This document shows positions 1 to 64,000 of a stretch of 64,000 nucleotides of DNA, in pieces. The position numbers and the translations under genes were made by a program. The DNA is from Bacillota bacterium. Lineage in GTDB: Bacteria > Bacillota > Clostridia > Peptostreptococcales > Anaerovoracaceae. How positions within the stretch are numbered: position 1 is the first letter of the stretch; each line of letters begins with the position of its first letter. Location of the stretch: NCBI GenBank assembly GCA_025361765.1, contig JANYJS010000083.1, forward strand, positions 1-64,000, written 5' to 3'. The notes beneath the pieces are model-generated. The model had not been told where the DNA came from and did no database searches. It saw nothing but the letters and a program-made list of their open reading frames with translations.

Positions 1-1
1 G

Positions 2-1705
2 CCAAAATATTCGGTCAAAAATGAAGCGATTAAAGACAGTCTGATTTCCACCTTCCCTTCGATTTGTGATCTAGCTGAAGTCGTGATACCGATATTCATT
101 CTAAAGTCGGTCGAAAAAATTCTTGATATTGGAGAATTGGCTGTTATTAAGGTCATTGTCAATAATGAAATCATCGGAGATCTGACTTTAATGATGGCAA
201 ACGGCAAGAAGCTTGGCAATACTTCCTTCATTGAGATATATTCAAGACAAGTAGACATGTTTATGTCAAGAAAGAAAACAGAAAGCAACCTGAGGGAAAA
301 CGAAAGACGATTAATCTCTGCTCAGCGGATGGCGCAAGTGGGTAACTGGGAAATGGATTTAGAGTCGAAAAAAATCTGGGCTTCCGAGGAATCCTTTAGA
401 ATATATGGCATTGATCATAGTACACCGTTTCTTCCATTGAATATCATTCAGGAAAGTGTGCACTTTGAAAATAGAGAACAGATGAATAAAGCCTTGGCTG
501 ATTTGATCGGCCAAAATGCCGCATATGATGTGGAATATAGGATAACAAATGCGAAGACGAAAGAAGTGGCATATGTTCATTCAAAAGCGATATTGCAAAT
601 GGATGAACAAGGCAAGCCGGAAAAGGTTATTGGGACTATTCAGGACATCACCAAACACAAAAGGAAAGAAGAAGAAATCAGGCATTTAAGCTGCCATGAC
701 CAGCTGACGGGGTTATATAACCGCAGATTTTATGAAGAAGAATTGCTGAGACTTGATAATAAGAGCAATCTTCCTTTAACGATTGCCATGGGGGATGTCA
801 ATGGACTTAAACTCATCAACGATTCCTTTGGCCATGCCACAGGGGATGAACTTCTTAGAAAAGTTGCAGAACTGATTAAGAAAGCGTGCAGGGAAGATGA
901 CGTTATAGCAAGATTGGGCGGTGATGAGTTTGTCGTCATATTGCCGAATACGGATGCCCTGGAAGCTGAGAATGTAATCAACCGGATCATAAACCTTTCC
1001 CATGCTGAAAAGATTGAAGCGATTGACGTTTCAATCTCGTTTGGGGCAAAAACGAAGACTGGAATGGAAGAAAGTATTCATGATTTATTTAAAAACGCTG
1101 AAGATCATATGTATAGAAATAAGCTGGCTGAAAGCATGAGCATCAAGAGCAAAACCATTGACCTGATTATGCTCACTCTTTATAAAAGAAGCAATAGAGA
1201 TATGCTTCACTCAAAAAGAGTCAGTGAATTAAGCGAAGCGATTGCCATTAAAATGAACTTTACCCAAAACGATATCAATCAAATCAGAATAACAGGGCTT
1301 ATGCATGATATCGGTAAAATTGGCATTGATCAAGCTGTCATTAATAAGCCTCTTAAATTTAGTGATGAGGAGTGGAATGAAGTCAAAAGACACTCGGAAA
1401 TCGGCTACCGTATTTTAAGCTCGGTAAATGATTTTGCTTGCATAGCGGAGGATGTTCTCGCCCATCATGAGTGTTGGGACGGTAGCGGCTACCCGAGAGG
1501 GCTTAAAGGCAATGACATATCTATACAGGCAAGAATTATTGCTATCGCCGATGCTTATGACGCTATGACAACGGATAGAACTTATAAGAAGGTATTTAAT
1601 GAAGAGGAAGCAATAGAGGAAATAAAACGCTGCTCAGGCATGCAGTTTGATCTTGGCATTGCAAAAATATTCGTCGAAAGGGTCCTTGGAAAGAAGTGGC
1701 AATAA
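2..1705 (+). CDS. Sensor protein with PAS, GGDEF and HD-GYP domains (5' end cut off by window)
   Basis: Cyclic-di-GMP signalling protein. The frame is open from base 2, so the N-terminus lies outside the window; a GTG at 83 could serve as a start but the upstream codons read as plausible protein. Visible order (numbered from base 2): the tail of a GAF/PAS-like sensory region up to about residue 90, a PAS domain at about 100-220, GGDEF with an intact GGDEF motif near residue 306, then HD-GYP with HDIGK near 435 and an HHE/DGSGYP motif near 490. An RxxD sequence (REDD) lies five residues before GGDEF, the position of the c-di-GMP inhibitory I-site. Both the synthetic and the hydrolytic motifs look intact, so the protein may be bifunctional or one domain may be regulatory. 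No membrane segment is seen in the visible part. Confidence 0.9.
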   Translation, partial: PKYSVKNEAIKDSLISTFPSICDLAEVVIPIFILKSVEKILDIGELAVIKVIVNNEIIGDLTLMMANGKKLGNTSFIEIYSRQVDMFMSRKKTESNLRENERRLISAQRMAQVGNWEMDLESKKIWASEESFRIYGIDHSTPFLPLNIIQESVHFENREQMNKALADLIGQNAAYDVEYRITNAKTKEVAYVHSKAILQMDEQGKPEKVIGTIQDITKHKRKEEEIRHLSCHDQLTGLYNRRFYEEELLRLDNKSNLPLTIAMGDVNGLKLINDSFGHATGDELLRKVAELIKKACREDDVIARLGGDEFVVILPNTDALEAENVINRIINLSHAEKIEAIDVSISFGAKTKTGMEESIHDLFKNAEDHMYRNKLAESMSIKSKTIDLIMLTLYKRSNRDMLHSKRVSELSEAIAIKMNFTQNDINQIRITGLMHDIGKIGIDQAVINKPLKFSDEEWNEVKRHSEIGYRILSSVNDFACIAEDVLAHHECWDGSGYPRGLKGNDISIQARIIAIADAYDAMTTDRTYKKVFNEEEAIEEIKRCSGMQFDLGIAKIFVERVLGKKWQ

Positions 1706-1769
1706 AGCAGATTGGATGAGGCAAATTGGGGAAGACCTTTATTGCAAAGGGTTGCAATTTAAGTAAAAC

Positions 1770-1799
1770 TTGACACTGATACGGGCGGGAGACTATAAT
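1770..1799 (+). promoter_or_regulatory. Sigma-70-type promoter for the deacetylase/bactofilin genes
   Basis: A perfect TTGACA at 1770-1775 and a perfect TATAAT at 1794-1799 are separated by 18 bp. Transcription would start near 1806, about 45 nt before the GTG start at 1852. No other gene lies between. Confidence 0.75.
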
Positions 1800-1851
1800 A
1801 GAATTCGACAAAATAAGTCGTTTCTTTCATGTTGAAGAGTAAGGTGATAAA

Positions 1852-2754
1852 GTGTACTTCGGTAGCGTGCGATTTTTTAAACATCTGGTCTTATTTTTCA
1901 TATGCCTGACCTTTATTGCTTCTACGATTGTTATTATTGGGCTGAACCAAAAAAACGCAGCTTTAAATAAGGAACTCGCTAAATACAATTATGACACTAG
2001 CACAGACCTTAGCCTTGGCCTTGGCATAAATATCGATGCCTATGCCTCGGCAGCAGCACGGAGCATCAAATTGCCCTATCAGCAATTATATCCGGACTTA
2101 TATGCAGCTCCGGAAATAGAACCATTAAAAACTGCTGCCACGAAGACAATTTATCTGACCTTTGATGATGGCCCTTCTAAATATACGATGGAGATTCTAA
2201 ACATCTTGGATCAGTACAATGTCAAAGCTACATTCTTTGTAGAATATGCAAAGGACGAAAACACTGAAAAAATCTATAAGGAGATTGTAAAGCGTGGGCA
2301 TGCCATCGGTGTTCATACGACAAGCCATCAATACGCTAAAATATATAGCTCTGTAGAAAATTATCTGGCAGATTTCAATATGGTTTACACTCAGATTGAA
2401 GAAGTGACCGGCGTAAAGACAGATTTGTTCAGATTCCCTGGTGGAAGCATTAATGGATACAATGTACGCATACATGAAGAGCTTATTGCCGAAATGCTTA
2501 GGAGGGGATTTTTCTATTATGACTGGGTTGTCAGTGCGGACGATACAGCAAGCAATGCAACATGGAGTTCTATTTTTAAATCAGTTGTAGATAATTCCCG
2601 AAAATATGACAAACCCATTGTGCTCATGCATGATACTGCAAAGCAGGCCCATACCGTTGAGGCGCTGGGAGACATTATAGTAGCACTTGAAAAGTCAGGT
2701 TATGCTTTTGACAAATTGGATAAAAGTGTCAGACCCTATATATTCGCATATTAA
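1852..2754 (+). CDS. Polysaccharide deacetylase (NodB domain), membrane-anchored
   Basis: Family 4 carbohydrate esterase-like protein, expected to remove acetyl groups from peptidoglycan or another N-acetylglucosamine polymer outside the membrane. An N-terminal hydrophobic segment (about residues 8-30) acts as anchor or signal. The NodB motifs are present in order: TFDDGPS near residue 103 (catalytic and metal Asp), HTTSH near 152 (metal His pair) and RFPGGS near 192. The start is GTG preceded by AAGGTG. It is followed after 21 nt by a bactofilin gene, and both probably share the promoter at 1770-1799. Bactofilins often accompany cell-wall enzymes, which suggests a joint role in envelope shape. 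The exact substrate is not readable. Confidence 0.88.
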   Translation: MYFGSVRFFKHLVLFFICLTFIASTIVIIGLNQKNAALNKELAKYNYDTSTDLSLGLGINIDAYASAAARSIKLPYQQLYPDLYAAPEIEPLKTAATKTIYLTFDDGPSKYTMEILNILDQYNVKATFFVEYAKDENTEKIYKEIVKRGHAIGVHTTSHQYAKIYSSVENYLADFNMVYTQIEEVTGVKTDLFRFPGGSINGYNVRIHEELIAEMLRRGFFYYDWVVSADDTASNATWSSIFKSVVDNSRKYDKPIVLMHDTAKQAHTVEALGDIIVALEKSGYAFDKLDKSVRPYIFAY

Positions 2755-2775
2755 TATGGAAATTGAGGTGGTAGA

Positions 2776-3534
2776 ATGTCGCAGAACAACGGAAACAACC
2801 AAGACCAAAAAAATCAAGAAACTGGCCATTATTTGAATAACTTTACTTCTGCTGTTAATGAATTGTTCGGATTAGGAAAAAAAGAAGACATGGAGGGAAC
2901 TGAAACTATGGCAACTGAAATTACAGGCACTGACGGAGCTCAAAAGCGAACTGATGCCCAGTCCTTTGGATCAAGGTCTGCGCTCCATGTGCTCCCGAAA
3001 AACACCGCTTTAGATATTAACACTATAAAAGAGACCATTATCGAAGATGATGCCATTATCCATGGTGAATTTTCAGCTACAAGCAATCTTAACGTAGCTG
3101 GCTGTATTAAAGGTAATGTAAATACTGAAGGTGATATCATCGTGACAGGGAAAATCTATGGAAATGTAAAGGGCAATGCCATTATTGTGAAAGATGGTCT
3201 CATTGAGGGCAATATCACTGTGAAAACGGATATTACCCTTCTCGGCGGTGCAACTGTAATGGGAGACATAGAATCGGAAAATCTTGTTTCTGAAGGAAAG
3301 ATCAAAGGAAATGTAAAGGCTTCGGATGCAGTTTCCCTGAAACACCCATCAGTCTTTTATGGCAATATTCAGGCTAAGACGGTCAATATGGAAGATGGCG
3401 TCATTCTAAATGGTAACATCAGAGTTCTAGCGGATGTTCCTATAGATAGCATTTTTCATCAAGCCCTATTAATGAAAAAGATGGATGATGAGGATTTTCA
3501 GGAAAATCCAGATGGACCTAAGTTTTGCAGATAA
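2776..3534 (+). CDS. Bactofilin family cytoskeletal protein
   Basis: Polymer-forming protein with the beta-helical DUF583/bactofilin core (about residues 85-215), visible as many short repeats of the type xIxGxIxGNV with regularly spaced Gly and hydrophobic residues. The N-terminal 80 residues are polar and low in complexity, and a short acidic tail follows the core. Bactofilins assemble without nucleotides into filaments that position cell-wall enzymes. The neighbouring deacetylase 21 nt upstream fits that role. The ATG is preceded by a GAGGTGG ribosome binding site, and a terminator follows at 3631. Confidence 0.9.
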   Translation: MSQNNGNNQDQKNQETGHYLNNFTSAVNELFGLGKKEDMEGTETMATEITGTDGAQKRTDAQSFGSRSALHVLPKNTALDINTIKETIIEDDAIIHGEFSATSNLNVAGCIKGNVNTEGDIIVTGKIYGNVKGNAIIVKDGLIEGNITVKTDITLLGGATVMGDIESENLVSEGKIKGNVKASDAVSLKHPSVFYGNIQAKTVNMEDGVILNGNIRVLADVPIDSIFHQALLMKKMDDEDFQENPDGPKFCR

Positions 3535-3630
3535 ATTTACTGAAGGTTGATATGAAAAAGGTCTGCAGCAAAAATTGATTAAAGCTTAAGCGAACGCATA
3601 CCAGCTGGATGATATCTAAAAAAAGTCATA

Positions 3631-3655
3631 AAAGAGCCTATATGGGCTCTTTTTT
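3631..3655 (+). terminator. Rho-independent terminator after bactofilin gene
   Basis: Arms AAAGAGCC (3631-3638) and GGCTCTTT (3645-3652) pair perfectly around a 6-nt loop, and a T-run follows. It ends the deacetylase-bactofilin unit. Confidence 0.85.
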
Positions 3656-3945
3656 AGCCTATAAAATTCTTGGGTAATATTTTGCTTAAATCAGGGTGAA
3701 ATATTGATGAATATATACGGTTATACCTTGCAATCGAATAATAATAATATGTATAAATATCATTTTGATCAAAACAATGCTCGCTCTTTAAGACGGAAGC
3801 GCGATATTGACTGAAAAACACCATATATGGGGGAAAGGAACGTGAAATAGACTTGATTTATAAAATATTGACCAGGCGTGATTGTATAAAGAGAATAATT
3901 TTTTAGCCATGCAAAAGATTTCAAAAATACTAGGGTAATATCTTG
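3656..3945. other. AT-rich gap with no gene recognised
   Basis: Part of the 614-bp spacer between the bactofilin and AraC genes. No convincing coding sequence or RNA gene is visible on either strand. The only open frames are short and lack a ribosome binding site. The spacer continues with a promoter (3946-3974) and a tandem repeat (4001-4088). Confidence 0.6.
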
Positions 3946-3974
3946 TTGCAATGAGGATACTATTTTGTTAAAAT
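3946..3974 (+). promoter_or_regulatory. Candidate promoter for the AraC-type regulator
   Basis: TTGCAA (3946-3951) and TAAAAT (3969-3974) are spaced by 17 bp. The predicted start near 3981 lies just before the 44-bp tandem repeat, so that repeat would fall in the untranslated leader. Confidence 0.45.
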
Positions 3975-4000
3975 ATAGTGCATAAAGCTTGATGTGATTA

Positions 4001-4088
4001 GATGTGTGAAGATTAGATTAGATTAGGTTGGGTTAGATTAATAAGATGTGTGAAGATTAGATTAGATTAGGTTGGGTTAGATTAATAA
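4001..4088. repeat. Exact 44-bp tandem duplication in AraC gene leader
   Basis: Two identical 44-bp units at 4001-4044 and 4045-4088, each built from smaller GATTA/GGTTA steps. The second copy ends 60 bp before the regulator's ATG. The perfect identity suggests a recent duplication that may vary in number. Confidence 0.9.
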
Positions 4089-4148
4089 TTTGAATGGCAT
4101 GGATTTGATTGATTTAATGCCAGAAAAATAGAAAAGAGAGGATTCGGC

Positions 4149-5366
4149 ATGTTTGATGAGTCAATTGCTTACACTAATCGGGTAGGGGTACGAGGTTTTA
4201 TTTCGAACATTGCCCAATGCCCTCCCCACAGTCATGAGGGTACACTTGAGATTATTTGCCTCTTATCGGGACAGATCAGCATTTCGGATTCCTGTCTTTC
4301 CCATCGTCTATCTCCTGGGGATGTGTATATGTTCAATCCAGGAGACCCACACAGAATCCATCCGGACAGCAAGCCAAATGCCGTGCTTACCATACAGATC
4401 GATATGGGCTATTACAGCCAATATATTAAAAAACTCAGCAATATCTATTTTTTTTGTGACGCTTTCATTAATCGGGAGCATCTGACAATTGAGCTTTCCT
4501 ATATCCGCTCGCTTCTTGCATCAATCCAGCAGGAATATGACCGCATCCTGCCTGGAGAAATACTTCTTGAAGAACTAACCAGAAAATTGTTGTCCTATTT
4601 TATGAAGAAATTTGAATATGCTGTTTTAAGGAAGGATCGAATTAACCATGGCGAGTTCAACGATAAAGAGGGAGCATGTCATCAAAATTTTGTGAGGAGC
4701 AGCTCTAAAAAATTAATAGATCAAAATGTAGCCCGATTTTACAGAATAGTGGAGTACATTTTCGATCATTTTGAAGAGAAACTTAAGCTTCAGGATATTG
4801 CACATCGGGAGCATATGAGCATATTTCATTTATCACGGATCATTAAAGAAGGCAGCGGTCTGAATTTTACAGAACTGCTGTCGCTATTTAGATGTGAAGA
4901 GGCAGAAAGACTTCTGGAAACCTCGAAAATGACTGTTGATCGTATCGCCATAGAATGTGGATTTTCAAATCGAAAGCATTTGAGCATTCAGTTCATGAAA
5001 TGGTATGGAAAATCCCCATCAGCTTTTCGCAGCGCCAGCCAATCCCAAAAGGGCCAAATGGAGACGAGGGACTTATCTCAGGATTATGATCAGTTGGAAG
5101 TAGGCCTTATATTGGCCTCATATATTGAAGCAAATGCGAATAAGGTAGAATCAGGAACGACTTCTGACCAGCTGCTCAGTTATTTGGTGCTCCTTCATAT
5201 TTCTCACAATGCTTTTTCGGTGCTCCAAAGCCATTTGCAAAGGCAACCTAAAAAACCAGGCAAGGCAACAACACAGGCTGATTTGCTCACCATGTTTGAG
5301 TTTGGCCAAGACTTCCCGGATTTTAAAAAATTCGCTGAAAATATTGATGCTTATTTAATAAAATGA
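4149..5366 (+). CDS. AraC family transcriptional regulator with cupin sensor and C-terminal extension
   Basis: DNA-binding regulator. An N-terminal cupin-like effector domain (about residues 15-95; a HSHE motif and a SPGDVYMFNPGDPH turn) is followed by a variable middle and an AraC double helix-turn-helix at about 195-290 (LQDIAHREHMS...; VDRIAIECGFSN...; GKSPSAFR). About 110 further residues, mostly predicted helix with no recognised domain, follow the DNA-binding part. Typical AraC proteins of this type end at the helix-turn-helix, so the tail is unusual. The start has a strong AGAGAGGA site. The gene stands alone and convergent to the response regulator at 5435; its target is not evident. 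Confidence 0.87.
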   Translation: MFDESIAYTNRVGVRGFISNIAQCPPHSHEGTLEIICLLSGQISISDSCLSHRLSPGDVYMFNPGDPHRIHPDSKPNAVLTIQIDMGYYSQYIKKLSNIYFFCDAFINREHLTIELSYIRSLLASIQQEYDRILPGEILLEELTRKLLSYFMKKFEYAVLRKDRINHGEFNDKEGACHQNFVRSSSKKLIDQNVARFYRIVEYIFDHFEEKLKLQDIAHREHMSIFHLSRIIKEGSGLNFTELLSLFRCEEAERLLETSKMTVDRIAIECGFSNRKHLSIQFMKWYGKSPSAFRSASQSQKGQMETRDLSQDYDQLEVGLILASYIEANANKVESGTTSDQLLSYLVLLHISHNAFSVLQSHLQRQPKKPGKATTQADLLTMFEFGQDFPDFKKFAENIDAYLIK

Positions 5367-5434
5367 CGAGTAAGCGTTTTATTAAACAGGTAGTTTTTCT
5401 ACTTATATAATAGGTGCCCTGCAAATTGGGATAT

Positions 5435-6259
5435 TCAATCTGTGGTTCGCGAAATAAGCGCACTTAGGAGCTCGCTGACTGTGGTTCCATCTTCGGGATA
5501 AGTAGCGAAAGCCCGGTTGATTGAATAATTAAGCAGTTTCGGATCTGAAGCCTTAAAGACCTCGAATCTTCCTGCTATTTTATCTCCGATGACAGCAGTG
5601 TTTTCTTTGCCGCAGAAAGGGAAAAACCCCAAATGGCTTTGGAATCCATGCTGAATGTATAAATCAGACTCCCAGAACACCGATTTTATTTCTTTATAGA
5701 TGGATTCCGCGTGTTTGTAGAATTCGTTTTTTATTTCTCCTTGGCCTTCATCAGAGACGAAATTAAAATTGACCAGTAGCAGAGAAAATGAGTAATTGCC
5801 CTTTTTTGCCTTGTGAATTTCGCCGGTCAAAAAATTACTTAGTGTGAATTTGAGGACGGTAAGCTCGGTAAGCTTTTCGACATTGATGTACTTTAACAAT
5901 TTTTCGCGTAAATAGTCATCTTCAAAAGGTTTCAGAATATAATCGGCGGTTCCTTCAAGCAAACACCTGGTAATGACTTCCTTTCTGCTTATGGAAGTAA
6001 GGACAACCACAGGAATGCTGGAACTTTTGCTCTTCACCAGCTTGATTAGACTGATACCGTCAAAACTGTCATCAGTATTGATTTCGATATCAGTAATAAT
6101 CAAATCAATTTTGTAATTATGATCTGACATTATTGCCAGTACATCCTGCCTGTTTCCGGCTTCGTAAATTTTTATGTTCTGATCTGCAAATATGCTTTTA
6201 ATCCTCTGCTTGACAACTGTATTGGGGTCAACAAGCACAACTACTGGCGCGTTATCCAT
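5435..6259 (-). CDS. Response regulator with degenerate GGDEF-like output domain
   Basis: Two-component receiver. The REC domain (about residues 1-125) has the phospho-acceptor Asp in an ITDIE context, a conserved Thr in VVVLTS, and Lys in LKPF. Residues about 130-275 follow the order of a GGDEF domain (FSLLLVNFNF strand; a D/LYIQHGFQSHLGFFPF segment where GGDEF should be; a final AFATYPEDG turn), but the signature itself is lost, so no cyclase activity is expected. The ATG at 6259 overlaps the stop of the DUF427 gene by 8 nt, pointing to translational coupling; a GTG at 6274 is an alternative start with poor spacing to a ribosome binding site. No histidine kinase lies nearby. Confidence 0.8.
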   Translation of the reverse strand: MDNAPVVVLVDPNTVVKQRIKSIFADQNIKIYEAGNRQDVLAIMSDHNYKIDLIITDIEINTDDSFDGISLIKLVKSKSSSIPVVVLTSISRKEVITRCLLEGTADYILKPFEDDYLREKLLKYINVEKLTELTVLKFTLSNFLTGEIHKAKKGNYSFSLLLVNFNFVSDEGQGEIKNEFYKHAESIYKEIKSVFWESDLYIQHGFQSHLGFFPFCGKENTAVIGDKIAGRFEVFKASDPKLLNYSINRAFATYPEDGTTVSELLSALISRTTD

Positions 6260-6539
6260 TGACCACTTCGACACCTTTCCAGAAGGCCATATAGCCTTTT
6301 ATTTCGCTTGCAGCGGGCTTTGGTTCAGCATAGTACCAAGCGGCATCCTCGTTGGTTTTGCCGTCGACGACGATGCTTCTATAGGAAGCAAAACCCTTCC
6401 AGGGGCAAGTGGTGTGATAATCGGAGTCGATAAAATAGGACATGTTAACAGATTCGGGCGGGAAATATTGATTGCCCTCGATTTCTATTGTTTTATCGCT
6501 TCTAGCGAGTTCCGTGCCATTCCATGTTGCTGTATACAT
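6252..6539 (-). CDS. DUF427 domain-containing protein
   Basis: Small (95 aa) single-domain protein of the DUF427 family, recognised by the opening ATWNG, the YFPPESVNMSYF segment, the YHTTCPWKGFASYRSI core and the closing GYMAFWKGVEV. The family folds as a small beta structure and its biochemical role is unknown. It has a strong AAAGGAG site before the ATG and overlaps the start of the downstream response regulator, so the two are probably one transcript. Confidence 0.88.
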   Translation of the reverse strand: MYTATWNGTELARSDKTIEIEGNQYFPPESVNMSYFIDSDYHTTCPWKGFASYRSIVVDGKTNEDAAWYYAEPKPAASEIKGYMAFWKGVEVVNG

Positions 6540-6630
6540 ATTGGTTCACTCCTTTCGTTTGCTATTTTTCCGTGTTTTAATTTTATGCCTTTTTCCCCGT
6601 AAATACAATGCAATTAGTTTCTATTATTCC

Positions 6631-6659
6631 TTTTCAAGGGTCACCACGCAATGTATAAT
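6631..6659 (+). promoter_or_regulatory. Possible promoter for YbjQ-family gene
   Basis: A perfect TATAAT lies at 6654-6659, but the box 17 bp upstream (TTTTCA at 6631-6636) is a weak -35. It is the best promoter candidate in the divergent spacer between the DUF427 and YbjQ genes. Confidence 0.4.
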
Positions 6660-6715
6660 AAATTATAGAATGCAATTGCAAGTGGATTTGTTTATTTATT
6701 AAGGAGGAAGAGCAT

Positions 6716-7036
6716 ATGATTGTTACTACAACACCCAGCATAGAAGGCAAAAAAATTCTGGAATACAAAGGGATAGTCTTTGGAGAAATCGTTTCAGGCG
6801 TGGACTTTATTAAAGATATGGCTGCCGGCTTGACCAATTTTTTCGGCGGCAGATCCGGATCTTACGAGGGGGAACTCATAAACGCCAGAAATGAAGCGCT
6901 TAGAGAAATGGAGTATAGGGCACAAACCATGGGAGCCAATGCCATCGTCGGCGTAGACATCGATTATGAAGTGCTGGGTCAGGCAAATAACATGCTTATG
7001 GTGACTGCCTCAGGTACTGCAGTAGTTACCGATTAA
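6716..7036 (+). CDS. YbjQ/UPF0145 family protein
   Basis: Heavy-metal-binding-domain-like protein of the YbjQ (UPF0145, DUF74) family, 106 aa, the normal length. Family features are the opening [11 protein letters not shown], the G-I-V-F-GE segment, the helix with [26 protein letters not shown] and the final TASGTAV. The family forms small pentameric assemblies in solved structures and its function is not established. It has a strong AAGGAGG site 7 nt before the ATG. It is a single gene followed by a 24-bp duplication in the spacer. Confidence 0.9.
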
Positions 7037-7081
7037 AACATTTCGATATAAACATCTTAAAACACTTCGATATAAATATCA
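7034..7081. repeat. 24-bp tandem duplication after YbjQ gene
   Basis: Two copies of a 24-bp unit (7034-7057 and 7058-7081) that differ at a few positions. The first begins inside the stop codon of the YbjQ-family gene. Confidence 0.75.
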
Positions 7082-7159
7082 TGGGAATAGGGGCATTAGC
7101 GCTAAATGGAAGACGCTTTTATAAAGAGACAAAGATGATACAGTTTTTGAGGTAGTTGA

Positions 7160-8803
7160 ATGAAAGATACTATATTTGTCATAGGACATAAAAACCCGGA
7201 CACGGATTCCATCTGTGCCGCCATTGCTTATGCAGAGCTTAAAAAAAGGTCTGGGGTTGCTGCCGTTGCCAAAAGACTGGGCGCACTTAATAGAGAGACG
7301 GAATTTGTCCTGAAATATTTCGATATTGAAGTGCCGGATTATCTATATACGGTTAAAACCCAGATTTCCGACCTTACCATCGATGCCGCTTTCCCGGTTA
7401 CTCCGGACATCTCAATTAAGACAACCTGGGGCATAATGAAGGCCAATGGGATTAAGACAATTCCCGTGGTTGACAAGGATAAGCATTTGCTTGGCGTTGT
7501 TACGGTATCGGACATCACTGGCGAATACATGGATGCCCATGAAAATAGGACCATTGCTTCCACGGATACGCCGCTAAAGAGTATTGTCGAAACTTTGAAT
7601 GCCCAAATCCTCAGCGGTGGGCAGGAAGATTTCAATACGACAGGAAGCGTTATTATTGCTGCGACGGATCCTATGGATATCAGTGACTATGTAAAGCCTG
7701 GGGACATCGTCATTACGGGAAATAGAAGCGATAGCCAGCTAAAATCCATTGAAGCCGGAGCAAATTGCATGGTTATCACCTGTGGGGTAAGCCCTGAGCC
7801 TGAAATTATGGAGCTAGCCAGGAAAAAGAAATGCATTCTGCTTCTAACGCCTTTTGATACGTTTACCACGGCCAGGCTTATAAACCTTAGCATACCGGCG
7901 GGGGCCATCATGAGTACGGAGAACTTGGTTAAATTTAATCGCCATGACTACATCGATGATATACAGGAAAAAATGATCAAGACCAGATATCGCAGCTATC
8001 CTGTTGTGGACGACCATAACAAGATAAAAGGCTTTATTTCAAGGTATCATCTGATTTCTCGTAACAAAAAACGGGTTATTTTGGTGGACCACAATGAAAT
8101 TTCACAGACCGTCAATGGCATAGAGGAAGCTGAAATTCTTGAAATCATTGATCACCATAGACTTGGGGATATTCAGACTGTGCAGCCGATTTTTATTCAA
8201 AATGAACCTGTTGGCAGTACCTCCACCATTATAGCCAACAAGTATTTTGAGCGCGGCATCAATCCTGCAAGAAATATCGCCGGTATTCTTTGCGCCGCAA
8301 TTATTTCTGACACTATCAGCTTCAAGTCGCCGACTTGCACCGCCAAAGACCAGAACACAGCGCTGAAACTGGCTGAAATCGCAGGGATCAAGGACTTGCA
8401 GGACTTCACTGGACAGCTCTTCAAAGAAGGAGCTTCGCTAAAGGGCAAAACGCCGGATGAAATCTTTCACCAGGATTTTAAAGAATATGTTTTCGCTGGT
8501 CTCCGAATTGGTATGGGACAGATTTTCACCGTCGATCAGGAAAGTTTTAGAGATATAAAACAGGACATGCTGGATTATATGGAAAACCTATCTGTTGCAA
8601 AGCATTATCACCTGCTCATGCTTTTTGTGACGGATGTACTTGAAGAAGGCTCATTGGTGCTTTGTATAGGCAATGAAATTAGCCTCATCGAGAAAGCTTT
8701 CGGCGTTATGCCGGTAGAAAACAGCGCTTATCTTCCCGGCATAGTCTCAAGAAAAAAACAGGTTATACCTATGATTTCTGCATCTTTGGAAAACTTGGAT
8801 TAG
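7160..8803 (+). CDS. Manganese-dependent inorganic pyrophosphatase with CBS and DRTGG domains
   Basis: Family II (DHH) pyrophosphatase, hydrolysing pyrophosphate to phosphate in the cytoplasm. The N-terminal DHH part starts with IGHKNPDTDS (metal ligands). An insert of CBS (about residues 75-125), DRTGG (about 150-245) and a second CBS (about 255-305) interrupts it. The DHH domain then resumes with LVDHNE and IIDHHRLGD, and ends with a DHHA2 domain. CBS-containing enzymes of this family are regulated by adenine nucleotides and diadenosine polyphosphates, so activity probably follows cellular energy state. The 547-aa length suits this domain plan. The gene has its own ribosome binding site (GAGGTAG) and precedes a group of co-oriented genes. 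Confidence 0.92.
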   Translation: MKDTIFVIGHKNPDTDSICAAIAYAELKKRSGVAAVAKRLGALNRETEFVLKYFDIEVPDYLYTVKTQISDLTIDAAFPVTPDISIKTTWGIMKANGIKTIPVVDKDKHLLGVVTVSDITGEYMDAHENRTIASTDTPLKSIVETLNAQILSGGQEDFNTTGSVIIAATDPMDISDYVKPGDIVITGNRSDSQLKSIEAGANCMVITCGVSPEPEIMELARKKKCILLLTPFDTFTTARLINLSIPAGAIMSTENLVKFNRHDYIDDIQEKMIKTRYRSYPVVDDHNKIKGFISRYHLISRNKKRVILVDHNEISQTVNGIEEAEILEIIDHHRLGDIQTVQPIFIQNEPVGSTSTIIANKYFERGINPARNIAGILCAAIISDTISFKSPTCTAKDQNTALKLAEIAGIKDLQDFTGQLFKEGASLKGKTPDEIFHQDFKEYVFAGLRIGMGQIFTVDQESFRDIKQDMLDYMENLSVAKHYHLLMLFVTDVLEEGSLVLCIGNEISLIEKAFGVMPVENSAYLPGIVSRKKQVIPMISASLENLD

Positions 8804-8844
8804 ATGATGGCTTGATATTGAGCAGCAGATGGGGGAGAATGATT

Positions 8845-10197
8845 ATGACTCATAAGAGAATGACAGGGTCTAAGAAAAAAATAACGGTTCTGATTGTTTT
8901 TCTGGCAGTGATTGCCTTGACACTGGGTGGTGCATTGTGGAATTCCTACATCAATGAATGGCATGCCGCTGAAGCCCAGAAGATTATAGAAAATCAGATT
9001 TTAGAGACTAAAAAAGTTGTTTTGGATAGACAAATCAGCATCAAGGAGGCAAAAAAGCTCCTTGATGGATATTATTACGACGAAGCAGCCACTTTACTTT
9101 TAAGCGTGAAGCCTTTTCCAGCAGTGACGACAGAGGTAGCTTTAAAAGTGGATTATTCTTCTGTATCGGATGAGGTCATAGCAGATAGGATCGCACAGAT
9201 TGAGAAGGCAAAAGCTTCCTTGACAGTCTATAAAGGTCCGATGCACCATATTTTTTTCCACAGTCTCATCATCTATCCAAAGCTGGCTTTTGACAATAAA
9301 GGCAGACCTGCAGAAGGCTACAACAATTGGATGGTCACCGTTTCTGAATTCAACAAAATGCTGCCTGAATTGCGAGACAAGGGATATGTACTTTACAGTT
9401 TGGATCAATATAGTGAGCCGGATCCCGAAAATCCTGGAAAAATAAGACCAAAAGAGATTTTGCTCCCACCGGGCAAAAAACCCCTGGTTATTTCAATAGA
9501 TGATGTGAGCTATTATGATTACATGAGAACGGATGGTTTTGCCAATAAATTGGTAGCGGGAAGCGATGGCAAAATTTATACTGAGGTCACCGCACCGGAC
9601 GGCAGCAGCGCTTTAACCAGAGATGGTGACGTTATGCCGATTCTGGATGATTTTGTAGCATTATACCCTGATTTTTCCTGGCGAGGAGCTAAAGGAACCA
9701 TTGCCTTGACTGGCTATGAGGGGGCTTTGGGCTATAGGATCAGCACCCTTCCTGAAGGCCCTGAACTGGATTTAGCAAAGACGGAGGCCAAAAAAGCAGC
9801 AGATGTACTCAGAAAAAACGGCTGGCTGTTTGCCTGCCATAGCTTTACCCATAACAGCTATTTTAAGGATTACACCATAACAATGAAGCAAATTGATTAT
9901 GATACAACTAAGTGGAAGAAATATATAGAGCCCATTGTGGGAAAGACGAATCTTTATATTACGCCTTTTGGTATCAGATTTAAATCGGAGGATCCACGCT
10001 TAAGGTATTTGGTCAATCAGGGGTTCAATGTCATTTGTCCCGTCGGTAGCGTGAGCAGAATTATTTATAATAAAGACAACATGATTATGTCTAGAGCTAA
10101 TATCGACGGCTATGCCATGCATAATCGCCCGGAAGAGCTGACGCGGTACTACTTTGACGTATCGAAAGTTTTAGACCCGAGTAGACCCGGATTTTAA
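8845..10197 (+). CDS. Membrane-anchored polysaccharide deacetylase-like protein
   Basis: An N-terminal signal anchor (about residues 8-28 from this start) is followed by a helical stretch and then a NodB-like domain. Deacetylase hallmarks are partly visible: an ISIDDV segment in place of TFDDG and a HSFTH pair of histidines; a late VxSRANIDGYAM segment follows. The substrate and activity are uncertain because the first motif is atypical. The start is set at ATG 8845, seven nt after a GGGGGAG site; in-frame TTG 8812 and ATG 8839 are poorer choices. It lies 41 nt after the pyrophosphatase gene and 40 nt before a GerMN lipoprotein. Confidence 0.75.
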   Translation: MTHKRMTGSKKKITVLIVFLAVIALTLGGALWNSYINEWHAAEAQKIIENQILETKKVVLDRQISIKEAKKLLDGYYYDEAATLLLSVKPFPAVTTEVALKVDYSSVSDEVIADRIAQIEKAKASLTVYKGPMHHIFFHSLIIYPKLAFDNKGRPAEGYNNWMVTVSEFNKMLPELRDKGYVLYSLDQYSEPDPENPGKIRPKEILLPPGKKPLVISIDDVSYYDYMRTDGFANKLVAGSDGKIYTEVTAPDGSSALTRDGDVMPILDDFVALYPDFSWRGAKGTIALTGYEGALGYRISTLPEGPELDLAKTEAKKAADVLRKNGWLFACHSFTHNSYFKDYTITMKQIDYDTTKWKKYIEPIVGKTNLYITPFGIRFKSEDPRLRYLVNQGFNVICPVGSVSRIIYNKDNMIMSRANIDGYAMHNRPEELTRYYFDVSKVLDPSRPGF

Positions 10198-10237
10198 TGG
10201 CCCAGTTCTTGAACAACCTTTTAAGGGGGGATATAAA

Positions 10238-10756
10238 ATGTTAAATAAGCGATTTTACGGTTTGTGCCTGTTAATGCTGATGATCGCCCTCGCGCTTGTC
10301 GGCTGCGCCAGCCCGCCGGTTGAGAATCCAAGTGATGCAGCGGATTATAACGTAAAGCTTTATTTTGTCAATGAGAAGGCTGTGAATATAGGGGACGGTA
10401 GTCTTGAACCCTTGATGCCGGCTGAAGAGATGACGCTTTCAAGTACGCCCGGAGGGATCCAGCTTGCTACGATTGAGGCTTTAAAGATTGTCTCTTCAAA
10501 AGCGGATTATGGGACCATGATATCCGACACCCTCAAAATTAATTCTGTTTATACCTTGGATGGAACGGCTTTTGTTGATTTAAATCGTGAAAATCTCAGC
10601 GGAAGTTCCACTCAGGAAACCTTGCTGATCAGTCAGATCGTGAGGACATTAAGAGAAAGCTTCCCAGAGGTTTTGCGGGTTCAATTCCTGGTTGATGGCC
10701 AAGTGGTCGAAAGTCTAATGGGGCATATGGCTGCTGACAAGCCTTTTACGGAATGA
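10238..10756 (+). CDS. GerMN domain lipoprotein
   Basis: Exported lipoprotein of 172 aa. The signal peptide ends in a lipobox LVGC near residue 22, then a short linker leads to a GerMN domain (about 40-165: a VKLYFVNEKA strand, a TIEALK helix, VYTLDGTAFVDLNREN, and the LLISQIVRTLRESFPEVLRVQFLVDG end). GerMN domains occur in the spore-germination protein GerM and in lipoproteins near cell-wall enzymes. An AAGGGGGG site precedes the ATG. The stop overlaps the next gene by 4 nt (ATGA), so the two are translationally coupled. Confidence 0.85.
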   Translation: MLNKRFYGLCLLMLMIALALVGCASPPVENPSDAADYNVKLYFVNEKAVNIGDGSLEPLMPAEEMTLSSTPGGIQLATIEALKIVSSKADYGTMISDTLKINSVYTLDGTAFVDLNRENLSGSSTQETLLISQIVRTLRESFPEVLRVQFLVDGQVVESLMGHMAADKPFTE

Positions 10757-11298
10757 GGGACTATAAGCTGATCAGATCAGTCAGAAAATCAGTTTCTATT
10801 CATGTGGAAGCTGACGGCAGCGTTGTGGTCAGGGCTCCGCTTACAACGGGCAAGCCCTTCATTGATTCCTTTGTCGCTTCAAAATCTGTCTGGATCCAAA
10901 ATTCCATCGATAAAATGCAAAAAAGGCAGGAAGACCGCAAAGTGCTATCCCTAAGCGACGATCAAATCAAAGTCTATAAGGCGATGGCTCGTGTTTATTT
11001 GACTGAGCGCAGCGAGTATTTTGCAGGGCTTATGGGGGTTCGCTATAAACAGCTTAAGATTAACAGTGCTAACACAAGATGGGGTTCCTGCAATTCAAAA
11101 GGAGAAATCAACTACACCTATCGACTGATTTTGGCGCCAAAGAATCTGGTGGACTATGTGGTGGTCCATGAACTTGCACACCTTAAGGAAATGAATCACT
11201 CCAAGAAATTCTGGAGTATTGTATCTCATGTCATGCCAGACTATAAGCAGAGACAAAAGCTGCTGAACGATTGGCAGCGGACCATGAAAATAGTTTAG
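10753..11298 (+). CDS. YgjP-like (DUF45) zinc metallopeptidase
   Basis: Probable zinc peptidase of the YgjP/DUF45 group (SprT/WLM-like). The motif HELAH followed by a further His (HELAHLKEMNHSKKFW) gives the HExxH pair and third ligand. Just before it stand the family's NTRWGSCNSKGEINYTYRL residues. The length (181 aa) is slightly under the usual 230 aa because the N-terminal part is short. ATG overlaps the GerMN gene's stop by 4 nt. The natural substrate is unknown. Confidence 0.88.
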   Translation: MRDYKLIRSVRKSVSIHVEADGSVVVRAPLTTGKPFIDSFVASKSVWIQNSIDKMQKRQEDRKVLSLSDDQIKVYKAMARVYLTERSEYFAGLMGVRYKQLKINSANTRWGSCNSKGEINYTYRLILAPKNLVDYVVVHELAHLKEMNHSKKFWSIVSHVMPDYKQRQKLLNDWQRTMKIV

Positions 11299-11376
11299 GA
11301 AAACGACTGGAAGTGAACCATGAAAATAATTGGAATTCATAAATAAGATCGTCGCCAAAGGAGGAGGACTTTCGAA

Positions 11377-12432
11377 ATGAAAAAAAGCAAGGCCTATTAT
11401 AGGGGCTGTTTACTGGGGGGCGCTACGGGGGATGCCCTCGGATACAATGTTGAGTTTCTCTCTATAGATGAGATAAAATCCTTATATGGGAACCAGGGAA
11501 TCAGGGAACTCATTTGTGATGAATCAACAGGAAAAGCATTAATCTCCGATGATACGCAAATGACTGCCTTTACCGTAGATGGGCTCATCTGGGCTGATGA
11601 AAAAGCTAAAATTAAAGGCATCTATAGTTATACCCCTTGTCTTTTTTATTCTTATCAGAAATGGCTGTATACTCAGACTGGCAGCTTTGCCGATGAGGCC
11701 TATGATTTTTTACTCAAGGGTGAAATTTTAAGATGGGAAGAGCTGTACGCCAGAAGGTCTCCAGGCAAAACCTGCCTTGGATCCTTGTCTGAAAGCATAA
11801 ATGCCAAATACGGCACCATCAAGGATAAAATAAATGACAGTAAAGGCTGCGGCGCCGTCGTGCGGGCTGCGCCGGTAGGGCTTTATTTCGCGGGAAATCC
11901 CAAGCTGGCCTTCAAAATAGGCTGCGAGAGCGGCGCAATAACTCACGGACATCCAAGCGGCTACCTATCTTCCGGCCTTTTTGCCTGGGTGATTTCCGAA
12001 ATTATTCTTGGCGTCGAAATAGAGTTCGCCGTTTTATCAGGTGTTGAAGAGCTTAAAAAATGGCGCGGACACGAAGAAACTTTGGCAGCAGTTGAAAAAG
12101 CCCTTGCCCTGGCTGCAAAAGTGACGGCGGATGATCTTGATCCCTATGAAGGACTCGTTTCGATCGGACAAGGCTGGGTTGGAGAAGAAGCTATAGCCAT
12201 CGCCATTTATTGTGCCTTGGTCTATCGTCACGATTTTCAGGAAGGGGTTTGTCTGGCCGCGAATCATAGTGGAGACAGTGACTCAACCGCTGCCATCTGC
12301 GGCAATATCTTGGGCGCTTATCTTGGTAGCCTGGAGATTCCCTATAAATGGATCAAGGAAGTGGAGCTGTCGGATTTGATGGTACAGGGGGCCGATGAAC
12401 TACTTAAAGCGGTCAAATCTCGTTTGGACTAA
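11377..12432 (+). CDS. ADP-ribosylglycohydrolase family protein
   Basis: Enzyme of the ARH/DraG family that removes ADP-ribose from proteins or small molecules using a binuclear magnesium centre. The N-terminal GGATGDALGYNVEF, the ISDDTQMT metal-binding motif (SDDT) and the C-terminal HSGDSDSTAAICGNILGA (GDSDS) are all intact. At 351 aa the single domain is complete. An AAAGGAGGAG site precedes the ATG. No ADP-ribosyltransferase partner is visible in this window, so the target is unknown. The gene is the last of a co-oriented run and is convergent with the radical SAM gene. Confidence 0.92.
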   Translation: MKKSKAYYRGCLLGGATGDALGYNVEFLSIDEIKSLYGNQGIRELICDESTGKALISDDTQMTAFTVDGLIWADEKAKIKGIYSYTPCLFYSYQKWLYTQTGSFADEAYDFLLKGEILRWEELYARRSPGKTCLGSLSESINAKYGTIKDKINDSKGCGAVVRAAPVGLYFAGNPKLAFKIGCESGAITHGHPSGYLSSGLFAWVISEIILGVEIEFAVLSGVEELKKWRGHEETLAAVEKALALAAKVTADDLDPYEGLVSIGQGWVGEEAIAIAIYCALVYRHDFQEGVCLAANHSGDSDSTAAICGNILGAYLGSLEIPYKWIKEVELSDLMVQGADELLKAVKSRLD

Positions 12433-12496
12433 AGACGTAGGATCTGGCTTATAAGAGAAGGTGATTGGCCCCAACTTATTAAAAAGAGACCTGATT

Positions 12497-13516
12497 TTAA
12501 ACCTCATCTAAAATTGCGATATAGTTGCGGTCAGAAAGACTGTTGTCGATTTTGAACATAAAGACTTTTTTAGGATAGACTTTCTTAAAATAGTCTTTAT
12601 TGCTTTTTTGATGACCCACCATATTTGAATAACTGGATTTGTTGGCATAAAAAGTCGCTGCATCAAAATCGGTTTTCAGCTGGCTCTCCAGAGATTCTTT
12701 GGCGAGCTCGCTGTCTACAAGCTGCCTGAAAGCCGGGTGGAAAGTATCTCCTAGAATGCCCTGTCCATCGGCGATATGATCGCTGCTTTTGAGGCCAATG
12801 CGGATGACGTTGATGCCTGCATCATTCAAGATCAGATACATGTCTTTGGCGGTTCGGACAGCCTCAGAAAGGGAGAGGGGCTGGTAGTCTCGACAAAGAT
12901 ACAAAGATTCAAGTCCTGTATCCTTGATGATAATGGTGGGATAGATTCTTGCAATGGAAGGACCAATATCGACAGTTTTTTTGGCCGAAATTAGAGCCTT
13001 CTCGTAGGTGTCTCCTGGTAGGCCAATCATGAGCTGGATGCCTAGCTCAAAGCCATAGATTTTGATGAGGGCGGAGCTGGTATAGACGCAGTCACTGCTA
13101 TGCCCCCTGTTTGAAAGCTTTAGCACATCTTCGTCGAAAGACTGAACCCCCAGCTCGATGATGTCCACTTGATAATTCTTAAGGAGAGACAAAATCTTTT
13201 CGCTGATATAGTCCGGCCTAGTTGAGAGGCGAATTTTTTGAATCAAACCCTGATTTTTGTAGTCTTGCGCTATTGAAAGGTAAGCTTCCTGCTGGTCAAG
13301 GGGCATGCCGGTAAAACTGCCGCCGTAAAAAGCCATTTCCACTGTTTCAATACCTCGTGCCCTAATGGTGGGCAGAACCTGCTGAGCGATAGCCGAAATG
13401 GACGCTTTGGTCATTGGCTCAAGCTTCGCCGTGATCTTCTTTTGGTTACAAAAGATGCAATCATGGGGACAGCCACTGTGAGGCAAAAATATGGGTATAA
13501 TCGCATGGGTTTTCAT
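12497..13516 (-). CDS. Radical SAM protein (Elp3-like, without acetyltransferase domain)
   Basis: Iron-sulfur enzyme that would cleave S-adenosylmethionine. The cluster motif CPHDCIFC (C-x3-C-x2-C) lies near residue 17, followed by the YGGSFTG sugar-binding-like segment and a TIM-barrel core ending with IGLPGDT and IYPTIIIKDTGL. It resembles the Elp3 radical SAM domain but stops before any acetyltransferase domain, so it belongs to the stand-alone Elp3-like group of unknown substrate. The start is chosen at ATG 13516, with GGAG about 8 nt upstream; a TTG 51 nt further up would add 17 unlikely residues. It is probably transcribed after the gene at 13635. Confidence 0.85.
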   Translation of the reverse strand: MKTHAIIPIFLPHSGCPHDCIFCNQKKITAKLEPMTKASISAIAQQVLPTIRARGIETVEMAFYGGSFTGMPLDQQEAYLSIAQDYKNQGLIQKIRLSTRPDYISEKILSLLKNYQVDIIELGVQSFDEDVLKLSNRGHSSDCVYTSSALIKIYGFELGIQLMIGLPGDTYEKALISAKKTVDIGPSIARIYPTIIIKDTGLESLYLCRDYQPLSLSEAVRTAKDMYLILNDAGINVIRIGLKSSDHIADGQGILGDTFHPAFRQLVDSELAKESLESQLKTDFDAATFYANKSSYSNMVGHQKSNKDYFKKVYPKKVFMFKIDNSLSDRNYIAILDEV

Positions 13517-13583
13517 AGAATTTCTCCATTCAAGTGAATAAATGTTTGACCAAGGGCAAGTAAGCAAATTATGTATTCAGCTC

Positions 13584-13634
13584 ATTTGTAGGGCCATACT
13601 TAATTTGCAGGGCCATACTTTAGTTGCAGGGCAT
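13584..13634. repeat. 19-bp short tandem repeat (about 2.7 copies)
   Basis: Units at 13584-13602, 13603-13621 and a partial unit at 13622-13634 share the core TTGYAGGGCCATACTT. They fill the spacer between two minus-strand genes and directly abut the stop codon of the upstream one. Confidence 0.75.
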
Positions 13635-14342
13635 TTATGGCAGGTATAGGCTTATAAGTGAGCCAATGTCTTCCAGGGGGTAGTCCTCAAAATAAACGGC
13701 GCTAAGACCGCGGTCTTCAATAAAGGAGATGATTCTTTGGCAGTCGGGGTGTCTTGAAAGATCACCATTGAAAAAAATTGTATCATCCACCTTGCCTGAG
13801 GCTCCTCCGAGAAATCCGTGCGGGAATCCTGAAAGTCCGACATGACCGTTTTGAATCAATAGAACGTCTATTAGATATGAAGAAAGCTGCCTGGCAATGC
13901 CCGCGTCAGAGGTGATGAAGGCATTAGGTGAAACAATAACGGTATTGCATTTGGTATAGCCCTGCTTCACATCTATGAGGATCAGACCCAGTTGCTGGGC
14001 TCTACCCAATAACATGGGATCCGTATGTTTCAAATTATGAATAAAATAGTTTTCGGTGGAAACCGCATTGTAAGCGACATTGCCGGGGTAATTTTTCTGC
14101 AGAATCGAGGAACCAAGCGCGTAAACAACGCCAGCAGAAGAAAGAGCGCGTCCAATTCCAGCATCCTGTTCTGGTGCTAAAATCAGTTCACCGCCGATGG
14201 GGCAGGCGTAAATATCTGCATGTGTAGAAATGGCTTCATAGACCGAAGGGGTTCTTTGTATGGGTATAGTCTTATGCCCCTTGTCTGTGAGACAGGAGAT
14301 TAATTGGGGGCCAGCTTTTTCTGATAGTAAAATGATACTCAT
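13635..14342 (-). CDS. Conserved protein, probable DUF6873/GME-fold family
   Basis: A 235-aa soluble protein without signal or membrane segments. The pattern YPGNVAYNAV, then QGYTKCNTVIVSPNAFITSDAGIA, then GFPHGFLGGASGKVDDTIFFNGDL, resembles the repeated beta-beta-alpha-beta modules of the guanidino-group-modifying (GME) fold as found in the DUF6873 family of Clostridia. I infer that placement from memory of the family and did not test it. GME enzymes act on arginine-like guanidines, but a catalytic Cys/His/Asp set is not secure here. The 5' flank is AT-rich, so it may start its own transcript continuing into the radical SAM gene. Confidence 0.65.
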   Translation of the reverse strand: MSIILLSEKAGPQLISCLTDKGHKTIPIQRTPSVYEAISTHADIYACPIGGELILAPEQDAGIGRALSSAGVVYALGSSILQKNYPGNVAYNAVSTENYFIHNLKHTDPMLLGRAQQLGLILIDVKQGYTKCNTVIVSPNAFITSDAGIARQLSSYLIDVLLIQNGHVGLSGFPHGFLGGASGKVDDTIFFNGDLSRHPDCQRIISFIEDRGLSAVYFEDYPLEDIGSLISLYLP

Positions 14343-14588
14343 TAGATTTCAATTTTAACATAATTGGAATGAGCCTGGGATAATTTAATCAATTTGACTT
14401 CAGTTTTAACATAATGAGGCTGAGCTCGGGGGTAATATATTTAAGCAGAATTAATATTACTATTTTGAATGGATTTATGATAGTTTTTGTTTATATGTCA
14501 AAGACTTTATGATAAACTGTTGAAACAAATATGGAGCTACAATGTATAGAAAATGAGATGGCGTTTTGCATGAGAAGGAGATCAATTT

Positions 14589-15842
14589 ATGAAGCAGTAC
14601 GAAATCAGGGACATCAGTCTTGCACCTTCAGGAAGACAAAAAATTGACTGGGTCAAGAACAATATGCCTATTTTAAGAGGCCTTGAGGATCAATTTATAA
14701 AAGATAAACCCTTTGCCGGCGTCAAGGTCAGTCTGTCAGTTCATCTTGAAGCCAAGACAGCTTATCTTTGCGAGGTTCTAGCAGCAGGCGGGGCGGATAT
14801 GTCCGTTACTGGTAGCAATATACTGTCGACTCAGGACGATGTAGCGGCAGCGCTTGCGGCAGGCGGCATGAAGGTCTATGCCTGGTACAATGCGACTCCT
14901 GAGGAGTATAGCAGACATATAGAGATGGCCCTGGATTTTGGGCCAAACATCATCATTGATGATGGCGGAGACTTGATTAACATGCTTCATACAAAAAGAA
15001 CGGACTTAATTCCCGGCGTCTTTGGCGGCTGTGAAGAGACCACCACTGGCGTGATCAGACTAAGGGCGATGGAAAAAGACGGTGCCCTAAAAATACCTAT
15101 GGTTGCAGTCAATGATGCACAATGCAAGCATCTTTTTGATAATAGATATGGAACGGGTCAGTCGGTTTGGGACAGCATCATGCGTAACACGAATTTGATT
15201 ATCGCTGCCAAACGCGTGGTCATAGGCGGCTACGGCTGGTGCAGCCGAGGAATTGCCATGCGGGCTCAGGGCCTAGGCGCTCGGGTCATCGTCACGGAAA
15301 TCAATCCGGTCAGAGCTATAGAGGCCGTCATGGATGGCTTTGAGGTCATGCCGATGCTTGAGGCAGCTCCTCTCGGAGACATTTTCGTCACAGCCACTGG
15401 CTGCGACCGTATCATAACAACAGAACATATGCTTAAAATGAAGGACGGCGCTATTTTGACCAATGCCGGACATTTTAATGTGGAAGTCGATATGGAAGCT
15501 ATAGAGAAAATTGCCACAGAGAAAAAAGAAATGCGTAAAAACATCATGGGCTACAAAATGCCCAATGGCAAATGGCTCAACGTAATTGGAGAAGGCAGAC
15601 TGGTCAATATCGCTGCCGCAGACGGCCACCCGGCCGAAATCATGGATATGAGCTTTGCCGTTCAGTGCATGAGCGCATTATACATCCTTAATAATAAGGG
15701 AACGCTTCCGGCAAAAGTCATAGACGTATCCGGCGAGATAGACATCATGGTGGCAACGGCCAAACTGGCGTCCTGGGATATCGAGATTGATCATCTGACG
15801 CCAGAGCAGGAACAGTACCTTTGCAGCTGGAATTTATGCTAA
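14589..15842 (+). CDS. ahcY: Adenosylhomocysteinase
   Basis: Hydrolyses S-adenosylhomocysteine to adenosine and homocysteine, removing the product of methyltransferases. Recognised by the N-terminal substrate region (VKVSLSVHLEAKTAYL, ADMSVTGSNILSTQDDVAAAL) and the NAD-binding segment GGYGWCSRGIAMRAQGLGARV. Length is 417 aa. The C-terminus ends LTPEQEQYLCSWNLC, lacking the long Lys/Tyr-containing tail of eukaryotic and many bacterial enzymes, as in the shorter microbial type. The ATG has a strong GAGAAGGAG site. It is followed by an aminotransferase and threonine synthase on the same strand, which suggests a link to methionine and threonine metabolism. Confidence 0.93.
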   Translation: MKQYEIRDISLAPSGRQKIDWVKNNMPILRGLEDQFIKDKPFAGVKVSLSVHLEAKTAYLCEVLAAGGADMSVTGSNILSTQDDVAAALAAGGMKVYAWYNATPEEYSRHIEMALDFGPNIIIDDGGDLINMLHTKRTDLIPGVFGGCEETTTGVIRLRAMEKDGALKIPMVAVNDAQCKHLFDNRYGTGQSVWDSIMRNTNLIIAAKRVVIGGYGWCSRGIAMRAQGLGARVIVTEINPVRAIEAVMDGFEVMPMLEAAPLGDIFVTATGCDRIITTEHMLKMKDGAILTNAGHFNVEVDMEAIEKIATEKKEMRKNIMGYKMPNGKWLNVIGEGRLVNIAAADGHPAEIMDMSFAVQCMSALYILNNKGTLPAKVIDVSGEIDIMVATAKLASWDIEIDHLTPEQEQYLCSWNLC

Positions 15843-15888
15843 ATCCAAGGATATTTACGCACTGAACTATTAGTAAAATAAATGGTAT

Positions 15889-15936
15889 GCGTCCTGAATT
15901 GTTTTGCAAAACAACTGATTTGCAACGAACGGACGC
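15889..15936. promoter_or_regulatory. Nested inverted repeat before aminotransferase gene
   Basis: A perfect 16-bp palindrome TTGTTTTGCAAAACAA (15899-15914) sits inside wider arms GCGTCC (15889-15894) and GGACGC (15931-15936). It could be an operator for the aminotransferase-thrC genes or an RNA hairpin after ahcY. No T-run follows, which speaks against a simple terminator. Confidence 0.45.
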
Positions 15937-15974
15937 GCAAAATGGTCAAATTACACGAGAAAGCAGGTAAATAG

Positions 15975-17159
15975 ATGAGATTCGCTCACAGAATGTCAAG
16001 ATTAGAGGACAAAGAGCTTCTCAGCCTGATGGAACTGGCTGAGGCACCAGATATGATTTCTTTTTCAGGCGGTTTTCCTTCGCCTGAAACCTATCCGATT
16101 CAAGACATAAAGGAATCCTTTGTAAAAGTTCTTGATGAGGCGGGAAAAGAAGCTTTGAGTTACAGTTCTGCCAGCGGCTTTACCCCTTTGAGGGAAAGCA
16201 TTGCAGACCGCATGAACAGGCTTTTCAATATGACTGTCACCAAGGATGAAATCATCATAACCGGGGGCTCTCAGCAGGCCTTGGATCTATCCGGCATGCT
16301 TTTCATTGACGAAGGAGATGTGATTCTCTTCGAAACACCGTCCTATTTGGGCGCCTTAAATGCACTGAAGGCCTACGAGGCAGAACTTGTAGCCGTACCC
16401 ACGGATAAGGACGGCATAGAAATAGAGGCACTAAAAGCTGCCATCGATAAATATGGGGATAGGATTAAACTGATTTATGTCATTCCGGATTACCAAAATC
16501 CTACCAGCCGCTGCTGGTCTAATCAGAGAAGACGAGAGTTCGTTGAATTCATGTCAAATTATGAAATAGCCGTGCTTGAAGACGCTGCCTATGCGGAGCT
16601 AGCATTTGGCGATACCCTGAAAAAACCCTTGATTTCCTTTGATCATAAAGGTCAGGTGGTTTACTGCGGAACATTTTCAAAGACTTTCTGCCCGGGTCTT
16701 CGCGTAGCCTGGATTTGCGCGCAAAAGGATATTAAGGAAAAATATCTGCTGCTAAAGTCCAGCGTCGATCTTTCCACTTCAGCGATAGCCCAAAGACAGA
16801 TGGATTACTATATGAACCACTGTGACTACGACGGACATATCAAAAAAATTGTCAGTCTTTATAAGTCGAGACGAGACCTGATGATGCAAACCATCGCTGA
16901 GCATTTTCCGGACACCGTTTCCTATGAAGTGCCAGAGGGCGGGTTGTTTCTTTGGCTGAGCCTTCCGGAAGGCAAAAATTCCCGGGAATTGCTTCTTTTG
17001 GCCCTAAAAGAAAAGGTAGCTTTTGTTCCTGGAGGATCCTTCTACCCAGAAAACGCCAAGAATAATGAGATGCGCATCAATTTCTCCAATATGAGCGAGG
17101 AGACCATTATTAAAGGTATGACCATTCTAGGGCGAATTACCACAGAATATTTGAGATAA
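15975..17159 (+). CDS. PLP-dependent aminotransferase (class I/II, 2-aminoadipate aminotransferase-like)
   Basis: Fold-type I aminotransferase of 394 aa. The pyridoxal-phosphate lysine lies in YCGTFSKTFCPGLRVAW near residue 236. The cofactor phosphate region IITGGSQQALDL and the VIPDYQNPTSR segment match the MocR/LysN/2-aminoadipate group, here without the helix-turn-helix domain of MocR regulators. Substrates in this group are broad (aromatic, branched, 2-aminoadipate), so no gene symbol is given. It ends 13 nt before threonine synthase, probably in one operon. Confidence 0.88.
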   Translation: MRFAHRMSRLEDKELLSLMELAEAPDMISFSGGFPSPETYPIQDIKESFVKVLDEAGKEALSYSSASGFTPLRESIADRMNRLFNMTVTKDEIIITGGSQQALDLSGMLFIDEGDVILFETPSYLGALNALKAYEAELVAVPTDKDGIEIEALKAAIDKYGDRIKLIYVIPDYQNPTSRCWSNQRRREFVEFMSNYEIAVLEDAAYAELAFGDTLKKPLISFDHKGQVVYCGTFSKTFCPGLRVAWICAQKDIKEKYLLLKSSVDLSTSAIAQRQMDYYMNHCDYDGHIKKIVSLYKSRRDLMMQTIAEHFPDTVSYEVPEGGLFLWLSLPEGKNSRELLLLALKEKVAFVPGGSFYPENAKNNEMRINFSNMSEETIIKGMTILGRITTEYLR

Positions 17160-17172
17160 GGCAGGAATAATC

Positions 17173-18660
17173 ATGATCACATATAAAAGCACAAGAGGCG
17201 GAACAGAGACTAAAAACTCGGCTCAGGCCATTATACAGGGTATAGCGGCAAACAAGGGGCTATTCGTACCAGATTCAATGCCAAAGCTTGCGATGAAATT
17301 AGAAGATATGAAAGATATGACATACCAGGAGATTGCTTTTCTGGTCTTGGCTGGTTTTCTTTCGGATTATACCTCTGAAGAGCTTAAAGCGTGTATTGAT
17401 GAGGCTTATGATGAAAAATTCGAAGCAAAAGAAATTGCTCCTGTTGTAAAAGCTGGCGGCGCCTATTTTCTGGAGCTCTACCACGGAAGAACAGCGGCTT
17501 TTAAAGACATGGCCCTGTCCATTCTGCCCCATTTATTGACAACTGCTTTAAAAAAGGAAAAGGAAGACAAGAAGATTGTCATCCTGACAGCGACATCCGG
17601 AGATACGGGTAAGGCAGCTCTTTCGGGCTTTGCCAATGTGAAGAATACAGAAATCATCGTTTTTTATCCCAGCGAAGGAGTCAGCCAAGTTCAGGAAAAG
17701 CAGATGACATCCCAAGAGGGAGTAAACACCCACGTTTATGCTATTAAGGGCAATTTTGACGACGCTCAGACTGCGGTTAAAAAGATTTTCGCAGATGCTT
17801 CATTTGCTCAGGAATTGCTGGCTAAAGGCTATAAGTTGTCATCGGCAAACTCCATCAATATTGGCCGCCTTGTGCCTCAAATCGCCTATTTCATATACGC
17901 ATACGCAAAGCTGATTCAGCGGGGCGCCATTAAAGCAGGGGAACCCATCAACGTTGTTGTGCCTACGGGTAATTTCGGCAACATTTTAGCTGCTTATTAC
18001 GCAAAGCTAATCGGGCTTCCGGTTCATCGATTCATCTGTGCTTCCAATAAAAACAAAATACTGACCGACTTCATCAATACCGGGATTTATGACGCCAGAA
18101 GAGATTTTTACGTGACAAACAGCCCGTCTATGGATATTCTGATTTCCAGCAACCTGGAAAGGCTGCTTTATCATCTGAGTGGAAACCAGGGCACAGAGGT
18201 TCAGGGATTGATGGAAGCTTTAGAAAAAAATCATCATTATGAGGCCAGTGATCAGATTAAAGACGGTTTAAAAGAGTTTTATGGCGGCTTCGCAGATGAG
18301 AAAGCCACAAATGAGGCAATCGGAGAATTATATCAAAGTGACCATTACCTTATGGATACCCATACGGCCGTGGCCTATAGCGTCTACAAGTCGTATAGAG
18401 AGGCATCAGGAGATCAAACAGTATCGGTTATCGCGTCTACGGCCAGCGCTTATAAATTTGCGAACAGCGTCGCCCCTGCTATCGGGCTAGGTCATGAAGA
18501 CGATGAATTTGCCTATATCGAGAAGATCCATGAAAAAACCGGCGTCCAAATTCCATCTGGCCTTAAGAATCTTAAGGACAAGGAAGTCAGACACCGGGGC
18601 GTAATAGAGAAAGATCAGCTTTTGCAGGCGGTCAGGGATTCGCTAAGGAGCAGACATTAA
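17173..18660 (+). CDS. thrC: Threonine synthase
   Basis: Converts O-phosphohomoserine to threonine using PLP. The N-terminal MITYKSTRGG, the lysine motif HGRTAAFKDMALSILPHLL and the phosphate-binding ATSGDTGKAALSGF are diagnostic, and the GNFGNILAAYYAKLIGLPV segment follows. At 495 aa it is the long (fungal/Clostridial) type. It overlaps the 3' end of the convergent rhodanese gene by 4 nt. It appears co-transcribed with the upstream aminotransferase. Confidence 0.95.
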   Translation: MITYKSTRGGTETKNSAQAIIQGIAANKGLFVPDSMPKLAMKLEDMKDMTYQEIAFLVLAGFLSDYTSEELKACIDEAYDEKFEAKEIAPVVKAGGAYFLELYHGRTAAFKDMALSILPHLLTTALKKEKEDKKIVILTATSGDTGKAALSGFANVKNTEIIVFYPSEGVSQVQEKQMTSQEGVNTHVYAIKGNFDDAQTAVKKIFADASFAQELLAKGYKLSSANSINIGRLVPQIAYFIYAYAKLIQRGAIKAGEPINVVVPTGNFGNILAAYYAKLIGLPVHRFICASNKNKILTDFINTGIYDARRDFYVTNSPSMDILISSNLERLLYHLSGNQGTEVQGLMEALEKNHHYEASDQIKDGLKEFYGGFADEKATNEAIGELYQSDHYLMDTHTAVAYSVYKSYREASGDQTVSVIASTASAYKFANSVAPAIGLGHEDDEFAYIEKIHEKTGVQIPSGLKNLKDKEVRHRGVIEKDQLLQAVRDSLRSRH

Positions 18661-19073
18661 CGTTTTAGCCCGTAACTCCAAGTGACAAGTCCGCGATTCA
18701 TATGATAAATGGGGCCGTATTTATTCTTAACGAGAATACTTACGGCTCTTAAACTTCTATTTCCTGAAGCGCAGTGAACCAAAAGTGGCCTGCCTCTGAA
18801 TTTTTCAAGCTCTTTCATTCTTCTTAAAAGCTCTCCCAGCGGGAAGTTTTTAGCCCCTTGGATATGACCGGTTTTAAATTCTGCGGCAGTGCGGACATCG
18901 ATAATGACCAGGTCCTTTTGTGTTTTAATCAATTCAACGGCATCTTCAGCAGAGATGCTGGCCACGCTTTTGTTTGTGATCAGACGTATTTTGGGATATA
19001 AAAACAAGATTAGAACAACAACTGCCACAATATTGATGGCATTTTCTTTTAGAAATGGGATAACACTATCCAT
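18657..19073 (-). CDS. Rhodanese-like domain protein with N-terminal membrane anchor
   Basis: A 138-aa protein with a membrane segment (about residues 11-26) followed by a rhodanese domain. The active-site loop is HCASGNRS, with the catalytic Cys near residue 105. Such domains transfer or carry sulfane sulfur. The domain is complete and presumably tethered at the membrane face. It lies 21 nt after a small membrane protein gene with which it may share a transcript. Confidence 0.88.
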   Translation of the reverse strand: MDSVIPFLKENAINIVAVVVLILFLYPKIRLITNKSVASISAEDAVELIKTQKDLVIIDVRTAAEFKTGHIQGAKNFPLGELLRRMKELEKFRGRPLLVHCASGNRSLRAVSILVKNKYGPIYHMNRGLVTWSYGLKR

Positions 19074-19094
19074 TTTAATACCTTCTTTCCAGAA

Positions 19095-19298
19095 TTATTC
19101 AGTAAATTTTTTCAATGCAAATGGTGCAATCAGAAGGATAACACCTATGATGACAATAGCCATGACGTTTTGAAAAAAATAGGGATAAATCATCAAAGCA
19201 ATCCCAGTGAATAGAAAAAGCAGATCATCAGACTTTTTTCCATAGACAAAATAGCCTAACCCGAAGGCGCTCATAATTATACCGACAAATAAACCCAT
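19095..19298 (-). CDS. Small membrane protein of unknown function
   Basis: A 67-aa protein made almost wholly of two or three hydrophobic helices (GLFVGIIMSAFGLGYFVYG; LLFLFTGIALMIYPYFF; VMAIVIIGVILLIAPFAL). It is not recognised as a named family. The start is set at ATG 19298, eight to ten nt after AAGGAG; an upstream TTG or ATG would add ten residues. Placement just before the membrane-anchored rhodanese suggests the two work together, but this is inference. Confidence 0.7.
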   Translation of the reverse strand: MGLFVGIIMSAFGLGYFVYGKKSDDLLFLFTGIALMIYPYFFQNVMAIVIIGVILLIAPFALKKFTE

Positions 19299-19350
19299 TC
19301 TAATAAACTCCTTATAACACATTAGCATAAAGCGGCGGTTTTGGCAAAGG

Positions 19351-20601
19351 CTAAATCATCCAGGCGGGGATATACCAATTTTTCTGATCAATGGGCAGAA
19401 GATCGCTTGACATACAAAGGACTGCGCCATTTCCGATATTTATTTTAAGCTGCGCAAGTTCACCGAATTTTTCGGGCTCAGTTAATGACGATAATACTTT
19501 AAACTGCTTAACTGAGTCTTTTCCAGGCGAGGCTGACTTCTTCGATTCGATGGGATAGAGCGTGCCATCATGCAAGATGAGCAGGTCGATTTCCTTTTGA
19601 TCTTTATCACGATAATAATACACGGGAGGAGTTTTTCCGGCATTTAGCCAGCTTTTATATATTTCCGAGAAAACATAGCTTTCAAAGAATGCACCAGACA
19701 TCGCTCCTCGTTCTAATGTCTCTGAGCTGCTCCATTTTAAAAGATAAGCGCAAAGCCCAGTATCAAGAAAATGAAGAAGCGGCATTTTTGTTACGCGCTT
19801 TAATATGTTGTTGTGAAAGGGCTGCACAAGGGCAACAATGCTTGATGACACAAGAATAGACAGCCATTTTTTTGCGGTTGGGGGACTGATCCCGGCGTCT
19901 CTTGCAATTTCATCATAAATGATCGGCTTTGCTGTTCTTGCGGCAACGACCGTCATAAAATTAAAGAACGCCATTTCATCCCCAACTTGGGTTAAATCTC
20001 TGATATCTCTTTGAAGATAAGTGTTGACGTAGGATTTATAGTAGGTTTCGATGTCAAGATCATCAGCATAGACGGCAGGCATGCTGCCTTTAAAAATGCG
20101 ATGGTATGTTTGCATTAAATCCATCCTTTTTACAGTGCCTATCCTTGCCATCAGCCTTTGAGGAGTTGGTATAAATTTCTCTGAGATCGTGCCATTAATT
20201 TCACTGTTGGAAAGCCCAAGCAACTCAATAATGCCCACTCTGCCGGCGAGAGATTCGCTGACATTTTTCATGGTTTGAAACACCTGAGAACCAGTAAGCC
20301 AAAAGTCACCTTTGTTTTTTGAAGCGTCAACACTCATTTTAATATAAGGGAAAATCTCCGGAGCATATTGAATTTCATCAATAATAATAGGTGGCGTATA
20401 TCGCTGCATAAACAGTGCTGGATCATTTTTGGCGAGCATCCTTGCATCGGGATCGTCCAATGTGACATATCCGCGTTCTTTTTCAGCAAGCTTTTGAAGC
20501 AAGGTGGTTTTGCCGACCTGCCTTGGGCCTGTAATTAAAAGCACACCAAACTGTTTTGATATTTGCAAAACGACATTTTCTGCAGCGCGTTTAATATACA
20601 T
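19351..20601 (-). CDS. AAA ATPase with DUF4143 C-terminal domain
   Basis: A 416-aa ATP-binding protein. Walker A is GPRQVGKTT near residue 27 and Walker B is IIIDEIQ near 74. An arginine-rich sensor-like region leads to the DUF4143 domain (about 200-370), with the terminal nuclease-like strand IDLLILHDGTLYPIESKKS (E/D...ExK). These AAA_14/DUF4143 proteins are common, often horizontally transferred, and of unknown function. A good GAGGAG site precedes the ATG. Three 40-bp-period repeats and a promoter lie upstream (20644-20820). Confidence 0.88.
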   Translation of the reverse strand: MYIKRAAENVVLQISKQFGVLLITGPRQVGKTTLLQKLAEKERGYVTLDDPDARMLAKNDPALFMQRYTPPIIIDEIQYAPEIFPYIKMSVDASKNKGDFWLTGSQVFQTMKNVSESLAGRVGIIELLGLSNSEINGTISEKFIPTPQRLMARIGTVKRMDLMQTYHRIFKGSMPAVYADDLDIETYYKSYVNTYLQRDIRDLTQVGDEMAFFNFMTVVAARTAKPIIYDEIARDAGISPPTAKKWLSILVSSSIVALVQPFHNNILKRVTKMPLLHFLDTGLCAYLLKWSSSETLERGAMSGAFFESYVFSEIYKSWLNAGKTPPVYYYRDKDQKEIDLLILHDGTLYPIESKKSASPGKDSVKQFKVLSSLTEPEKFGELAQLKINIGNGAVLCMSSDLLPIDQKNWYIPAWMI

Positions 20602-20643
20602 CTTAAAAAACTCCTCTTCCCAATTATTCCGTCAAATCTAAAA

Positions 20644-20680
20644 TATAATTTTATTTTAGACCAATTTGTCAAAAAGTCAA
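20644..20680 (-). promoter_or_regulatory. Candidate promoter of the AAA/DUF4143 gene
   Basis: On the minus strand, TTGACT (20680-20675) and TAAAAT (20658-20653) are 16 bp apart. A second pairing, TTGACA (20672-20667) with ATTATA (20649-20644) at 17 bp, overlaps it. Either would start transcription about 40 nt before the ATG at 20601. Confidence 0.45.
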
Positions 20681-20720
20681 TTTATTTATAATTCGAAAAT
20701 TGGAAGCAAATAAAGGTTTA

Positions 20721-20820
20721 GTTCTAGCTTAAAAGAACTAAATGATGAAAATGCAATGTAGTTCTGTTATAAAAGAACGAATTGATACAAATGTAATATA
20801 ATTTTGTTACAAAAGAACTA
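20721..20820. repeat. Three imperfect repeats with a 40-bp period
   Basis: Units begin at 20721, 20761 and 20801. Each contains GTTCT-N8-AGAAC (the third is degenerate), so each can form a small dyad. The repeats lie between the lon terminator and the promoter of the AAA/DUF4143 gene, where an operator array would be expected. With the flanking promoter and terminator they account for most of the 281-bp spacer. Confidence 0.75.
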
Positions 20821-20823
20821 GTC

Positions 20824-20871
20824 AAAACCCGTAGAATGAAAGTGCACTTCACTTTCACTCCGCGGGTTTTT
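20824..20871 (-). terminator. Rho-independent terminator of tetR-lon operon
   Basis: A 21-bp hairpin (20824-20844 with 20850-20870) has only one mismatch and two G-U pairs when read as minus-strand RNA, but two mismatches as plus-strand RNA. It ends in TTTT on the minus strand, 12 nt after the lon stop codon, which fits a lon terminator. Confidence 0.85.
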
Positions 20872-20882
20872 AAAATGTGACT

Positions 20883-23228
20883 TTAACGCTTAATGTCTGC
20901 CTGCATATCACTACCGTCCTTCAGCCATGGAACAATGGCTGCTCTGGGGAGGGAAATCATAAGGGTTTCTCGAAGGACATCTTCAATGGTTTCAACCTGA
21001 ATGACCTCTAATTGGCTGATAACCTCTTCGGGTATGTCCTTTAGATCAACTGCGTTATCCTTTGGAATCAATGCTTTTTTGATGCCTGCCCTTTGAGCGG
21101 CAATCAGTTTTTCCTTTAACCCGCCAATTGGGAGCACCAGACCTCTGAGGGTGATTTCTCCTGTCATAGCCAGCTTTCCGCTTACTGGGATTCCTGTCAC
21201 TAATGAAGCAAGTGCAGTGAAGAGAGCTATCCCGGCCGAAGGGCCATCCTTTGGCACCGAACCTGAAGGAACGTGTATGTGAAGGTCCTTCTCCTTGAAG
21301 GGGACTGTATTAATCGGCAGCCTTGATTTCAGAAGGCTTAGGGAGATCTTTGCAGATTCCTTCATCACATCTCCCAGCTGGCCAGTTATGATCACATCGC
21401 CATTCCCGGGCATGTCTGTTGCTTCAATGAATAAAATTTCTCCGCCAACGGGCGTCCAAGCAAGGCCAGTCACAACGCCGGGAGGATTATAGTCTTGAGC
21501 CAAATCATGGCGCGATACCTGCCTGCCAAGGATTTCCTGTAGGCTTTCTACAGTAATGATCAGAGGCTTTGGCTCATCGCCCAGTATGACTTTTTCCGTC
21601 GTTACTCGTGCCAAGGTGTTGAGTTGTTTTTTGAGACCGCGCACGCCGGCTTCAAGTGTATAGTCCGAAATGATTCTGTGCAGGGTTTCATCTTCAATCT
21701 GTATGTCATCAACGGTTAATCCATGTTCAGACAAGGATTCGGGAATCAAATGGTTCTTTCCTATATGAAACTTCTCGCTTGTAGTATAGCTTGAAACCTG
21801 AATCACTTCCATACGGTCAAGAAGAGGCCTAGGAATGCTTTCAACGGAATTTGCCGTAGCGATAAACAATACATTTGAGAGATCATAGGGTAGGTCTAAA
21901 TAATGATCGGTAAAGGTGTTGTTCTGTTCCGGATCAAGGACTTCCAAAAGAGCACTCGCCGGATCTCCGCTGTAACCGACCATCAGCTTGTCTATTTCGT
22001 CAAGGACCATCACCGGGTTCATCACGCCGGCATTCTTTATGCTTTGGATAATACGGCCCGGCAATGCGCCAACATAGGTTCTGCGATGACCACGTATTTC
22101 AGCTTCATCTCGGATTCCGCCAAGACTCAGTCTGACATATTTTCTATCCAGCGCCTGGGCAATGCTCTTTCCCAAACTGGTTTTCCCGGTGCCGGGAGGA
22201 CCAACTAAAAGCAGAATCAAACCTTTTTTATTTTTTCTAAGATGCATGACGGCAAGCTGCTGTATGATTCTGTCTTTGACCTTATCGAGGCCATAATGCT
22301 GCTCATTTAAAATACGTCTCGCTTCACCGATATTGATGGGTTTTTCATCTCCGAGCTGCCATGGCAGGCCGACAATCAAATCGAGGTAATTTCTGATGAC
22401 GTTATATTCGGAACTGCTGGGACCTTGGCTTTCCATTTTATCCAGCTCTTCAAGAGCGGCCGCCTGTATGTCTTCTGGCATATGGGCGCTTAGGATGCGA
22501 TTTCTATAATCCTTATCCTTCTTTTCCGGCTTGCCTTCATTCAATTCTTCCTGAATCACCTTAAGCTGCTCTCTAAGGGCTGCTTCTCGATAATTCTTGT
22601 TGGCTTTATCCGAAAAGCGCTCGGCCATTTCGATCTGAAGCTGCAAGGACTCTTTCATCCTTAAAAAGTAATCAATGAACATGAGACTGCGCTCTTTCAA
22701 AGAAGCTGTCTCCATAAGTGCATATTTTTCTTCGTTGGAAAGGGGGAGGAACTGGGATATATGGCCGATCAGCCTGTTCAAATCATCAATCTCATCGACA
22801 ACTTTCGTGATATGGTCTGAATCTCTGAACTTTGCAGCGATTTCATGTGAAATCCCTTTGATGTAATCCATCATTTCCTTTTGGCTTTTCTCATTCATGT
22901 CTATATTTTCCGGAACAGAAACGACCTTTCCATTGATATAATTCTTGGAAATCTCTATTTCGGATACTTCAACCTGGTCTTTTACTTTGACCTGAAGCTG
23001 AAAGCCCTTCTCTAAGGTCGTAATACCTGTTACTTCAAGTATAAAGCCCACTTTATGAAAGTCATCAGCCTTCATGTCTTTTTTTGACTGACTTGATTTA
23101 AGTGGTAGTGCGATGACTTGCTGATTTTCATCAGACAAGAGTTTTAATTCTTCTTTGTTTAGTTGGTTTAGTCTCAAAGTATGCTTCATACCTGGAAGCA
23201 ATACCAAATCTATGATTGGAAGTATCAT
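20883..23228 (-). CDS. lon: ATP-dependent protease Lon
   Basis: Cytoplasmic protease degrading misfolded and regulatory proteins. Domains: N-terminal LON substrate domain (about residues 1-190), helical linker, AAA module with Walker A GPPGTGKT near residue 342 and Walker B VMVLDEIDK, then the protease domain with catalytic Ser in KDGPSAG near 663 and Lys in GGLKEK near 705. About 780 aa is standard. ATG 23228 is favoured, because AAAGGGTG is well spaced before it; GTG 23237 is an alternative. A TetR-family gene starts the operon 20-30 nt upstream, so lon expression is probably under that repressor. Confidence 0.95.
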   Translation of the reverse strand: MILPIIDLVLLPGMKHTLRLNQLNKEELKLLSDENQQVIALPLKSSQSKKDMKADDFHKVGFILEVTGITTLEKGFQLQVKVKDQVEVSEIEISKNYINGKVVSVPENIDMNEKSQKEMMDYIKGISHEIAAKFRDSDHITKVVDEIDDLNRLIGHISQFLPLSNEEKYALMETASLKERSLMFIDYFLRMKESLQLQIEMAERFSDKANKNYREAALREQLKVIQEELNEGKPEKKDKDYRNRILSAHMPEDIQAAALEELDKMESQGPSSSEYNVIRNYLDLIVGLPWQLGDEKPINIGEARRILNEQHYGLDKVKDRIIQQLAVMHLRKNKKGLILLLVGPPGTGKTSLGKSIAQALDRKYVRLSLGGIRDEAEIRGHRRTYVGALPGRIIQSIKNAGVMNPVMVLDEIDKLMVGYSGDPASALLEVLDPEQNNTFTDHYLDLPYDLSNVLFIATANSVESIPRPLLDRMEVIQVSSYTTSEKFHIGKNHLIPESLSEHGLTVDDIQIEDETLHRIISDYTLEAGVRGLKKQLNTLARVTTEKVILGDEPKPLIITVESLQEILGRQVSRHDLAQDYNPPGVVTGLAWTPVGGEILFIEATDMPGNGDVIITGQLGDVMKESAKISLSLLKSRLPINTVPFKEKDLHIHVPSGSVPKDGPSAGIALFTALASLVTGIPVSGKLAMTGEITLRGLVLPIGGLKEKLIAAQRAGIKKALIPKDNAVDLKDIPEEVISQLEVIQVETIEDVLRETLMISLPRAAIVPWLKDGSDMQADIKR

Positions 23229-23257
23229 ATCTGTCACCCTTTCTTTAATTTAAATCA

Positions 23258-23821
23258 CTATTTTAACAGTGCGTTTCGAATGATTTGGATCATCTCATCC
23301 AGCATATCTTCTGAGTTTGATCCGGTTTTATAAGGTTTAATGGCAATGGTCTTCACTGGATAAAAGAGAATTGCCCAAATGTTTTCGTTGTTAAAATTGT
23401 TCAATATGCCACGTTCTTTATAGTCTCTCAAAATGCCATTTAAGGATGCAGTCCCTCGTAGATCCTGACAACCTTCATGCAGTGATGGACAGGACCTGAA
23501 TTGCTCGACAAAATGGAATGTTTCTGTGTTCTCATGAATATAGTGATAATACTGCCTGATCAAGACATCAATCAACTCTTCTCCCGACATCTCTGGGATG
23601 AGCTTTTGAAGTAAAAAGTCAAAAACATCTTCGGCATACTCCTGGTAAATATCGCGCAGCATTTCTTCTTTATTTTGGTAATAAATATAGACTGTGGCAG
23701 GAGATACACCAGCTAACCTTGCGATCTTAGAAATCGATGTGCCATGAAAGCCTTCCTGCAAAATCAATTGAACCACTGACTTTTTAATGCTGTTCTGTTT
23801 CTCATCGTCTTTTTTTCTCAT
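23258..23821 (-). CDS. TetR family transcriptional regulator, first gene of lon operon
   Basis: A 187-aa repressor-type regulator. The helix-turn-helix spans about residues 10-56 (GFHGTSISKIARLAGVSPATVYIYYQNKEEML), and a helical ligand-binding domain follows. It precedes lon closely, and its own promoter carries a perfect palindrome in the spacer (23864-23873). The likely reading is an autoregulated operon in which an unknown ligand or stress signal releases both the regulator and Lon. TetR control of lon is not the usual arrangement in Bacillota, where CtsR or HrcA-type control is more familiar. Confidence 0.9.
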   Translation of the reverse strand: MRKKDDEKQNSIKKSVVQLILQEGFHGTSISKIARLAGVSPATVYIYYQNKEEMLRDIYQEYAEDVFDFLLQKLIPEMSGEELIDVLIRQYYHYIHENTETFHFVEQFRSCPSLHEGCQDLRGTASLNGILRDYKERGILNNFNNENIWAILFYPVKTIAIKPYKTGSNSEDMLDEMIQIIRNALLK

Positions 23822-23855
23822 AAAACCACCTATTCAATATGATAGCTATAGACGT

Positions 23856-23884
23856 ATAATAAATGAACGTTCACTTAATGTCAA
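23856..23884 (-). promoter_or_regulatory. tetR-lon promoter with palindromic operator in spacer
   Basis: On the minus strand, TTGACA (23884-23879) and TATTAT (23861-23856) are 17 bp apart. The spacer contains the perfect palindrome TGAACGTTCA (23864-23873). A repressor bound there would block RNA polymerase. This is the expected layout for TetR-family autorepression. Confidence 0.75.
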
Positions 23885-24045
23885 GCGAATTCAAATAAAT
23901 TTTCGGGCTTTGTGATTAATATCATTCTATTTAATGCGACAGTATCGGGAAATGAATGATTATTTTTACCAAATAATGAGGTGAAATGTACGGCAAAATG
24001 ATGTAAAATATTTTTATACTAAGTAAAAGAGAGGTAACGGAATTA

Positions 24046-25299
24046 ATGGAAGAGCTAAGTAAGATTGACAGGCAAAATAATGAAGAAGGCCCAAATGCCA
24101 AAAACGAACCGAATGTTTCGGGTAGCCCGAATGCGGTAGAAGTTCCAAATGTGTCAGAAGATCAGAGTACCATGGCTGACTTTATGGATGAAATAGAAAA
24201 ATCCATGAGGAAGGTATCTAAAGATGATATCCTAAAAGGTACCATTATAGAGGCCAATGAAGGAGAAATCCTTGTCAATATCAACCATACCTCAGATGGC
24301 ATCATTACAAAGGAAGAAATGACTGATGATTTTGATTATCAAGCTGGGGACGATATATCGGTGCTTGTTCTTAATCCGCATGATCACGAAGGGAATGTTT
24401 TGCTTTCTCACAAAAGTGCGGAAGAACTTGTAGGCTGGGAAGAATTGGAAGAAGCCTTTGATCAAAACAAGAAAATTAAGGTAAAAGTAACGGAAGTTGT
24501 CAAGGGCGGCGTTGCAGCTACCTACCGTAATGTCAGATGCTTTATTCCGGGTTCTCTTTTGTCCTATCGGTTTGTAGAAGACATGAGCACTTATGTGGGC
24601 AAGGAATTAGAGGTTGTAGTCGAAGATTTTGACAAAGAGAAGAAAAGAGCTGTCCTTTCGAGGAAGGCTATCGAAGAAGTTGAAAGACAAGGTATGAAGA
24701 AAGAACTGATGGGGCAGCTTAAGGTCGGTGAAATGCGGCAGGGCGTTGTAACCAAGCTGATGAAATTCGGTGCCTTTGTTGACCTCGGCGGAGTGGAAGG
24801 CCTCATTTATCTGGATGACCTGGCCTGGCATCGAGTCAACGACCCATCAGAAGTGGTTTCCGAAGGGGATCAGGTGACGGTATTCGTTGCAAAGATTGAT
24901 CGAAAGAACAATAAAATCAGTCTGGTATTAAAAAACGTCGAGGAAGACCCATGGAAGGGCGCCGCCGACTATTATAGGGTGGATGATTTGATCTCAGGCA
25001 CTGTCGTCAGGCTTACCGACTTCGGCGCCTTTGTGGAAGTAGAGGCAGGCATAGAAGGCCTGGTTCATATATCCGAAATTTCCTCTGAACGCATCAGAAA
25101 GGCTTCCGATATCTTAAAGGCGGGAGACTTGATTAAAGCTGTCGTACTGAGTATTGACGAAAAAGAAAAAAGGCTTAGCTTAAGCATCAAGGATGCAGAG
25201 GGTCAAGGAGAAGAGGCTGCCTCGCTGGTTCAAGAAGAACAAACCAATACCCTTGGTGATAAATTTGGAGATAAATTCAAGGATTTCTTCAAAAAATAA
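24046..25299 (+). CDS. rpsA: S1 RNA-binding domain protein (ribosomal protein S1 homologue)
   Basis: A 417-aa protein with four consecutive S1 (OB-fold) domains at about residues 65-130, 145-215, 228-302 and 315-385. The third and fourth carry the best consensus (KFGAFVDLGGVEGLIYLDDLAW; DFGAFVEVEAGIEGLVHISEIS). A polar N-terminal tail (PNAKNEPNVSGSPNAVEVPNVSE) has an imperfect N/P/V repeat. Bacillota S1 homologues bind RNA, but their importance in translation initiation is less certain than in proteobacteria. It is transcribed divergently from tetR-lon. Confidence 0.88.
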   Translation: MEELSKIDRQNNEEGPNAKNEPNVSGSPNAVEVPNVSEDQSTMADFMDEIEKSMRKVSKDDILKGTIIEANEGEILVNINHTSDGIITKEEMTDDFDYQAGDDISVLVLNPHDHEGNVLLSHKSAEELVGWEELEEAFDQNKKIKVKVTEVVKGGVAATYRNVRCFIPGSLLSYRFVEDMSTYVGKELEVVVEDFDKEKKRAVLSRKAIEEVERQGMKKELMGQLKVGEMRQGVVTKLMKFGAFVDLGGVEGLIYLDDLAWHRVNDPSEVVSEGDQVTVFVAKIDRKNNKISLVLKNVEEDPWKGAADYYRVDDLISGTVVRLTDFGAFVEVEAGIEGLVHISEISSERIRKASDILKAGDLIKAVVLSIDEKEKRLSLSIKDAEGQGEEAASLVQEEQTNTLGDKFGDKFKDFFKK

Positions 25300-25378
25300 T
25301 ACCGGTGGATCAATGCTTAATTAAAATGAAAAACTGCACCATGTTCATAAAATGATAAAATGGAAGGAGTTTTACAAA

Positions 25379-25678
25379 ATGGCAAGAAGAATAACATTAG
25401 TCGCTTTAGTTATAGCGTTAATGATTTTTACTTTGACGGGGTGCGTACCTGGAGATGGCACATATACCTCTTCTCACCCGGCGGGTTTCTTTTGGGGCAT
25501 TTGGCATGGGTGGATGGCACCTCTATCAATAATAATTGGCTTGTTTGATCATAATATCCGTGTCTATGAAGTCTTAAATACTGGCTGGTGGTATGATCTG
25601 GGCTTTTATGCAGCCATTATCAGCGGCTTTGGCGGGTTGTCCCTGACACGAAAAAGGAGGAAAAAGGAAGAGAGCTAA
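25379..25678 (+). CDS. Small membrane lipoprotein of unknown function
   Basis: A 99-aa protein from ATG 25379, which sits 8 nt after AAGGAGT; an upstream ATG at 25352 would break the signal peptide. Signal peptide with lipobox LTGC near residue 21, a Trp/Gly-rich stretch (GFFWGIWHGWMAPLSIIIGLF), a second hydrophobic helix and a basic Arg/Lys end. Small proteins of this layout are widespread in Clostridia and Bacteroidota, but no function is known to me. Confidence 0.7.
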   Translation: MARRITLVALVIALMIFTLTGCVPGDGTYTSSHPAGFFWGIWHGWMAPLSIIIGLFDHNIRVYEVLNTGWWYDLGFYAAIISGFGGLSLTRKRRKKEES

Positions 25679-25741
25679 GTATTTGGGCAAACAATGGCAG
25701 ATTCTGTTCTTTTGAGACTTTAAAAATTATAATCTGGGAAC

Positions 25742-25770
25742 TTGTTTTTATTATGAAGATGTAGTATTAT
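25742..25770 (+). promoter_or_regulatory. Promoter for tRNA-Ser / SRP RNA
   Basis: TTGTTT (25742-25747) and TATTAT (25765-25770) are 17 bp apart. The predicted start lies about 10 nt before the tRNA 5' end. No clear promoter separates the tRNA from the SRP RNA, so both may come from this transcript. Confidence 0.6.
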
Positions 25771-25786
25771 TGTCTTCGACGGTTTT

Positions 25787-25874
25787 GGAGAGATGACCGA
25801 GTGGCTAAGGGGCACGCCTGGAAAGCGTGTAAGGTGTTAAAGCCCCGCGGGTTCGAGTCCCGCTCTCTCCGCCA
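25787..25874 (+). tRNA. tRNA-Ser (anticodon GGA)
   Basis: Class II tRNA with acceptor arms GGAGAGA/TCTCTCC, anticodon GGA in a CTGGAAA loop, a long variable arm (GTGTTAAAGCCCC region), T-loop GTTCGAGTC and an encoded CCA end. It reads UCC/UCU serine codons. It lies directly upstream of the SRP RNA, as in Bacillus. Confidence 0.95.
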
Positions 25875-25909
25875 AATGAGAATTGTCCTTTTTTAGCTTC
25901 GTATGAGCG

Positions 25910-26012
25910 TGGACTGGGTCCTGCGCAATAAGAGTCTGTGAACCTCGTCAGGTCCGGAAGGAAGCAGCGATAAGCGGGTCTTCTTATGTGCCGCAGCAAA
26001 ACCTTTTCCATT
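25910..26012 (+). ncRNA. ffs: Small signal recognition particle RNA (4.5S/SRP RNA)
   Basis: Contains the invariant apical domain GTCAGGTCCGGAAGGAAGCA (25947-25966) and the matching lower strand ending ATGTGCCGCAGCA. It is of the short bacterial type without an Alu domain. Wider arms AATTGTCCTTT/AAAGGGCAATT (25881-25891/26029-26039) and TAGCTTCG/CGAAGCTA (25894-25901/26019-26026) enclose the RNA in a long precursor helix that may direct processing. It binds Ffh to target membrane proteins. Exact mature ends are estimated. Confidence 0.92.
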
Positions 26013-26146
26013 GTTCTGCGAAGCTAGCAAAGGGCAATTCTTTTCTATTTCATTTCCCCTGAAATTATACTATGATATAAAATATGGAACACAGCAGGAA
26101 TTAACAAAATAGAAAAATGCATCCTATGACGCTTATGGAGGAAATC

Positions 26147-27742
26147 ATGTATACGGCCCTTTATAGAAGTGAAAGACCAGAAACCTTTGATGAACTGATC
26201 GGTCAGAATCATATCGTGAAAATCCTGAAGAATCAGATACAGGCAGGGAAGACCAGCCATGCCTATCTTTTTTGCGGGACACGAGGCACGGGGAAAACCT
26301 CTACAGCCAGAATCCTGGCCAAAGGCGTTAATTGCCTGGCGGAGAATCAAAACAAACCCTGCGGCATCTGTGAGAACTGCATCAGCATTCAAAAGGGCAT
26401 TTTCATGGATGTCATCGAGATTGATGCCGCGTCCAACAACGGTGTAGAGAATGTCCGGGAGCTACGTGAAAGTGTCAAATATCCACCTTCAGTTGGCAGA
26501 TGCAAGGTCTATATCATAGATGAAGTCCACATGCTTTCGACGGGAGCTTTCAATGCGCTGCTCAAGACCCTCGAGGAACCGCCGGACCATGTGATGTTTA
26601 TTCTTGCTACCACCGAATCCCAAAAGCTGCCAGCAACTATTTTGTCCAGGTGCCTGCGTCTTGATTTTCATCGCATTCCCGAAAAAGACCTGATCGGCAG
26701 CATGGCCAAAATCTGCAGGGAAATCGGCGTGTCGGTAGAGGAAAAAGCCTTGGCGCTTATAGCTGCTAATGCGGATGGATCCGTTAGGGATGGGCTTAGC
26801 ATTTTAGATCAGTGCACCTCTTCCGGGTCGAAAATCGTAACGAGAGACGATGTTATTGACATACTTGGAACGGCTGGAGAAGAGGTTTTCATAGAGATGA
26901 CTCAGCTTGTGACAGAGTATAAAACTGCGGAGGCCTTAGTCCTTATAGATCAAATCATGTCGGGCGGAAAGGATGTCAAACAGTTTATCAAAGACTGGAT
27001 TTTTCATTTGCGCAATCTGATGATGTCGAAATATGTAAAAAACCTTGACGATGTGATCAATATGTCTTGTGAAAATATCGAACGTGTTAGGCAACAGGGT
27101 ATAGACATACCAATGGCCTTCATCAGCTTTGGCATAATGGAGCTGTCTAAAACTCTGAGCGAAGCAAAATGGTCCAGTCAGCCAAGAACTCTTCTTGAAC
27201 TGGCCGCGATCAAATTGTCTTCTCCAGCGATGAACCAGACGCCTGAAGCCTTGCTTAGTCGTATTTCAGCTCTTGAGAAGGGCTTCGCCTCTAGCCTTAG
27301 TCTGATGATTGGGAAAGCGGAAGATGCGGCGAAAATGCCGCGCCAGGACAGCAAAGAGGTAGCGACGATGCCGCGCCAGGACAGCAAAGAATCGGCGAAG
27401 CCACACTTTGATCTTACCATTGACAATGAAAGCTTATGGCATAAGATTTTCGAAGACGCTGAAGCGCAAAAAGGCAGTTTCAACTTGATTCGTACTGGCA
27501 CAAAGCTGGTGGGTCTTGATGATGGCGTTTTTTACCTTGAATCCATAAGCGGAATGGCCAAGGAGTATGCAGAAAAAAATAAAAATGATCTTGAAAATCT
27601 CATGGAAAAGCATACGGGAAAACGGCTGCGCATGGATTGCAGACTAGTTATGGACAAGGAAAAATATAAGGACAAATCAGCTGCTGAGCTTGCAGAGGAA
27701 GCCGGGAAAAAATTCGGCATGACCATTGAGATTATAGAATAA
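26147..27742 (+). CDS. dnaX: DNA polymerase III subunit gamma/tau
   Basis: Clamp-loader ATPase of the replication holoenzyme. Walker A FCGTRGTGKTSTAR near residue 40, a zinc module CLAENQNKPCGICENC (four Cys), Walker B VYIIDEVHMLS and sensor LATTESQKLPATILSRC are all present. The start is ATG 26147, preceded by GGAGGAAATC; an upstream in-frame ATG (26117) is unlikely. The linker near residue 395 contains an 11-codon duplication. Downstream genes are ybaB and recR, the standard Bacillota order. No clear A-AAA-AAG frameshift site was seen, so production of a separate gamma form is not predicted. Confidence 0.95.
   Translation: MYTALYRSERPETFDELIGQNHIVKILKNQIQAGKTSHAYLFCGTRGTGKTSTARILAKGVNCLAENQNKPCGICENCISIQKGIFMDVIEIDAASNNGVENVRELRESVKYPPSVGRCKVYIIDEVHMLSTGAFNALLKTLEEPPDHVMFILATTESQKLPATILSRCLRLDFHRIPEKDLIGSMAKICREIGVSVEEKALALIAANADGSVRDGLSILDQCTSSGSKIVTRDDVIDILGTAGEEVFIEMTQLVTEYKTAEALVLIDQIMSGGKDVKQFIKDWIFHLRNLMMSKYVKNLDDVINMSCENIERVRQQGIDIPMAFISFGIMELSKTLSEAKWSSQPRTLLELAAIKLSSPAMNQTPEALLSRISALEKGFASSLSLMIGKAEDAAKMPRQDSKEVATMPRQDSKESAKPHFDLTIDNESLWHKIFEDAEAQKGSFNLIRTGTKLVGLDDGVFYLESISGMAKEYAEKNKNDLENLMEKHTGKRLRMDCRLVMDKEKYKDKSAAELAEEAGKKFGMTIEIIE
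27335..27390 (+). repeat. 33-bp in-frame duplication within dnaX linker
   Basis: An identical 23-bp core at 27335-27357 and 27368-27390 gives MPRQDSKE twice, 11 residues apart. It lies in the flexible linker between the ATPase/collar part and the C-terminal domain, where length changes should be tolerated. Confidence 0.85.
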
Positions 27743-27804
27743 AGAGAATATTGATTAAAGAGAATATTTATTAAAGGGAATATTTATTAAAGGGAATATT
27801 GAAT
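27741..27804. repeat. Four 16-bp tandem repeats between dnaX and ybaB
   Basis: Units at 27741, 27757, 27773 and 27789 (consensus AAAGRGAATATTKATT). The first unit begins inside the dnaX stop codon. The array occupies most of the leader before the ybaB ribosome binding site. Confidence 0.9.
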
Positions 27805-27849
27805 AAAATAGGAGTTAGGCTATCAAAAGCCTGAAGGAGGAGCAGAAAA

Positions 27850-28230
27850 ATGGGAAAAGGTATGAGAGCGGGAAAGAAACCGAGCAGCGGTGGATCGGGC
27901 GGTGGAGCAGGAGGCGGGCAAGCAGGAATGCAAAAGCAGCTTCAGCAGATGCAGGCCATGCAAAACAAAATGGAAGAGGTTCAGGATGAACTGAACAAAA
28001 GAGAAGTAGAAGCCACAGCTGGCGGGGGCGCTATAAGCGTCACAGTCAATGGCAAGAAGGAAATCATTTCCATTAAAATCAAACCTGAGGTTGTGGATCC
28101 ATCTGACGTTGAAATGCTGCAGGATCTAGTTATGGTAGCGGCCAACGAGGCCCTCAGGCAAATGGAAGAAATTTCGCAATGCGAAATGGGAAAAATAACG
28201 GGAGGCCTTTCCATACCAGGACTGGGTTAA
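27850..28230 (+). CDS. YbaB/EbfC family nucleoid-associated protein
   Basis: Small DNA-binding protein of the YbaB/EbfC family, 126 aa. The family core begins near residue 27 ([22 protein letters not shown] coiled helix), then [25 protein letters not shown] and the C-terminal helix with [13 protein letters not shown]. The first 26 residues (GKGMRAGKK then a Gly/Ser run) form an extra basic and flexible tail, absent from the ~105-aa typical members. It sits between dnaX and recR as usual. AAGGAGGAG precedes the ATG. Confidence 0.92.
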
Positions 28231-28240
28231 CGGAATAAAT

Positions 28241-28840
28241 ATGAAGAATTACGCAAAGCCTCTGGCGAGGCTAATTAACGAATTGTCAAAACTCCCGGGG
28301 ATCGGCGGCAAAAGCGCTCAGCGGTTAGCCTTTTATATTCTGGCTATGGAAGAGAAGGATGCCCTTGGGATAGCGGATGCCATTGTGGATGCTAGGACCA
28401 ATATGAAATACTGCTCCGTCTGCGCCAACCTGACGGATACGGATCCCTGCAGAATCTGCGGAGATCCAGCACGAGACCAGAGCGTGATTTGTGTTGTTGA
28501 GAGTCCAAGAGACGTGAGCGCCATGGAGAGAGTTAGGGAGTTTAACGGTCTTTATCATGTGCTTCATGGTGCCATTTCGCCTATGGACGGCATTGGCCCT
28601 GAAGACATTAATCTCAGGCAGCTTATAATCAGGCTGCAGCAAAATGACGTCAAAGAAATCATAATGGCAACCAACCCGAATATCGAAGGTGAAGCAACAG
28701 CCATGTATACTGCTAGGTTGATTAAACCTTCAGGGATTAAGGTCACTAGAATAGCCCATGGACTGCCTGTTGGGGGCGATCTTGAGTACGCTGATGAAGT
28801 GACATTGTCAAAGGCCATGGAAGGGCGCAGGGAGATTTGA
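28241..28840 (+). CDS. recR: Recombination protein RecR
   Basis: RecFOR-pathway protein for loading RecA at gaps. The helix-hairpin-helix [17 protein letters not shown] near residue 15, the four-Cys zinc finger [18 protein letters not shown] at about 57-74 and the Toprim domain from VICVVES to [14 protein letters not shown] are complete. 199 aa is the family norm. It starts 10 nt after ybaB with a weak ribosome binding site, so translation is probably coupled. Confidence 0.96.
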
Positions 28841-28979
28841 AAAATCAGCAGCACACAAAAAGATTTGAAAAATCGGAAGAAAGCAGAGCAATTTAACAAT
28901 AAAGATTTAACAATTAAGCTATAAAAGCAGAATTATCTTGCGCACTTACAGCCATAACCTTCATATTTCGAATTATTAA

Positions 28980-29008
28980 TTGAAAATTCAATACAATGCC
29001 GTTAGAAT
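28980..29008 (+). promoter_or_regulatory. Candidate promoter for APC permease
   Basis: TTGAAA (28980-28985) and TAGAAT (29003-29008) are 17 bp apart, 84 bp upstream of the permease ATG. The rest of the 251-bp spacer after recR is AT-rich and shows no riboswitch or gene. Confidence 0.5.
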
Positions 29009-29091
29009 TGAAATTAATGAGACAGGATTCATTTTTTTAAAGATCACTGAGTGACAGCGAAAAAATTATCAAAAATAGGAGGGAAATAATA

Positions 29092-30762
29092 ATGGATGAG
29101 GTTTCAAAAGGCGCTAAAATGGACACGGAAAGCATGGGCCTTAAGAAGTACGAACTAAAGACACGAACCGTCGTTTTCATGATTTTCTGTTTATGTGCCG
29201 CCGGGGCTTACGGTATCGAAGAGATGATTCCGGCAACTGGCCCGGGATTAGCCCTAGTCATGCTCATGGTTCTGCCATTTGTCTGGAGTATTCCACTCGG
29301 GCTGGTAGCATCAGAACTTGGCTCAGCAAGACCTCAAGAAGGGGGATACTACAAGTGGGTTCAAGAGGCTTTAGGAGAATTCTGGGGTTTTCAGGCAGGC
29401 TGGTGGAGAACCATATCCATCTATATTGATAACACACTCTATGTTATTTTGGCTGGTGGATATATGGCCAGCGCCTTTGGCCTTGATGGCGTCGCTGAAT
29501 TTGGTGTCAAAGCAGCTATTATCGTGATTTTTACTTATATTAACATCAGGGGCGTCAGAGACGTCGGTATTGTGTCCACAGCTCTTTCTATTTTAGTCAT
29601 TTTTGCTTTCGCGATGGTGGCTTTTGTCGGTTTTACACATTGGAACCAAAACCCGTTTATTCCATTTACTGCAGATGGCACGAACCTCGGCGTTTCAGGC
29701 ATCGCTTTCAGTGATTGGGTAGCCTACATCGGTTCAGGGATAGCCATAGGTATGTGGATGTACTCGGGATATGAGTCTATGTCTACAGTTGCCGGTGAGA
29801 TTTCAAATCCGCAGGTCATTCCTAAAGCCACAATTATAACGGTTCCATTGATTATGCTCGTCTATATATTGCCTACTATGGGCGGCTTAGCTTCCATGGG
29901 TCTTTGGGAAAGCTGGGGAACATCAGGGGATTCGGTTGGTTATGCCTCCGTCGTCACCACTTATTGGGGACAAGGCTTTGGATTTTTCTTTGTCATTGTT
30001 GCAATTCTGGCCCAGTGCTCGATTTATAACACTTATATAGCCTCAGGCTCCAGAGGATTCTTTGCTCTGGCAGAAGACCATCTGGCACCTCCACTCCTTG
30101 TCAAATGTGACAAAAAACATGGCGTTCCTTATGTAGCAGTTCTTTCGGTAGGTATTGTCAATCTCATCCTCTGCAACTTCGCATTTACAGTCATTGTTGT
30201 AGTCGACGTATTCCTGCTTGTTTCGGCTTATATTATGATTTTCATTTCTGCTATGATCTTGAGAAAGAAAATCCCGGATTCGGAAAGAAAATTCAAGATT
30301 CCCGGTGGATACGGCTTCCTGTGCGTCGTTTGTATAGTGCCAATTTTACTAGCTTTTGCTGCGTTCTTCATCAACGGCACCGATTATTTCATCGGCGGCA
30401 TGGTGGGCATCGTTTCCGGACCGATTCTTTACTTCATCTGGAAAAGGATGTACGGCGGCCTGGCTAAAAAGGACAAAGAAGCATATCCGGTTAATCCTAG
30501 TACTGGTCTTGCTATTGGAGATATGAAGCGCATGAGTTTTATGTTTATCGTGCTTTCTATTATGGGCGTCATTGGCTCCATGTTCCTCCCTTGGTTTGAA
30601 GGCAGTTGGGGCAATGATTATTATCTGGAGACTTATGGTTTTGAAAACTTCCTTGATACAATGCTGGTCTGGATTCAATATGCGACGATTGGCTGCGCGG
30701 CAATCGGCATTATACTGTTTCTGGTTGGATTAAAGATTGATCCCAAAAAAGCAAAGGCCTAG
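29092..30762 (+). CDS. APC superfamily amino acid permease
   Basis: Integral membrane transporter of 556 aa with about 12-14 hydrophobic helices. The first helix region (FMIFCLCAAGAYGIEEMIPATGPGLALVMLMVLPFVWSIP) carries the family's unwound Gly-rich segment, followed by ELGSARPQEGGYYKWVQEALG. Closest in feel to the amino acid/polyamine antiporter type, but the substrate cannot be read from sequence. It has a strong TAGGAGGG site and its own promoter and terminator, so it stands apart from the hydrogenase operon downstream. Confidence 0.88.
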   Translation: MDEVSKGAKMDTESMGLKKYELKTRTVVFMIFCLCAAGAYGIEEMIPATGPGLALVMLMVLPFVWSIPLGLVASELGSARPQEGGYYKWVQEALGEFWGFQAGWWRTISIYIDNTLYVILAGGYMASAFGLDGVAEFGVKAAIIVIFTYINIRGVRDVGIVSTALSILVIFAFAMVAFVGFTHWNQNPFIPFTADGTNLGVSGIAFSDWVAYIGSGIAIGMWMYSGYESMSTVAGEISNPQVIPKATIITVPLIMLVYILPTMGGLASMGLWESWGTSGDSVGYASVVTTYWGQGFGFFFVIVAILAQCSIYNTYIASGSRGFFALAEDHLAPPLLVKCDKKHGVPYVAVLSVGIVNLILCNFAFTVIVVVDVFLLVSAYIMIFISAMILRKKIPDSERKFKIPGGYGFLCVVCIVPILLAFAAFFINGTDYFIGGMVGIVSGPILYFIWKRMYGGLAKKDKEAYPVNPSTGLAIGDMKRMSFMFIVLSIMGVIGSMFLPWFEGSWGNDYYLETYGFENFLDTMLVWIQYATIGCAAIGIILFLVGLKIDPKKAKA

Positions 30763-30817
30763 TCAACTGTTTGCCCGATTGTCTAGTCACTGTCGAGTCA
30801 ACAGTTTGGGCCAATTG
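30761..30817. repeat. Two related 21-bp elements downstream of permease
   Basis: An AGTCAACtGTTTG...ATTG element at 30761-30781 recurs at about 30797-30817 with a few changes. Their centres, ACTGT and ACAGT, are inverted with respect to each other. They lie roughly 95-145 bp upstream of the sigma-54-type promoter, a normal place for enhancer-binding-protein sites. Confidence 0.5.
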
Positions 30818-30870
30818 TTCTACTCATCCAACAGAGCAATACAAGAAAATTAGATTCTATATAGAACAAT

Positions 30871-30904
30871 GATTAAAGGCTGGCAGCTTAGCCAGCCTTT
30901 AATC
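30871..30904 (+). terminator. Strong hairpin terminator after APC permease
   Basis: A perfect 14-bp stem (30871-30884 with 30891-30904) closes a 6-nt loop. The arm ends in TTTAATC rather than a long T-run, so termination is likely but not certain. Confidence 0.65.
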
Positions 30905-30906
30905 AT

Positions 30907-30924
30907 TTGGCACGGTAATTGCTT
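30907..30924 (+). promoter_or_regulatory. Candidate sigma-54 (-24/-12) promoter upstream of ech operon
   Basis: TTGGCACG-N4-TTGCTT fits the sigma-54 consensus, with GG at 30909-30910 and GC at 30921-30922 exactly 10 bp apart. Transcription would begin near 30934, about 270 nt before echA. It would need an enhancer-binding activator; none is encoded in this window. Confidence 0.55.
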
Positions 30925-31206
30925 TATTATAAATAGAAAGCCTTATTTAATGCCGAAAAGCCCTTTTGTCGCAATTGTGATACTGGAAATATCATTCTAT
31001 GAAACAATACGTTGATTTTTCATAAATGGGAAGATTTTGTATGACAATTCTGTGTATTTCAAGTGGTGGTTTATCACCTTGTGTTTTTTAGGCATTAGTA
31101 ATATAATAACCAGTGGCATATTTCAAGAAATCACATTTTATTTGTTGAGAACGCAATCTCAAGAGTGATCGTTCAAAACTAATCAAAAGAAAAGAGGAGG
31201 ATTAAA
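30925..31206 (+). other. Long leader region before echA, no gene
   Basis: This is the remainder of the 444-bp spacer between the permease and echA. It holds the sigma-70-type promoter at 31079-31107, a short dyad GGTG-N6-CACC at 31064-31077, and an AGAGGAGG ribosome binding site before the TTG start. No open frame with a ribosome binding site is present. Confidence 0.6.
31079..31107 (+). promoter_or_regulatory. echA: Sigma-70-type promoter close to echA
   Basis: TTGTGT (31079-31084) and a perfect TATAAT (31102-31107) are 17 bp apart. The expected start is near 31114, giving a leader of about 93 nt. It may work alongside the sigma-54-type promoter upstream. Confidence 0.6.
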
Positions 31207-33108
31207 TTGAGCACATTATTTTTTCTAATTTTGTTTCCATTAGTGGTTGCCCTTGCTCTTTTGGTGCTCAAGACCGACATGGCGAGAGGAGTCCTGGTAA
31301 AGGCTGCAGCAGCAGTCATTGCAGCGGGTTCCGTTTATCTCGCGTGGCAGTACTTTGGATCTAATGGCGACTATTTCAAGTTTGAAGGCGAGTATGTGAC
31401 CTATATCATGATGGGTCTTGAAATCGCTATTGCAGGCTTTATATTCGTACTTGGCATCAAATATAAAAAGTACTTGGCTTCGGTTCTTGTGGCCATTCAG
31501 GCACCCATTATGGTTTGGTTCGAACTAAACGTTGGACATACCATAGAAGTTCAAAGTGATCTATTTATTGACAAATTTTCCATCATCATGGCGCTGATTA
31601 TTGGTGTCATCGGAAGTCTCATCTGCGTTTACGCCCTTGGCTATATGAAAGACTTTCAGCACCATCACCATGATCAGAAGGACAGAAGACCACTATTCTT
31701 CTTCCTTTTGTTCCTGTTTCTTTCAGCCATGTTTGGCATCGTATTTTCGAACAATCTTGTTTGGCTATACTTCTTCTGGGAAATCACAACCTTATGCTCA
31801 TTCCTGTTAATCGGCTTTACAAAAACCCAAGAGGCTACCAACAACGCATTCAGGGCGATTGTCATGAATCTGCTGGGTGGTTTTGGGTTTGTACTCGCCA
31901 TCGTCTATATGGGCGTAACTTATCAGACTATAGAGCTGAATCAGCTTCTAGCCATTGGCATGATGGGCTATAGTGTTGTCATACCTGCTGCCCTTCTTGC
32001 ATTTGCAGGTATTACTAAAGCAGCTCAAATGCCTTTTTCAAGCTGGCTGCTAGGCGCCATGGTTGCACCAACACCAGTATCCGCATTGCTTCACTCATCA
32101 ACAATGGTAAAAGCAGGCGTATACCTGATTGTTAAGCTGGCACCAGTTTTGGGTATCAACCCAGCGGGCATCATGGTTATGATGGTGGGCGGGATTACTT
32201 TCCTGTTGGCTTCCTTCATCGCCATTTCACAAAGCAACGCAAAAAGAGTTCTTGCTTATTCAACAGTAGCAAACCTGGGTCTGATCGTAGCCTGCGCCGG
32301 TATCGGCACAGCGGCGGCAGTCTGGGCAGCGATAATGTTGATCATATTCCATGCTGTGGCTAAATCCTTATTATTTCTGTGCGTCGGAACTGCAGAACAC
32401 AATATCGGCAGCAGAGACATCGAGGATATGGATGGATTATTCAGCAGAATGCCAAGAGTGGCCATCTATATGGTCGTGGGCATTTGCGGCATGTTCCTGG
32501 CTCCCTTTGGCATGCTGATTTCAAAATGGGCGGCCATGAAGGCCTTTGTCGACTCAGGCAATATACTTCTAGTCATGTTCATTGTTTTTGGTAGCGCCGC
32601 CACCTTATTCTTCTGGACCAAATGGCTCGGCAAGATTATGGCCATTATGGCAAGGCAGGAAAACATCGAAAGCAAAGTCCACACTGAAGAGATATTTGTC
32701 CTGACTACACTGGCAGCTTTAACAGTGCTTGTTTGCCTGATGTTCCCAGTCCTTTCGGCATTTGTGATTGTACCGTACCTGACGGCTGTTTATGCAACAG
32801 TGTCAGCACTTGCGATCTCTTCCGGCAATATGTACATCATGGCAGCCATGTTAGCATTAATCATCCTGTTGATTATAATCGGCTACGGTAAGACAAACAA
32901 AAAAATCGTACCAATCTATATGGCGGGTGTTAATACAGGCGATGACCTTTCCTATAATGGATCCATTGGTCAAACCGTATCGGTAAGCCTGAGAAACTGG
33001 TATATGGAAAGTTATTTCGGTGAAAAGAAAATGAACGTGATTGGAAACATATCCACTGTAGCCATTATGGTTGGGGTATTTTCACTCATATTAGGAGGTG
33101 TGCTGTAA
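31207..33108 (+). CDS. echA: Ech hydrogenase subunit A (ion-translocating antiporter-like)
   Basis: Large membrane subunit of the energy-converting [NiFe]-hydrogenase, homologous to NuoL and to Mrp antiporter proteins, thought to carry protons or sodium ions. About 16 helices are visible; the conserved centre is FFWEITTLCSFLLIGF (glutamate) and AAQMPFSSWLLGAMVAPTPVSALLHSSTMVKAGVYL (Lys and His residues of the channel). 633 aa matches the family. The start is TTG with an AGAGGAGG site. Its stop overlaps the echB start (TAATG), so translation is coupled. First of six ech genes in the standard order. Confidence 0.93.
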   Translation: MSTLFFLILFPLVVALALLVLKTDMARGVLVKAAAAVIAAGSVYLAWQYFGSNGDYFKFEGEYVTYIMMGLEIAIAGFIFVLGIKYKKYLASVLVAIQAPIMVWFELNVGHTIEVQSDLFIDKFSIIMALIIGVIGSLICVYALGYMKDFQHHHHDQKDRRPLFFFLLFLFLSAMFGIVFSNNLVWLYFFWEITTLCSFLLIGFTKTQEATNNAFRAIVMNLLGGFGFVLAIVYMGVTYQTIELNQLLAIGMMGYSVVIPAALLAFAGITKAAQMPFSSWLLGAMVAPTPVSALLHSSTMVKAGVYLIVKLAPVLGINPAGIMVMMVGGITFLLASFIAISQSNAKRVLAYSTVANLGLIVACAGIGTAAAVWAAIMLIIFHAVAKSLLFLCVGTAEHNIGSRDIEDMDGLFSRMPRVAIYMVVGICGMFLAPFGMLISKWAAMKAFVDSGNILLVMFIVFGSAATLFFWTKWLGKIMAIMARQENIESKVHTEEIFVLTTLAALTVLVCLMFPVLSAFVIVPYLTAVYATVSALAISSGNMYIMAAMLALIILLIIIGYGKTNKKIVPIYMAGVNTGDDLSYNGSIGQTVSVSLRNWYMESYFGEKKMNVIGNISTVAIMVGVFSLILGGVL

Positions 33109-33986
33109 TGGATAGATTAACTTACATCATCGTTGCTGTTGCAGCATATCTGATATTGGCACCCCTTGCAGGCGGACTTCTAGCCGGTGTTGACCGCAGA
33201 ATCACAGCCAGAATGCAGGGCAGAGTGGGTCCGCCCATTCTTCAGCCATTTTATGATGTCTTCAAGCTTTTTGAAAAAGAAGGCATCACCGTTAATAAGG
33301 TGCAGGATTTCTATATTCAGTGCTTCCTTATTTTCATCGTCATCACAGGCTGCTTTTTCTTCGCTGGCGGAGATTTGCTGCTGATCATATTCACATTGAC
33401 CCTAGCCAGCATCTTCCTGATCGTAGCTGCGTTTTCATCTAATTCTCCCTATGCCCAAATCGGTGCAGAAAGAGAACTGTTACAAATGATGGCTTATGAG
33501 CCTATGGTACTCATTACAGCTATTGGTTTTTATTTGGTCTATGGCACCTTCAACATTTCTGATGTTGTGGCCGGTGGCGGACCTGCTATCGTGTATTTGC
33601 CTGGTATTTTTATCGGGTTTGTGTACATACTCACCATCAAGCTCAGAAAATCACCTTTTGACCTCAGCATGTCTCATCATGGACATCAAGAGCTGGTCAA
33701 AGGTTTAACGACTGAGTTCTCCGGCAAAACCCTCGCGCTGATTGAGATTGCCCATTGGTATGAGAATATCTTTCTTATGGGATTTGTTTATCTCTTCTTT
33801 GCCTGGAGTGCCCCTTGGAGTCCAATATTAGCCGTGTTGATTTGTTGCATAATCTATTTCCTTGAAATATTTATCGACAACAATGAAGCCAGGGTAAAAT
33901 GGCAGCTGGCCATCAATACATCATGGATTGCAGCCGCGACCCTTGGTTTTGTCAATATGTTAGTATTGTATTTCATAGTATTTTAG
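33108..33986 (+). CDS. echB: Ech hydrogenase subunit B (NuoH-like)
   Basis: Membrane subunit anchoring the hydrophilic arm, homologous to NuoH of complex I. Typical residues are GVDRRITARMQGRVGPPILQPFYDVFKLFEKE near residue 27, the loop with FSSNSPYAQIGAERELLQMMAYEP, and SPFDLSMSHHGHQELVKGLTTEFSG. About eight helices and 292 aa, normal for the family. It overlaps echA by one base. Confidence 0.94.
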   Translation: MDRLTYIIVAVAAYLILAPLAGGLLAGVDRRITARMQGRVGPPILQPFYDVFKLFEKEGITVNKVQDFYIQCFLIFIVITGCFFFAGGDLLLIIFTLTLASIFLIVAAFSSNSPYAQIGAERELLQMMAYEPMVLITAIGFYLVYGTFNISDVVAGGGPAIVYLPGIFIGFVYILTIKLRKSPFDLSMSHHGHQELVKGLTTEFSGKTLALIEIAHWYENIFLMGFVYLFFAWSAPWSPILAVLICCIIYFLEIFIDNNEARVKWQLAINTSWIAAATLGFVNMLVLYFIVF

Positions 33987-33997
33987 AAGAGGTGTAA

Positions 33998-34432
33998 ATG
34001 ATGTCATATGTAACAAAATCTCCCTGGATTATTCATTATGACGGATCCAGCTGCAATGGCTGCGATATAGAAGTTCTAGCCTGTCTGACACCTATGTACG
34101 ATGTGGAGAGATTCGGAATCATCAATACCGGAAATCCAAAGCATGCGGACATTTTCCTGCTGACAGGCTCCGTTAATGAACAGAATATTCCTGTAATCAA
34201 ACAGATTTATGAACAAATGCCTGAGCCTAAGGTCGTGGTTGCCATAGGCATCTGCGCCACATCAGGCGGAATATTTGCAGAATGCTACAATGTACAGGGC
34301 GGTTCCGACAAGGTCGTTCCCGTGGATGTTTATGTACCGGGTTGCGCTGCAAGACCAGAAGCCATTATTGATGGCGTAGTTAAAGGGCTTGGCGTCCTTG
34401 CTGAAAAGCGTGCCGCCATGGTCAAGAAGTAG
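33998..34432 (+). CDS. echC: Ech hydrogenase small subunit (NuoB-like)
   Basis: Carries the proximal [4Fe-4S] cluster that passes electrons to the NiFe site. The four ligands are visible: CNGC (C-x2-C) near residue 19, Cys in GICATSGG near 87 and Cys in VPGCAARPEAI near 118. 144 aa is the usual length for the group 4 small subunit. AGAGGTG precedes the tandem ATGs. It follows echB by 11 nt. Confidence 0.95.
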   Translation: MMSYVTKSPWIIHYDGSSCNGCDIEVLACLTPMYDVERFGIINTGNPKHADIFLLTGSVNEQNIPVIKQIYEQMPEPKVVVAIGICATSGGIFAECYNVQGGSDKVVPVDVYVPGCAARPEAIIDGVVKGLGVLAEKRAAMVKK

Positions 34433-34441
34433 GAGGCAGAA

Positions 34442-34783
34442 ATGTACGAAAACAGCATTATCGGCATTGAGCCTGCCAATCTGATGAAAGAGGCTCAAAA
34501 ATTAAAGGATGAAGGCTATAGAATCGTTCAGATCTGTGCCAATAAGGTAAATGGATTCGAGCTGAGCTATAGCTTTGACAGGGAACACGATATGAAAACC
34601 CTAAGAATGATCATTGCCGAAGAGGATGAAGTGATGAGTATCAGCCATATCTTCTTTCCAGCTTTCCTTTATGAAAATGAAATGAAGGATTTATTCGGCA
34701 TCAAAATTACCAATTTAGTTTTGGATTTCAACGGCAATCTGTACAAATTAGCGCAGAAAACCCCTTGGAATCCGCAGAATTAA
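34442..34783 (+). CDS. echD: Ech hydrogenase subunit D (NuoC-like)
   Basis: Peripheral 113-aa subunit homologous to the 30-kDa NuoC protein. It shows the family end FPAFLYENEMKDLFGIKITNL. It has no cofactor motifs, as expected. It is only 9 nt after echC, with AGGAGG overlapping the previous stop codon. Confidence 0.92.
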   Translation: MYENSIIGIEPANLMKEAQKLKDEGYRIVQICANKVNGFELSYSFDREHDMKTLRMIIAEEDEVMSISHIFFPAFLYENEMKDLFGIKITNLVLDFNGNLYKLAQKTPWNPQN

Positions 34784-34799
34784 GAAAGGAAGGTAGATT

Positions 34800-35879
34800 A
34801 TGGGTAAAAGAACTATTATTCCTTTCGGACCACAGCATCCAGTTCTTCCTGAACCGATTCATCTAGACCTTGTTATGGAGGATGAAGTGGTGGTTGAAGC
34901 CATTCCTTCTATTGGATTCATTCACAGAGGTCTGGAAAAGCTGGTGGAAATCAAGGAATTTACAGAGTACGTCTATGTAGCTGAGAGAATCTGCGGAATC
35001 TGCAGCTTCATGCACGGCATGGGCTATTGCCAATCCGTAGAGCATGGCATGAACCTTACTATTCCAAGAAGAGCAGAATACCTGAGAACCATCTGGGCAG
35101 AACTCTCAAGAGTACATAGCCATTTATTGTGGCTTGGTCTTTTGGCTGACGGCTTCGGATTTGAGAGCTTATTTATGCATTCCTGGAGACTGCGTGAAAA
35201 AATATTGGACATCTTTGAAGCGACCACCGGCGGCCGGGTTATTTTCTCCGTCTGCAAAATCGGCGGCGTCAGAAGAGATGTCAGCAACGAAACATTACAG
35301 TCCATTATTAAAACTCTTGTGGATATGGAAGCTGAAGTCAAAGAGCTTACCGATGTATTTATCAATGATTATACCGTTAAAAGCAGAACTGTAGGCGTCG
35401 GTGTGATGAGCTTACAGGAAGCACATGATCTTGGCGCTGTAGGCCCAATGGGCAGAGCAAGCGGCCTTGTACAGGACATGAGACTTCTGGGATATGCCGC
35501 CTATGACGATTTGGATTTTGCTCCTATTGTAGAAACAGCTGGAGACAGCTATGCCAGAACTGTTGTCAGAATCAGAGAAATATTCCAGTCTATTGATTTA
35601 ATCAAACAGGCCGTAGCGAAGATCCCCGATGGGGAGGTGTCCGTACCGGTCAAAGACGTGCCAAGGGCTGAATGCTTTGAGAGGCTTGAACAACCTCGTG
35701 GAGAAGTTATATACTACACCAAGGGGATTGGAACCAAGTTCTTGGAGCGTGTGCGCGTCAGGACACCGACTTTTGCGAATATCCCGCCACTTCTTCACTG
35801 CCTCAAGGGATGCGATCTTGCAGATGTTCCTATTCTCATACTCACAATTGATCCTTGTATCAGTTGTACAGAAAGGTAG
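34800..35879 (+). CDS. echE: Ech hydrogenase large subunit (NiFe active site)
   Basis: Catalytic subunit reducing protons with ferredoxin electrons. NiFe ligands are RICGICSFMHGMGY near residue 62 (first CxxC pair) and the terminal DPCISCTER (second pair). The opening PFGPQHPVLPEPIHL and the centre LSRVHSHLLWLG are typical. The protein stops right after the Arg of DPCxxCxxR, which is where maturation peptidases normally cut. No C-terminal extension is therefore present, and no such peptidase gene is seen among the hyp genes. Length 359 aa. Confidence 0.95.
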   Translation: MGKRTIIPFGPQHPVLPEPIHLDLVMEDEVVVEAIPSIGFIHRGLEKLVEIKEFTEYVYVAERICGICSFMHGMGYCQSVEHGMNLTIPRRAEYLRTIWAELSRVHSHLLWLGLLADGFGFESLFMHSWRLREKILDIFEATTGGRVIFSVCKIGGVRRDVSNETLQSIIKTLVDMEAEVKELTDVFINDYTVKSRTVGVGVMSLQEAHDLGAVGPMGRASGLVQDMRLLGYAAYDDLDFAPIVETAGDSYARTVVRIREIFQSIDLIKQAVAKIPDGEVSVPVKDVPRAECFERLEQPRGEVIYYTKGIGTKFLERVRVRTPTFANIPPLLHCLKGCDLADVPILILTIDPCISCTER

Positions 35880-35888
35880 GTGGAGAAA

Positions 35889-36308
35889 ATGGGATTATTC
35901 AGTATCGGAAACATGATTATAAGAAGCCTTTTCAATAAGCCTGCAACCTTGATGTATCCTGTGATACCGAGGGTATATGAAGAAAAAACCAGAGGTCACA
36001 TCAACGTGGATATCGAAGCCTGCGTTCTATGCGGAATATGCAGTAAAAAATGTCCGACTCATGCTATTCTGGTTGACAGAAAGAAAAAAGAGTGGAGTAT
36101 CGCAAGGATGCAGTGCATCCAGTGCAACTGCTGCGTCGAATATTGCCCGGTGAATTGTCTATCCATGGCAAATACCTACACATCACCATCGACGGAGAAG
36201 ATTACGGATGCCTACGCAAAAGCGGCGCCAGAGCCAGCAGCAAAACCAGTGCCCGAAGCAGCAGCCCCAGTAATGGATGCCGCAGTTGACGTCGAACCCA
36301 CAGTCTAG
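35889..36308 (+). CDS. echF: Ech hydrogenase ferredoxin subunit (NuoI-like)
   Basis: Two-[4Fe-4S] polyferredoxin subunit linking soluble ferredoxin to the small subunit. Cluster motifs are CVLCGICSKKCP and CIQCNCCVEYCP, near residues 44-55 and 74-85. ATG 35889 is chosen because GGTGGAG stands just before it; a GTG at 35880 directly abuts the echE stop. The last 35 residues are a Pro/Ala/Val-rich tail (KAAPEPAAKPVPEAAAPV...) not needed for clusters and unusual for the subunit. It is the final ech gene; hypA follows after 118 nt. Confidence 0.93.
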   Translation: MGLFSIGNMIIRSLFNKPATLMYPVIPRVYEEKTRGHINVDIEACVLCGICSKKCPTHAILVDRKKKEWSIARMQCIQCNCCVEYCPVNCLSMANTYTSPSTEKITDAYAKAAPEPAAKPVPEAAAPVMDAAVDVEPTV

Positions 36309-36426
36309 AAAACAAGTTATACAGGTTATATTAGAAACTATTTAAGCCAAAAGACTAAATTGATTAAAATCAGGGCCTGCAGGATTTTAAATGCCTGCAG
36401 GCTTTAACTGACTCACGGAGAAGCGT

Positions 36427-36771
36427 ATGCACGAATTTCCAATCACTCAGCAAATTATCAAAATAGCCGAAACCCATGCCCGGGAAGCTGGGGCAGTCAG
36501 AGTCATTAAAGTGAAACTGGTAGTTGGTGATTATTCCGGCTTCATAGGGGATTCCATTCAAATGTATTTTGATGTCATATCTGAGGGAACCCTTTGCGAA
36601 AAGGCGACCATTGAAATCCAAAGGGTGAAGCCAAAGCTTAAGTGTGAGAGCTGTGGTGAATTATTTGAGCGGGTAATTTTCTCTTTTGCCTGTCCAAAAT
36701 GCGGCGGCGAAGGCTTGCCGACGGAAATAGGCAAAGAGTTTTATGTCGATACTATAGAGATTGAACAATAA
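36427..36771 (+). CDS. hypA: Hydrogenase nickel insertion protein HypA
   Basis: Delivers nickel to the hydrogenase large subunit together with HypB. The nickel-binding N-terminus MHE is intact. The zinc site uses CESC near residue 74 and CPKC near 88. 114 aa is normal. A CGGAGAAG site precedes the ATG. It opens the hypABFCDE block directly behind echF. Confidence 0.95.
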   Translation: MHEFPITQQIIKIAETHAREAGAVRVIKVKLVVGDYSGFIGDSIQMYFDVISEGTLCEKATIEIQRVKPKLKCESCGELFERVIFSFACPKCGGEGLPTEIGKEFYVDTIEIEQ

Positions 36772-36837
36772 ATGAGCCAAGTATACAAGCCGTTTCTGTA
36801 GGTGAGCCGGCGTGGTACAATATTATGGAGGTGCGAG

Positions 36838-37497
36838 ATGCATGATGTATTAAAAGTGAATGTCATGGAAAATATCCACAGTGAGAACGACCATATTGCG
36901 GAGCACGTCAATTCTGACATGACGGAGCATGGTGTTTTGACCATAAACGTGATGGGTGCTCCCGGCATCGGGAAAACAACGACCCTTAAGCAAATTATAA
37001 AGAAATTAAAGGGGCTTAAAGCCTATGTGATTGAAGGGGATATCGAGTCAGATATCGATACGGTGGATCTTCGTAAAATGGGCATCCAAACTTTTCAGAT
37101 CAATACGTTTGGGGCTTGTCACCTGGATGCACCACTGATTTACAATGCGGTTAAAAACATCCATTTCAGTGACAAGGGCGTGTTGTTTATTGAAAATATC
37201 GGCAATCTTGTCTGCCCGGCGGAATTTTCCATAGGGGAGCATCTCAAGATGCTCATCGTTTCCGTTACAGATGGCAGCGATAAACCGTATAAATATCCAC
37301 TGGCTTTTCAGAAAGCCGATATCATTATATTGAACAAAATTGATTTGATGCCCTATGTTGACTTTGACGAGGCGTTCTTTATGGCTGGTGTCAGAGGGCA
37401 AAATAAAACAGTTCCGGTCTTTAAGGTTTCGGGCAAATCCGGGGAAGGTTATGAACAGGTTGCAGAATGGATAGAAGAGCGGTCGAAAATCGGCTGA
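36838..37497 (+). CDS. hypB: Hydrogenase nickel incorporation GTPase HypB
   Basis: SIMIBI-class GTPase driving nickel insertion. P-loop GAPGIGKTTTLKQ near residue 39, then EGDIESDIDTVDLRKMG and IENIGNLVCPAEF (metal-site Cys) and NKIDLMPYVDF (guanine recognition). It lacks the histidine-rich or CxxCGC N-terminal nickel-storage stretches of some homologues. ATG 36838 has GGAGGTG before it; upstream extension is unlikely. Its 3' end overlaps hypF by 31 nt. Confidence 0.94.
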   Translation: MHDVLKVNVMENIHSENDHIAEHVNSDMTEHGVLTINVMGAPGIGKTTTLKQIIKKLKGLKAYVIEGDIESDIDTVDLRKMGIQTFQINTFGACHLDAPLIYNAVKNIHFSDKGVLFIENIGNLVCPAEFSIGEHLKMLIVSVTDGSDKPYKYPLAFQKADIIILNKIDLMPYVDFDEAFFMAGVRGQNKTVPVFKVSGKSGEGYEQVAEWIEERSKIG

Positions 37498-39923
37498 CAA
37501 AACGCATCCGAATATGGGGAATTGTCCAGGGAGTAGGGTTTAGACCCTTTGTTGCCAAATTAGCTGATGCTATGGATATAAAAGGCGAGGTCCGCAATTT
37601 AGGGGGCCTTGTTGACATTGTTGTAACAGATCAGGAAGAGCGCATCGCCCAGTTTATTGAAGAAATCAGGACGAAAAAACCGCTGCCGGCGGAAATCGTT
37701 CATATTAAAATTGAGGATTTACCCCTTCGCCTATTTGACAGCTTTGTCATTTTAGACAGCCTTGAAGTCAAGGCCGATTCTGAAGAAGCGGCCATGATCT
37801 CAGCGGATCTAGCGATTTGCAAAGATTGTCTAAGGGAGATGGCAGATATTGATGATCCTAGATATGCCCATCCGTATATCAGCTGTATGGCCTGCGGCCC
37901 GCGCTATACGATCATCGACCGCATTCCCTATGACCGAGAAAATACAACGATGGTGGATTTTGAGATGTGCAGCTTTTGTCAGGGTGAATATGAAGACAGG
38001 CAGAGCAGACGCTATCACGCGCAGACGATCTCGTGTCTTTCCTGCGGACCCTATAATAAACTTGTCTTGGATGTGGAAAATACAAGCTTTTTAAGAAGCG
38101 AAAATTCAAAGGCCCTAGAACAAGCAATTGAAGCTTTAAGGGGTGGCGGCATTCTGGCGGTTAAGGGTATTGGCGGATACAATTTTATCTGCAGTCCATT
38201 TGATGGGGCAGCGGTCAAAACTTTAAGACAGATCAAATTGAGAGAAGAAAAGCCCTTTGCCATCATGTTTAATGATATTGCTCAGATAAAGGAGTATTGC
38301 CACGTTGACAAAGTTGAAGAGGAACTGCTGGAATCCAGCGCAAGACCAATCCTGCTTTTAAGAAGGAGCGCAAAAGACTACTCAAATGAGCGCCTTGAGG
38401 TCTCACCTTTGGTCACCAATGCCAGCCGGTTCATTGGGGCGTTTCTCCCCAGCACGGGCCTTCATTACCAGCTGACTGCTTCCTGCGGCCCGCTGATCGC
38501 AACCAGCGCCAATATTTCTGAGATGCCTATGATTAAAGATGATCAGGAAATGATGCGGGAGTTAAGCAGACTTAAAACTGAGATGCCCTCTCTGCCTCAA
38601 ATGGGGCAACTCTATAACGACAGGGATATCAGGGTCAGGCTTGATGACTCTGTGGTCAGAGTCATAGACCAGCAACCGCAGATGATCAGAAGGGCAAAGG
38701 GCTATGCTCCGGTGCCATTGCTTATAGCCAATGAAGGACTTTCCAAAAGTGATATGATATTAGCCACAGGCGGACAACTGAAATCTGCATTTTGTCTGAC
38801 TAAAGGAAATTATGCTTATGTCAGCCAGTATCTGGGAGACCTGGATCAGCAGCAAAGCTGCATGCTCTATGATGAGAGCATACATAGGCTCAAGGTTCTT
38901 TTTAATATCAAACCTGAACTTGTTGTGTGCGATTTGCACCCACTGTATTACACAACAAAGTTTGCACAGCGTTATATAGATAAGTTTTCTGAGCAGGTGC
39001 CTCACGAAATCTTAAAGGTGCAACACCACCATGCTCACGTAGCCTCTGTAATGGCTGAGAACGACCTTTTGGGCAAGATTCTGGGCGTCAGCTTCGATGG
39101 CACTGGTTACGGCACTGATGGGGCTATTTGGGGCGGAGAGTTCCTGATTTGTGAGGGCTCTGGTTTTCAGAGAGCGGCCCATTTGGATTATATTAAAATG
39201 CTTGGCGGAGATTCCTCAATGAAGGAAGGCTGGAAATCAGCCATGTGCTATTCCCATGCCTACGCATTGGATCTTCCTGCTAATGACGAAAGATATGACT
39301 TAATCAAGGCTGGCATCGACCATCAAATTAATACCATCAACAGTTCAAGTATGGGCAGGCTGTTTGACGCCGTAGCATCTTATCTTGATATTCACCATGT
39401 GAACAGATATGAAGGTGAATGCGCGATTATGCTTGAAAATTATGCGGCTGATGCGCTCGACTGCGAAATTGAACCTTATCCCATGTCATTTGGCATTCGA
39501 GAAAGACAAAGCACGGATGGATATTCAGTTCTAAAGGAACAATTTGAAATGAATAGCCGGTTTGACGAACATGACCCCATAGCCATATCCGCCCAGCCCA
39601 TCTTCATGGCTATTAAGGCAGGTATTAGGGCAGGGAGCAGCAGAGAGGCTATGGCCCTGGGATTCCACTATGCCGTTTCTGATTTGATTCTGGATGTATC
39701 TAAAAAAATAAGGATTAAAGAGGGCATCAACAAGGTCGCCTTGACCGGTGGCGTTTTTCAGAATAAAATAGTCATGGAACGTACCCTTAAGCTGTTGCGC
39801 CAGGAGGGATTCGACGTCTATTACAACATATCCGTAGGCCCAAACGATGGCGGCATTTGTCTTGGGCAAGCCTACATAGGCATGCAGCATTTGTCTCACA
39901 AAAATCATAAAACCAGTATATAG
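37467..39923 (+). CDS. hypF: Carbamoyltransferase HypF
   Basis: Makes the carbamoyl precursor of the active-site cyanide ligands. Domain order: acylphosphatase (GIVQGVGFRPFV near residue 20), two zinc fingers (CKDC...CMAC and CSFC...CLSC at about 117-195), a YrdC-like domain (about 215-400) and a Kae1-like carbamoyltransferase with HHHAHVASVMAEN near 512. 818 aa is slightly longer than usual. The ATG lies inside hypB and no strong ribosome binding site is visible, so translational coupling is likely. Confidence 0.95.
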   Translation: MDRRAVENRLTKRIRIWGIVQGVGFRPFVAKLADAMDIKGEVRNLGGLVDIVVTDQEERIAQFIEEIRTKKPLPAEIVHIKIEDLPLRLFDSFVILDSLEVKADSEEAAMISADLAICKDCLREMADIDDPRYAHPYISCMACGPRYTIIDRIPYDRENTTMVDFEMCSFCQGEYEDRQSRRYHAQTISCLSCGPYNKLVLDVENTSFLRSENSKALEQAIEALRGGGILAVKGIGGYNFICSPFDGAAVKTLRQIKLREEKPFAIMFNDIAQIKEYCHVDKVEEELLESSARPILLLRRSAKDYSNERLEVSPLVTNASRFIGAFLPSTGLHYQLTASCGPLIATSANISEMPMIKDDQEMMRELSRLKTEMPSLPQMGQLYNDRDIRVRLDDSVVRVIDQQPQMIRRAKGYAPVPLLIANEGLSKSDMILATGGQLKSAFCLTKGNYAYVSQYLGDLDQQQSCMLYDESIHRLKVLFNIKPELVVCDLHPLYYTTKFAQRYIDKFSEQVPHEILKVQHHHAHVASVMAENDLLGKILGVSFDGTGYGTDGAIWGGEFLICEGSGFQRAAHLDYIKMLGGDSSMKEGWKSAMCYSHAYALDLPANDERYDLIKAGIDHQINTINSSSMGRLFDAVASYLDIHHVNRYEGECAIMLENYAADALDCEIEPYPMSFGIRERQSTDGYSVLKEQFEMNSRFDEHDPIAISAQPIFMAIKAGIRAGSSREAMALGFHYAVSDLILDVSKKIRIKEGINKVALTGGVFQNKIVMERTLKLLRQEGFDVYYNISVGPNDGGICLGQAYIGMQHLSHKNHKTSI

Positions 39924-40019
39924 CAATAAAACAGACCTAAAAGCAATAGACTTTAGTGAAGAAACAGTCCTACGAGAAATAGGATTATTATGAAAAAACT
40001 GTCCTGCGAGGAGGAACTC

Positions 40020-40241
40020 ATGTGTATAGCAATACCTGGTAAGGTAATCGAAATAGTTGACGGAAAAGGCAAAGTGGATTTTAGCGGCAACGTGGTGGAT
40101 GTCAACGTAAAACTCATAGACGCAAAAGTAGGCGATTATGTTCTGGTCCATGCGGGCTGCGCTCTTGAAGTGCTTCAAAAGGACAAGGCCGACGAGCTCA
40201 TAGACCTTTTTAAAGAACTGGAAGACAATTTCTATAAATAG
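40020..40241 (+). CDS. hypC: Hydrogenase assembly chaperone HypC/HybG
   Basis: Small chaperone holding the iron centre with HypD and binding the large-subunit precursor. The start is ATG 40020, giving the required MCIAIPGKV with Cys at position 2. GAGGAGGAACTC immediately precedes it; the in-frame ATG at 39990 would bury the essential N-terminus. 73 aa. Between hypF and hypC is a 96-nt spacer. Confidence 0.94.
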   Translation: MCIAIPGKVIEIVDGKGKVDFSGNVVDVNVKLIDAKVGDYVLVHAGCALEVLQKDKADELIDLFKELEDNFYK

Positions 40242-40328
40242 CAGAAGTTATGTAGATTTGAAGATGCTTTAAAAACGCATTAAGAATTACAGCCACCCGG
40301 CAGAAATTGTAGGAGCTGAGGAGAGACC

Positions 40329-41378
40329 ATGGAAATTCAGACTATCATTCAGTATTTAAAAAACTATGACGGGCCAAAAGTAAAGATTATGGAAGTCTGC
40401 GGCACGCATACAGCCAGTATTTTTAAGGGTGGCATCAGGAGTCTCATATCAGATAAAATTAGGCTGATTTCAGGACCTGGATGTCCTGTTTGCGTGACGC
40501 CTACAGCCTATATAGACAAGTGCCTTTCCTATGCATTGGCGGAAAACCATGTGTTACTGACTTTTGGAGACATGATGAAGGTCCCGGGAAGTCAAGGCAG
40601 CTTGTCGCAGGCGAAGGGAGAAGGCGCCAAGGTGGAGCTGATGTACTCGCCAGCTGAAGTCATAGAGAAGGCGAAAGCCAATCCGGCCATAACCTATGTG
40701 ATTGCGGCGGTGGGATTTGAGACTACGGTACCCATTTACGCTTTAGTCATTTCCGAAGCAAAGTCCCTTGGACTCAAGAATATTAAGCTTCTGACCGCTC
40801 TGAAAACCATCATTTTGCCACTTTCCTGGATTTGCAGTACCGAGCCGGATATAGACGGTTTCATATGTCCAGGTCATGTCAGTGTGATTATTGGCAGTCA
40901 GGTGTTTGAAAAATTGGCTGAAAAATATCATAAACCATTTGCGGTAGCTGGCTTTGAAACCGAACATATCCTGGCGGTCATCTACGATATCATCAGGCAA
41001 TTAATGGCAAATGAAAGCAAGGTGCACAATCTTTACGCCAATGCAGTCAAACCCGAGGGAAATAAAAAGGCGCAGGCCATTATAGACCAGTATTTTGAAG
41101 CAGGGCCAGCCATGTGGAGAGGCCTTGGCGTGATCGAAGGTTCGGGATTATACTTGAAATCGGAATACGCAGAGTATGACGCTGGTAGTTTGGGACTGGA
41201 TTATGACGCTGAACTAGCGGAATGCTGTAGCTGCGGAGATGTCATTATCGGAAGACTGAACCCGAACGAGTGCGCCATGTTTGGCGAGCACTGCACCCCG
41301 GAAAATCCCTATGGGCCATGTATGGTCTCCAGCGAAGGAGCCTGCGGAATCTGGTATAGAAACAGAGGTAATTTATGA
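40329..41378 (+). CDS. hypD: Hydrogenase expression/formation protein HypD
   Basis: Iron-sulfur protein on which the Fe(CN)2CO unit is built. Cys motifs are VCGTHTASIF near residue 21, SGPGCPVCVTP near 52, and a C-terminal set ECCSCGDVI with EHCTPENPYGPCMVSSEGACGIWYR binding [4Fe-4S]. 349 aa. GGAGAG precedes the ATG. Overlaps hypE by 4 nt. Confidence 0.95.
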   Translation: MEIQTIIQYLKNYDGPKVKIMEVCGTHTASIFKGGIRSLISDKIRLISGPGCPVCVTPTAYIDKCLSYALAENHVLLTFGDMMKVPGSQGSLSQAKGEGAKVELMYSPAEVIEKAKANPAITYVIAAVGFETTVPIYALVISEAKSLGLKNIKLLTALKTIILPLSWICSTEPDIDGFICPGHVSVIIGSQVFEKLAEKYHKPFAVAGFETEHILAVIYDIIRQLMANESKVHNLYANAVKPEGNKKAQAIIDQYFEAGPAMWRGLGVIEGSGLYLKSEYAEYDAGSLGLDYDAELAECCSCGDVIIGRLNPNECAMFGEHCTPENPYGPCMVSSEGACGIWYRNRGNL

Positions 41379-42355
41379 AAATCAACCTATCCCACGGCAG
41401 TGGCGGCAAAGCCTCTTCCGAGCTTATGCAGTCCATATTCGGCAAACATTTTTCCAATCCTATTTTAGATAAAATGGAGGATGCGGCTGTCCTTGACATA
41501 CATGGTAAAATTGCATTCAGTACGGACTCCTTCGTTGTCACTCCGGTTTTTTTCAAAGGCGGAGACATCGGAAAACTGGCAGTCTGTGGAACAGTGAATG
41601 ATTTATTGATGATGGGGGCAAAACCTCTTTACATGACTGCGGCCTTCATATTAGAAGAAGGCCTGGATATTGATGATCTGGAAAGGATCGTGATATCAAT
41701 GAAAAATGCCGCCGAGGAAGCGGGCATAAAGATCGTTGCCGGCGACACGAAAGTGATTGAAGGAAAGGGTGGTCTTTTTATCAACACCTCGGGCATAGGG
41801 CATATCCCTGAGGCCTTTAACGTTAGCGCCTCCAATTGCAAGCCTTCTGATGTTCTAATACTATCCGGAAATCTGGGAGATCATCACGCCTGCATTTTAA
41901 GCCATAGAATGCAAATAGAGAATGGCATCGAGAGTGACTGCGCGCCTTTAAATACCATCATAGAGGCCATGTTTGACGCAGGAATCCAGGTTAAAACCAT
42001 GAGAGATGTGACAAGAGGAGGACTCGGAACCATACTCAATGAGCTGGCTGAAATGTCTGGTTGTGGGATTGAAATTATCGAAAAGGATTTGCCCGTCAAC
42101 GCCTCCGTCAGAGGCTTTTGTGAGATATTAGGGCTAGACCCTCTTTATATGGGCAACGAGGGGAAAATGATTGCCATCGTCAGTGAAAAGGATGCAGATC
42201 GCGCCTTGGCTTTGATTAAGGAAACCCAATATGGCAAGGATGCCGCCATTATAGGGAGAGCTGTTTCTGGTCACGGCGTGACGATGATTACGCCTCTTGG
42301 CGGGAAACGCACTGTGGATGTGCTCTATGGTGAGGGGCTGCCTAGGATTTGCTGA
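41375..42355 (+). CDS. hypE: Hydrogenase expression/formation protein HypE
   Basis: Dehydrates the thiocarboxamide on its own C-terminal Cys to the cyanide donor using ATP. The opening LSHGSGGKASSELM, the PurM-like core (AFSTDSFVVTPVFFKGGDIGKLAVCGTVNDLLMMGA) and the end LPRIC with terminal Cys are all intact. 326 aa. It is the last gene of the hydrogenase block, and a strong terminator follows at 42367. Confidence 0.96.
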   Translation: MKINLSHGSGGKASSELMQSIFGKHFSNPILDKMEDAAVLDIHGKIAFSTDSFVVTPVFFKGGDIGKLAVCGTVNDLLMMGAKPLYMTAAFILEEGLDIDDLERIVISMKNAAEEAGIKIVAGDTKVIEGKGGLFINTSGIGHIPEAFNVSASNCKPSDVLILSGNLGDHHACILSHRMQIENGIESDCAPLNTIIEAMFDAGIQVKTMRDVTRGGLGTILNELAEMSGCGIEIIEKDLPVNASVRGFCEILGLDPLYMGNEGKMIAIVSEKDADRALALIKETQYGKDAAIIGRAVSGHGVTMITPLGGKRTVDVLYGEGLPRIC

Positions 42356-42366
42356 AATAGGGCCAT

Positions 42367-42402
42367 AAAACCCACGAAACGATATTCACTTCGTGGGTTT
42401 TT
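42367..42402. terminator. Bidirectional terminator between hypE and nucleotidyltransferase gene
   Basis: A perfect 12-bp stem AAAACCCACGAA/TTCGTGGGTTTT (42367-42378/42390-42401) has A-runs and T-runs on both sides. It can stop transcription from hypE and from the convergent gene ending at 42432. Confidence 0.85.
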
Positions 42403-42431
42403 GTAAACGATCTTACTTAGCCAATTGTCTA

Positions 42432-43193
42432 TTAAGAGCAATAAACTAGCATCAGGGTGTCTTTTATGTCTGTCATAGTTAGAATTTCAACGCCAATCTG
42501 TCGAAGCAGAAGGTCATCATCATATGCCTGTTCAACAAAGGCTCTTATGTCTTTGGATACGATCTCTGGTACGTCTTCAAGCACTTCCAAAGGGAGCAAC
42601 TGTGTCAATCTGTAGATGTCATTCCTATGTTTCTTGATATCATCACTTTGAATACGTTCGCCCTTTTTCTTTCTTTCAGTAAGTTCCAGAAATGCGCGTG
42701 CCTTAAGAGGTATGATCACATAGTGGTCAGCTATCATAATATCGTCAACAACCCTTTTGAGTCCCATAATGAACTCATAATACGCTTTATTGAGCAGAAT
42801 GGCCGACAAACTGACGATTGCTTCATCCACCTTCATAGGAATGATTGAGCCTGGGGCCATCTCGCCAAGGATATCAACTTTATCAGAGAGAATTTCTAGC
42901 ATATACGGATAAGACTTGTTTTTTGGTTCAGTGAATCTATAAAAACATTTTTTCCCACTCGACTTATGAACTGTAGAATATTCTCCTTCCTTAATAAAAT
43001 CCCAAAAATGATTTACAAACTCATGAGACAAGGTTTCTACACAAAGAACTAGGTCGAAGTCTTTTGTAGTACGATATGATAGACTTGATTCGTTCATCAA
43101 AATGGAACACGCGCTACCTCCAATAAGCACATAGTTACCTGAATATGACTTGAAATGCTCTCTAAACGTGGTCATACCTAAAATCTCATACAT
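42432..43193 (-). CDS. Nucleotidyltransferase-fold protein, AbiEii toxin-like
   Basis: A 253-aa protein with the nucleotidyltransferase signature GGS (residues 25-27) followed by DFD (45-47). That is the arrangement of AbiEii-type toxins and related minimal nucleotidyltransferases, which transfer nucleotides to tRNA or other targets. A mostly helical C-terminal half follows. It begins 5 nt after the winged-helix partner gene. Pairing of a regulator and nucleotidyltransferase in this order resembles type IV AbiE toxin-antitoxin operons. Both catalytic aspartates and the Gly-Gly-Ser are intact, so it is probably active. The family assignment beyond the fold is inference. Confidence 0.75.
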   Translation of the reverse strand: MYEILGMTTFREHFKSYSGNYVLIGGSACSILMNESSLSYRTTKDFDLVLCVETLSHEFVNHFWDFIKEGEYSTVHKSSGKKCFYRFTEPKNKSYPYMLEILSDKVDILGEMAPGSIIPMKVDEAIVSLSAILLNKAYYEFIMGLKRVVDDIMIADHYVIIPLKARAFLELTERKKKGERIQSDDIKKHRNDIYRLTQLLPLEVLEDVPEIVSKDIRAFVEQAYDDDLLLRQIGVEILTMTDIKDTLMLVYCS

Positions 43194-43198
43194 TTAAC

Positions 43199-44209
43199 CT
43201 ACTCCTTCCAAGAATAATCTTCCATCATTTCTCTAATGCTGATTTCGATGCGCTCATCACCTTCGTTTAGCAGAAGGACAGCAATCCCCAAAGGGTCCAC
43301 TATTCCATTCTGAATAGGCATTTCATGTTTCCAGATTTCCACAACGCAGGTACCATAATCCTTAAAAGGAACGGACTGATATGTGCCTTGGAATGCTTTA
43401 ATCCTTTTACTTGTTATACCGAAAACTGCATTTCTTGGAGCACCTAGCATTGAGTACTCTGATAGCGCGCTCTCCCCAGATACAACAAGTTCTCTTTGTA
43501 ATTCCTCGTTTATAGAGTTGCCGAGTATATAGATTTCCTTCATTATGGGATTGATTAGTTTCTCTTCACCCTTGCGCCAGATTTCATAAAGTCGATCATT
43601 GAAAAGGTAGGTACACCCCTTTGTAATGTTCGATTCAGCCACAATTCCCATTTCATGCAACTCTTTAAACGCTCTTGAAATTGACATTTTCGAAACTGAT
43701 AATTCCTTAGCGAGTTCTTCCATCGTCCTGTCAAAGTCATTAGTAGCCAGTAGATTGAGAAGCAGCGCTTGAGTGGTAGGCTGCATCTTGCTCACGGATA
43801 ACTTCTTCTTTACCTTGTATTTAGGCTGCATTCTCTCGATATATAAGGAACCCAGAACCGGTATATAGATCTGCTTCCCCGGAATAACGAAAGCGATCTT
43901 CGCCTTTATTAAAATTTCTCTTAAATAGTTAGTTGCCACGTCGAAAATTAGCACGATAACTAATGAATGTCCACTGTGTCTTTGGATATTCTCAACATTT
44001 TTAATAAGATCATAGCCACTTAGATTTTTTTTCTGCGTACAGTCGACAAGTAATAGTTTTACGTCATCAGTTTTCACTTCGAGAAATCCGTAGCCATTTC
44101 TTAAGAATAGGGGCATTTTACTTAAGTCTAGATTAGCTCCTTCTATAAACTCAATTCCGAACTGATCATTTATATATTTTAAAGCAGCGCCAAACATCAT
44201 TTTACTCAA
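43199..44209 (-). CDS. Winged-helix regulator, probable antitoxin partner of nucleotidyltransferase
   Basis: A 336-aa protein. A winged helix-turn-helix is clear in the middle (about residues 145-200: MEELAKELSVSKMSISRAFKELHEMGIV). The N-terminal 135 residues form an alpha/beta domain with EVKTDDVKLLLVDCTQKKNLSGYDLI, not recognised. The C-terminal part (VVSGESALSEYSMLGAP, then TSKRIKAFQG) has the 'SGESAL' flavour of AbiEi antitoxins. Three copies of a TGATGTWACA element overlay its promoter (44261-44310), consistent with autorepression. The wHTH sits in the middle, not at the N-terminus as in classical AbiEi, so this may be a distinct subgroup. Confidence 0.7.
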   Translation of the reverse strand: MSKMMFGAALKYINDQFGIEFIEGANLDLSKMPLFLRNGYGFLEVKTDDVKLLLVDCTQKKNLSGYDLIKNVENIQRHSGHSLVIVLIFDVATNYLREILIKAKIAFVIPGKQIYIPVLGSLYIERMQPKYKVKKKLSVSKMQPTTQALLLNLLATNDFDRTMEELAKELSVSKMSISRAFKELHEMGIVAESNITKGCTYLFNDRLYEIWRKGEEKLINPIMKEIYILGNSINEELQRELVVSGESALSEYSMLGAPRNAVFGITSKRIKAFQGTYQSVPFKDYGTCVVEIWKHEMPIQNGIVDPLGIAVLLLNEGDERIEISIREMMEDYSWKE

Positions 44210-44260
44210 CTCGCTTTCATTTAATTTCCTATAAACTTGGTTTATAGCTTTGTTGAATAC

Positions 44261-44310
44261 ATTGTAACATCATTTTTTTGATGTAACAATAAAAATGTTA
44301 CATCAAAAAA
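44261..44310 (-). promoter_or_regulatory. Promoter overlaid with three inverted operator half-sites for the winged-helix/NTase operon
   Basis: On the minus strand, TTGTTA (44289-44284) and TACAAT (44266-44261) are 17 bp apart. Half-sites occur at 44262-44272, 44279-44288 and 44296-44305. The latter two form a perfect 15-bp inverted repeat (44274-44288 with 44296-44310) around 7 nt, and the first two pair with one mismatch. The -35 lies in one repeat and the -10 in another. Confidence 0.7.
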
Positions 44311-44340
44311 TGTTTCGACATTAAATTCTTAAATATCATT

Positions 44341-44382
44341 ATAAAAACGCCATGTGATTTCATAGAAAACATGGCGTTTTAT
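44341..44382 (-). terminator. Terminator of citrate synthase gene
   Basis: A perfect 12-bp stem AAAACGCCATGT/ACATGGCGTTTT (44344-44355/44369-44380) with a 13-nt loop. Read on the minus strand it ends in a T-run about 85 nt after the gltA stop codon. Confidence 0.8.
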
Positions 44383-44464
44383 GGCATAAATCAACTTGGA
44401 TTAATGAGGTTTGTCCCGCAAATCGGAATTCGATGGCAATAGACAATTGGCAACAGTAATGGGC

Positions 44465-46003
44465 CTATTTTTTCACATTTTTCTTAACAAGGGTTTTGCC
44501 ATTTCTTTCTGATTCAGACTCGTGACGTTCAGAGAGAGGGGTGTAGCCAACATGGGGCTGTACACATTTATAAGCAGGTCTCATGATTCTACCACCGGCA
44601 ACCAGCTCTTCAATTCTATGGGCGCACCAGCCGGAAATTCTGGCAGCAGCGAATATCGGCGTCGAGATATCAACAGGGATATTCAGAGCGCTATAGACGA
44701 AGCCGGAATATAAATCGACATTGGCAGGCATTGCTTTGGTGGTTTTTTTGACTTCCATGAACAGCTGTGGCGCGTTCTTTTCTATATAATCGTAAAGCAT
44801 GAAGTCATCCATCAGGCCCTCTTTTTCTGCCAGTTTCTTGGCCATATCCTTAAGCAGAATAGCTCGAGGGTCGGAGATGGTATAAACCGCATGACCAAGA
44901 CCGTATATAAGACCTGACTTGTCGTTGACCTCGCCTTTTAAAATGCGAATCAAGTATTTTTCGACTTCTTTATAATTCGTAATATCTTTAACATTTGCCT
45001 TGATATTGGTCACCATTTCTATAACCTCAATATTCGCGCCGCCATGCTTGGGTCCTTTTAAAGAACCAACGGCAGCTGCGATGGCCGAGTAGGTGTCTGT
45101 TCCTGTTGAAGAAACAAGGTGGGTCGTGAAAGACGAGTTGTTTCCGCCACCGTGCTCCGCATGAAGAATCATGGAGATATCAAGAAGCTTGGCTTCAAGA
45201 TCAGTGTATTCTCCAGTGGGTCTGATTAATCTCAAAATATTTTCAGCCGTGCTCAATTTTGCATCCGGATAATGCAAATGAAGACTCTCATTGTTATAAT
45301 GGGATCGCTTGGCCTGGTAGCCATAAGCAATCAAGGATGGCAGGTAGGCAATAAGGCCAATGGACTGTCTCAGCACATTTTCTACTGAGATATCATCTGG
45401 ATTATCATCATAGGAATACAGGGCTAAAACGCTTCTGGCCAGTTTGTTCATAATATCTGAGCTAGGCGCTGTCAGGATCATATCTCTGGCAAAACCCGTC
45501 GGCAATTCTCTTTTCATGCCTAAAACGGTTTTATACTCTTCAAGTTGTTTTGGGGTTGGAAGCGTACCAAAAAGAAGCAAATAACTGGTTTCTTCATAGC
45601 CGTAGCGATCTTCGATCAGGCAATTCTTGACCAGATCTTCAACGTCGATGCCGCGATAAAACAGTTTGCCGTCAACGGCGACTTTTTCATTCTTTTCGTT
45701 GACTTCATATCCTTGCACGTCGCCAATCTGAGTTAAACCAACGATTACGCCGGCGCCATTGGCATCACGCAGCCCTCTTTTAACATCGTACTTTCCATAA
45801 TAGGAATCGTCGATTAAATTGTTGGTGGTTATGGTCTTAGCCATATGACCAACGAAAGCAGCCTCGATTTCACGGACCTTTTCTGCAGATGCATTGTTAT
45901 TCAAATACTTTTGATGTTCTGATACACCAGAACTTTTGCAGGTATACACTTCCTGATGATTTGGCAATATAGACATTATTTTTTGTATAGTAGTCTTTTT
46001 CAA
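44465..46003 (-). CDS. gltA: Citrate synthase
   Basis: Condenses acetyl-CoA and oxaloacetate. Conserved features include the N-terminal GKLFYRGIDVEDLV, HAEHGGGNNSSFTTHLVSSTGTDTYSAIAAAVGSLKGPKHGGAN with catalytic His residues, and GLGHAVYTISDPRA with the second active-site region. The Asp/Arg residues for citrate lie in the C-terminal ARISGWCAHRIEEL. It starts at TTG 46003 with AGGGGGC upstream; an ATG nine codons later (45976) has no ribosome binding site. 512 aa is longer than many synthases, by the N-terminal stretch. It is a monocistronic gene with its own terminator. Confidence 0.94.
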   Translation of the reverse strand: MKKTTIQKIMSILPNHQEVYTCKSSGVSEHQKYLNNNASAEKVREIEAAFVGHMAKTITTNNLIDDSYYGKYDVKRGLRDANGAGVIVGLTQIGDVQGYEVNEKNEKVAVDGKLFYRGIDVEDLVKNCLIEDRYGYEETSYLLLFGTLPTPKQLEEYKTVLGMKRELPTGFARDMILTAPSSDIMNKLARSVLALYSYDDNPDDISVENVLRQSIGLIAYLPSLIAYGYQAKRSHYNNESLHLHYPDAKLSTAENILRLIRPTGEYTDLEAKLLDISMILHAEHGGGNNSSFTTHLVSSTGTDTYSAIAAAVGSLKGPKHGGANIEVIEMVTNIKANVKDITNYKEVEKYLIRILKGEVNDKSGLIYGLGHAVYTISDPRAILLKDMAKKLAEKEGLMDDFMLYDYIEKNAPQLFMEVKKTTKAMPANVDLYSGFVYSALNIPVDISTPIFAAARISGWCAHRIEELVAGGRIMRPAYKCVQPHVGYTPLSERHESESERNGKTLVKKNVKK

Positions 46004-46016
46004 GCCGAACGCCCCC

Positions 46017-46065
46017 TGTCAAATAGTTTTACAAATCTTATAATAAAAAGTGTGTCAAATAGTTT
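46017..46065. promoter_or_regulatory. Two direct copies of TGTCAAATAGTTT upstream of gltA
   Basis: Copies at 46017-46029 and 46053-46065, 36 bp apart, lie between the gltA start and its likely promoter. On the minus strand each contains TTGACA. They may be paired operator sites or alternative -35 boxes. Confidence 0.45.
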
Positions 46066-46255
46066 CTTTAATATGGCGTAATTTATATATAAGATATCGG
46101 ATATAAACGATGCGATTAACTAACAAGATATCAGAGATTGTTAAAATTGTCAATCAGATGCAAAGCCGAAGGTACAACAGACTTGAACTTATCGTAACGT
46201 TGAAATTTGAATAGTCTGAAAGTTCAGGAAACAAGAAAAATTGTTCAAAAGTGGC
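46066..46255. other. Rest of the divergent spacer, no gene
   Basis: This is the remainder of the 342-bp spacer between gltA and the acyltransferase. It holds no convincing gene. A 12-bp palindrome CTGAAAGTTCAG lies at 46216-46227. A 34-codon open frame (46110-46214) has no good ribosome binding site and was not accepted. Confidence 0.55.
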
Positions 46256-46284
46256 TTTACAAAGAACATATGTTCCTGTATGAT
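46256..46284 (+). promoter_or_regulatory. SOS-type promoter with LexA box in front of acyltransferase-uvrB-uvrA
   Basis: TTTACA (46256-46261) and TATGAT (46279-46284) are 17 bp apart. Within the spacer stands GAACATATGTTC (46264-46275), a perfect match to the Gram-positive LexA box GAAC-N4-GTTC. LexA bound here would block the promoter, so the operon should be induced by DNA damage. Confidence 0.8.
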
Positions 46285-46345
46285 ATTGGGTAGAAAAAGC
46301 TTAAAGTATGGTATGATGTAATTGGTTAAAGGTGAATAAATAATT

Positions 46346-47500
46346 ATGAGACGCATCATAGCTCTAGATATCTATAAGGCCCTGGCTGCTGTCATGGTCA
46401 TCATCATCCATGTTACTGCCTATCCTATTGTCACGCTGACGAGAGGAATTGCGGAGAACGTGCTAATTGTTGTTAACAAATTTTCAAACCCGTCAGTGCC
46501 AATGTTTGTTTTCGCCAGCGGCTTGTCCCTGTTTTATATTTATGGCAATCGCGGGATTGTCTTTGATCATTTTTTGAAGAAGAGACTGCCTAAAATACTG
46601 ATTCCTTACTTAAGCTGGTGCGTGATTTACTACGCGATCTATGTGTATAAAGGGATTTATGTTTTTTCAGCACAAACATTTTTATTTAATGTTCTAACCG
46701 GCAGAATGATGTACCACCTCTACTTTGTTGTCATCATCATTCAGTTTTATCTTGTGTTTGGGCTTATTAATTTCGTGGTAAAAAGATATAGCGAGAAAGT
46801 CATTTTGCCGCTGAGTCTGGCGATCAATATTCTCGCCACAAAGGTATTGCCCGTTTCATATCTGGATAGAAGCTTTCTAACCTATTTGATTTATTTTGTT
46901 TTAGGCTGCTATGTGGCTAAAAATTTAGAGAAAGCCACGGAGCTCCTTTATCGGCATAAAATCCTACTCGCATTTGGGTTTCTTAGTTTAGGCGGCATTT
47001 ATGCCTATCAGTTCTATGAAGCCCAGTTCCTAAATATCAGCGCCCGCTTTATTCCTGGCGCTTATGGCTATATTAGTTTCTGCACTGTAGCCATACTCTT
47101 TTATTACCTAGTGGCAATGGTTATAGAGAAGAAGAGCGAGCCCCAAATAGCAATAGGCATAGAGAAAAAGAACGAGCCCATAAACAAGCCGATAAACAAG
47201 CCGATAAACAAGCCCATAAACGCGGGTGAGCCTACAAATAAGGCGATAATGGCGGACGTGCCCAAAAGCACGAAAATAGATGCGGGCGTGATCAGAAAAG
47301 GCCTATTGGCTTTAAGCGATGGCTCTTACTATATCTACTTGTCTCATCCTTTTGCCATCATAGCCGCTGGCAGTATTTCGGCCAGACTAGGCATTACGGG
47401 GGTCATCGATCAAATGATGATGGCTTTTATAGTTGTGGGGCTGACCTCAGTGCCCTTATCGATTCTGTACGCCAACCTAAAATCAAAAAGAGGAGCATGA
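46346..47500 (+). CDS. Acyltransferase 3 family membrane protein
   Basis: A 384-aa integral membrane protein of the acyltransferase 3 family, which O-acetylates or otherwise acylates surface polymers. The N-terminal RRIIALDIYKALAAVMVIIIHVTAYPI contains the family's catalytic-type His in helix 1, and about ten helices follow. Between the last helices is a low-complexity stretch (about residues 260-315) with IEKKxEP and NKPI repeats. It is the first gene after the LexA-type promoter and ends 9 nt before uvrB, so it should be induced together with the DNA-repair genes. Why a surface acyltransferase belongs to that unit is unknown. Confidence 0.85.
   Translation: MRRIIALDIYKALAAVMVIIIHVTAYPIVTLTRGIAENVLIVVNKFSNPSVPMFVFASGLSLFYIYGNRGIVFDHFLKKRLPKILIPYLSWCVIYYAIYVYKGIYVFSAQTFLFNVLTGRMMYHLYFVVIIIQFYLVFGLINFVVKRYSEKVILPLSLAINILATKVLPVSYLDRSFLTYLIYFVLGCYVAKNLEKATELLYRHKILLAFGFLSLGGIYAYQFYEAQFLNISARFIPGAYGYISFCTVAILFYYLVAMVIEKKSEPQIAIGIEKKNEPINKPINKPINKPINAGEPTNKAIMADVPKSTKIDAGVIRKGLLALSDGSYYIYLSHPFAIIAAGSISARLGITGVIDQMMMAFIVVGLTSVPLSILYANLKSKRGA
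47180..47224 (+). repeat. 12-bp in-frame repeat array in acyltransferase gene
   Basis: Three full copies of ATAAACAAGCCS (47180, 47192, 47204) and a partial fourth encode INKP tetrapeptides. The repeats are identical apart from the last base, pointing to recent slippage; copy number changes would keep the frame. Confidence 0.9.
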
Positions 47501-47509
47501 GCGTTTTTT

Positions 47510-49486
47510 ATGAGCGAATTTAAAATCATATCAGATTATAAGATGATGGGGGATCAGCCTCAGGCGGTGAATCAGCTGTCAGAGGGGATTTTGCGCGGAG
47601 ATAGATTTCAGACACTCCTAGGGGTCACCGGCTCCGGCAAAACTTTCACCATGGCCAACGTTATTGAGAAAGTACAAAGGCCAACATTGGTTATTTCCCA
47701 TAACAAGACCTTAGCGGCACAACTCTGCGGAGAGTTCAAGGAATTTTTCCCGGAAAATGCGGTTGAATATTTCGTCAGCTATTACGACTATTACCAGCCT
47801 GAGGCCTATGTGGCTTCGACGGATACCTATATTGAAAAGGATTCAGACATCAATGAAGAAATCGAAAAGATGCGCCACTCAGCTACTGCGGCCTTAGCCG
47901 AGAGACGGGATGTTATTATCGTGGCAAGCGTATCCTGCATCTACGGACTCGGAAGTCCGGTGGACTATGAGAATCAAGTACTTTCCTTGAGGCCCGGCAT
48001 GCAGAAAAATAGAAACGAAATTATACGCAAGCTGGTGGATATCCAGTATAGCCGAAATGATATGGAATTCAAGCGAGGCAGTTTTAGAGTACGGGGAGAT
48101 ACCATCGATATTTATCCCATTGGCGCAGAAACGGCTATTAGGATGGAACTTTTTGGCGATGAAATTGAAGTTCTCAAGGAAATCAATCCGGTGACCGGAG
48201 AAATTACTGGCATTAGAAGTCATGTTTCGATTTTCCCCGCATCCCATTATGTGACGACCAAAGAGAATATCGATAAAGCCCTGATTTCCATCGAAGCGGA
48301 GCTGGAGCAGCGCATCGTCTGGTTCAAGGACAGGGGAAAGCTGATCGAGGCCCAGCGCATCGAGCAGAAGACGCGATATGATATCGAGATGCTCAGGGAA
48401 GTAGGAATCTGCAAGGGGATTGAAAACTATTCCAGACATATAAATGGCTTGGAATCAGGCAATAGACCCTACACGCTGATCGATTATTTTCCGGACGATT
48501 TTTTGGTTATTATTGACGAATCTCATGTCATGTTGCCCCAGCTGAGGGCCATGTATGCTGGTGACAGGTCAAGAAAGCAAACCCTCGTAGATTATGGATT
48601 CAGACTGCCTTCAGCGCTCGATAATAGACCGCTTAATTTTGGAGAGTTTAATGAACTGGTGAATCAGGTCATCTTTGTCAGTGCTACGCCCACTCAGTAT
48701 GAGCGGGAGCAAAGCGGCGGCATCATAGCTGAGCAGGTTCTGAGGCCCACGGGACTCATGGATCCTCCGATCGAAGTCCGAAAAAGTGAAGGTCAAATCG
48801 ATGACCTCATCGGAGAAATAAACAAAACCCTAGAACGCAAGGAAAGAGTTCTTGTTACGACCCTGACCAAAAAAATGTCTGAAAGTCTGACGGATTATCT
48901 CAAAAATGTGGGGATTAAAGTCAGGTATCTGCATTCAGAGATCGATACCCTCGAGCGTATGGAAATATTGAGGGATTTGAGACTTGGCGTCTTTGATGTA
49001 CTCGTGGGCATAAATCTGTTGAGAGAAGGCCTGGATCTTCCCGAAGTAGCCCTTGTGGCCATTTTAGATGCAGACAAGGAAGGTTTTTTAAGAAATGAGA
49101 CCTCCTTAGTGCAGACTATAGGCCGGGCGTCCAGAAACGTTCATGGCAAGGTCGTCATGTATGCGGACAGGATGACGGAGTCCATGCGAAAAGCGATTTC
49201 CGAGACTGACCGCAGACGAGCGGTTCAATTGGCCTATAATATTGAACACGGGATCACGCCAACTACCATTGAAAAATCTATCCGGGCTATTATGGAGGCC
49301 ACTAAGGTGGCTGAGGAAAGCGATTTGTTCTATGACAGCAGGTCTGCTTCTGAACTCACTAAAAAAGAGCTGAATGAGCTCATCAAACGACTTGAAAAGG
49401 ATATGCGGGATGCGGCCTCAAATCTTCAATTTGAGCGTGCGGCAGAACTGAGAGATAAGATATTTGCTCTCAAGCTGCGCAGATAA
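47510..49486 (+). CDS. uvrB: Excinuclease ABC subunit B
   Basis: Damage-verifying helicase of nucleotide excision repair. Walker [11 protein letters not shown] near residue 39, the beta-hairpin [21 protein letters not shown] near 91, helicase motifs through [19 protein letters not shown], and a C-terminal UVR domain that meets UvrC ([22 protein letters not shown]). 658 aa is standard. It follows the acyltransferase by 9 nt and is followed by uvrA, an SOS unit driven by the LexA-box promoter at 46256. Confidence 0.97.
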
Positions 49487-49516
49487 ATGTGCCGGATGTA
49501 ATGGCCATCTGCCTAA

Positions 49517-49577
49517 GCTGCTTTTTAACTCATAAATGCTGCTTTTAACTCATAAAAGCTGCTTTTAACTCATAAAT
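49517..49577. repeat. Three 20-bp tandem repeats between uvrB and uvrA
   Basis: Units GCTGCTTT(T)TAACTCATAAA at 49517, 49538 and 49558, nearly identical. They lie 30 nt after the uvrB stop and do not form an obvious terminator. Confidence 0.85.
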
Positions 49578-49633
49578 CTACGCTTCAGTCTGTAAGGATC
49601 GATGGCGTTGTAAATACAGATCGGGAGGAAAAT

Positions 49634-52495
49634 ATGCCTAAGAATTTAATCATAAAAGGTGCCAAGGAGCATAATTTAAAGAATATAGATATCGTCATTC
49701 CTAGAGATCAGATGGTAGTGTTGACTGGGCTCAGTGGCTCGGGTAAATCCTCGCTGGCTTTTGATACCATTTATGCGGAGGGGCAGAGACGTTATGTTGA
49801 GAGCCTGTCCGCTTATGCCAGGCAGTTTCTAGGACAGATGGAAAAACCGGATGTGGAGTCCATAGAAGGACTATCTCCAGCTATTTCCATAGATCAGAAG
49901 ACCACCAGCAAAAACCCGAGATCGACGGTGGGCACGGTAACGGAGATCTACGATTATCTGCGTTTGATGTATGCCAGAATTGGCATACCACACTGCCCGG
50001 TTTGTGGCAGAGTGATTGCCCAGCAGTCCCTCGACCAGATCGTTGAAAGCATCATGTCCCTTCCTGAGGGCACGAGAATGCTGATCTTAGCCCCAGTTGT
50101 CAGAGATCGTAAAGGGGAACATGAGAAAGTTCTTGAACGCGTTCGAAAAGAAGGATTTTCAAGAGTCCGCGTCGACGGAGTCATTTATGAAATCAACGAA
50201 GAGGAAATCAAACTGGCTAAAACCCATAAGCATTCCATAGAAATCGTTGTAGATAGAATAATTGTCAAGCCGGATAGTGCGAGCAGGCTTTCTGAATCAG
50301 TAGAAATGGCCCTTGTCCATGGCGAAGGCCTCATGATGGTCAGCATAATTGGACGGCCAGAAGAGGCAAAGGGGGAAGAAGCGACACATGAAGATATGAT
50401 GTTCAGTACCATGCTGTCATGCCCTGAACATGGCGTCAGCATAGAAGAGCTTGAGCCAAGGATGTTTTCATTCAACAGCCCCTTTGGCGCCTGTACTTCC
50501 TGCAAAGGCCTTGGCTTCATTCAGCAGGTCGACCCAGATTTAATCGTGACGGACAAAAGGCTCAGCATCAACGATGGTGCATTAGGCGGTATTTTTTCTT
50601 CGATGGAAGAAGGGACTTACTACAACCGTATGGTAGCGGCTTTAGCTGAGCTACATAAGGTCAATTTGGAATTGCCCTTTGATCAGTTGCCACTGGATTT
50701 TACGAATGAACTGCTTTATGGCACTAAGAATAAGAAGCTCAGCTATTATTATCAAAGCAAAAACGGCGGGTTTAAATCCTTTATGAACCATAGTTTTGAG
50801 GGCGTCATCAACAACCTTGAAAGACGCTACAAGGAAACGAATTCTGACTATATTCGCGGGAAAATCGAAGAATTCATGAGCCTTATCCCTTGTGACGCCT
50901 GCGGGGGAAAGCGACTAAAGCCAGAAGTTTTGGCCGTCACTGTTGGGGACAAAAGCATTGCTGAGTTTACGAATTTGTCCATTAGGGAATCGTTAAAGTT
51001 CGTAGAAGATTTGATGCTAAACGATAAGGATAAGATGATCGCGCGCCAGATTATTAAGGAAATCAGTAGCAGGCTGCTGTTTCTCGTGGACGTGGGACTT
51101 GATTATCTCACCATGTCAAGGTCTGCCGGCAGTTTGTCCGGCGGCGAATCTCAAAGGATCAGACTGGCGACTCAGATTGGATCAAGTCTTGTCGGAGTCC
51201 TTTATATCCTTGATGAGCCCAGCATTGGTCTTCATCAAAAGGATAACCAGAAGCTGCTTAAAACACTTCGCAATCTCACAGATATCGGCAACACGCTGCT
51301 CATCGTTGAACATGATGAAGAGACCATGCACGCTGCGGATCATATTATAGATATTGGACCTGGTGCCGGTATACACGGCGGTGAAATCGTCGCCCAAGGA
51401 AGCTTTGAAGACATTATAAACTGCAAAGAATCAATTACTGGGCAATATCTCACTGGCGTCAGAAAGATTGCCGTTCCAGAGCAAAGAAGAACTTCAAATG
51501 GCAATAGCATCAGCATTATCGGAGCCCAGGAGAACAATCTTAAGTCCATCGATGTCGAATTTCCCCTTGGCGTATTCATTGCGGTCACTGGGGTTTCGGG
51601 TTCGGGCAAAAGCAGCTTGATTAACGAGATCCTTTATAAGAGCGTTGCGGCCGAACTCAACAACGCCAAAAGCAAACCGGGAAAGCACAAAGCCATAACC
51701 GGTCTTGAAAATATCGATAAAATCATCAACATCGATCAGTCGCCAATCGGCAGAACGCCAAGATCAAATCCCGCCACCTACACCGGCTTATTTACGCCCA
51801 TTAGGGATCTGTTTTCCCAGCTTCCTGAGTCCAAGATCAGAGGCTATGAGAAAGGCAGATTCAGCTTCAATGTCAAAGGCGGACGCTGCGAATCCTGCAG
51901 CGGCGACGGCATTATAAAGATTGAAATGCACTTTCTGCCGGATGTCTATGTCCCCTGTGAAGTGTGCAAAGGCAAACGCTATAACAGGGAGACCCTTGAA
52001 GTGAAATACAAGGGCAAAAGCATTTACGATGTATTGGCTATGAACGTCGAAGAAGCGCTGGACTTCTTTAAAAATATTCCGACAATAACAAGGCAACTCA
52101 AAACTTTGAGTGAAGTGGGCCTGGGCTATATCAAATTGGGCCAGCCGTCTACTCAGCTTTCCGGGGGCGAAGCCCAGCGCATCAAGCTGGCGTCGGAGCT
52201 CTCAAAACGCAGCACCGGAAGGACTCTGTATATTCTGGATGAACCCACCACTGGGCTTCATTTTGCGGATGTGGACAGATTGATTCAGGTACTGGGCAGG
52301 CTGGTTGACGGCGGTAATACGGTGGTTGTCATTGAGCATAATCTTGAGGTTATTAAGGTCAGCGACTATGTGATCGATCTTGGCCCGGACGGTGGAGACA
52401 GGGGCGGAGAAATCATCGCCACGGGTACGCCGGAAGAATTGACCCGGGTCGAGAAATCTTATACTGGAGTCTATCTCAAAAAGGTGTTAAAATAA
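49634..52495 (+). CDS. uvrA: Excinuclease ABC subunit A
   Basis: DNA-damage-recognition ATPase. Two ABC modules: Walker [10 protein letters not shown] near residue 33 and GVSGSGKSS near 655, with signatures [10 protein letters not shown] and [10 protein letters not shown]. Zinc modules CPVCGRV near 116, CTSCKGLG with CDACGGKR, and CESCSGDGI...CEVCKGKRY are all present. 953 aa is normal. The ATG has a GGGAGG site. It follows uvrB and probably shares its SOS control. Confidence 0.97.
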
Positions 52496-52525
52496 TAAGA
52501 AAATAATTGAGTAGGCGGTGAAATA

Positions 52526-53467
52526 ATGAAATCCCAAAAAACAGTCATGTATTTATTGATGGCTGTATTGGTAGTTGCCTGGGGGCTGGATTATATTGCG
52601 GCAAAAAAGTGTCTTTATGTTCTTGACGTTTTCGTTCTTTTATTTCTAAGATATTGTCTTGCGCTTGTTGTGGTCTGGACTATTAAATTGATTGTTGACC
52701 GAAAATTGAACCTGCATATCAAAGATCTCCCATTGCTGGTTCTTTGCGCGATTACGGGAGAAATTGGGTATTTTTTCCTTGAGTACACTGCTATTTCCTA
52801 TTTACCCCTTTCACTTCTGACCCTAATTTTAGCTGGTGTGCCGGTAGTTTCTCTAATTATCGAGAAAATCCTATACAATAGAAAAATTACTTTTATTATG
52901 GTGGCTGGGGTTATCGGCTCCTTCATTGGTGTAGCCATTATTATCGGAGCTGATTTCAGGGTGCTGATGAACGGTAGAATTTTAGGCTATCTGTTAGCCT
53001 TCGGCGCAGTGATTTCCTGGAATATCTATAACTTCTTGACAGCTAAGCTTCATGACAATTATTCGGATGTTTCGCTATCCTTTTATCAGATTAGTTGTAC
53101 TAGCCTGATACTGGCGCCTTACGCCCTTCGGCATTTGCCCGAAGCGGGCGTTATGACCCCTAACCTTATGGGTTGGCTGCTGTTCTTAGGCGCAATCAGT
53201 GCGGGACTTGGTTTCGTCATTTACGTGCGTTCCCTGGATATCCTGGGGGTTACGCAGACGGCACTCTTCTCTAATTTTTTACCAATCAGCACGACGATTT
53301 TGAGCTGGGCATTTTTTAAAGAAATGATTGCGCCAATTCAGATCTTTGGTGGTATAATAGTTATCACTTCCGCCTGTGTGGTGATTTTTGAAAAAGGCCG
53401 CGTGGACACTGCCCACGATATTAAGGAAGCTTACTTGACTAATAAAGCCCTGGAGGTAGACCGATGA
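52526..53467 (+). CDS. EamA/DMT superfamily transporter
   Basis: A 313-aa membrane protein with ten hydrophobic helices in two EamA halves (AVLVVAWGLDYIAAKKCL... and LGYLLAFGAVISWNIYNFLTAKL...). The family exports or imports metabolites and amino acids; the substrate is not readable here. It follows uvrA by 30 nt with GGCGGTG before its ATG, and its stop overlaps the pncB start by 4 nt, so it may move a pyridine compound used or produced by the next enzyme (inference only). Confidence 0.85.
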   Translation: MKSQKTVMYLLMAVLVVAWGLDYIAAKKCLYVLDVFVLLFLRYCLALVVVWTIKLIVDRKLNLHIKDLPLLVLCAITGEIGYFFLEYTAISYLPLSLLTLILAGVPVVSLIIEKILYNRKITFIMVAGVIGSFIGVAIIIGADFRVLMNGRILGYLLAFGAVISWNIYNFLTAKLHDNYSDVSLSFYQISCTSLILAPYALRHLPEAGVMTPNLMGWLLFLGAISAGLGFVIYVRSLDILGVTQTALFSNFLPISTTILSWAFFKEMIAPIQIFGGIIVITSACVVIFEKGRVDTAHDIKEAYLTNKALEVDR

Positions 53468-54894
53468 TTGAACGTTTAAATTTGACCATGCTGACAGACT
53501 TTTATGAACTCACGATGGCAAATGGTTATTTGGCCAAAGGCTGTGCTGAAGAGATTGCCTATTTCGACTTGTTTTTCAGAAAAATTCCAGATAACGGCGG
53601 ATTCGCCCTTTGTGCGGGTCTTGAACAGCTGATCGGCTATTTGAATAATTTAAAATTTGAACAGGATGACATAGATTATTTAAGGGCAAAGGGAATTTTC
53701 AGTGAAGAGTTTCTTTGCTATCTTATGACTTTTAAGTTTGAATGTGATGTCTGGGCCGTCCCAGAGGGCACTCCGGTTTTTCCGGGAGAGCCGTTATTGA
53801 CGGTGCGCGGGCCACTTATTCAGGCTCAGTTTATAGAAACCATCGCCCTTCTTTCTATTTGTCATCAGAGCTTAATCGCCACAAAGGCAAACCGCATAGT
53901 CAGGGCTGCAAAGGGCAGAGCTGTCATGGAGTTTGGCACACGAAGGGCCCATGGCACCTCGGCAGCGATTTATGGTGCCAGAGCAGCCTACATCGGAGGC
54001 TGCGCCGGAACTTCCTGTGTGATGGCTGAACGAGATTTTAAAGTTCCGGCCATGGGCACTATGGCTCACAGCTGGGTTCAAATATTCCCAACAGAATATG
54101 AAGCATTCGAAAGTTATGCCCAGCTTTATCCGGAGAATACGGTTTTACTCGTTGACACCTACAACGTCCTTAAATCAGGGGTGCCAAATGCCATAAAGGT
54201 ATTTCAAGAGTACAAGCCCAAAAATATGGGCATCCGCATTGATAGTGGCGATATGACCTATCTGTCGAAAAAAGCCAGAGCCATGCTTGACGCTGCTGGA
54301 CTTCAGGACTGCAAAATAGTGGCGTCCAATTCTCTTGATGAGAATATCATCCGCGATTTGATCGATCAAGGAGCCTGCGTTGATATTTTCGGTGTCGGTG
54401 AGAGGCTCATCACATCAAGGTCTGAGCCGGTGCTGGGCGGCGTGTACAAGCTATCCGCCATTGAAGTGAATGGGGTTATAGAGCCGAAGATTAAAATCAG
54501 TGAAAACGTTGAAAAGATTACGAACCCTGGTTTTAAGAAGTTTTTCAGGCTTTATGACAAGGATACTCAAAAAGCCATTGCGGATGTCATAACTCTGGCC
54601 GATGAAGAAATCCCGGAAGATCAGGCTTATGAGCTATTTGATCCGGGTTTTATATGGAAAAGAAAGATTGCCAGCAACTTTTATGCCGTAAAAATGCAGA
54701 AGCGCATATTCAAAAAAGGCGAGTGCATTTATGACTCCCCGCCTATAGAAGAGATCAGAAACTACTGCGCCCTGCAGGTAAACACCCTTTGGGAGGAACT
54801 GCTGCGATTCGAGAACCCTCATGAGTATTACGTAGACTTGTCAAAAGAGCTCTGGGAATTAAAAAACAGATTAATCAAAGAATTTCAGTATTAG
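53464..54894 (+). CDS. pncB: Nicotinate phosphoribosyltransferase
   Basis: NAD-salvage enzyme joining nicotinate to phosphoribosyl pyrophosphate. Recognised by LTMLTDFYELTMANGY at the N-terminus, AVMEFGTRRAHG (catalytic region), the NTVLLVDTYNVLKSGVPNAIKV core and GIRIDSGDMTYLSKKAR. 476 aa, complete. ATGA overlap with the upstream transporter suggests translational coupling. It is followed by butyrate kinase after 46 nt. Confidence 0.94.
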   Translation: MIERLNLTMLTDFYELTMANGYLAKGCAEEIAYFDLFFRKIPDNGGFALCAGLEQLIGYLNNLKFEQDDIDYLRAKGIFSEEFLCYLMTFKFECDVWAVPEGTPVFPGEPLLTVRGPLIQAQFIETIALLSICHQSLIATKANRIVRAAKGRAVMEFGTRRAHGTSAAIYGARAAYIGGCAGTSCVMAERDFKVPAMGTMAHSWVQIFPTEYEAFESYAQLYPENTVLLVDTYNVLKSGVPNAIKVFQEYKPKNMGIRIDSGDMTYLSKKARAMLDAAGLQDCKIVASNSLDENIIRDLIDQGACVDIFGVGERLITSRSEPVLGGVYKLSAIEVNGVIEPKIKISENVEKITNPGFKKFFRLYDKDTQKAIADVITLADEEIPEDQAYELFDPGFIWKRKIASNFYAVKMQKRIFKKGECIYDSPPIEEIRNYCALQVNTLWEELLRFENPHEYYVDLSKELWELKNRLIKEFQY

Positions 54895-54940
54895 AAGTGC
54901 CAGAGAATAGTACAAATTTGTATACTAGGGAGAACTATGC

Positions 54941-56005
54941 ATGTTTAAATTGCTAATTATCAATCCTGGATCTACATCCACTAAGATTGCGGTCTTTGAA
55001 GACGACCAAATGGTATTTGAGGAATCCATTGCTCACACCCACGAAGATCTAAAGGGATTTGATCTGGTTTCCGATCAATTTGATTATAGAAAAGACTTGA
55101 TTCTTAAAATACTTGAACGGCGCAAAGTCGATCTATCTTCCCTCAGTCTAATTATTGGCAGGGGCGGGATGATGAAACCCATTTCCAGCGGGATTTATGA
55201 AGTGGATGATGCCATGTTTTTCGATTTGACAATTGGCGTTCAAGGTCAGCATGCTTCAAATCTTGGCGGTATGATTGCAAGAAAAATAGCAGACTCGCTG
55301 GGTATCAAAGCTTATATCGTCGACCCTGTCGTGGTGGATGAAATGGAAGAAATGGCCAGAATGACAGGCGTTCCAGAATTAAGAAGGCTTAGCCATTTTC
55401 ATGCCTTGAATCAAAAGGCTGTTTCAAGAAGCGTAGCAAAGCAAATCGGCAAACCCTATGAGGAATGCAATTTTATCGTAGCGCACCTTGGCGGCGGGAT
55501 TTCAGTTGGAGCCCACAAAAAGGGACGAGTGGTGGATGTGAATAACGCCATGCTCGGAGATGGACCCTTTTCGCCCGAAAGAGCTGGGACTGTTCCAACG
55601 GGACAGTTGATCAACCTGTGTTATAGTGGCTTTGAAAAAAGAGATATTGAGAAAAAATTTGTCGGAAACGCAGGTTTAAACGCTTATCTTGGCACCAGCG
55701 ACGCCAGAGAAGTCAACCGGAGAATCGATAGTGGAGATTCTTATGCCTTGCTCATTTATGAAACGATGGCTTATAATATTGCCAAAGAAATAGCCGCTAT
55801 GGCATCGGTTTTAAAGGGTGAAGTGGATAGAATCATCATTACAGGAGGCCTTGCTCACGAAAAGCGGATTGTTTCTCTGATTTGTGAGAGGATCAGTTTT
55901 ATCTCAGAGATTGTTCTTGTGCCCGGCGAAGAAGAAATTTCAGCCCTGGCAGCGATGGGCCTCATGCTTCTGAGAGGCGAAGTACAGGCAAAAGTGTATA
56001 TGTAA
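54941..56005 (+). CDS. buk: Butyrate kinase
   Basis: Transfers phosphate from butyryl phosphate to ADP, the ATP-yielding last step of butyrate fermentation. The ASKHA motifs are INPGSTSTKIAVF near residue 7, HLGGGISVGAHKKGRVVDVNNAMLGDGPFSPERAGTVP and a late IIITGGLAHEKRIV. 354 aa is normal for Buk and shorter than acetate kinase. AGGGAGAA precedes the ATG. No phosphotransbutyrylase gene is seen in the window. The pairing with branched-chain aminotransferase next door fits use on branched acyl phosphates as well (inference). Confidence 0.94.
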   Translation: MFKLLIINPGSTSTKIAVFEDDQMVFEESIAHTHEDLKGFDLVSDQFDYRKDLILKILERRKVDLSSLSLIIGRGGMMKPISSGIYEVDDAMFFDLTIGVQGQHASNLGGMIARKIADSLGIKAYIVDPVVVDEMEEMARMTGVPELRRLSHFHALNQKAVSRSVAKQIGKPYEECNFIVAHLGGGISVGAHKKGRVVDVNNAMLGDGPFSPERAGTVPTGQLINLCYSGFEKRDIEKKFVGNAGLNAYLGTSDAREVNRRIDSGDSYALLIYETMAYNIAKEIAAMASVLKGEVDRIIITGGLAHEKRIVSLICERISFISEIVLVPGEEEISALAAMGLMLLRGEVQAKVYM

Positions 56006-56049
56006 GACAAAAATTAATGATTATAAATAAAGAAAGCAGGTTTAGGAGA

Positions 56050-57117
56050 ATGGCATATCAATTTGAAATTACAAAAACGGAACATCCGAAAGCCAAGCCG
56101 GATCAGGCTAATTTGGATTTTGGAACGCTCTTTACAGACCATATGTTCATCATGGATTATGAAGAGGGCAAAGGCTGGTTCGATGGACGGATTGTCCCCT
56201 ATGGCCCTTTGGCTATGGACCCGGCTTCCACAGTTTTTCACTATGGACAGGAAATGTTTGAGGGCCTAAAGGCTTATAAGACGAAAGCGGACAAGATTCT
56301 TTTATTCCGTCCGGATCGCAACGCGGCCAGGATGAATGCTTCTAATGACAGAATCTGCATGCCTATAATCGATGAAGCCCTTACGCTCGAAGCGATTAAG
56401 GCCTTGGTCAAGGTGGATTCCGACTGGATTCCAACAGCACCTGGCACATCATTATATATCAGGCCCTTCGTCATTTCGACTGAAGCTTTTCTCGGCGTTA
56501 GAGCGGCTAAACAGTACAAATTTATCATCATCATGTCACCGGTAGGCGCTTACTATAAAGGCGGGCTCGCACCGACAAAAATTTATGTCGAAGATGAATA
56601 TGTGAGAGCGGTTTCTGGGGGCACGGGCTTTGCCAAAGTCGGCGGAAACTATGCAGCCAGCCTTAAGGCTCAGCAAAAAGCCTATGCAAAGGGTTATGCC
56701 CAGGTACTTTGGCTCGATGGAGTTGAACGCAAATATGTAGAAGAAATAGGCACCTCCAACGCTTTTTTTGTCATCGATGATGAAGTCATCACGTCCCCAT
56801 TGACAGGCTCCATACTGCCAGGAATAACCAGAGACTCTGTTCTGACACTGCTTAAAAAATGGGGGATAAAAGTCTCGGAAAAGAGGCTGACCATTCAGGA
56901 AGTGGCAGATGCCTCTAAAGATGGCCACCTTAAAGAAGTTTTCGCAACAGGAACGGCCGCCGTTATTTCGCCTGTTGGAGAATTAGGTTGGATGAACCAG
57001 TCCTACATCATCAACGCTCAGCAAATCGGGCCGATTTCCCAGAGAATTTACGATACCCTTGTCGGCATACAGACTGGCGAGCTGGCAGATGAGTTCGGCT
57101 GGACAGTAGAAGTTTAG
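56050..57117 (+). CDS. ilvE: Branched-chain amino acid aminotransferase
   Basis: PLP fold-type IV enzyme exchanging amino groups between leucine, isoleucine or valine and 2-oxoglutarate. FGTLFTDHMF, FHYGQEMFEGLKAYK, LYIRPFVISTE, GGNYAASLKAQQKA (PLP Lys region) and EEIGTSNAFFVIDDEVITSPL with SILPGITRDS are characteristic of the larger bacterial/mitochondrial type. ATG 56050 is chosen for its TTAGGAGA site; an upstream ATG at 56017 lacks one. 355 aa. It is the last gene of the uvr-buk run; a terminator follows at 57204. Confidence 0.94.
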   Translation: MAYQFEITKTEHPKAKPDQANLDFGTLFTDHMFIMDYEEGKGWFDGRIVPYGPLAMDPASTVFHYGQEMFEGLKAYKTKADKILLFRPDRNAARMNASNDRICMPIIDEALTLEAIKALVKVDSDWIPTAPGTSLYIRPFVISTEAFLGVRAAKQYKFIIIMSPVGAYYKGGLAPTKIYVEDEYVRAVSGGTGFAKVGGNYAASLKAQQKAYAKGYAQVLWLDGVERKYVEEIGTSNAFFVIDDEVITSPLTGSILPGITRDSVLTLLKKWGIKVSEKRLTIQEVADASKDGHLKEVFATGTAAVISPVGELGWMNQSYIINAQQIGPISQRIYDTLVGIQTGELADEFGWTVEV

Positions 57118-57203
57118 AATTTTTTTGAATTTTGCATAAAGGAATAAAAACTAATTCTGTTAAAATGAAAATTGAAATTGAAATTGATACACAGTGCATC
57201 AAG

Positions 57204-57259
57204 AAAAGGGATATCTCCAAATACTGTCTGACGACACTATTAAGAGATAATCCCTTTTT
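57204..57259 (+). terminator. Probable terminator after ilvE
   Basis: Arms AAAAGGGATATCTC (57204-57217) and GAGATAATCCCTTTT (57244-57258) pair with a single bulge around a 26-nt loop and end in a T-run. Confidence 0.65.
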
Positions 57260-57339
57260 AAATTTGTTGTTTATCAATCAATGACAAATTTGATCAATTG
57301 ACTTTGAAACTGATTTCAGCCCCAAACTAATGATGTGAG

Positions 57340-58269
57340 CTAGAGCCTATTGCTGGCGCCCAGCACGTTTCTGATTTTGTGCTGAACCATCTTTTGAATC
57401 TCATCTCTAGCGGGTCCCAGGTATTTTCTGGGATCGAATTCTGCAGGATCTTCAACGAATATTTTTCTAATCTCAGCAGTCATGGCAAGTCTTAAGTCTG
57501 TATCGATATTGACCTTGCAGACGCCGTATTTGGAAGCAGTCCTGATCATTTCCTCAGGAACCCCACGGCTGCCGGGGATATTGCCGCCATATTTGTTGCA
57601 CATATCGACAAAAGCAGGGAGCACAGTAGATGCGCCATGAAGAACAAGAGGTGTATTTGGAAGCAGTGCAGAAATCTGCTGCAGTCTCTCAAAGTCCAGC
57701 CAAGGCTCACCCTTGAATTTATAAGCGCCATGGCTCGTGCCGATGGAAATAGCCAGAGAGTCGACGCCAGTTTTGGCAACGAATTCAGCGGCTTCATCCG
57801 GATGAGTAAAGGTAGCGTCTCTGGCGTCTACACTAACGGCATCTTCAATGCCGGCAAGCTTGCCCAGCTCGGCTTCAACGACAACGCCTTTTGAATGGGC
57901 GTATTCAACCACCTGTTTGGTAATCTTAATATTCTCTTCAAAACTGTGTTTGGATCCATCAATCATGACAGAAGTGAAGCCGTCATCCACGCATTTTTTG
58001 CAGATGTCAAAATCATCTCCGTGGTCAAGGTGCAAAACGATATCAAGGCCAGAGTCTTCCATAGCGGCTTCAACAAGTTTGACCAGATAAATCGGCTTTG
58101 CGTATTTTCTTGCTCCAGCGGATACTTGAAGTATAAAAGGAGCCTGCTCTGCTTTTGCGGCCTCCACTATAGCTTGAATGATTTCCATGTTGTTCACATT
58201 AAATGCACCAACAGCGTAATCGCTTTTTAGCGCTTTTGCAAACATGTCCTTTGTTGTAATAAATCCCAT
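57340..58269 (-). CDS. fba: Class II fructose-1,6-bisphosphate aldolase
   Basis: Zinc-dependent aldolase of glycolysis and gluconeogenesis. Metal and substrate residues are visible: VLHLDHGDDFDICKKCVDDGFTSVMIDGS near residue 80, VEAELGKLAGIEDAV, AISIGTSHGAYKF, LVLHGASTVLP and VCKVNIDTDLR. 309 aa. ATG 58269 has an AGGAGG site 7 nt before; longer upstream starts are unlikely. It stands alone on the minus strand, convergent with ilvE. Confidence 0.96.
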   Translation of the reverse strand: MGFITTKDMFAKALKSDYAVGAFNVNNMEIIQAIVEAAKAEQAPFILQVSAGARKYAKPIYLVKLVEAAMEDSGLDIVLHLDHGDDFDICKKCVDDGFTSVMIDGSKHSFEENIKITKQVVEYAHSKGVVVEAELGKLAGIEDAVSVDARDATFTHPDEAAEFVAKTGVDSLAISIGTSHGAYKFKGEPWLDFERLQQISALLPNTPLVLHGASTVLPAFVDMCNKYGGNIPGSRGVPEEMIRTASKYGVCKVNIDTDLRLAMTAEIRKIFVEDPAEFDPRKYLGPARDEIQKMVQHKIRNVLGASNRL

Positions 58270-58394
58270 AAAAAAACCTCCTAATTTCATGTACTTCTTT
58301 TGGAAAAAGTATACATCAAAATTCAGAGGTTTGCATCCCAAAAACAAAAGTTTATTTGGTGGCTTCTGGGTTTTGTTTGGTTTTGGCTGGTGAT

Positions 58395-58922
58395 TTATTT
58401 GGTGATGATGGCAACTACCTGAGCAGGCGTTGACCCTGCGGGGATTTTGAAGGTGCCTGCCTTGAGTTTTTTCTCGGCGCCTGCTGCTGCCACTGCGCTC
58501 ATGAAGTCTGACTTTTGAGCAATCAGACCGCTGCTGATGAGGATATTCGCTATAGCATCACCTGTAGATCCGAAAGGCAGGGTCACTTTGATTTCAGCAC
58601 CAGTTGCCGGCGGCGTGTTTGAAGCCGTGGGTGGGACGACGGGAGGGGTCACTACTGAGGGAGCCTCAACCACTGGATTCTCAACCACTGGGGAACTTAC
58701 AACGGGAGCATTCGAACCATCAGGTCCACCGGCCACCGGGTCAGTCACTGCGGGCGCCGCTGGGTCAGAAGCCACTTCTCCTTGAGCCTGCTCAAGCATG
58801 GTCTGGGGATAAGCCATTATGGCGTTGATGCGCCCGGTTATGATAAAAGTGGCCACGATAATAATCACCAAGGCTATTACGATATCATTTTTGTCGTAAA
58901 TAAAATTTTTAAATTTTTCCAT
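58395..58922 (-). CDS. Membrane-anchored MltG/YceG-like domain protein
   Basis: A 175-aa protein. One N-terminal membrane helix (about residues 15-35) is followed by a Pro/Val/Ala-rich linker (about 45-110) and a C-terminal domain resembling the N-terminal LysM-like part of the MltG endolytic transglycosylase (VTLPFGSTGDAIANILISSGLI... LKAGTFKIPAGSTPAQVVAIITK). It lacks the MltG catalytic domain, so it would only bind wall glycan or a partner. The ATG follows GAGGGAG. Similar short forms are seen in Clostridia. Confidence 0.75.
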   Translation of the reverse strand: MEKFKNFIYDKNDIVIALVIIIVATFIITGRINAIMAYPQTMLEQAQGEVASDPAAPAVTDPVAGGPDGSNAPVVSSPVVENPVVEAPSVVTPPVVPPTASNTPPATGAEIKVTLPFGSTGDAIANILISSGLIAQKSDFMSAVAAAGAEKKLKAGTFKIPAGSTPAQVVAIITK

Positions 58923-59050
58923 TTGGTTTGTCTCCCTCAAGAATAATCCTCTGAATTAAAAAGCCTCTGTCCATTTTTCGATTCAAAGTATATCACATTC
59001 TCAAGAATATGACCACGGTCCATATTTCCTAACGGGTTCGCGTTGGAGGT

Positions 59051-59326
59051 TCACTTCGACTTATTAGTTAAAACTTGTCGCCAATGATAATATGCTTCTT
59101 TGTCTATTTTCTTTATTGAAAATCTTATTGGTTCATCTAGAAGCAGTATTAATGCAGTGCCACCTTTAAAGACGAAGTCGAGTTCTTTTTCTACAAGTTT
59201 CTAAAGCAAATGTAAAGCATGGATATTCTTTTCGATTAGGAGAGGGTCTGCCTTTATACTTCTTTCTTTGATATAGTACAATTGTCGCTCCAGCCATTCC
59301 TTAGTAAAATTACTTTCTATTATCAT
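59051..59326 (-). pseudogene. Decayed AbiEii-type nucleotidyltransferase toxin
   Basis: Overlaps the 3' end of the antitoxin-like gene by 17 nt and has a strong AAGGAGG site, the usual AbiE arrangement. Codon 42 is a TAG (59203-59201) inside an otherwise readable toxin start (ESNFTKEWLERQLYY...). Beyond it the AbiEii signature ELDFVFKGGTALILLLDEPIRFS appears, but the protein ends after about 50 more residues with no DxD segment, so most of the catalytic domain is missing. Both a nonsense mutation and an internal deletion are needed to explain it. Confidence 0.8.
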
Positions 59327-60203
59327 TGACTGCCTCCTTGGCGCGTAGATTGTTTTCACATTTGCAGCATGTAGCAATTAGGTTCTCTTTAATTTTCGAG
59401 TTTACAGTTTTCCAGTCTATTCCATTTTCATTCTCCCCAACTAAATACCGAAAGAATTGATTAATGTAATCCGTTTCTCTTCGATAATTCTTCACAGTCG
59501 AATAGAAATTTTCCAAAATCCGTTCATTCTTTCGGTACAATGAATAATTTATTAAAGTAGTCATGTCAACCTCACAACTATCAATCATATTGTTAAGCAT
59601 CCGTTTCCATTCGACGCCCTGCAACCATTTAAATGCGGCCTTCTCGACATAGGTATCAACGATTAACTTTTCAATCTTAGGATAATTACCTTTACTGGAT
59701 TTTAAAACAGGTGCTCTTTTTAAAAGCGATTTAATGATAATGGTTTCAGGGTTGTCGATATACATTTCATATTCTTTTTCAGATGGATTGAGAAATGTAT
59801 TAGGATATTTGGATTTAACGTGATGAAATATTGTTTCCTCAAATCCTTTTTCTACTTCAACTACTCTGTATGAGGACATATAGTAGTTATGACTGAATAT
59901 TTTTAACCAACTCGTATCCCATACAATATAGACTATTTCAGGGTATTCATTTTTGATATAATTATCCAATCTTCTAAGTTTTATATCATGCGCAGGTTCA
60001 TAGGTTTGTTTTTCCCCTTTTGCGTATATATTTTTGCTAACAGAATAAATATCACCTTGATTCTTCAATCGATTCAATAATCTCTGCAACGTCTCTTTCG
60101 ATGGTATCTCATTAGGGTTTTTACATGAAAGCAAACAGTATAATTCATCCAAATGATGAATTTTCGAGTCATTAAAATATGTGAGTATTTCATTGGATCT
60201 CAT
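59310..60203 (-). CDS. AbiEi-like antitoxin (DUF6577-type)
   Basis: A 297-aa protein that I place with the DUF6577/AbiEi-like antitoxins, which pair with AbiEii nucleotidyltransferases. The N-terminal 60 residues form a winged-helix-like part (ILTYFNDSKIHHLDELYCLLSC...SKETLQRLLNRLKNQGDIYSVSKNIYAKG). The rest is an alpha/beta domain with IVYIVWDTSWLKIFSH and RVVEVEKGFEETIFHHVKSKYPN. It is followed by the toxin remnant at 59051-59326. The antitoxin frame is complete, so an orphan antitoxin has been kept. Three 40-bp-period repeats lie upstream. Confidence 0.75.
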   Translation of the reverse strand: MRSNEILTYFNDSKIHHLDELYCLLSCKNPNEIPSKETLQRLLNRLKNQGDIYSVSKNIYAKGEKQTYEPAHDIKLRRLDNYIKNEYPEIVYIVWDTSWLKIFSHNYYMSSYRVVEVEKGFEETIFHHVKSKYPNTFLNPSEKEYEMYIDNPETIIIKSLLKRAPVLKSSKGNYPKIEKLIVDTYVEKAAFKWLQGVEWKRMLNNMIDSCEVDMTTLINYSLYRKNERILENFYSTVKNYRRETDYINQFFRYLVGENENGIDWKTVNSKIKENLIATCCKCENNLRAKEAVNDNRK

Positions 60204-60340
60204 AGCAGTCTCCGCCCCCTTTTAGATATGTCTTGTCTTCATCTAAAAGCATTTTGAATACATTTAAGACAAATGTGGTTTCTTATTTTCATGCCCTAAT
60301 AACATAAGGAAGTGGAAGCAATCTGATTTCTGATGTCAAA

Positions 60341-60442
60341 ATTTTTAATTTAAAGTCAAAAACTATTGAATTACGCATAATTTTTTAATTCAAAGTCAAA
60401 AATTATAATTATACACATCGTTTTTCAATTCAAAGTCAAAAA
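60341..60442. repeat. Three 22-bp elements at exact 40-bp spacing
   Basis: Near-identical elements at 60341-60362, 60381-60402 and 60421-60442, core AATTCAAAGTCAAAAA. The 18-bp intervals differ. They lie 140-240 bp upstream of the antitoxin-like gene on the minus strand. Confidence 0.85.
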
Positions 60443-60510
60443 CTTCTGAGATGGTTATTAAGATTGCCATCTAAGGCTGATAGTTGACGCGGATATTAAA
60501 ATTTAGTTAC

Positions 60511-60542
60511 AGGGTGCAATTCACCCTCAAATGATGTATAAT
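60511..60542 (+). promoter_or_regulatory. Candidate promoter of rluA with overlapping dyad
   Basis: A perfect TATAAT at 60537-60542 is the clearest promoter element before rluA, but the -35 region is weak. The dyad AGGGTG-CAATT-CACCCT (60511-60527) overlaps where the -35 should be and could be a regulator site. Confidence 0.45.
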
Positions 60543-60679
60543 CTACTACAGTCACTTCGCGAAGGTATGCGAATACTTAAACTTCATGGCACATGAAATT
60601 GCTGAAGCTTTATTCACATATGGCGCATGAAGTTGCAGAAGTTTTATTCACAGAAGTTTTATTCACAGAGGAAGAAAAC

Positions 60680-61651
60680 ATGCTTGAATTTATGATTGGC
60701 GAAAACGAGGATAACCAGAGACTGGATAAATTCCTTAAGAAATTTTTAAAAGGGGCTCCTCTGAGTTATATCTATAAGCTGATCAGAAAAGATGTCAAGG
60801 TCAACAACAAGAGGGTTCCTATTGAGACGATTCTGGTGGCTGGAGATGAGATCAAGCTATACATCGCTTCCGAAGAGGTCGAGACATATAGACAAAAAAA
60901 GCTCCTTTATAACAAAGCCAAAAGGCAATTCGGCATCGCTTATGAGGATGAAAACCTGGTCATCGTCGAAAAACCCATGGGCCTTCTGACTCACGGAGAT
61001 CAGACGGAGAAGAAAAACACCCTGGTGAATCAGGTCTGCGGCTATTTGGCCGAAAACGGAGATTACAATCCTGGCAGGGAAAAAACCTTCACCCCGGCGG
61101 CCGTCAATAGACTGGACCGCAACACAACGGGCCTTGTGGTATTTGGCAAAAACAACAAAACCGTCCAAAGCTTAAACCAGATGATTCGCACCAAGAACTG
61201 CCTGAAGAAATACTATCTGTCCATTGTGGAAGGGGAACTGAAAACTGAGCTCATCCTCAAGGACAAGATGGAAAAGGACAGCAGAAGCAATACAGTGAAA
61301 ATTGTTGGCCCGGATAGCGAAGAGGGCAAGGACATGGAGACCATAGTCAGACCACTCATCAGCCGCAGAGGTTTTACTCTGGTAGAAATCGAACTAGTGA
61401 CGGGCAGAACTCACCAAATCCGCGTACACCTGGCTGAAGCCGGTTTTCCAGTAATCGGGGACGCCAAATATGGCAGCCGATTCGCAAACAAGACTGTTGC
61501 AAACAGGTATGGCCTGACCACCCAGTTCCTACATGCCTATAGACTGAATTTCACAAAGTGCATTGCACCCATAGAATACATGGAAGGCAAGGAAATCAGA
61601 GCCGACCTGCCAGAGAAATATGAAAATATCAGGAAGGATTTATTCGAATGA
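60680..61651 (+). CDS. RluA family pseudouridine synthase
   Basis: Converts uridine to pseudouridine in rRNA or tRNA. An N-terminal S4 RNA-binding domain (about residues 10-65: DNQRLDKFLKKFLKGAPLSYIYKLIRKDVKVNNKRV) precedes the catalytic domain with the active-site Asp in VNRLDRNTTGL near 142 and the GRTHQIRVHLAEAGFPVIGDAKYG segment. 323 aa. ATG 60680 is chosen for its AGAGGAAG site; an in-frame ATG at 60593 would add a repeat-like stretch (two VLFTE units). It is followed 10 nt later by two signal peptidase genes. Confidence 0.9.
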   Translation: MLEFMIGENEDNQRLDKFLKKFLKGAPLSYIYKLIRKDVKVNNKRVPIETILVAGDEIKLYIASEEVETYRQKKLLYNKAKRQFGIAYEDENLVIVEKPMGLLTHGDQTEKKNTLVNQVCGYLAENGDYNPGREKTFTPAAVNRLDRNTTGLVVFGKNNKTVQSLNQMIRTKNCLKKYYLSIVEGELKTELILKDKMEKDSRSNTVKIVGPDSEEGKDMETIVRPLISRRGFTLVEIELVTGRTHQIRVHLAEAGFPVIGDAKYGSRFANKTVANRYGLTTQFLHAYRLNFTKCIAPIEYMEGKEIRADLPEKYENIRKDLFE

Positions 61652-61661
61652 GTAGGAAGAA

Positions 61662-62192
61662 ATGATGAAAAAAGAAGTGATTTTAGCCTGGACCAAGGAT
61701 ATTTTAATAGCTGTAGCAGTGGCCGTTGTTATACTCCAATTTATAAGGCCAACAATCGTGAAAGAGTATTCCATGATGGATACCCTTCATGAAAATGATT
61801 ATCTCATTGTCAGCAAGCAGGCTTATTTATTCGGCAAAGTGCAGTATGGAGACATTATTGTATTTAATACGAATCTCGAGACGACTAGTGGTGAAAAAAA
61901 ACGTCTAATTAAACGAGTGATCGGCCTTCCGGGAGATACCATCGAGATTAAAGACGGCAAAGTTTATAGAAATGAACAGCCGCTGACCGAAGACTACATT
62001 TTCGAGCAGTACACGTCTGGGCTTGTTAAACCCACGGTGATTCCGGAAGGAAAGATCTTCGTCATGGGGGATAATAGACAAAACAGCGCCGACAGCAGAG
62101 ATGAGCGCATTGGGATGGTGAATGAGAAGGCCATATATGGCGAAGCAGTACTCAGGCTCTATCCATTTAACAAGATAGGATTATTAAAATGA
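61662..62192 (+). CDS. lepB: Signal peptidase I (first of two), atypical box B
   Basis: Membrane-bound peptidase cleaving signal peptides outside the membrane. N-terminal membrane helix (about residues 12-30). Catalytic Ser is in EYSMMDTL near residue 37 and catalytic Lys in KRLIKRVIGLPGD near 82, with GDNRQNSADSRD near 145. The usual SMxPTL of box B reads SMMDTL here, so the Pro is replaced by Asp. 176 aa. A second ATG at 61665 is an alternative start. The stop overlaps the next signal peptidase gene by 4 nt. Confidence 0.9.
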   Translation: MMKKEVILAWTKDILIAVAVAVVILQFIRPTIVKEYSMMDTLHENDYLIVSKQAYLFGKVQYGDIIVFNTNLETTSGEKKRLIKRVIGLPGDTIEIKDGKVYRNEQPLTEDYIFEQYTSGLVKPTVIPEGKIFVMGDNRQNSADSRDERIGMVNEKAIYGEAVLRLYPFNKIGLLK

Positions 62193-62713
62193 AAAAAACC
62201 ATATTAGAATTTTTAAAAACCATGGTCATAGCCATTGCTATAGCGCTTTTGATTACCACATTCTTTAAACCAACATTGGTCAAAGGCTACTCCATGTACC
62301 CGACTATTGAGCCAAATAATTACCTGATTATCAACAAGATTCCCTATATGCAGGGGACACCGAACTACGGCGACATTATTGTTTTCAAGGCGCATATCGC
62401 AAATGAAGGTGGAGGGGAGAAAGATCTGATCAAGAGAGTCATCGGCCTTCCTGGAGACACGATTGAGGTTAAGGGCGACGTTGTCTACAGAAACGGCGAA
62501 GCCCTTGTGGAGCCTTACGTCTACGGTGGAGCGACTCCAGGAGACATGGGGAAAATAGTTGTCTCGGAAGGTCACCTTTTCGTGATGGGCGACAATAGAC
62601 CAGTCAGCCTTGACAGCAGAGATCCGAGCCTGGGAGAGATTGCCATCAATTCAGTCCTTGGGCAAGCGGCAATCCGGCTTTATCCTTTCGATGAAATTGG
62701 CACCATACAATAG
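62189..62713 (+). CDS. lepB: Signal peptidase I (second of two)
   Basis: Paralogue of the preceding gene, 174 aa. N-terminal membrane helix (about residues 9-28), catalytic Ser in GYSMYPTIEP near 36 (standard box B), catalytic Lys in KDLIKRVIGLPGD, and MGDNRPVSLDSRD. Both active-site residues are intact. ATGA overlap with the first copy shows translational coupling. Multiple signal peptidases are common in Bacillota. Division of labour between them cannot be read. Confidence 0.93.
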   Translation: MKKTILEFLKTMVIAIAIALLITTFFKPTLVKGYSMYPTIEPNNYLIINKIPYMQGTPNYGDIIVFKAHIANEGGGEKDLIKRVIGLPGDTIEVKGDVVYRNGEALVEPYVYGGATPGDMGKIVVSEGHLFVMGDNRPVSLDSRDPSLGEIAINSVLGQAAIRLYPFDEIGTIQ

Positions 62714-62847
62714 TAGGCCTATACTTAAATGTCAAACCAGCATATGAACACCTAATCAATATCTTAGGATCAACACTATAGCACCAATGAGTATTAACAC
62801 AATATTATCAAATTAATATATGCATAAACAACAAAGGAAATGAAGCA

Positions 62848-63318
62848 ATGGCACAAGGCAAAATATTAGCCAACAATAAAAAAGCAAGACACGATTATTT
62901 CATTGAAGACGTCTATGAGGCAGGAATCGTCCTGACTGGCACGGAAATCAAATCCATGCGACAGGGCAACGTGAATCTTAAGGACAGCTATGCCAAGGTC
63001 GTCGACAGTGAAATGATTATTTTTAATATGCACATTAGCCCTTATGACAAAGGGAATATTTATAATGTGGACCCTGTGAGGCCCAGAAAACTGCTTCTGC
63101 ATAAGAAGGAGATCAAAAAAATGCTGGGAGAAATCATGTTAAAAGGGTTGACTATTGTGCCCCTGAATGTTTATTTGAACGCAAAAGGGGTAGCTAAACT
63201 GGAGATGGCAGTGGCACGAGGCAAGAAGGATTACGACAAGAGAGATACCATTGCTAAAAAAGATGCGGATCGCAGGATGGCGCATCAGATGAAGGATTCC
63301 CGCCGAGGGGATTACTAA
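62848..63318 (+). CDS. smpB: SsrA-binding protein SmpB
   Basis: Binds tmRNA and brings it to stalled ribosomes. NNKKARHDYFIEDVYEAGIVLTGTEIKSMRQGNVNLKDSYAKV and the C-terminal basic tail KKDYDKRDTIAKKDADRRMAHQMKDSRR are typical. 156 aa. An AAAGGAAAT site precedes the ATG. The tmRNA gene starts 5 nt after its stop codon, so the two functionally linked genes probably share a transcript. Confidence 0.97.
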   Translation: MAQGKILANNKKARHDYFIEDVYEAGIVLTGTEIKSMRQGNVNLKDSYAKVVDSEMIIFNMHISPYDKGNIYNVDPVRPRKLLLHKKEIKKMLGEIMLKGLTIVPLNVYLNAKGVAKLEMAVARGKKDYDKRDTIAKKDADRRMAHQMKDSRRGDY

Positions 63319-63323
63319 ATTTT

Positions 63324-63930
63324 GGGGGTGTAAAGGTTTCGACGGGGGTGTTGAAGCCGGAGAAGCGAGCCGTTGCCACCGAGTCAACGTTAAAAGCGGT
63401 AACTTAAAGATAAACGCAAAAAATAATTACGCATTAGCTGCTTAGTTAGCAGCTCGTCCCCTAGGATTCACCTGTAGGTTTTAGCCAGGGCGTCAAATAT
63501 ACAGGAAAACTCCGTGTGAGCTCCTAGTAGCACGGGGGAATAATAGGATAGCTGAAAGTTAAGCCTGCTGACGGGCGTCTCAAGAAGCGAAACAAATAAA
63601 TCATCAGCTGCGCTCGGAGAAACTCCCGTGAATGTGCTTTCGGACGTGGGTTCGATTAGAAAATGGTCGCCTTGCCGTGTGAACGGCAAGTGACAATCCG
63701 GCTTGATCGGTGAAACCGTAACGTGAAGACGACGGCGATGCCGAGGAGTATGTGAAGTAATTCAACAGCTCTGTATCGACTTATAGGCATCCGATTTCGG
63801 ATGTACTAGGATGGAAGCTTCAAACGATATTATAGCTTTCATAATACGCCGGGGGACTTCGTAATTGAAGTTCAAGACATAGTCAGCACCATTGGAGACA
63901 ATGGAGAAATGTGTCCCACCACCTTCACCA
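63324..63930 (+). ncRNA. ssrA: Transfer-messenger RNA, interrupted by a group I intron
   Basis: Rescues stalled ribosomes and adds a degradation tag. The 5' acceptor strand GGGGGTG (63324-63330) pairs, with two G-U pairs, to CACCTTC (63920-63926), then A and CCA. GGTTTCGACGGG follows the 5' end as in other tmRNAs. The tag frame 63416-63445 encodes AKNNYALAA and stops at TAG. T-stem GTGGG (63646-63650) and T-loop TTCGAT are followed not by the 3' T-stem but by a 257-nt insert; CCCAC appears at 63915-63919. Joining 63656 to 63914 gives a 350-nt RNA with a perfect 5-bp T-stem and 7-nt loop. A search without an intron model would place the 3' end wrongly. Confidence 0.95.
63657..63913 (+). other. 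Group I self-splicing intron in the tmRNA T-loop
   Basis: P1: the 5' exon CGAT (63653-63656) pairs with GTCG of the guide GGTCG (63665-63669), with a U-G pair at the splice site. P2: CTTGCCG/CGGCAAG (63671-63677/63684-63690). P7: GACT (63778-63781) with AGTC in the conserved AAGACATAGTC (63874-63884). P3 candidate: CGGCG (63733-63737) with CGCCG (63847-63851). P9: CCATTG-GAGA-CAATGG (63889-63904), a GNRA-type loop. The intron ends in G (63913), as group I rules require. Hairpins CATCCG/CGGATG and GAAGCT/AGCTTTC between the P7 strands resemble P7.1/P7.2 of subgroup IA. No open frame, so no homing endonuclease. Confidence 0.9.
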
Positions 63931-63936
63931 CAAAAT

Positions 63937-63984
63937 AAAAGCCGCTCTGCAAAGAAAGAAATTTCTGAGCATGGCGGCTTTTTA
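63937..63984 (+). terminator. Terminator after tmRNA gene
   Basis: Arms AAAAGCCGC (63937-63945) and GCGGCTTTT (63974-63982) enclose a loop and end in a T-run, directly after the tmRNA CCA end. Confidence 0.8.
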
Positions 63985-64000
63985 CCTATATTTTATAAAA

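Follow-up and report, generated by a model that had tools for sequence, protein, structure and literature searches.

Intron-form tmRNA genes, reportedly described by Williams in 2002, raise the question of how their introns spread. The available extracts of PMC11915505 count 883 unique genes of this form in 21 phyla, most of them interrupted at position 7. Only 36 of the 883 introns (4.1%) hold an endonuclease gene, located in the P7.1 region or after P9, and it is a puzzle that introns so seldom equipped for mobility are found at the same few tmRNA bases across so many phyla. We analyzed a DNA stretch of 64,000 nucleotides, referred to here as the window, in which a tmRNA gene (ssrA) near the right end is interrupted in this manner; the contig itself extends beyond the window, to position 65858. 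An earlier note had described the insert as a group I intron in the T-loop, unusually complete and without an endonuclease.

In the window, the Rfam tmRNA model (RF00023) gave a match of 121.8 bits (E 1e-48) that stops at 63658, and ARAGORN detected no tmRNA in the whole window or in the unspliced sequence. When the exons were joined from 63656 to 63914, as the earlier note had proposed, ARAGORN returned a 350-nt tmRNA with the tag AKNNYALAA, in agreement with an insert of 257 nt. With the intron removed, the 7-bp acceptor, the tag frame, the T-arm and the CCA are all complete: the acceptor 5' strand is GGGGGTG (63324–63330), the 5' exon terminates in ...GTGGGTTCGAT at 63656, and the 3' exon reads T-CCCAC-CACCTTC-A-CCA. 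A match to the Rfam tmRNA_permuted model (29.6 bits, under the cut-off of 47) overlapped the standard tmRNA match and was rejected.

The tmRNA gene starts 5 bp after the end of smpB, which has one match in its own assembly (own-genome search). As the only tmRNA match above the Rfam cut-off in the assembly lies on the same contig as this single smpB, a foreign origin of the contig is unlikely. Both the tmRNA and smpB resemble clostridial ones. With one tmRNA match and one smpB in the assembly, it is fair to suppose that ribosome rescue in the host depends on self-splicing of the intron; the genome also contains an NFACT_N (RqcH-type) gene, which may provide a second rescue route. Upstream, at 61662–62713, is a tandem pair of similar ORFs overlapping by 4 bp, the second of which is signal peptidase I (TIGR02227) and the first of which resembles it.

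Table 1. Features of the interrupted tmRNA locus (window coordinates unless stated; helix counts are paired cells in the 17 introns of the window's order unless stated)
Feature	Coordinates	Strand	Evidence
smpB, tmRNA-binding protein	62848–63318	+	NCBIfam TIGR00086, 188.3 bits
tmRNA (ssrA) gene, interrupted	63324–63930	+	confirmed
tmRNA 5' exon, 333 nt: acceptor 5' strand, tag frame AKNNYALAA, T-arm 5' half	63324–63656	+	
P1: exon CGAU + intron UA with UGGUCG	63653–63669	+	102/102
Group I intron, 257 nt, T-loop position 7, no internal endonuclease ORF	63657–63913	+	RF00028, ORF list
P2	63671–63690	+	136/136; 6/8 pairs change on both sides
P3	63698–63852 (63698–63702/63848–63852)	+	85/85
P4	63707–63710/63741–63744	+	68/68
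P5	63716–63719/63732–63735	+	66/66
P6	63745–63748/63769–63772	+	68/68
P6a	63753–63756/63761–63764	+	68/68
P7, guanosine-site helix (GACU with AGUC)	63778–63884 (63778–63781/63881–63884)	+	68/68; 64/64 in the Pseudomonadota/Chloroflexota set
P7.1	63787–63793/63798–63804	+	106/119
P7.2	63811–63819/63834–63842	+	150/153
P8	63854–63873	+	110/111
P9, GAGA tetraloop	63889–63904	+	94/102
tmRNA 3' exon: T-loop nt 7, T-stem, acceptor 3' strand, encoded CCA	63914–63930	+	
Hairpin flanked by runs of A and T	63937–63982	.	fold of 63931–63995, -24.0 kcal/mol
Predicted free-standing LAGLIDADG homing endonuclease, 137 aa	63986–64399 of contig G000:C30 (63986–64000 in the window)	-	ORF L154:1987-2415

The insertion point, between TTCGAT and T, corresponds to T-loop position 7, a known subsite along with 2, 3 and 8, and the last nucleotide of the intron is G. 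The Rfam group I intron model (RF00028) matched 63647–63905 with 28.3 bits (E 7.4e-5), which is significant yet under the gathering score of 50; the model is weak for tmRNA introns of this family, one of five related intron-bearing loci matching at E 0.01. The folding energy of 63645–63925 had a z score of -4.98, none of 200 shuffles being equally good. Both results favour the group I intron of the earlier note, with the model score under the Rfam cut-off as a point against.

Helices were counted in an alignment of 33 introns, comprising the 17 introns of the window's order (window included) and 16 Pseudomonadota/Chloroflexota introns, with the long introns L025 and L064 left out. In the order introns (Table 1), 28 of the 68 pairs show base changes on both sides, and controls in which the 3' strand was moved by 1 to 3 positions were 0–76% paired. 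P7 is invariant, and its support therefore comes from conservation without covariation. A helix "P5a" at 63721–63731 was dropped, with 4 of 51 cells paired in the order introns. Among the matches listed, the 16 Pseudomonadota/Chloroflexota introns had P3, P4, P6 and P7 paired in all cells, followed by P5 (47/48), P2 (117/128), P7.2 (109/127) and P7.1 (88/112); P6a (20/50), P8 (70/107) and P9 (43/96) fit less well, P9 being 100% paired when slid, which reflects a shifted alignment register. Taking the window together with 18 Pseudomonadota/Chloroflexota introns (the matches listed), P3 was paired in 95/95 cells and the 5' splice pair, U63656-G63666 in P1 of the window, was U-G in 19/19. All the elements that the earlier note had named (the U-G pair, the terminal G, P2, P3, P7, P8 and the GAGA-capped P9) are thus present. 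Two additional helices of the window intron, P7.1 and P7.2, lie between P7 and P3; we take them to be marks of group I subgroup IA.

Empty sites were sought with the 5' exon in 20 relatives, 16 of which matched. The T-loop was read by script in 10 of these 16, the other six being unread, and was uninterrupted in 10/10. In G006, a member of the window's family, the sequence GGACGTGGGTTCGAT-TCCCACCACCTTCACCA (locus L138) is exactly the predicted spliced junction, with a 3' exon identical to that of the window directly after TTCGAT. Since the window's 3' exon is of this family-like type, any donor tract extending through the 3' exon must have come from a donor similar at that place, which is a point against the collaborative homing proposed below. 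Two genomes of one genus, G298 (with an intron of 344 nt) and G230 (without intron), share 97.3% identity along the 1387 bp that lead to the insertion point, and each contains a different endonuclease remnant (L168 and L161, respectively); they represent a natural pair for intron gain or loss.

The identification of the window intron as a group I intron in the T-loop of a tmRNA gene is supported by homology and structure as well as by the empty sites and the splice-site rules. Its class was, as the earlier note stated, already known. It shares with other introns of this class the insertion at T-loop position 7, a U at -1 and a terminal G, a length of a few hundred nucleotides and the usual lack of an internal endonuclease. 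It is not unusually complete: the 843 founding tmRNA introns average 293 bp (PMC11915505, in extract), and the window intron is an ordinary member of the class in this respect also. Neither does the missing endonuclease set it apart, given how few of the 883 introns hold one. The wording "without an endonuclease" is correct for the intron itself, but not for the locus, where a LAGLIDADG gene lying almost wholly beyond the window follows the tmRNA gene.

Of 393 genomes in the window's order, 17 (counting the window itself) showed the intron pattern. The other 16 belong to families f3, f9 and f11, the window being the sole intron-bearing genome of its own family. Because a DNA search for the intron in 196 other genomes of this family found none, the window's lineage has probably gained it from elsewhere; phage and plasmid records gave no DNA match to the intron region. 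Narrower patterns applied to the 393 genomes of the order and 391 genomes of the class matched the window alone, the former shutting out introns that begin with NC and the latter requiring a P1 strand absent from the order introns. Scanning of named genomes by pattern (at least 117 stretches), with a start-motif filter applied to the result, yielded at least 18 introns at the same position, fetched by the intron pattern alone and blind to the endonuclease gene; the 18 listed are labelled Pseudomonadota (17) and Anaerolineae (one bin, Chloroflexota). Locus L123 fitted the start pattern without having a 3' junction and was discarded. The window intron shares 72–84% identity with the 16 other order introns and 50–57% with 16 of the 18 listed Pseudomonadota/Chloroflexota introns (two long ones left out).

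The endonuclease gene is located 55 bp past the tmRNA CCA and is convergent with the tmRNA gene. It lies just past the hairpin of Table 1, which is likely a two-way terminator common to both genes, and starts with an ATG preceded by a GGAGGG ribosome-binding site. Its product matched Pfam LAGLIDADG_1 (25.5 bits, cut-off 23.1) with a single motif, YLAGIVDGEG. An AF2 model (pLDDT 92.9) had a best Foldseek E value of 4e-7 and aligned with I-CreI and I-MsoI (VIA-align) with a Z of 13.9 and an rmsd of 2.0–2.1 over 125 residues. The protein is thus predicted, from its sequence and model, to be an intact LAGLIDADG homing endonuclease of I-CreI-like fold, and its one motif leads us to expect that it acts as a homodimer. 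It is like I-CreI and I-MsoI in fold and in having one LAGLIDADG motif, but shares 18–21% identity with them and is free-standing, whereas they are intron-encoded. Residues Y10, A12, G13, D16 and G19, among others, are invariant in 14 aligned endonuclease sequences, and each of the 10 relatives scanned had a match to a LAGLIDADG family with an E value no higher than 0.001, above a curated cut-off in 7 cases. The dN/dS ratio was 0.10–0.18 in the 3 of 11 pairs with finite dS, a purifying-type divergence that counts as weak evidence because dS is near saturation. Beyond the endonuclease gene is an HTH_3 regulator gene (L154:2745-3041, contig 64744–65040).

An intron free of endonuclease and a free-standing endonuclease gene near the interrupted gene make up the anatomy of collaborative homing, which has been described for F-CphI and the cyanophage psbA intron (extracts of PMC6083498 and PMC3984707). 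The two systems are alike in that a group I intron is accompanied by a free-standing endonuclease gene adjoining the interrupted gene (PMC6083498, in extract). F-CphI, however, is of the Endo VII type, is encoded beside a phage protein gene and has been shown to cut (same extract), whereas the present enzyme is of the LAGLIDADG type, is encoded beside a cellular tmRNA gene in two distant bacterial groups, and is predicted to cut. We consider it rather probable, judging from sequence, that the tmRNA intron, presumably self-splicing, and the free-standing endonuclease constitute one mobile unit that spreads by collaborative homing.

The steps of such a process can be proposed as follows. By homology with other group I introns, guanosine bound at P7 would attack after U63656, held to G63666 in P1, and the freed 5' exon would then attack after G63913, releasing a normal 350-nt tmRNA. 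The enzyme would cut intron-less tmRNA genes at or near the T-loop, and repair of the break from the intron-bearing allele would copy a tract bringing in both the intron and the endonuclease gene. Once inserted, the intron would split the cut site and thereby protect the host; after fixation, the endonuclease gene would decay and the intron may be lost. A near-palindrome in the T-arm is a weak candidate for the target of a dimer, with 6/11 half-site matches, and is a point against collaborative homing.

The strongest reason to suppose that the free-standing enzyme targets the T-loop site, and hence would cut there, is that two viral contigs have an enzyme of this family within their tmRNA intron. 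The window protein alone, used as a query against viral contigs, gave no match. From a profile scan of IMG/VR, 80 of at least 398 confirmed loci were retained, and a script detected a tmRNA T-loop plus P7 in 2 of these 80, L190 and L195. Their T-loop introns, of 654 and 663 nt, each hold an antisense endonuclease gene, which as we read the sequences sits in the P7.2 region; in L195, the listed ORF starts upstream of the intron and the homologous part, from an inner ATG, is within it. The classification of both contigs as viral is that of IMG/VR, few neighbouring genes having PHROG matches. In phage records, most relatives of the endonuclease bear the annotation HNH endonuclease or hypothetical protein, and plasmid records contained no relatives.

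Association of the two elements was also seen in cellular genomes. Among the order introns, 9/17 have an endonuclease gene or remnant nearby, in all cases on the strand opposite to the tmRNA gene: intact in the window, G204, G243, G251 and G292, broken in G215, and reduced to remnants in G280, G298 and G284. Contig G204:C39 (L183) is most likely misbinned, since over 2303 bp it is 100% identical to G500:C35 (L267), from a genome of another order in the class; a reading as the end of a tmRNA gene displaced by an island was given up on this account. G204 has an intact tmRNA gene as well (following region listed for ORFs). The order count without G204 is 8/16, window included. The remaining 8/17 introns have no endonuclease in the adjoining stretch, which is a point against collaborative homing. 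In G251, a second fragment of the endonuclease family (C77:33703–33858) is present about 4.6 kb from the intact copy. In locus L184 (G215:C103:1-3000), an intact intron-free tmRNA gene is followed about 240 bp on (T-loop to T-loop) by a second tmRNA 3' end, which has the intron and an endonuclease gene with a broken frame; it looks as though the 3' half of the tmRNA gene had been replaced by an incoming copy.

A whole-genome protein search of the 393 order genomes found the endonuclease in 9, namely 8 with the intron pattern plus G230, so that 1 of the 376 genomes without the pattern has an endonuclease, and this one is a C-terminal remnant beside an intron-free tmRNA gene. The order-wide Fisher test gave P values of 1.6e-11 (all 393) and 3.4e-10 (without G204), in which kinship is ignored, the genomes counted not being phylogenetically independent. 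In the class, 10 of 204 genomes searched have the endonuclease, window included; among the nine others, 5 copies adjoin an intron-bearing tmRNA gene, that of G498 is decayed and stands beside a standard tmRNA gene, and no tmRNA was seen in 3 (G582, G618 and G628). The remnants adjoining intron-free tmRNA genes in G230 and G498 are a further point against collaborative homing, as are the three class genomes in which no tmRNA was seen with the endonuclease. In G628, a short stretch nearby may be a tmRNA 3' end. In G582:C30 (L268), the endonuclease relative is full (match to 1905) and near a contig end, and is directly followed on the other strand by a group II intron match (RF00029, 1908–1979).

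In the Pseudomonadota/Chloroflexota set, 12 of the 18 listed introns are followed by an endonuclease relative or part of one, starting 52–191 nt past the CCA; two of these copies run off the end of the locus, and a third is partial. Among the matches listed, the gene is on the same strand as the tmRNA gene in 12/12. The difference in strand between the two groups counts against collaborative homing as one unit, since intron and gene may have been paired on separate occasions, unless the gene was inverted. The other 6/18 have no endonuclease in the adjoining stretch (in L036, none in the 806 bp after the 3' junction), which again speaks against collaborative homing. In L117, the Anaerolineae bin, the tmRNA intron and the endonuclease fall among those of Pseudomonadota, as would result from transfer or misbinning.

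In phylogenetic trees, the order introns formed one group (support 100/99, window included), and the Pseudomonadota/Chloroflexota introns (matches listed) formed two, of 10 and 8 rows, the tree being unrooted. The enzymes of the window's order and class formed one group (97/97), those of the Pseudomonadota/Chloroflexota set (matches listed) one weakly supported group (85/90), and the two viral intronic enzymes a third (100/99). These trees are compatible with joint descent of intron and enzyme in the window's group, short of proof.

Several of these observations would also fit a self-splicing resident intron and an unrelated endonuclease that is a parasite of the tmRNA 3' flank (intronless homing), both favouring tmRNA genes: i) endonuclease remnants stand beside the intron-free tmRNA genes of G230 and G498, ii) 8/17 order introns are without endonuclease, iii) the strand of the gene differs between the order and the Pseudomonadota/Chloroflexota set, and iv) the intron and enzyme trees of the latter set are not clearly alike. 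We find this account doubtful, since intron and endonuclease co-occur strongly, though in a test that ignores kinship, the viral introns with the same enzyme family inside tie the enzyme to the insertion site, and the intron-bearing partner of G230 in the same genus also has a remnant. It appears improbable that the intron was fixed long ago, is vertically inherited and is immobile now, with the endonuclease as a relic; introns are present in four families of the order, but there is no DNA match in the 196 other genomes of the window's family and the pattern occurs in no other member of it, while the window endonuclease reads open and its divergence is of the purifying type in the few measurable pairs. 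That the neighbouring protein is an intron maturase (splicing helper) is very unlikely, for although LAGLIDADG maturases exist, with the bI3 maturase and the bifunctional I-AniI among the fold matches, and the gene is kept near the intron, many related introns have no such gene or wrecked copies alone, and for a tmRNA intron of Clostridium botulinum self-splicing is listed as demonstrated (PMC2729099, in extract).

Collaborative homing of intron and endonuclease as one unit is therefore the reading that we retain. On a broader scale, about 96% of tmRNA introns are counted as free of an endonuclease (PMC11915505, in extract), and the chances seem about even that they are mobilized by a dedicated LAGLIDADG family, whose genes lie just next to the tmRNA gene in cellular genomes and within the intron in those of phages. 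This would be a widespread system of collaborative homing, moving between distant bacteria and partly by phage.

An endonuclease gene beside a tmRNA gene was not reported among the literature matches listed (titles and starts of abstracts), and the available portions of PMC11915505, PMC3984707, PMC2729099, PMC1995217, PMC13153191 and PMC6083498 report no collaborative homing of tmRNA introns. The words "downstream", "adjacent" and "free-standing" are absent from the main text of PMC11915505 as available, and the LAGLIDADG gene just outside the tmRNA gene is what distinguishes the present locus from the intron-form tmRNA genes published there. While the intron itself is of a known kind, the intron together with an outside endonuclease would be a new form of collaborative homing, provided that the enzyme cuts.

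The linked free-standing endonuclease offers a testable answer to the question of how such introns spread. If this answer is correct, collaborative homing, described for protein genes of phages, would also operate on an RNA gene of cells. The natural stages found here, with intact, broken and remnant endonuclease genes and with the intron lost, provide material for studying the life cycle of homing.
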